From Coriobacteriales bacterium (GTDB taxonomy: Bacteria; Actinomycetota; Coriobacteriia; Coriobacteriales; UBA8131), in the NCBI GenBank assembly GCA_031256575.1, contig JAIRQI010000111.1:1-16531 (forward strand): DNA of 16,531 bases. The letters are read 5' to 3'. Position 1 is the stretch's first letter. Every line of letters starts with the position of its first letter. Made by a program: the position numbers and the translations under genes. Below, one piece after another: positions 1-16,531 of the stretch. Under the pieces are notes generated by a model. The model was not told the DNA's origin, did not search any database, and was given only the letters and a program-made list of their open reading frames with translations.

Positions 1-288
1 CTACGGGCTGATTTCTATGTCTGTACCCAGATGGAGATTAAAGATGGTTTCTACACCGGACAAGTAACTACGGCTCCTCCTGAAGGCATCAACAAGCTAT
101 TACAGATGCGTGAACAGGCCGACCAACTCTATGGCGAAGGCAACTGGGTTTTATCCCATGCCTATGGCGACCATGCCAGTGACATGCAGATTCTCTCGGC
201 AGCCCTAAACCCAATCGTAGTCGATCCCGATTCACCTTTAAAGAAACTGGCACGCAAGCTAAACTGGCCAATCCGCAACTGGCAGTAA
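1..288 (+). CDS. HAD-IB-like phosphatase, C-terminal fragment
   Basis: The reading frame is open from the left edge, so only the last 95 or so residues of a longer protein are present and the true start lies outside. The fragment contains YGDHASDMQIL, which fits HAD motif IV (GD followed by SD, the acidic residues that hold Mg2+). A hydrophobic strand and VDPDSPLKKLARKLNWPI follow, a typical ending for HAD subfamily IB enzymes of the phosphoserine-phosphatase type, where a product-like strand is followed by L..A....W. Family members hydrolyse small phosphate monoesters in the cytoplasm; the substrate cannot be told from this piece. It converges on the DUF1638 gene with only 40 bases between the stops, and no convincing terminator hairpin with a T-run is visible there. 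The HAD assignment is fairly secure and the subfamily less so. Confidence 0.75.
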   Translation, partial: LRADFYVCTQMEIKDGFYTGQVTTAPPEGINKLLQMREQADQLYGEGNWVLSHAYGDHASDMQILSAALNPIVVDPDSPLKKLARKLNWPIRNWQ

Positions 289-328
289 GTGAACGCTGCA
301 CTTCAGCTGACCCTGCCGAACCAAAACC

Positions 329-1030
329 TCAACAAATCGCATAACTCTCAGCACTCTTTTGGTCTTCTGTGTTCAATACCAGCTCATCGGCTGTGAGCAG
401 TGAATGTGGTTGCACATGCAAGAACAGCTTCTCATCGTAAGGCCCGGTCAGCAATTGCTCAAAATAGGCCACGGTGCCTGGGATAACGACACGCTCCATG
501 CCAAAACGCTCGGCAATCTGATCGGCCTGCTCAAAGATTGTCGTAATGTCATAGGCACCGGTATCTATAAGTGAGAGCCAGTCATAGTTGCCGAACATCG
601 ATTCAATTACATATTGGGCAGTCTTCTCACCGAACTTATCCACAGAATACTGGTACTCGCTCCAGATGTTTGACTCATGGTCCAGCCAACCCTTGGTCAG
701 GTAGATGCTGCGATGACCCTCACTCAACAGTTCGCGCTGCTTGATCGAGCCAATCATCAGCGAGATACAGTCATCGATACGCGGCACATAAAGGTCAAAG
801 GAGTGGGTGCGAATGCCAGCTACCGATCCGCCGCAGAAGCCAAAGGCCAAGAGCACGCGGTCGTAGTCATCCAATTGGTCCAGCAGCACCTGAATGCCTT
901 CGGTCAACTTTTCCGGGACGTTGTGCAGGTTCGATTCGACCCAATGAATCTCATACCCACTATTGACCCGGCTTTCAGCCAACAGCAGCTCTTCACGAAT
1001 GGTCTTACATGCTAATATTGCGGTTTTCAT
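329..1030 (-). CDS. DUF1638 domain protein
   Basis: A 233-residue cytoplasmic protein that matches the DUF1638 family as I remember it. Recognisable blocks are an N-terminal strand MKTAILACKTI, ESNLHNVPEKL (32-42), GFCGGSVAGI (64-73), VPRIDDCISLMIGS (82-95) and YLTKGW (110-115). Cys8, His36, Cys66 and Cys88 lie in these blocks and could be metal or cofactor ligands; that is inference. The biochemical role of the family is not established to my knowledge. Members are often found near corrinoid methyltransferases in anaerobes, but no such gene is visible here. The frame stays open upstream to 1156, but the conserved N-terminus and a purine-rich site (AGGAG and AAGGG on the minus strand, 1036-1048) support the ATG at 1030. 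It is transcribed away from the AAA-like gene. Confidence 0.82.
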   Translation of the reverse strand: MKTAILACKTIREELLLAESRVNSGYEIHWVESNLHNVPEKLTEGIQVLLDQLDDYDRVLLAFGFCGGSVAGIRTHSFDLYVPRIDDCISLMIGSIKQRELLSEGHRSIYLTKGWLDHESNIWSEYQYSVDKFGEKTAQYVIESMFGNYDWLSLIDTGAYDITTIFEQADQIAERFGMERVVIPGTVAYFEQLLTGPYDEKLFLHVQPHSLLTADELVLNTEDQKSAESYAIC

Positions 1031-1263
1031 ATGCTTTCCCTTGCTCCTGGTGATATACGTACTAACGACATTAAGTGCAGCCCAGCTCAAGCTCTTCGAC
1101 CTATCGGTATCAGTACCGGGGGTGCTGCAAAAAGAGAAAACTCTTCTCAGAGCCAATGCTCTACTCGACTAACCACTCGAGTTATCGTGAATACTCTACT
1201 TCATTTCAGTGAGAGAAAATCTCATAAGTCTATTCATCCCGGTAAACAGTTCGTCAAATGCCG

Positions 1264-1286
1264 GCTTCTTATCTAGCTTCTTATCT
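1264..1286 (+). repeat. 11-base direct repeat over the -35 region
   Basis: GCTTCTTATCT occurs at 1264-1274 and again, identically, at 1276-1286, a period of 12 bases or roughly one helical turn. The pair lies directly upstream of the -10 box at 1296-1301, where the -35 should be, and that promoter has no good -35 hexamer. The layout resembles paired half-sites for an activator of the OmpR/PhoB type that binds one face of the helix. The regulator is unknown. Confidence 0.6.
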
Positions 1287-1293
1287 GCTGAAA

Positions 1294-1301
1294 TGTATAA
1301 T
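1294..1301 (+). promoter_or_regulatory. Promoter (-10) of the AAA-like gene
   Basis: TATAAT at 1296-1301 is a perfect sigma-70 -10 hexamer. The predicted transcription start near 1308 would leave a leader of about 19 bases before the ATG at 1327, containing the ribosome site GAAAGGG at 1314-1320. At 16-18 bases upstream only poor -35 candidates such as TAGCTT (1274-1279) exist, and they overlap the direct repeats, which suggests an activator-dependent promoter. Confidence 0.6.
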
Positions 1302-1326
1302 ATAGCCAGAGCCGAAAGGGTTAGAT

Positions 1327-2955
1327 ATGACAGAAGGTATCGCTGGTTCATTTGAATACTCAGACACCCAATCACTGCTCACGGCAGCCCGTACAGCGTT
1401 GGGTGCAGGCCAGGCCCGCCTGGCTATCCATCTTTATTGTGCAGCGTTTGAGATGGGCAACAATCAAGGTTCTGAAACTGGTGCAGATGTCGACCAAGAA
1501 CTGATTTCCGGTCTTCGGGTAGCTTTGAATCTAGCTCTGGAGATGGGCGATCGGGCGACTTCCGAGACTCTGCTCAGCGAGTTGGAGCCTTTTGACACCC
1601 CCGATCAATACGCAAGCGACTTGTTGCGCCTCCAAAGGCTGGCTGCTCCTGCAATCGATGCCCTGGTCATCGAGCCGGAGGCAACAGACAAAAGCCAGAG
1701 CGCAGAAGGTATTGCCCAGATTTTGACTGAGGCCACTGAAGGCATTGACTTCAATCAGTGGATAAAATCATTCCGCTCTGCTTTAGGCTTGAACAGTGAC
1801 GAAGGTTCAGACAAACCCGATTCACCATCGGCTTTACTGGCACTACCGCCAGGAATGCAGGGTCTGGCACGCAACCCGGAAGATCCTCCTGGGTTGATCA
1901 GGCTACCAAATAGGCCAGGTGACCTGGCTGGTCGCAGACATGAAGAACCAGAACGTGACATGTGGCGCCTGGATTATAACCACATCATTGGCTATCGCCA
2001 GGCTTTGGAGCAGATGCGTAGCTTCGGCTTCTTCCGTCGAGATGAACCAGAGCTACATCGTTTCGCTGACCGGGTCGCTCATCTACATGGTGTGCACCGG
2101 CTCAGCTTGACCCAACCCTTCTTGTTCAGCGGGCCAGATTTTAACGATGTTGGTATCTTTGCTCATGCTACTGCCAATGAGATCGGTTGGCCGCTGCTGA
2201 GCATCCGCGTCGAGATAGACGAGCGAGGTAATGGCACGATAAAGATTTCCGGGCCATTCAAGCACCGCTTCTTTGGTGGACCTCCTGACCTGACTGAGCT
2301 GAATACGCCTTGTACAGTGCTGCTTGAAGACATAGGAGCTTTGCAGAAGATTTTCTTGTCCGAGCAACGCAGCTTCTCGCGCGATGGCTCTGGGCCGGCC
2401 GGTTCAGGCTTCGGAGGCCCGGGCTTTGGTGGGCCGGGCGGCTTTGGAGGCCCCTCGGCAGGGCCAGGTTCCTGGGATCCAGCTTATCGCCGTAATGTTC
2501 GAATGGAGCTTGGCGGCTACCTACATGACCTGATTAATAAACCGGGAGTCTTTTTCATGGCTACTAGCCGGGCCGACTTCGTTTTAGATGACATGATTCT
2601 AGACATCGTCGGACCGCTGCATGAGGTACATATCGACCATCCGCTTGCTGATGAGCGGCGGACTATCTGGGAGCACTTAAAGCTCGAGCACAGCTCGTTG
2701 AAAGGCTTGGACACCGAGGAGCTGGTGGACTTCTCCACAGATACTCCACGTACCTTGCTCTTTGCAGTGACTCAAGAAGCGGTTGATTCGGCCTACCGGG
2801 CTTCACTGTCTTCCGGCCAATACCAAGCGGTCAAAATGAGTGACATTCTAACCGGCTTGGGTAGTTACATGGATCCCGATAGCTCGACCTATCAACGCTT
2901 GGAAGACGCTGTGGTAATCGAGTTTTTGCAGGACTTAGAAGAAAACAGCCAATAA
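1327..2955 (+). CDS. Degenerate AAA+ (FtsH/CDC48-like) protein with helical N-terminal region
   Basis: A 542-residue protein with no signal peptide or clear membrane segment. Residues about 15-105 form amphipathic helix pairs like TPR repeats, and 155-210 is a Pro/Gly/Asp-rich linker. Residues about 262-490 follow an FtsH/CDC48 AAA+ core block by block. FLFSGPDFNDVG (265-276) stands where the Walker A loop should be. TPCTVLLEDIGAL (327-339) sits at Walker B, with ED in place of DE. MATSRAD (411-417) sits at sensor 1 (normally ATNRPD). HIDHPLADERRTIWEHL (435-451) and a helical lid follow. The P-loop lysine and threonine and the arginine-finger segment are lost, so it probably does not hydrolyse ATP by the usual mechanism. 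A Gly/Phe/Pro-rich insertion (354-382, FGGP-type repeats) separates Walker B from sensor 1. The AAA+ relationship is inferred from pattern alone. Start: ATG with GAAAGGG six bases upstream. It may act as a scaffold or regulator; the function is unknown. Confidence 0.7.
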   Translation: MTEGIAGSFEYSDTQSLLTAARTALGAGQARLAIHLYCAAFEMGNNQGSETGADVDQELISGLRVALNLALEMGDRATSETLLSELEPFDTPDQYASDLLRLQRLAAPAIDALVIEPEATDKSQSAEGIAQILTEATEGIDFNQWIKSFRSALGLNSDEGSDKPDSPSALLALPPGMQGLARNPEDPPGLIRLPNRPGDLAGRRHEEPERDMWRLDYNHIIGYRQALEQMRSFGFFRRDEPELHRFADRVAHLHGVHRLSLTQPFLFSGPDFNDVGIFAHATANEIGWPLLSIRVEIDERGNGTIKISGPFKHRFFGGPPDLTELNTPCTVLLEDIGALQKIFLSEQRSFSRDGSGPAGSGFGGPGFGGPGGFGGPSAGPGSWDPAYRRNVRMELGGYLHDLINKPGVFFMATSRADFVLDDMILDIVGPLHEVHIDHPLADERRTIWEHLKLEHSSLKGLDTEELVDFSTDTPRTLLFAVTQEAVDSAYRASLSSGQYQAVKMSDILTGLGSYMDPDSSTYQRLEDAVVIEFLQDLEENSQ

Positions 2956-3005
2956 ACGCAATAGTAATTTGCTTTTATGTTACACTTTGTTTTAATTGGA
3001 TAGAG

Positions 3006-3034
3006 TTGACTAGCATTTCTGTTTAATCTATAGA
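3006..3034 (+). promoter_or_regulatory. Promoter of the Rrf2 regulator gene
   Basis: TTGACT (3006-3011) and TATAGA (3029-3034) are separated by exactly 17 bases, a good sigma-70 fit. The predicted start near 3041 leaves only about 15 bases of leader, beginning at the ribosome site GGAGGG (3041-3046). The -10 lies within the palindrome TCTATAGA, where a repressor, possibly the Rrf2 protein itself, could bind. Autoregulation is common in the family but is not demonstrated by the sequence. Confidence 0.65.
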
Positions 3035-3055
3035 GAAAACGGAGGGTTAAAGGGA

Positions 3056-3499
3056 ATGGATGTAACACGTAGAACAGACTATGCGATCCGCCTGATAGCT
3101 GCTTTGACTTTAAGTGATGGAAAACCGCTTTCGGTTCGTGAAGCAGCCGAACAGTATGATGTACCCTATGCATTTGCCCGGAGCATCCAACACGCACTGG
3201 TCCAAGCCGGTCTAATCAGGTCGATTCGTGGCGCACAGGGAGGTATGCTGCTGTCTGTCGATCCCAACGAGCTGACCCTGTTTCGCCTGATCGAAGCAGT
3301 TCAGGGACCAGTCAATGTGGCTATTTGTACCACCGATAAAGACTGGTGCTCACGCGAAGAGCATTGTCAGTTCCATAAAGTCTGGGAAGGTGCGAACACC
3401 CTACTTGAAGACTACCTGGATTCTGTCAGCATCAAGCAACTGCTGGATGGTGAGACCGCCGGTCTGACCGATATGAGCAGTTCTTTGCACAAACGCTGA
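3056..3499 (+). CDS. Rrf2-family transcriptional regulator, possibly Fe-S binding
   Basis: A 147-residue DNA-binding protein of the Rrf2 family (IscR, NsrR, CymR and relatives). It opens with the family signature MDVTRRTDYAIRLIAAL, then a winged helix in which LSVREAAEQYDVPYAFARSI (25-44) is the helix-turn-helix and IRSIRGAQGGMLLS (54-67) is the wing, matching the family RG..GG pattern. Cys91, Cys98 and Cys104 occupy the loop where IscR and NsrR bind an Fe-S cluster, spaced C-X6-C-X5-C, so redox, iron or nitric-oxide sensing is plausible. Length is normal. The ATG at 3056 has GGAGGG nine bases upstream. It has its own promoter and lies 363 bases before rpsL, so it could control its own gene, the AAA-like gene or the str promoter; the target is unknown. 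Confidence 0.88.
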   Translation: MDVTRRTDYAIRLIAALTLSDGKPLSVREAAEQYDVPYAFARSIQHALVQAGLIRSIRGAQGGMLLSVDPNELTLFRLIEAVQGPVNVAICTTDKDWCSREEHCQFHKVWEGANTLLEDYLDSVSIKQLLDGETAGLTDMSSSLHKR

Positions 3500-3516
3500 A
3501 CATAAACGCTGAACGA
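3491..3516 (+). repeat. Short tandem duplication across the Rrf2 stop codon
   Basis: AAACGCTGAAC occurs at 3491-3501 and again at 3504-3514, a period of 13 bases. The first copy encodes the last Lys-Arg and the TGA stop of the Rrf2 gene and the second lies just beyond it. It looks like a small slippage duplication. The second copy is outside the coding region. Confidence 0.6.
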
Positions 3517-3537
3517 GTCTTACTGACAATCTTTACC

Positions 3538-3619
3538 GACAATCGGGAAGAGCGAACTGGATCCCCCCTGCACTCCCCAGTGCTCTCCCATAACTATCCA
3601 TCTTGCTCTTCCCGTTGTC
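3538..3619. repeat. Long inverted repeat enclosing a second hairpin
   Basis: GACAATCGGGAAGAGC (3538-3553) is complementary to GCTCTTCCCGTTGTC (3605-3619): 15 pairs with one bulged T at 3543, ten of them uninterrupted. The enclosed 51 bases include a perfect hairpin GCACT-CCCC-AGTGC (3570-3583). It could be an Rrf2 transcript terminator, but no T-run follows the stem. A stable mRNA 3' end, a small structured RNA, or a protein-binding site upstream of the str promoter are alternatives. Confidence 0.6.
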
Positions 3620-3704
3620 CTGAAGCTATCCGTGGTTTTCTCCCTCTTAATTATCCCTTGAACAATCCCCCGCCAGAGTATGGATACGCCCGGCGGCGTG
3701 GAAT

Positions 3705-3733
3705 TTGACACACCCAGTTTAAGATGCTAATAT
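3705..3733 (+). promoter_or_regulatory. Strong extended -10 promoter of the str run
   Basis: TTGACA (3705-3710) is a perfect -35. After 17 bases comes TAATAT (3728-3733), preceded by TGC, which makes an extended -10. This is the best promoter in the window and fits high-level expression of ribosomal genes. Transcription should start near 3740, about 120 bases before rpsL. The inverted repeat at 3686-3699 ends five bases before the -35 and could be a regulator site. Confidence 0.8.
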
Positions 3734-3742
3734 ACTCCGCCG

Positions 3743-3821
3743 CGGCTTTTTAAAGCCGTCTTATTTTGTCTGCTATAAGAGGGACATAAAAGAGGCTAGA
3801 CGGCTTGACTCTCTGAAAGCC
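3743..3821 (+). promoter_or_regulatory. rpsL leader with mutually exclusive pairings
   Basis: Four short segments can pair in competing ways. Segment 1 is CGGCTTT (3743-3749), segment 2 is AAAGCCGTC (3752-3760), segment 3 is GACGGCTT (3799-3806) and segment 4 is AAGCC (3817-3821). Pairing 1:2 gives seven complementary pairs around a TT centre (six if a four-base loop is allowed) and is followed by the T-rich TCTTATTTTG. Pairing 2:3 gives eight pairs. Pairing 3:4 gives five. The 1:2, 2:3, 3:4 arrangement is that of an attenuator or RNA switch. However, hairpin 1:2 lies within about 20 bases of the predicted start, so it may instead be a 5'-end stabilising stem. Confidence 0.45.
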
Positions 3822-3862
3822 AGGCGATATCAAGTCTCACCACTGATTGAAAGGATAGTGCT

Positions 3863-4234
3863 TTGCCAACCATCAACCAGTTGATCCGTAAAGGGCGCAA
3901 GGCTCAGGCGGACAAGAAAAAGACTCCTGCTCTGATGGGCAACCCCCAGAAGCGTGGTGTGTGCACCCGCGTTCAGACCATTACCCCTAAGAAACCGAAC
4001 TCTGCTTTGCGCAAAGTCGCCCGTGTTCGCCTGGTCAATGGCATGGAAGTGACCGCTTACATTCCTGGTATCGGCCACAACCTACAGGAGCACTCGATGG
4101 TACTCATCCGAGGCGGTCGTGTTCGTGACCTGCCTGGTGTGCGCTATAAAGTCATTCGCGCCACACTGGACTGCGCTCCAGTCAGTGACCGCAAACAAGC
4201 CCGCTCGCGCTACGGCGCTAAGAAGCCGAAGTAA
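3863..4234 (+). CDS. rpsL: 30S ribosomal protein S12
   Basis: S12 sits at the interface side of the small subunit and contributes to decoding accuracy. The 123 residues include the hallmark [10 protein letters not shown] (28-37), [11 protein letters not shown] (41-51), GHNLQEHS (71-78) and [12 protein letters not shown] (84-95). The protein aligns with E. coli S12 without gaps through this region. Lys43 is conserved but position 88 is Arg (codon CGT) where most bacteria have Lys, a substitution known to give streptomycin resistance in E. coli and Mycobacterium. Asp89, the site of methylthiolation in many bacteria, is kept. The start is TTG, supported by GAAAGGA at 3849-3855, seven bases upstream, and by the family's N-terminus [10 protein letters not shown]. 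First gene after the strong promoter. Confidence 0.98.
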
Positions 4235-4245
4235 GGAGGGCATCA

Positions 4246-4716
4246 ATGCCACGTCGTGCCGCTGCCCAGCGCCGGGAACCTAACCCGGATGCCAAGTACC
4301 AGAACCGCCTGGTCACCCAACTAATCAACAAGGTCTTGCTAGATGGCAAGAAATCCATCGCTGAAGGCATCGTCTACGGTGCTTTTGACCTGATCGACAA
4401 GAAAGGCTCCGAAGAAGCCCTGGCCACCTTCAAGAAGGCTATGGACAACGTCAAGCCAACCTTGGAAGTCAAGCCCAAGCGGGTCGGAGGTGCCACTTAT
4501 CAGGTACCGATGGAGGTGAACAGCCGACGTTCCACCACCCTGGCAATCCGCTGGATCGTCGATTACTCTCGCCATCGTAAGGAGAAGACCATGGCCGAGC
4601 GTTTGGCAGCCGAGATTATGGATGCCGCCAACGGGGTCGGTTCATCGGTGAAAAAGCGCGAAGACATCTTCAAGATGGCTGAAGCCAACCGGGCCTTCTC
4701 CCACTACCGTTATTAG
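4246..4716 (+). CDS. rpsG: 30S ribosomal protein S7
   Basis: S7 nucleates assembly of the 30S head by binding the 3' major domain of 16S rRNA and lines the E site. At 156 residues it has the normal short bacterial length. Visible landmarks are LDGKKS (32-37), [17 protein letters not shown] (75-91), [10 protein letters not shown] (102-111) and the C-terminal [13 protein letters not shown]. The ATG follows an excellent ribosome site AAGGAGGG that overlaps the rpsL stop, only 11 bases after it, so S12 and S7 are probably co-translated. In E. coli S7 represses its own operon at the S12-S7 junction; this junction is too short to hold that structure. Confidence 0.98.
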
Positions 4717-4771
4717 AACTACTAGAGCAACGTAAACTACGAGAACAGACGATCGGTTTTACTTTAACACC

Positions 4772-6868
4772 ATGGCTACAGTCCCCTTAAAAGACACCCG
4801 CAATATCGGCATCATGGCTCACATCGATGCTGGTAAAACCACAACCACCGAACGCATTCTCTATTACACGGGTAAGACCCACAAAATTGGAGAAGTGCAC
4901 GAGGGTGCGGCAACCATGGATTGGATGGACCAGGAGAAAGAACGCGGTATCACAATCACTTCTGCTGCCACCACCTGTTACTGGAACAACCATCGTATCC
5001 AGATTATTGACACCCCCGGTCACGTTGACTTCACCGCTGAAGTCGAACGCAGCTTGCGGGTCTTAGACGGCGCCGTAGCCGTCTTCTGTGCCGTCGGTGG
5101 CGTACAACCACAATCTGAGACGGTTTGGCGTCAAGCCCATCGTTATAATGTGCCGCGCATCGCCTTCGTGAACAAGATGGACCGCACCGGGGCCGACTTC
5201 ATGAAGGTCGTCCAACAGATGGAGGACCGCCTGGCGACCCGTACCGCCATCTGCCAACTGCCAATTGGAGCCGAAGATAAGTTCAGCGGCCTAATTGATT
5301 TGGTCAGCATGACCGCCTGGCAGTTTGTAGAAGGCGACAAGGGTATGATTGAACCCGAGGCTCAAGAGATACCTGCTGAATCTATCCAGATTGCTCAAGC
5401 CTATCATGACCAGTTAATCGACTTGGCCACCGAGTTCGATGATAACTTGATGGTCAAGGTCTTGGAAGGCGAGCCATACAGTGCCACTGAGATTATCCAA
5501 GCACTGCGTCGCGCTACCTTAGACTGCCAGATTACACCGGTCTTTTGTGGAGCCTCCTTTAAGAACAAAGGCATCCAACAGCTACTGGACGCCATCATCG
5601 ACTACTTACCCTCACCCCTCGACATACCTGCCATCAAAGGCCAAGACCCCAAGACTGGCTTGGAAGTCGAGCGCCATGCCGACCTGCAGGCTCCATTCAG
5701 TGCTTTGGCTTTCAAGGTCATGACTGACCCGCATGTCGGTAAGTTGACCTACTTCAGGGTCTATTCCGGCAGTTTGGCAGCAGGCAGCTATGTCTTGAAT
5801 GCAACCAAGAATAAAACCGAGCGCATCGGTCGGCTGCTAGAGATGCATGCCGCATCGCGGGTCGATGTCGAAAAAGTGTCAGCAGGCGATATCTGCGCAG
5901 CTGTCGGTCTAAAAGACACCTCAACCGGCGACACCCTCTGTGTTGAGACCAGTCCGGTGCTCTTAGAATCCATGAATTTTCCTGATCCGGTTATCGATAT
6001 CGCCATCGAGCCGAAGACCAAGGCTGAACAGGACAAGCTGGCAGTGGCCTTGCAGAAGCTGGCTGAAGAAGACCCGACATTCCGGGTCAGCACCAACCAA
6101 GAGACTGGCCAGACAGTCATTGCCGGCATGGGTGAGCTGCATCTAGAAATCATCGTCGACCGCTTGCTAAGAGAGTTCAAGGTCGAAGCAAACATCGGCA
6201 AGCCGCAGGTGGCCTACCGCGAGACAGCCGGCCAGCCGGTGATGAATGTCGAAGGCAGATTTATCCGCCAGACCGGCGGCCGCGGCCAATACGGCCATGT
6301 GGTAATCAACCTCTACCCCCAAGAGCCAGGCAGTGGCTATGCCTTCGAGAACAAAATCGTCGGTGGAGTGATTCCCAAGGAATACATCACACCTACTGAC
6401 AAAGGCATCCAAGAGGCCTTATCCTCAGGGGTTTTAGCATCCTTCCCGGTCGTCGATGTGCGTATCGAGCTGATTGACGGCTCCTATCACGAGGTTGACT
6501 CCTCCGAGGCAGCTTTCAAGATTGCCGGCTCACTGGCGGTCAAAGAAGCCTTGCGGCGCAGCAATCCCCGTCTATTAGAGCCGATGATGGAGGTCGAGGT
6601 CGATACCCCTGAAGACTACCTGGGCGAGGTGATGGCCAACCTCTCTACCCGCCGGGGTCAGATTACAGGCATCGAAGACATCAGTGGAGCCAAGCAGATT
6701 AAATCCCTGGTACCGCTCTCGGAGATGTTCGGCTACGCCACTGACCTGCGCAGTGCTACCCAGGGGCGCGCCGTCTACACCATGCAATTCTCGGCTTACG
6801 AGCCGGTTCCAAAAAATGTCGCCGAAGAGATAATCATAAAAAGCGGCGGCAACGCCATGAGTATCTAG
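4772..6868 (+). CDS. fusA: Elongation factor G
   Basis: The 698-residue GTPase moves tRNA and mRNA through the ribosome after peptide transfer and helps recycle ribosomes. G1 is AHIDAGKT (16-23), switch I contains RGITI (58-62), G3 is DTPGH (80-84, with the catalytic His84), and G4 is NKMD (134-137). Domain II, III, IV (GRGQYGHV) and V segments follow in the usual order, and length matches canonical EF-G. The ATG is fixed by the conserved N-terminus. Unlike its neighbours it has no clear Shine-Dalgarno sequence in the 55 bases after rpsG; only a weak stem (GTAAAC 4732-4737 with GTTTTAC 4756-4762) is seen there. The expected tuf gene does not follow; rpsJ starts 16 bases later. Confidence 0.98.
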
Positions 6869-6884
6869 AAAGCAGAGGAATCAA

Positions 6885-7193
6885 GTGGCAAGTCAAAAAA
6901 TCAGAATCAGCCTCAAAGGTTACGATCATGAGATCGTCGACCAGTCCACAAAGCTCATCGTGTCCACGGCGCAAAAGACCGGTGCCCGCATCTCCGGGCC
7001 AATTCCTTTGCCCACCAAACGCGAGAGCTATACGGTCATCCGCTCGCCGCACAAATACAAAGACAGCCGCGAGCAGTTCGAAATGCGCATCCACAAGCGC
7101 ATCATCGACATCCACGAGCCCACACCTTCCACGGTAGATTCCTTGACCCGCCTGGACCTGCCGCCGGGAGTGGAGATTGACCTGCAGCTTTAG
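6885..7193 (+). CDS. rpsJ: 30S ribosomal protein S10
   Basis: S10 belongs to the 30S head and, in many bacteria, also serves in transcription antitermination as NusE. The 102 residues show the family signatures SGPIPLPT (37-44) and [16 protein letters not shown] (53-68), with normal length. The GTG start is supported by AGAGGAA at 6874-6880. It lies 16 bases behind fusA, so here it belongs to the str transcript and does not head a separate S10 transcript. A 256-base spacer then separates it from rplC, an unusual break within this cluster. Confidence 0.98.
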
Positions 7194-7449
7194 CAGCAGT
7201 AAACCGGCGGGTGGTTTTATCCAGAGCCGCAGTCTCTCAAGTACTGGAGAGGTGTTGGAATGGGGAGAAGTACGCGCTGGTAGGCAAGACGCGCCGGGAG
7301 GCGAGAAGCGCTAGTAGGCGAGACGTGCCGGGAAGCAAGAAGCACCGAACGAGATGCAAGGCACCGATGTGTACAAGTGTTCGAACGGTCCGCTGGGGCC
7401 GCTGCAACAGGCAGCGAGACACCTATGACCGTGAAAGGATAGGTTATTT
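7194..7449 (+). promoter_or_regulatory. Structured rpsJ-rplC spacer, candidate leader RNA
   Basis: This 256-base gap is far longer than any other inside the cluster. Hairpins that can be drawn by eye are AAACC/GGTTT (7201-7217), CTCTC-aagtactg-GAGAG (7234-7251), two hairpins inside the tandem repeat at 7277-7344, GGTCC-gctg-GGGCC (7387-7400), and CGCTGC-aacag-GCAGCG (7400-7416, competing for base 7400). GTTCGAAC (7379-7386) is a perfect palindrome, and GCACCGA occurs twice (7342 and 7361). The ribosome site AAAGGAT for rplC is at 7434-7440. No good sigma-70 promoter and no terminator T-run are seen. Its position before rplC-rplD suggests an autoregulatory RNA like the L4-controlled S10 leader of Proteobacteria; that is inference. 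Confidence 0.45.
7277..7344 (+). repeat. Imperfect 34-base tandem repeat
   Basis: Bases 7277-7310 and 7311-7344 match at 28 of 34 positions, and all six differences are transitions. Each copy can form a small hairpin around a GGGA loop. In copy 1 the stem is CGCC/GGCG (7292-7295 with 7300-7303). In copy 2 one outer C-G pair becomes T-A (7326 with 7337), a compensatory change. However, the loop-closing C-G becomes C-A (7329 with 7334), which weakens the case. Confidence 0.65.
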
Positions 7450-8073
7450 ATGAGTGACACGATATTAGGCCGTAAGCTGGGGATGACCCAGGTCTGGTCA
7501 GAAGACGACCGTCTGATACCAGTCACGGTCATTGAAGCCGGGCCCTGCGAGGTAACCCAGCTCAAGACCACCGATAAGGAAGGCTATGAAGCAATCCAAA
7601 TCGGCTTTGAAGCGGTTAAAGAGAGCCGCTTGAACAAGCCATTGCTCGGTCACCTGGCGAAATCCGGTATCGGCCCGCGCAAGTATCTACGTGAGGTGCG
7701 AGTCGATTCGGCGGCAGACTACCAGATTGGCCAGGAGATTACCGTCGAGGCTTTTGCTGATGTCAAACTGGTGCATGTCACTGGTATCTCCAAGGGTAAA
7801 GGCTTTGCCGGTGTCATCAAGCGGCACAACTTCCGGGGTGGCCCAGGCGGTCATGGTGCCCATTTTCATCGGGCTCCGGGCTCGATTGGCCAAGCTGCCA
7901 CTCCGTCCCGGGTCTTCAAAGGCATTCGCCTGCCCGGTCAGATGGGTAATGACCAGGTGACCGTGAAGAACCTCGAACTGGTGCGCATCGAAAGCGACCA
8001 GAACCTGTTGATTGTCAAGGGTGCCGTCCCAGGCGGCAAGGGTGCGCTGGTCAGCGTACGCGTCGCGAAATAG
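7450..8073 (+). CDS. rplC: 50S ribosomal protein L3
   Basis: L3 binds near the 3' end of 23S rRNA, starts 50S assembly and reaches toward the peptidyl-transferase centre. The 207 residues begin with ILGRKLGMTQVW (5-16). The long loop contains KGKGFAGVIKRHNF (115-128), GPGGHGA (131-137) and GSIGQAATPSRVFKG (144-158). Gln148 corresponds to the glutamine methylated in E. coli L3. The ATG is preceded by AAAGGAT nine bases upstream. It is the first gene after the long structured spacer, so any control acting there would reach it first. Confidence 0.98.
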   Translation: MSDTILGRKLGMTQVWSEDDRLIPVTVIEAGPCEVTQLKTTDKEGYEAIQIGFEAVKESRLNKPLLGHLAKSGIGPRKYLREVRVDSAADYQIGQEITVEAFADVKLVHVTGISKGKGFAGVIKRHNFRGGPGGHGAHFHRAPGSIGQAATPSRVFKGIRLPGQMGNDQVTVKNLELVRIESDQNLLIVKGAVPGGKGALVSVRVAK

Positions 8074-8086
8074 AAAGAGGTGAGTG

Positions 8087-8716
8087 ATGGCAGGCTTGAA
8101 ACAAGACATCTTAAACCTTGAAGGCAAGAAGGTCGGCTCGACCAGCTTGGCTGAAAGTGTTTTTGCCATAGACCCGAACGTCCATGTCATGCATCAGGTA
8201 GTCCGGGCGCAGATGGCTGAGGCCCGTCAGGGTACCCATGCTACCAAGACCCGTGGCCAGGTACGCGGCGGTGGCCGTAAACCCTATCGGCAAAAGGGCA
8301 CCGGCCGGGCTCGCCAGGGCACGATTCGTGCTCCTCAGTACCGCGGTGGTGGCGTGGTCTTTGGGCCACACCCCAAAAGCTATGCAATCAAAGTCAACCG
8401 CCAGGAGGTCAAGCTGGCCTTACGCTCCGCTCTCTCCGCCAAGCTGGCCGACCAGACCTTGAAGATTCTCGACAATGTAGAGTTTGAGAAGCCCTCGACC
8501 AAAGCAGCCATCGCTGCTTTGAAGGCTCTAGATATCAAAGACCGCGTGACCCTGGTGGTCGACGACGAAGATGTCAACGCTTTCTTATCCTTCCGCAATA
8601 TACCCATCGTTCGTATCATCCCGGTTGCTGAGATGAATACCTATGATTTCATCGATAACAAGATGCTGGTATTGACCAAGGCTGCCTTAAGCCGTGTTGA
8701 GGAGGTGCTGGGATGA
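8087..8716 (+). CDS. rplD: 50S ribosomal protein L4
   Basis: L4 binds domain I of 23S rRNA, and its extended loop lines the exit tunnel. The loop is visible as GGGRKPYRQKGTGRARQGTI (61-80) followed by YRGGGVVFGP (85-94). At 209 residues the length is normal. A GTG lies immediately before the ATG (8084); I chose the ATG at 8087 because GAGG at 8077-8080 is better spaced for it, and the choice adds or removes one residue only. In Proteobacteria L4 also represses the S10 operon; whether it does so here is unknown. The end overlaps rplW by four bases (ATGA). Confidence 0.98.
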   Translation: MAGLKQDILNLEGKKVGSTSLAESVFAIDPNVHVMHQVVRAQMAEARQGTHATKTRGQVRGGGRKPYRQKGTGRARQGTIRAPQYRGGGVVFGPHPKSYAIKVNRQEVKLALRSALSAKLADQTLKILDNVEFEKPSTKAAIAALKALDIKDRVTLVVDDEDVNAFLSFRNIPIVRIIPVAEMNTYDFIDNKMLVLTKAALSRVEEVLG

Positions 8717-9000
8717 ACAAAGACCCCCGCCAGGTAATTCTCCGCCCGATAATCTCGGAGCGCTCTTACGACCTGCTAAACGACAACCGTTACACCTTCG
8801 AGGTAGCCAAGACTGCCAACAAGGTCGAAATCGGCAAGGCTGTCGAAGCCATCTTCGATGTCAAAGTGCTGAAGGTTAATACCATGAATGTCAGCGGCAA
8901 GCCAAAACGGGTCCGTTACGCCAAAGGGCTGACCCGTTCTTGGAAGAAAGCCATTGTGACTTTGGCTGCTGGTGACTCTATTGAAGCTTTCGGGCTTTAA
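8713..9000 (+). CDS. rplW: 50S ribosomal protein L23
   Basis: L23 sits at the mouth of the exit tunnel and is the docking site for trigger factor and SRP. The 95 residues contain the opening RPIISERSYDLL (11-22) and the basic strand region GKPKRVRYAKG (62-72). The start overlaps the rplD stop in an ATGA junction, with ribosome site GAGGAGG at 8699-8705 inside rplD, so translation is likely coupled. No unusual residues are apparent. Confidence 0.97.
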   Translation: MNKDPRQVILRPIISERSYDLLNDNRYTFEVAKTANKVEIGKAVEAIFDVKVLKVNTMNVSGKPKRVRYAKGLTRSWKKAIVTLAAGDSIEAFGL

Positions 9001-9042
9001 ATAATAAGCAGCTTCAAGCCAAGGTATAAAGAAAGGTAAAGA

Positions 9043-9873
9043 ATGGCTATCAAACAATACAAACCTACTTCACCGGGCCGCCGCTTTCAGTCTGTATCGG
9101 ATTTCAAGGAGATAACTGCGACCAAGCCTGAGAAGACCTTGACCGCTCCGTTGAAGAAGTATGCCGGTCGTAACAGCTACGGTCGCATCACAACCCGCCA
9201 TCAGGGCGGTGGCCACAAACGCAAGTACCGCATCATCGACTTCAAGCGCAACAAAGACGGTATTCCGGCCAAGGTTGCGACTATTGAATACGACCCCAAC
9301 CGCTCTGCCCGTATCGCTTTGCTGCATTATGCGGACGGTGCCAAGGCCTACATCCTGCATCCCAAGGGCTTGAAGGTCGGCGACATTGTGACCAGCGGGG
9401 CCGGTTCAGACATCAAAGCGGGCAATGCCCTGCAGCTGAAAGACATCCCGGTCGGTACCACCATCCATGCGGTGGAGCTGCGCCCCGGTCAGGGAGCAGC
9501 CATGGCCCGTAGCGCCGGTGCCTCTATTCAGCTGATGGGTAAAGAAGGTAACTATGCCGTGCTGCGCATGCCTTCCTCAGAGATGCGTCGGGTGTTGATT
9601 AACTGCCGGGCGACAATCGGCGAGGTCGGCAATGCCGAGCATTCCAACATCAAGATCGGCAAGGCAGGCCGTAACCGCTGGCTGGGCAAGCGCCCGACTG
9701 TTCGCGGTACCGTGATGAACCCCGTCGACCATCCGCATGGTGGTGGCGAGGGTAAGAACAAGAGCGCCGGCCGCCACCCGGTCACTCCCTGGGGTGTACC
9801 CACCAAGGGACACCGCACCCGCAATAAGAAGAAAGCCTCCAGCGCCCTGATTATCCGTCGGCGTCGGAAGTAA
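9043..9873 (+). CDS. rplB: 50S ribosomal protein L2
   Basis: L2 is a primary 23S rRNA binder needed for subunit joining and peptidyl-transferase activity. The 276 residues have [12 protein letters not shown] (52-63) in the OB-fold RNA-binding domain and [13 protein letters not shown] (226-238), where His230 corresponds to the conserved histidine near the catalytic centre in E. coli. A basic tail (IIRRRRK) closes it. Length is canonical. The ATG has GAAAGGTAA just upstream, in a 42-base gap after rplW that shows no notable structure. Confidence 0.98.
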
Positions 9874-9891
9874 GACGAAGAGGAGTAGACA

Positions 9892-10167
9892 GTGAGTAGA
9901 AGCCTGAAAAAGGGACCTTTCGTCGAGCCGCGTCTGCTGGCCCGTGTGACAGCCATGAACGAATCCGGGGCCAAGAATATCATCAAGACCTGGTCTCGGG
10001 CCTCCACCATCTTTCCCGAGATGGTCGGTCACACCATCGCCGTGCATGACGGCCGCAAGCATGTGCCGGTCTATGTCACAGAGAGCATGGTAGGCCACAA
10101 ACTCGGCGAATTCGCCGCAACCCGGACCTTCCGCGGACACGCGGGCGATAAGAAAGGCAAGAGGTAA
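9892..10167 (+). CDS. rpsS: 30S ribosomal protein S19
   Basis: S19 forms a complex with S13 in the 30S head near the A-site tRNA. The 91 residues start with [10 protein letters not shown] (2-11) and contain [21 protein letters not shown] and [16 protein letters not shown] segments typical of the family. The GTG start has AAGAGGAG at 9878-9885. Its stop overlaps the rplV start by one base (TAATG), so the two are probably coupled. Confidence 0.98.
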
Positions 10168-10502
10168 TGGAAGCTAAAGCCAAAGCCCGATATGTGCGGG
10201 TATCACCGCGCAAAGCCCGCCTGGTGATCGATTTGATTCGTGGGCAAGAAGTGCCTCGGGCCCGCGAGATCCTGCGCTTCTCCGATCGTAATATCGCTGA
10301 AGTTGTGGAGAAGTGCCTGAACAGCGCTGTTGCCAATGCCGAGCGCGAAGGTGTGAAAGCCGAGAACCTGCTGGTCAAGACGACCTTTGCGGATGAGGGC
10401 CCGACCCTCAAGCGCTGGCGGCCACGGGCTCGTGGGTCTGCCGCCCGTATTCGTAAGCGCACCTGTCACATCACCGTCATCGTCGGTACAAAGGAGGCCT
10501 AA
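10167..10502 (+). CDS. rplV: 50S ribosomal protein L22
   Basis: L22 contacts all domains of 23S rRNA, and its beta-hairpin lines the exit tunnel at the constriction with L4. The 111 residues include VRVSPRKARLV (10-20), ALNSAVANAE-like helix residues (51-59) and the tunnel hairpin LKRWRPRARGSAARIRKRT (81-99). The hairpin has GS where E. coli has GR, a difference near the macrolide-sensitive tip that I believe is not rare in other phyla. The ATG overlaps the rpsS stop. Confidence 0.98.
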   Translation: MEAKAKARYVRVSPRKARLVIDLIRGQEVPRAREILRFSDRNIAEVVEKCLNSAVANAEREGVKAENLLVKTTFADEGPTLKRWRPRARGSAARIRKRTCHITVIVGTKEA

Positions 10503-11204
10503 ATGGGTCAGAAGGTATATCCGATCGGGTTTCGCATCGGCATCACCGAAGATTGGCGCAGCCGTTGGATCGCTAACAAAGACTATGCCGCCAATCTCGA
10601 AAATGACCTGGCCATCCGGGCCTATGTCGAAGACAAGCTGGCTCGTGCCGCCGTCTCCCAAGTCGAAATTGAACGGGCTGGGGACAAGGTCAAGGTCATC
10701 ATTACCACAGCGCGCCCGGGCATTGTCATCGGCAAGAAGGGCTCGGATATCGACAACCTGCGCAAAGGCCTGGCTCAGGTAGCCAACGGCCATGTCAGCG
10801 TTGATGTCATCGAGATTAAGCGCCCGGAGCTGGATGCCGTGTTAGTCGCTCAGTCGGTAGCTGAGCAGCTGGAAGGCCGTGTGGCTTTTCGACGGGCCAT
10901 GCGTAAGGCTGTGCAATCAGCTCGCAAGAGTGGTGCCCAGGGCATCCGCGTGCAGTGTGCCGGCCGGCTTGGTGGCGCCGAGATGAGCCGTCGCGAATGG
11001 TACCGCGAAGGCCGAGTGCCTTTGCATACCCTGCGAGCCAAAATCGACTTCGGTTTTGCGACTGCTGCAACCACCATGGGTTCGATTGGTGTCAAAGTCT
11101 GGATTTATCACGGTGAGAAGCTGCCCGGTCAACCGGCTCCGGCTCCTGCTTTAGAAGGTTCGTCCCGTCCGCAGCGCCCGCGCCGCGGCGAAGGGAGGAA
11201 GTAA
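10503..11204 (+). CDS. rpsC: 30S ribosomal protein S3
   Basis: S3 lies at the mRNA entry channel and contributes to helicase activity and decoding. The 233 residues contain an N-terminal KH domain with the GXXG loop (IGKKGSDIDNL, 76-86) and the C-terminal domain with QCAGRLGGAEMSRREWYREG (151-170). After the family core a Pro/Ala/Arg-rich tail of about 26 residues (208-233) follows; tails of this kind vary greatly between species. The ATG comes right after the rplV stop, with the strong site AAAGGAGG (10490-10497). Confidence 0.98.
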   Translation: MGQKVYPIGFRIGITEDWRSRWIANKDYAANLENDLAIRAYVEDKLARAAVSQVEIERAGDKVKVIITTARPGIVIGKKGSDIDNLRKGLAQVANGHVSVDVIEIKRPELDAVLVAQSVAEQLEGRVAFRRAMRKAVQSARKSGAQGIRVQCAGRLGGAEMSRREWYREGRVPLHTLRAKIDFGFATAATTMGSIGVKVWIYHGEKLPGQPAPAPALEGSSRPQRPRRGEGRK

Positions 11205-11750
11205 ATGTTAGCCCCTAAACGTGTCAGGCACCGCAAGGTGCAGCGCGGCTCGATGAAGGGTAAGGCCAAAGGCCATACTACCCTGCAGTTTGGCTCCTAT
11301 GGCATCCAAGCTTTAGAACCGGCCTGGATTACCAACCGTCAGATCGAAGCCGCCCGTGTGGCGATGACCCGTCATATGCGCCGTGGTGGGCGTGTCTGGA
11401 TTACCATCTTCCCAGACAAGCCAATCACCAAGAAGCCAGCCGAGACCCGCATGGGCTCCGGCAAGGGCAACCCGGAATCCTGGGTGGCTGTAGTCAAGCC
11501 GGGACGCGTCATTTTCGAAATCGCCGATGTCGAGCAGATTATCGCCCTCGAGGCTTTGCGTCTAGCCGTCCAGAAACTGCCAATCAAATGCAAGATCCTC
11601 TCCCGCGATGAGTCTGAGGTCGAACCAGTCGTTATCGAGTTCGAGACACCTGTCGAGCTTGTCTCCACAGAACCAGAAGCAAGCGAGCCGAACGATGATG
11701 ACCAATCTGTTGCCGTCACTACGGCATCCGAAGGGGAAGGGGAGGTCTAA
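11205..11750 (+). CDS. rplP: 50S ribosomal protein L16 with acidic C-terminal extension
   Basis: L16 positions A-site tRNA in the large subunit. The core (1-133) is standard: [32 protein letters not shown] (23-39), a [18 protein letters not shown] block (55-72) and [18 protein letters not shown] (83-100). At 181 residues it is about 40 longer than the usual 136-145. The extra part, 134-181, has 16 Asp/Glu and one basic residue, opposite in charge to the RNA-binding core. The reading frame continues smoothly to a TAA directly followed by rpmC, so this is a real extension and not a frameshift. The start follows rpsC immediately, with GGGAGG upstream. Confidence 0.97.
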
Positions 11751-12002
11751 ATGAAAGCCAAAGAAATCCGCGAGCTCTCCAACGACGACCTGAAGACCAA
11801 GCTCAGCGATGGTCGGGCCGAGCTCTTTAACCTGCGTTTTCAAATGGCTACCAGCCAGCTTGATAATACAGCCCGTATCCGACTGGTCAAAAAAGACATC
11901 GCCCGGGTTCTGACTGAAATCAGGGAACGTGAGATCGAACTAGCCGCCAAGGCTGCCCAAGCGGTACAGAGCGAAGACCTGCTAACGGCTACCGACGCGT
12001 GA
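11751..12002 (+). CDS. rpmC: 50S ribosomal protein L29
   Basis: L29 is a small helical protein near the exit tunnel beside L23. The 83 residues have the family layout: an opening helix [34 protein letters not shown] (24-43), then [15 protein letters not shown] (47-61). About 20 extra residues ([19 protein letters not shown] region) extend the C-terminus beyond the shortest family members. The ATG follows the rplP stop directly, with the site GGGGAGGT upstream. Confidence 0.96.
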
Positions 12003-12022
12003 AATGAAAAGAGGAGTTGTAA

Positions 12023-12301
12023 ATGACTGAGCTCAGCCAGGATACACCGAAACGCAATATGCGCAAAGTCCGCCAAGGCCTGGTCGTCTCCAAATCTGGG
12101 GATAAGACCTGCGTGGTCCAGATTAAAGAGCGCAAACAGCATCCGGTATACGGCAAGATGATAAGCTCCACTAAGAAACTGCACGTCCACGACGAGTTGA
12201 ACCAAACCAGCGTAGGCGACACGGTTTCGATAATGGAGACCCGACCGCTCTCCCGCATGAAGCGCTGGCGCCTTGTGGAGATCGTTCTTAAAGCCAAGTA
12301 G
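12023..12301 (+). CDS. rpsQ: 30S ribosomal protein S17
   Basis: S17 is an OB-fold protein that binds helices 7 and 11 of 16S rRNA early in assembly. The 92 residues include RKVRQGLVVSKSGDKTCVVQ (14-33), an HPVYGKMISSTKKLHVHDE segment and the closing block ETRPLSRMKRWRLVEIV (73-89). A short hydrophilic N-terminal tail of about 12 residues precedes the core. The ATG has AAGAGGAG about nine bases upstream. Confidence 0.97.
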   Translation: MTELSQDTPKRNMRKVRQGLVVSKSGDKTCVVQIKERKQHPVYGKMISSTKKLHVHDELNQTSVGDTVSIMETRPLSRMKRWRLVEIVLKAK

Positions 12302-12310
12302 GAGGCAGCA

Positions 12311-12679
12311 GTGATTCAAGCAGAAACAATGCTCGCAGTCGCAGACAACTCCGGCGCCCGCAAGGTGCAATGCATCAAGGTGCTGGGTGGTTCGAAGCGG
12401 CGCTATGCCAGCCTCGGAGACATCATTGTCTGTTCTGTCAAAGAGGCAACTCCAGGTGGGCATGTCAAGAAGGGCGAAATCGTGCGCTGTGTAATCGTCC
12501 GCGTCAAGCAACCAGTCCGGCGCAAAGACGGCAGCTACATCCGTTTTGACCAGAACGCTGCCGTGGTCATCGACAATTCCGGTAGCCCGCGCGGTACGCG
12601 CATCTTCGGGCCAGTCGCCCGTGAACTGCGCGACAAGCGCTACATGCGAATCGTCTCCCTGGCCCCTGAGACACTTTAA
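12311..12679 (+). CDS. rplN: 50S ribosomal protein L14
   Basis: L14 forms part of the subunit interface with L3 and L19 and is the site where the silencing factor RsfS binds in many bacteria. The 122 residues show [18 protein letters not shown] (10-27), [12 protein letters not shown], and a closing [20 protein letters not shown] (95-114). Length is exactly canonical. The start is GTG, supported by AGGAGG overlapping the rpsQ stop. Confidence 0.98.
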
Positions 12680-12691
12680 GGAGGTAGGGTA

Positions 12692-13012
12692 GTGAATAAC
12701 AAAATGCGCATCCGCCGCGGTGACCGGGTCACAGTGATTAGCGGCAAAGATAAAGGAGCCACCTCGGTGGTCATGAAGACCATCCCCGAGAGCCGCAAAG
12801 TGATTGTGGAGAAGGTCGCCGTCGCCAAGAAGGCCCAACGGCCGACCCGCGACAACCCCCAGGGCGGCATCATGTCCATTGAGAAGCCGATTCATGTCTC
12901 AACCGTGATGCTGGTCTGTCCGAAATGCGATGAACCGACCCGCATCGGAGTAGATATCCGCAACGGCAAGAAGTTCCGTGTCTGCAAGAAGTGCGGAAAG
13001 GACATTGATTAA
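12692..13012 (+). CDS. rplX: 50S ribosomal protein L24 with zinc-ribbon tail
   Basis: L24 starts 50S assembly from the 5' end of 23S rRNA. The 106 residues open with the KOW motif [18 protein letters not shown] (5-22) and contain [14 protein letters not shown] (55-68). The C-terminal part has two cysteine pairs, CPKC (76-79) and CKKC (98-101), which should bind one zinc ion; this C+ form is absent from E. coli. The GTG start has AAGGAGGT overlapping the rplN stop. Together with the zinc form of S14 this suggests a high zinc demand by the ribosome. Confidence 0.97.
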
Positions 13013-13013
13013 A

Positions 13014-13559
13014 ATGGCCGCCAGACTAAAAGAAAAATACCTTGACGAGATTGCCTACTCCTTGAAAGAGAGCCTGGGTAAAAGCAACATCCACCAGGTA
13101 CCAAAACTGGAGAAAATCGTTGTCAACATGGGCGTCGGCAGCGCGGTGCAAGACAGCAAGCAGCTGGACCGCGCCATTGAAGACCTGCGTATCATCACCG
13201 GCCAACAGCCCAAGGTGAACCGAGCCAAGAAGTCCATCGCCAGCTTCAAACTGCGAGCGGGCATGGCTATCGGTGCCAAGGTGACCCTGCGCGGGGAGCG
13301 GATGTGGGAGTTTCTAGACCGGGTACTGGCTATGGCCATTCCCCGGATTCGCGATTTTCGCGGCATCCCGACTACCAGTTTTGACGGCCGTGGCAACTAC
13401 ACGCTGGGCCTCACCGAGCAGCTGGTGTTTACCGAAATCGATTATGACCAGGTCGACAAAGTACGCGGGATGGATATCACTTTCGTGACCACCGCTGATA
13501 ATGACGCTGATGCCAAGGCCCTGTTTGACGCCTTGGGTTTTCCGTTCAGGAATAACTAG
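13014..13559 (+). CDS. rplE: 50S ribosomal protein L5
   Basis: L5 binds 5S rRNA and contacts P-site tRNA and S13. The 181 residues include [14 protein letters not shown] (29-42), [20 protein letters not shown] (62-81), [13 protein letters not shown] (91-103) and the closing [15 protein letters not shown] (164-178). The open frame extends upstream into rplX, but the ATG at 13014 gives the conserved N-terminus. It lies one base after the rplX stop, with GGAAAGGA at 12994-13001 inside rplX, so coupling is likely. Confidence 0.97.
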
Positions 13560-13571
13560 GAAGGACGAAAA

Positions 13572-13757
13572 GTGGCCAAGAAGTCAATGATCGCCAAAGC
13601 CAAACGCGAACCCAAGTTCTCCACGCGTCAGCATAACCGTTGTTCACGCTGCGGACGTCCGCGGGCCTATTACCGTAAATTCAGTCTCTGCCGCATCTGC
13701 CTGCGCGAGCTAGCCAGCCGCGGTGAGCTGCCGGGTGTCCGTAAAGCCAGCTGGTAG
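13572..13757 (+). CDS. rpsZ: 30S ribosomal protein S14, zinc-binding type Z
   Basis: S14 binds late in assembly of the 30S head. This is the short 61-residue zinc form: CSRC (24-27) and CRIC (40-43) hold one Zn2+, and the ending [10 protein letters not shown] is diagnostic. Many Gram-positive bacteria also keep a longer cysteine-free paralogue for zinc starvation; none is in this window. The GTG start is supported by GGAAGGA at 13559-13565 just after the rplE stop. A structured 111-base spacer follows. Confidence 0.98.
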
Positions 13758-13758
13758 A

Positions 13759-13844
13759 AAGCCTGAAAGCCTTACCTCACCGAAGCGGACAGGCGCAGCG
13801 ACCATGGGTCGTAGGCGAACCAGCCGAACTTGAGTTTCAGGCTT
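13759..13844 (+). promoter_or_regulatory. Long-range stem in the rpsZ-rpsH spacer
   Basis: AAGCCTGAAA (13759-13768), starting two bases after the rpsZ stop, is a perfect complement of TTTCAGGCTT (13835-13844). The 66 bases enclosed hold a second hairpin GCGACC-atg-GGTCGT (13798-13812, one G-T pair) and a small CCG-aag-CGG (13780-13788). The element ends 13 bases before the rpsH ribosome site AGGAGGT (13858-13864). No T-run follows, so a simple terminator is unlikely. An autoregulatory site for S8, whose gene follows, or an RNA-processing stem is possible. This is inference from pairing only. Confidence 0.5.
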
Positions 13845-13868
13845 AAAGAAAAACAACAGGAGGTAACA

Positions 13869-14267
13869 ATGTCAATGACCGACCCCATCGCTGATATGCT
13901 CACCAGGGTGCGCAATGCTAACTCTGCCAATAAAGAGAATGTCAGCATGCCATCCAGCAACAAGCTAGCAGAGATCGCCCGAATCCTCAAAGAAGAAGGC
14001 TATATCGTTGATTTTCAGATTGTCGAAGCCAAACCGGTCAACCATCTGGTAATCACGTTGAAATATGGTCCAAAGCGGGAGAAAAGCCTGCGCGGGCTGA
14101 AACGAATCTCAAAACCGGGTCTGCGTGTTTATGCAGCAAAGGATCAGCTCCCTCGGGTCCTGGGTGGCCTGGGCACTGCGGTGATTTCTACCTCCAGGGG
14201 TATGATGGCTGATCGCGATGCCCGTAAGCTCGGTGTGGGCGGCGAAGTAATCGCCTATATCTGGTAG
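13869..14267 (+). CDS. rpsH: 30S ribosomal protein S8
   Basis: S8 binds helix 21 of 16S rRNA, organises the central domain, and in E. coli also represses the spc operon. The 132 residues have [15 protein letters not shown] (4-18), a PGLRVYA segment (83-89) and the C-terminal signature [14 protein letters not shown] (107-120) with LGVGGEV. The frame is open back to a TTG at 13830, but the ATG at 13869 has the near-perfect AGGAGGT five bases upstream and gives the family length. The structured spacer precedes it. Confidence 0.98.
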
Positions 14268-14282
14268 AAAGGGTATAAGAAG

Positions 14283-14825
14283 ATGTCACGTATTGGAAGG
14301 CAACCTATCCCTCTGCCAGATGGTGTAGAGGTCACAGTCCAGGACAGCCTGGTTACTGTGAAAGGCCCAAAAGGCCAACTTGAGCAGCCGGTCTCAACTC
14401 TGGTCACAGTCAAGCTCGAAGATGGCCAACTGATTATCGGACGCATTGATGACAGCCAGGCGGCTCGGGCCTATCATGGGCTATATCGTTCTCTAATTAG
14501 CAACATGGTGGTCGGTGTCAGTGCTGGCTTCACCAAAGCCTTAGAGATTGTCGGTGTCGGCTACAGGGCTTCTTTGAAAGGTAGTGACCTGGAGTTGCTG
14601 CTCGGCTATTCTCATCCGGTATTGATTAAGGCCGAGAACGGCATCAGCTTCGAAGTACCGGTTCAGACCCAGATTATCGTCCATGGAATTGACAAGCAAA
14701 AGGTTGGGCAGGTGGCTGCAGACATTCGTAAGTGGCGTAAACCTGAGCCATACAAGGGTAAAGGCATCCGCTATTCCGGCGAGCGCGTCCGGCGCAAGCA
14801 GGGTAAAGCTGCCGGTAGCCAATAG
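14283..14825 (+). CDS. rplF: 50S ribosomal protein L6
   Basis: L6 lies near the factor-binding site and sarcin-ricin loop. Its 180 residues form the usual duplicated fold: [16 protein letters not shown] (2-17), VKGPKGQL (26-33), a GVGYRA motif (91-96), and [20 protein letters not shown] (155-174) at the rRNA-binding C-terminus. Length is normal. The ATG has AAAGGGT about nine bases upstream, shortly after the rpsH stop. Confidence 0.98.
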
Positions 14826-14833
14826 GAGTAGAC

Positions 14834-15202
14834 ATGGAAAAGAACAAGGTTAAAAAACAAGCTTTGAAGCGTCGGCAACGCCGGGTACGGGGTAAAATCA
14901 ATGGTACGCCAGAGGTTCCCCGCCTACGGGTGACCCGCTCCAACAACCATATCTATGCCCAGGTCATCGATGATGTAGCTGGACGCACCTTGGTATCTGC
15001 ATCTTCTCTGGAAGCTGAGTTCAAAGCTGCTGCAAGCAAAGGCTCAGACATTGCTGGTGCGACCTTGGTGGGAGAGCTGGTCGGTAAACGGGCAATAGCC
15101 GCGAGTATCGATACTGTAGTCTTCGATCGAGGTGGATATCTGTACCATGGCCGTGTTCAGGCTCTGGCTGACGGAGCCCGCACAGCGGGCCTGAAGTTTT
15201 AG
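14834..15202 (+). CDS. rplR: 50S ribosomal protein L18
   Basis: L18 brings 5S rRNA into the large subunit together with L5. The 122 residues have a very basic N-terminus ([19 protein letters not shown], 3-21), then [19 protein letters not shown] (29-47), and the signature [12 protein letters not shown] (97-108) with [13 protein letters not shown] at the end. The ATG follows AGGAG, which overlaps the rplF stop. Confidence 0.98.
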
Positions 15203-15217
15203 GAAAGGTTGTCTCAA

Positions 15218-15730
15218 ATGGCACGTGAAAAAGCACCTGTCGCAGAACTACAAGAAAAAGTGGTGTTCATCAATCGTGTAGCCAAGGTCGTCAAAGGTGG
15301 CCGGCGCTTCTCGCTGACTGCCTTGGTCGTGGTCGGCGATGGAGAAGGCCATGTTGGCGTTGGTATGGGCAAAAGCTCTGAGGTTCCGACAGCAATCAGA
15401 AAAGGTGTCGAGGATGCCAAGAAAAACCTCTTCACAGTACCTCTGACCGCTGAAGGCACGCTGCCTCATGAGGTCTTGGGCACCTTCGGTGCCGGCAAGG
15501 TTATCTTGAAGCCGGCTACCCCTGGTACCGGAGTAGTCGCCGGTGGCCCGGTGCGGGCTTTGATGGAGTTGGCCGGGGTGAAGAATGTCTTATCCAAATC
15601 CCTCGGATCAAACAATGCCATGAACATCGTCAAAGCAGCTGCAGCTGGCTTGCAGGCTTTATCTTCTCCCCAAGATGTTGCCCGTCGGCGTGATACTTCG
15701 GTGGCCAAAATCTATGGCTGGAAGGAGTAG
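15218..15730 (+). CDS. rpsE: 30S ribosomal protein S5
   Basis: S5 helps define the mRNA entry channel and decoding accuracy. The 170 residues include [20 protein letters not shown] (21-40), the loop whose mutations give spectinomycin resistance elsewhere; it looks wild type. [17 protein letters not shown] (47-63) and a C-terminal domain with [18 protein letters not shown] (103-120) follow. A TTG at 15209 is in frame but leaves no space after the ribosome site AGGAAAGG (15201-15208). The ATG at 15218, nine bases away, is the likely start. Confidence 0.97.
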
Positions 15731-15735
15731 TAGGC

Positions 15736-15933
15736 ATGGCTGATAACAAAGCTCCAAAGACCCTTAAGGTAACCCAGATTCGCTCAACTATCGGCTTCCC
15801 AGCCGATCAGGGCAAGACCATCCGGGCGCTGGGCCTCGGTCGCATTAATAAAAGCGTCGAACAGGTCGACAATCCGGCCGTTCGCGGTATGATATTCAAA
15901 GTCAAACATCTGGTGAAGGTGGAGGAAATCTAA
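15736..15933 (+). CDS. rpmD: 50S ribosomal protein L30
   Basis: L30 is a small large-subunit protein near the 5S rRNA region. The 65 residues show the family pattern [20 protein letters not shown] (10-29), [20 protein letters not shown] (32-51) and a closing VKHLVKVEE. The ATG has AAGGAG at 15722-15727 overlapping the rpsE stop. The stop codon touches the rplO start. Confidence 0.97.
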
Positions 15934-16383
15934 ATGCAACTTCATGACCTGACACCGGCAGCTGGCTCGACCAAAGCGCGCAAGCGCGTCGGCCGGGGTG
16001 ACGGCTCCGGACGCGGCAACACCTCCGGTCGCGGTAGCAATGGACAGAAATCCCGGGCTGGTGGTGGCAAGGGAGCCGGTTTCGAAGGCGGCCAGAATCC
16101 ACTGGCCATGCGCCTGCCTAAACTGCCGGGCTTTAAGAACCGCAACCGCCTGGAGTTTGCTCCAGTCAATGTCGGTCGACTGGACGCGGTATTCGCCGAT
16201 GGTGATATAGTGGATAAAGAAAGCCTGATTGCCAAGCGCATCATTAAGAAATCCACCAACCTGGTCAAGGTACTAGGAGATGGTGAGTTATCACGGGCTT
16301 TGACAGTCAGGGTGGATAAGGTATCCGAAAGCGCGGTTAGTAAGATTGAGGCCGCGGGGGGAAAGGTAGAAGATCCTTGTTAA
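15934..16383 (+). CDS. rplO: 50S ribosomal protein L15
   Basis: L15 is a late assembly protein with a long Gly/Arg-rich N-terminal arm that runs into 23S rRNA. The 149 residues begin MQLHDLTPAAGSTKARKRVG, then GRGDGSGRGNTSGRGSNGQK (20-39) and RLPKLPGFKN (60-69). The C-terminal globular domain contains KVLGDGELSRALTV (112-125). The ATG directly follows rpmD, with GGTGGAGGAAA upstream. Its last codons overlap the predicted secY start by seven bases. Confidence 0.97.
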   Translation: MQLHDLTPAAGSTKARKRVGRGDGSGRGNTSGRGSNGQKSRAGGGKGAGFEGGQNPLAMRLPKLPGFKNRNRLEFAPVNVGRLDAVFADGDIVDKESLIAKRIIKKSTNLVKVLGDGELSRALTVRVDKVSESAVSKIEAAGGKVEDPC

Positions 16384-16531
16384 GCGCAATCATCAATGCG
16401 TTTCGGGTTCCGGAACTTCGCTGGAAGATCATCTTCTCATTGGTCATCCTGGCGCTCTACCGGCTCGGATCGTTCATCGCAGTACCAGGTATCCCGGTCG
16501 AAGACCTGATTGCCCGCTTTGAGGCGACTGC
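16377..16531 (+). CDS. secY: Preprotein translocase subunit SecY, N-terminal fragment
   Basis: SecY is the central channel of the Sec protein-export system in the cytoplasmic membrane. Only about 51 residues lie inside the window, and the gene runs off the right edge. They match the family N-terminus: a short amphipathic helix MLSAIINAFRVPELRWK, then the first membrane segment (about 18-32, IIFSLVILALYRLGS) and IAVPGIP. No ATG or GTG is available in frame. The likely start is TTG at 16377, overlapping the rplO stop by seven bases, with AAAGG about ten bases upstream. Its position after rplO is the standard spc-operon arrangement. Confidence 0.93.
   Translation, partial: MLSAIINAFRVPELRWKIIFSLVILALYRLGSFIAVPGIPVEDLIARFEAT

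Follow-up and report, generated by a model that had tools for sequence, protein, structure and literature searches.

AAA+ domains with eroded ATP sites have been described in several systems. In S. aureus, the McrB-derived degenerate AAA+ protein PcdA has an eroded Walker A motif and hydrolyzes ATP and GTP weakly; it keeps a lysine, K313, in the remnant of Walker A, and replacement of this residue affects function, according to the portions of the report drawn on here (PMC10602043). On that description, the weak NTPase activity of PcdA means that degenerate motifs do not prove inactivity. Two eukaryotic systems, the D1 domains of PEX1/PEX6 and the Torsins with LAP1/LULL1, illustrate how degenerate or non-autonomous AAA+ domains are kept in a working complex: in the passages available, D1 is linked to a D2 that is active, and ATP hydrolysis by Torsins depends on a cofactor (PMC6862443, PMC7175109). 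As far as these excerpts go, the precedents (PcdA, the PEX1/PEX6 D1 domains, and the Torsin partners) are single proteins or the dead halves of active ones. A paper on the family analyzed here was not among the top matches listed for the open PMC literature, a collection outside which most subscription papers lie.

The window, which is the whole 16,531-nucleotide stretch of DNA that we analyzed, carries a complete open reading frame (ORF) with its stop codon at positions 1327 to 2955 on the forward strand. We recognize its 542-residue product as a pseudo-AAA+ protein from the ORF and its homologues. Compared with Pfam and NCBIfam, the ORF gave no match at E ≤ 1, and 5 of 58 family members scanned singly matched PF00004 (best E 0.001). 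The protein begins with an N-terminal helical domain (residues 14 to 113, positions 1366 to 1665), defined by an AlphaFold model (pLDDT 77 to 98) and by hhalign, with modeled helices at residues 14 to 26, 30 to 48, 57 to 73, 76 to 86, and 92 to 113; we call it TPR-like, a label that reflects the helix pattern alone. A variable and mostly disordered linker follows at approximately residues 140 to 207 (positions 1744 to 1947), as judged from pLDDT (<50 for residues 156 to 206) and dN/dS, and the model and profiles then place an AAA+ module, comprising N-linker, core, lid, and C-terminal helix, at approximately residues 208 to 541 (positions 1948 to 2949). A protein 98% identical to that of the window (P0001) lies on another contig, of 33.4 kb, in a public collection.

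The initial annotation had claimed an AAA+ fold for this ORF, and model, structure, and profile comparisons agree with it. The predicted fold is AAA+ with core plus lid, the model contains a single AAA module, and the AAA shell is mostly kept, lid and C-terminal helix included. All structure matches listed were classical AAA proteins, which says nothing of other AAA+ clades, McrB included; the search used the whole model and gives little information on the N-terminal domain. The P..xR element of the second region of homology is intact, with P439 and R444 present in 138 of 138 members and in 13 of 13 active homologues. The window protein is thus an AAA+ protein, of the classical AAA clade by descent.

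We surveyed the ATP site in 140 distinct ORFs, one of them the window's (138 have residues at the positions concerned), together with two divergent members of family f9. On the family profile, active proteins have K, T, D, E, and N at positions 275, 276, 334, 335, and 415, respectively. The features expected of an active ATPase (Walker A GxxxxGK[ST], Walker B DE, the sensor 1 Asn, and arginine fingers) are lacking. The P-loop change first noted in the window protein, from GPPGTGKT to GPDFNDVG (residues 269 to 276, positions 2131 to 2154), extends to the whole family in its loss of the lysine: Val occupies position 275 in the window protein, and Lys275 occurs in 0 of 140 sequences with letters there. 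Position 274 is Asp in 136 of 138 sequences and Glu in 2, and Gly in 11 of 11 active homologues. Walker B reads E334-D335-I-G337 in the window protein (positions 2326 to 2337) in place of D-E-x-D, and the reported change of DE to ED is borne out, with ED in 94 of 138 sequences, EN or QN in most others, and DE in none. Asp is found at 334 in 4 of 138, Glu at 335 in none, and D337 in 133 of 138; ENID or QNID, a further decay of Walker B, occurs in many members of the window's own family.

For sensor 1, the loss of Asn holds, but its assignment to Ser414 was shifted by one residue: the profile Asn is at 415, the window protein has Ser-Arg at 414 and 415 (positions 2566 to 2571), and Asn is absent from both places throughout the census. 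The arginine-finger segment, described earlier as gone, is in fact present with its residues substituted, and the fingers themselves are lost. The former finger positions run from 426 (Asp) to 429 (Gly) in the window protein (positions 2602 to 2613); across the census, 426 is acidic in 113 of 140 sequences and 429 in 79 of 140, and a basic residue at either occurs in 1 of 140. In the lid, Arg475 (positions 2749 to 2751) is found in 138 of 138 sequences, at a place occupied in active homologues by the Gly of SGAD (13 of 13). In the f9 pair, Asp274 is retained and position 475 is Pro. These two pseudo-AAA sequences (L214 and L215) are also more degenerate, with VPEGTDL or VPEGTDC at the P-loop and LDNAD or ISAAN at Walker B. 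An intact P-loop relocated within the protein was rejected, as the 140 proteins contain 16 GK[ST] strings, which sit before the aligned N terminus, within the linker, or elsewhere at sites that are not equivalent. The sole full GxxxxGK[ST] match in this set falls in the linker. The degenerate motifs of the window protein are confirmed, and they are lost across the family, not only in this protein. Judged from these alignments, the ATP site is shown to be lost both in cis (Walker A, the order of Walker B, and sensor 1) and in trans (the arginine fingers).

Described AAA+ systems share some of these properties. CDC48/p97 has the AAA fold and sequence profile in common with the window protein, but it combines two active AAA domains with an N-domain, whereas the window protein has one apparently dead AAA domain and no Pfam match. 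The FtsH proteins of the order carry HExxH after the AAA domain, a motif absent from the 542-residue window protein, which also lacks the ATP site; the FtsH of the same genome scores 16.5 bits on the family profile. Of the original description as FtsH/CDC48-like, the CDC48-type part stands and the FtsH part does not, the closest proteins found belonging to an uncharacterized family whose members have one AAA domain and share the N-terminal domain of the window protein. PcdA is alike in being a bacterial AAA+ protein with eroded motifs and a new use, but as presented in the sections of the report consulted (PMC10602043), it differs in belonging to another AAA clade, in having EVE domains, in having lost the C-terminal helical bundle, and in keeping the lysine and weak NTPase activity.

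The single-AAA relatives, which include P0036, P0043, P0052, P0065, P0095, and L216, are homologous to the window protein and have the same two domains in the same order, but they possess GPPGCGKT, DE, TN, and arginine fingers, all of which the window family lacks. L216 (the same as P0019), from a member of the class outside the order, has an intact AAA domain (GPPGCGKT, FDEID, TTN, and RPGRF) and an N-terminal region similar to that of the pseudo-AAA family. A search with L216 found 2578 proteins at E ≤ 1e-40, of which 120 were listed; among 13 of the listed relatives that we inspected, 12 are 421 to 438 residues long (L216's own among them) and one has 582. GPPGCGKT is present in all 13 and in none of the window family. 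Most of these intact relatives are unnamed; the labels on a few are 'SpoVK/Ycf46/Vps4 family AAA+-type ATPase', 'AAA+ superfamily predicted ATPase', or, in Armatimonadota, 'ATP-binding protein'. P0020, P0021, P0036, P0043, P0052, and others make up an uncharacterized single-AAA family that carries GPPGCGKT together with a conserved helical domain at the N terminus.

Profile comparisons were made with A2, a wider alignment of 58 sequences. For the AAA domain alone, 13 intact TPR-AAA proteins score 46.6 to 70.9 bits, clearly ahead of individual domains from the other AAA+ proteins tested, which reach at most 42.2 and 43.6 bits in two test sets. Each of the 13 also matches the N-terminal part, in order, although these matches are individually weak (2.9 to 17.8 bits). 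Over the whole protein, CDC48 with its two AAA domains reaches 82.0 bits and the intact TPR-AAA proteins 82.4 bits, an equality that arises because the two AAA domains of CDC48 add up. In hhalign comparisons of the window family with the intact TPR-AAA proteins, the N-domains align at E = 2.6e-9 (probability 96) and the AAA domains at E = 8e-25 (probability 99.6); the AAA domain aligns with a CDC48 alignment at E = 1.3e-12. Crossed domains gave E of 0.14 to 0.24 and the N-domain against CDC48 gave 0.46. Given the per-domain scores and hhalign results, the family of the window protein is most plausibly a dead offshoot of the whole TPR-AAA architecture.

In a tree of the AAA domain (54 sequences), active and pseudo sequences separate with support of 100, the f9 sequences are the deepest of the pseudo branch, and L216 and L222 lie nearest to it (support 84 to 85), although the fine order is unreliable owing to long branches. 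The simplest reading is a single loss that predates the divergence of the lineages. Of the marker genes, not one lies within 20 kb of L216, so it stands as a homologue rather than a demonstrated orthologue. An intact orthologue was not found in the operon slot of the pseudo-AAA gene, and intact homologues of the whole architecture occur outside the lineage. The possibility that the deepest relatives hold an intact member in this slot was rejected, as the f9 genomes keep the neighbors but have a more degenerate gene. PADLOC gave no match for the window protein or for that of locus L063, and a defense role for the window protein was set aside on that result. Its IetA models matched three of three intact homologues scanned (124.8 to 129.8 bits), beginning ahead of the AAA domain in two of the three, and L216 scores 128.8 bits on the NCBIfam model IteA_antiphage, below the cutoff of 510; the intact TPR-AAA family may, on these profile matches, be distantly linked to IetA.

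Nearly every genome that we examined from this lineage carries the gene. A protein search found 16 relatives, named only as Coriobacteriia, Coriobacteriales, or Actinomycetia metagenome-assembled genomes or plainly as 'hypothetical protein'. The alignment of these relatives, A1, matched 130 of 396 genomes of the class, one of which (G087) holds an intact homologue instead; the 20 unmatched class genomes listed all belong to f2 or f4, which are separate families within the same order. Searched in 396 genomes of the phylum, A2 split its matches into 13 genomes at 514.9 to 686.1 bits and 89 at 46.4 bits or less. The latter match only inside profile positions 252 to 506, and all 19 that we fetched carry GxxxxGK[ST] in the matched frame, so they are by appearance ordinary AAA+ proteins. 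In family f3, which includes genome G009 and is probably Eggerthellaceae, 133 of 138 genomes have the gene (weakest best match 1.1e-51), as do 92 of 92 high-quality genomes (≥90% complete, ≤5% contaminated). In the window's own family, 31 of 33 genomes have it, including 4 of 4 of high quality. Most genomes have one match each, and the gene is apparently single-copy. It lies in two frames at G360:C1:2328504-2330290, G370:C106:22501-24121, and G787:C81:15730-17234, so some copies are broken or misassembled. Plasmids and phages gave no tblastn match at 1e-5, and a mobile-element origin was rejected at that threshold.

The retained domain is under strong purifying selection. We calculated dN/dS for 20 of 56 non-overlapping pairs, those with AAA identity of at least 0.86; more distant pairs were seemingly saturated and were excluded. 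Two of the 20 pairs come from the window's own family, and the window itself is in none. The median dN/dS was 0.082 for the AAA domain (maximum 0.289) and 0.542 for the linker (scored in 17 of the 20 pairs). The proposal that selection acts on structure gains support from this low AAA-domain ratio together with near-universal retention, and reading the protein as a pseudo-ATPase is supported by the family-wide motif loss, the predicted AAA+ fold, and purifying selection.

Upstream in the window lie the C-terminal piece of a HAD-IB hydrolase (positions 1 to 288, forward strand), cut by the contig start, just under the Pfam cutoff, and of a type that is the usual upstream neighbor, and an antisense DUF1638 gene (positions 329 to 1156, reverse strand; Pfam) situated between the HAD and pseudo-AAA genes. 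Downstream on the forward strand are a gene for an Rrf2-family regulator with three cysteines (positions 3056 to 3499; Pfam), a frequent downstream neighbor, and rpsL, encoding S12 (positions 3863 to 4234; Pfam), with an apparent TTG start, followed by other ribosomal genes and EF-G recognized by eye. The cysteines of the Rrf2 regulator are spaced C-x6-C-x5-C, which presumably fits an Fe-S cluster sensor, as in IscR. We counted neighbors around 139 distinct proteins whose loci had sufficient flanking sequence (phmmer, 1e-8); because few queries were used, the counts are lower bounds. A HAD hydrolase or RdgB-HAD fusion lies upstream, on either strand, at no fewer than 110 of 127 loci, MutY lies downstream and co-directional at no fewer than 81 of 107, and Rrf2 lies co-directional within 600 bases at no fewer than 75 of 133 and was not found at 58 of 133. 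HAD, Rrf2, and MutY also surround the gene in both f9 genomes. Domain calls nearby include, for example, HAD-IB hydrolase, Ham1/RdgB plus HAD, Rrf2, MutY, RNase PH, and glutamate racemase. In the window's wider family, the gene upstream is sometimes long, and at L033 one such ORF (L033:8458-9837, forward strand) combines the RdgB/Ham1 nucleotide pyrophosphatase with the HAD hydrolase, and at L063 the upstream HAD stands alone; the DUF1638 gene occurs, among 139 neighborhoods, only in the window. The location beside the ribosomal cluster, pointed out originally, is local: among 107 neighborhoods with at least 2,500 bases downstream, EF-G is downstream only at L032, L033, and the window, and we dropped a role tied to that cluster. 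The commonest partners (HAD phosphatase or RdgB-HAD, Rrf2, and MutY) weakly suggest a housekeeping role in nucleotide-pool maintenance or DNA damage, bearing in mind that these operon partners are ordinary housekeeping genes.

We consider it probable, with some reservation, that the ORF encodes a catalytically dead, full-length homologue of an uncharacterized bacterial TPR-AAA ATPase that now acts as a nucleotide-independent scaffold or adaptor. The AAA+ fold is predicted by the model to be kept, and we infer that the protein neither binds nor hydrolyzes ATP. In the model, the helix after the former P-loop begins at residue 272, three residues ahead of the lysine position, and this early start would close the phosphate loop. 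Positions 274 and 475, we assume, face or line the nucleotide pocket in AAA relatives; Asp274 and Arg475 could plausibly bond, locking core to lid and so taking over the job of ATP. The protein would then be rigid and independent of nucleotide, with the TPR-like domain binding one partner and the pseudo-AAA shell another. This lock is not universal, because the f9 members have Pro at 475. ATP normally bonds not only core to lid but also subunit to subunit, and a comparable swap in trans might pair Arg272, which replaces a P-loop Gly in most members, with Asp or Glu at 426 or 429 of the adjoining subunit; the window protein has Phe272 and would not take part. Among 120 sequences with Arg272, 101 have an acid at 426 or 429, as do 17 of the 20 that lack Arg272, and this lack of covariation weakens the trans half of the charge idea. 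An ATP-free machine part on which the family depends, with opposite charges in place of the ATP bonds and the module permanently closed, perhaps as a constitutive ring, is a speculation to which we give low probability.

Two other readings leave the protein a part in nucleotide or ring biochemistry. Catalytically weak subunits regulate other AAA+ rings, and the window protein could be the dead subunit of a mixed ring, joining and regulating an active AAA+ protein, with FtsH as the obvious classical-AAA candidate. The mostly retained shell, lid and C-terminal helix included, would suit such a part, and in seven checked genomes (probable Eggerthellaceae) the top PF00004 match is FtsH with HExGH. 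However, without arginine at the finger positions the protein would be unable to complete the ATP site of a neighbor, it lacks the FtsH protease motif, and no AAA+ gene is prominent among the conserved neighbors in what was an incidental view rather than a dedicated AAA+ search; genome G070 also has a separate AAA protein of 339 residues. We regard the mixed ring as unlikely. A residual nucleotide switch, in which weak NTP binding through a non-canonical pocket (the swapped Walker B acids and Arg475) controls self-assembly, is somewhat harder to credit. The frequent retention of ED at 334 and 335 and of D337 is in its favor, as is the precedent of PcdA, which in the account available is a weak NTPase despite its eroded Walker A, but PcdA keeps K313 (PMC10602043), whereas Lys275 is missing from every sequence here. 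The replacement of the P-loop Gly by Asp and the further decay of Walker B to ENID or QNID in the window's own family also count against a switch.

The loss of every catalytic motif and the two-frame genes in G360, G370, and G787 are what a decaying pseudogene or an assembly artifact might produce. As a general explanation this is contradicted by conservation, with the gene present in every high-quality f3 genome, and by dN/dS (approximately 0.08 for the AAA domain, compared with 0.54 for the linker), and we give it almost no weight.

Returning to the preferred reading of a dead TPR-AAA homologue serving as scaffold or adaptor, the degenerate AAA+ protein is a kind already known, and what is new is a form that stands alone, extends across a family, and carries a re-charged site. 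An entire bacterial family has retained this dead AAA+ protein on its own, and the intact sister architecture at hand for comparison makes it a clean case for learning how an AAA+ shell functions in the absence of ATP and how a motor turns into a scaffold. From the altered charges at the ATP site follow specific and easily tested predictions; if the charge idea were true, charge pairs would stand in for both of the bonds made by ATP, that of core with lid and that between subunits. In this family, evolution appears to have turned a motor to a structural or regulatory purpose.
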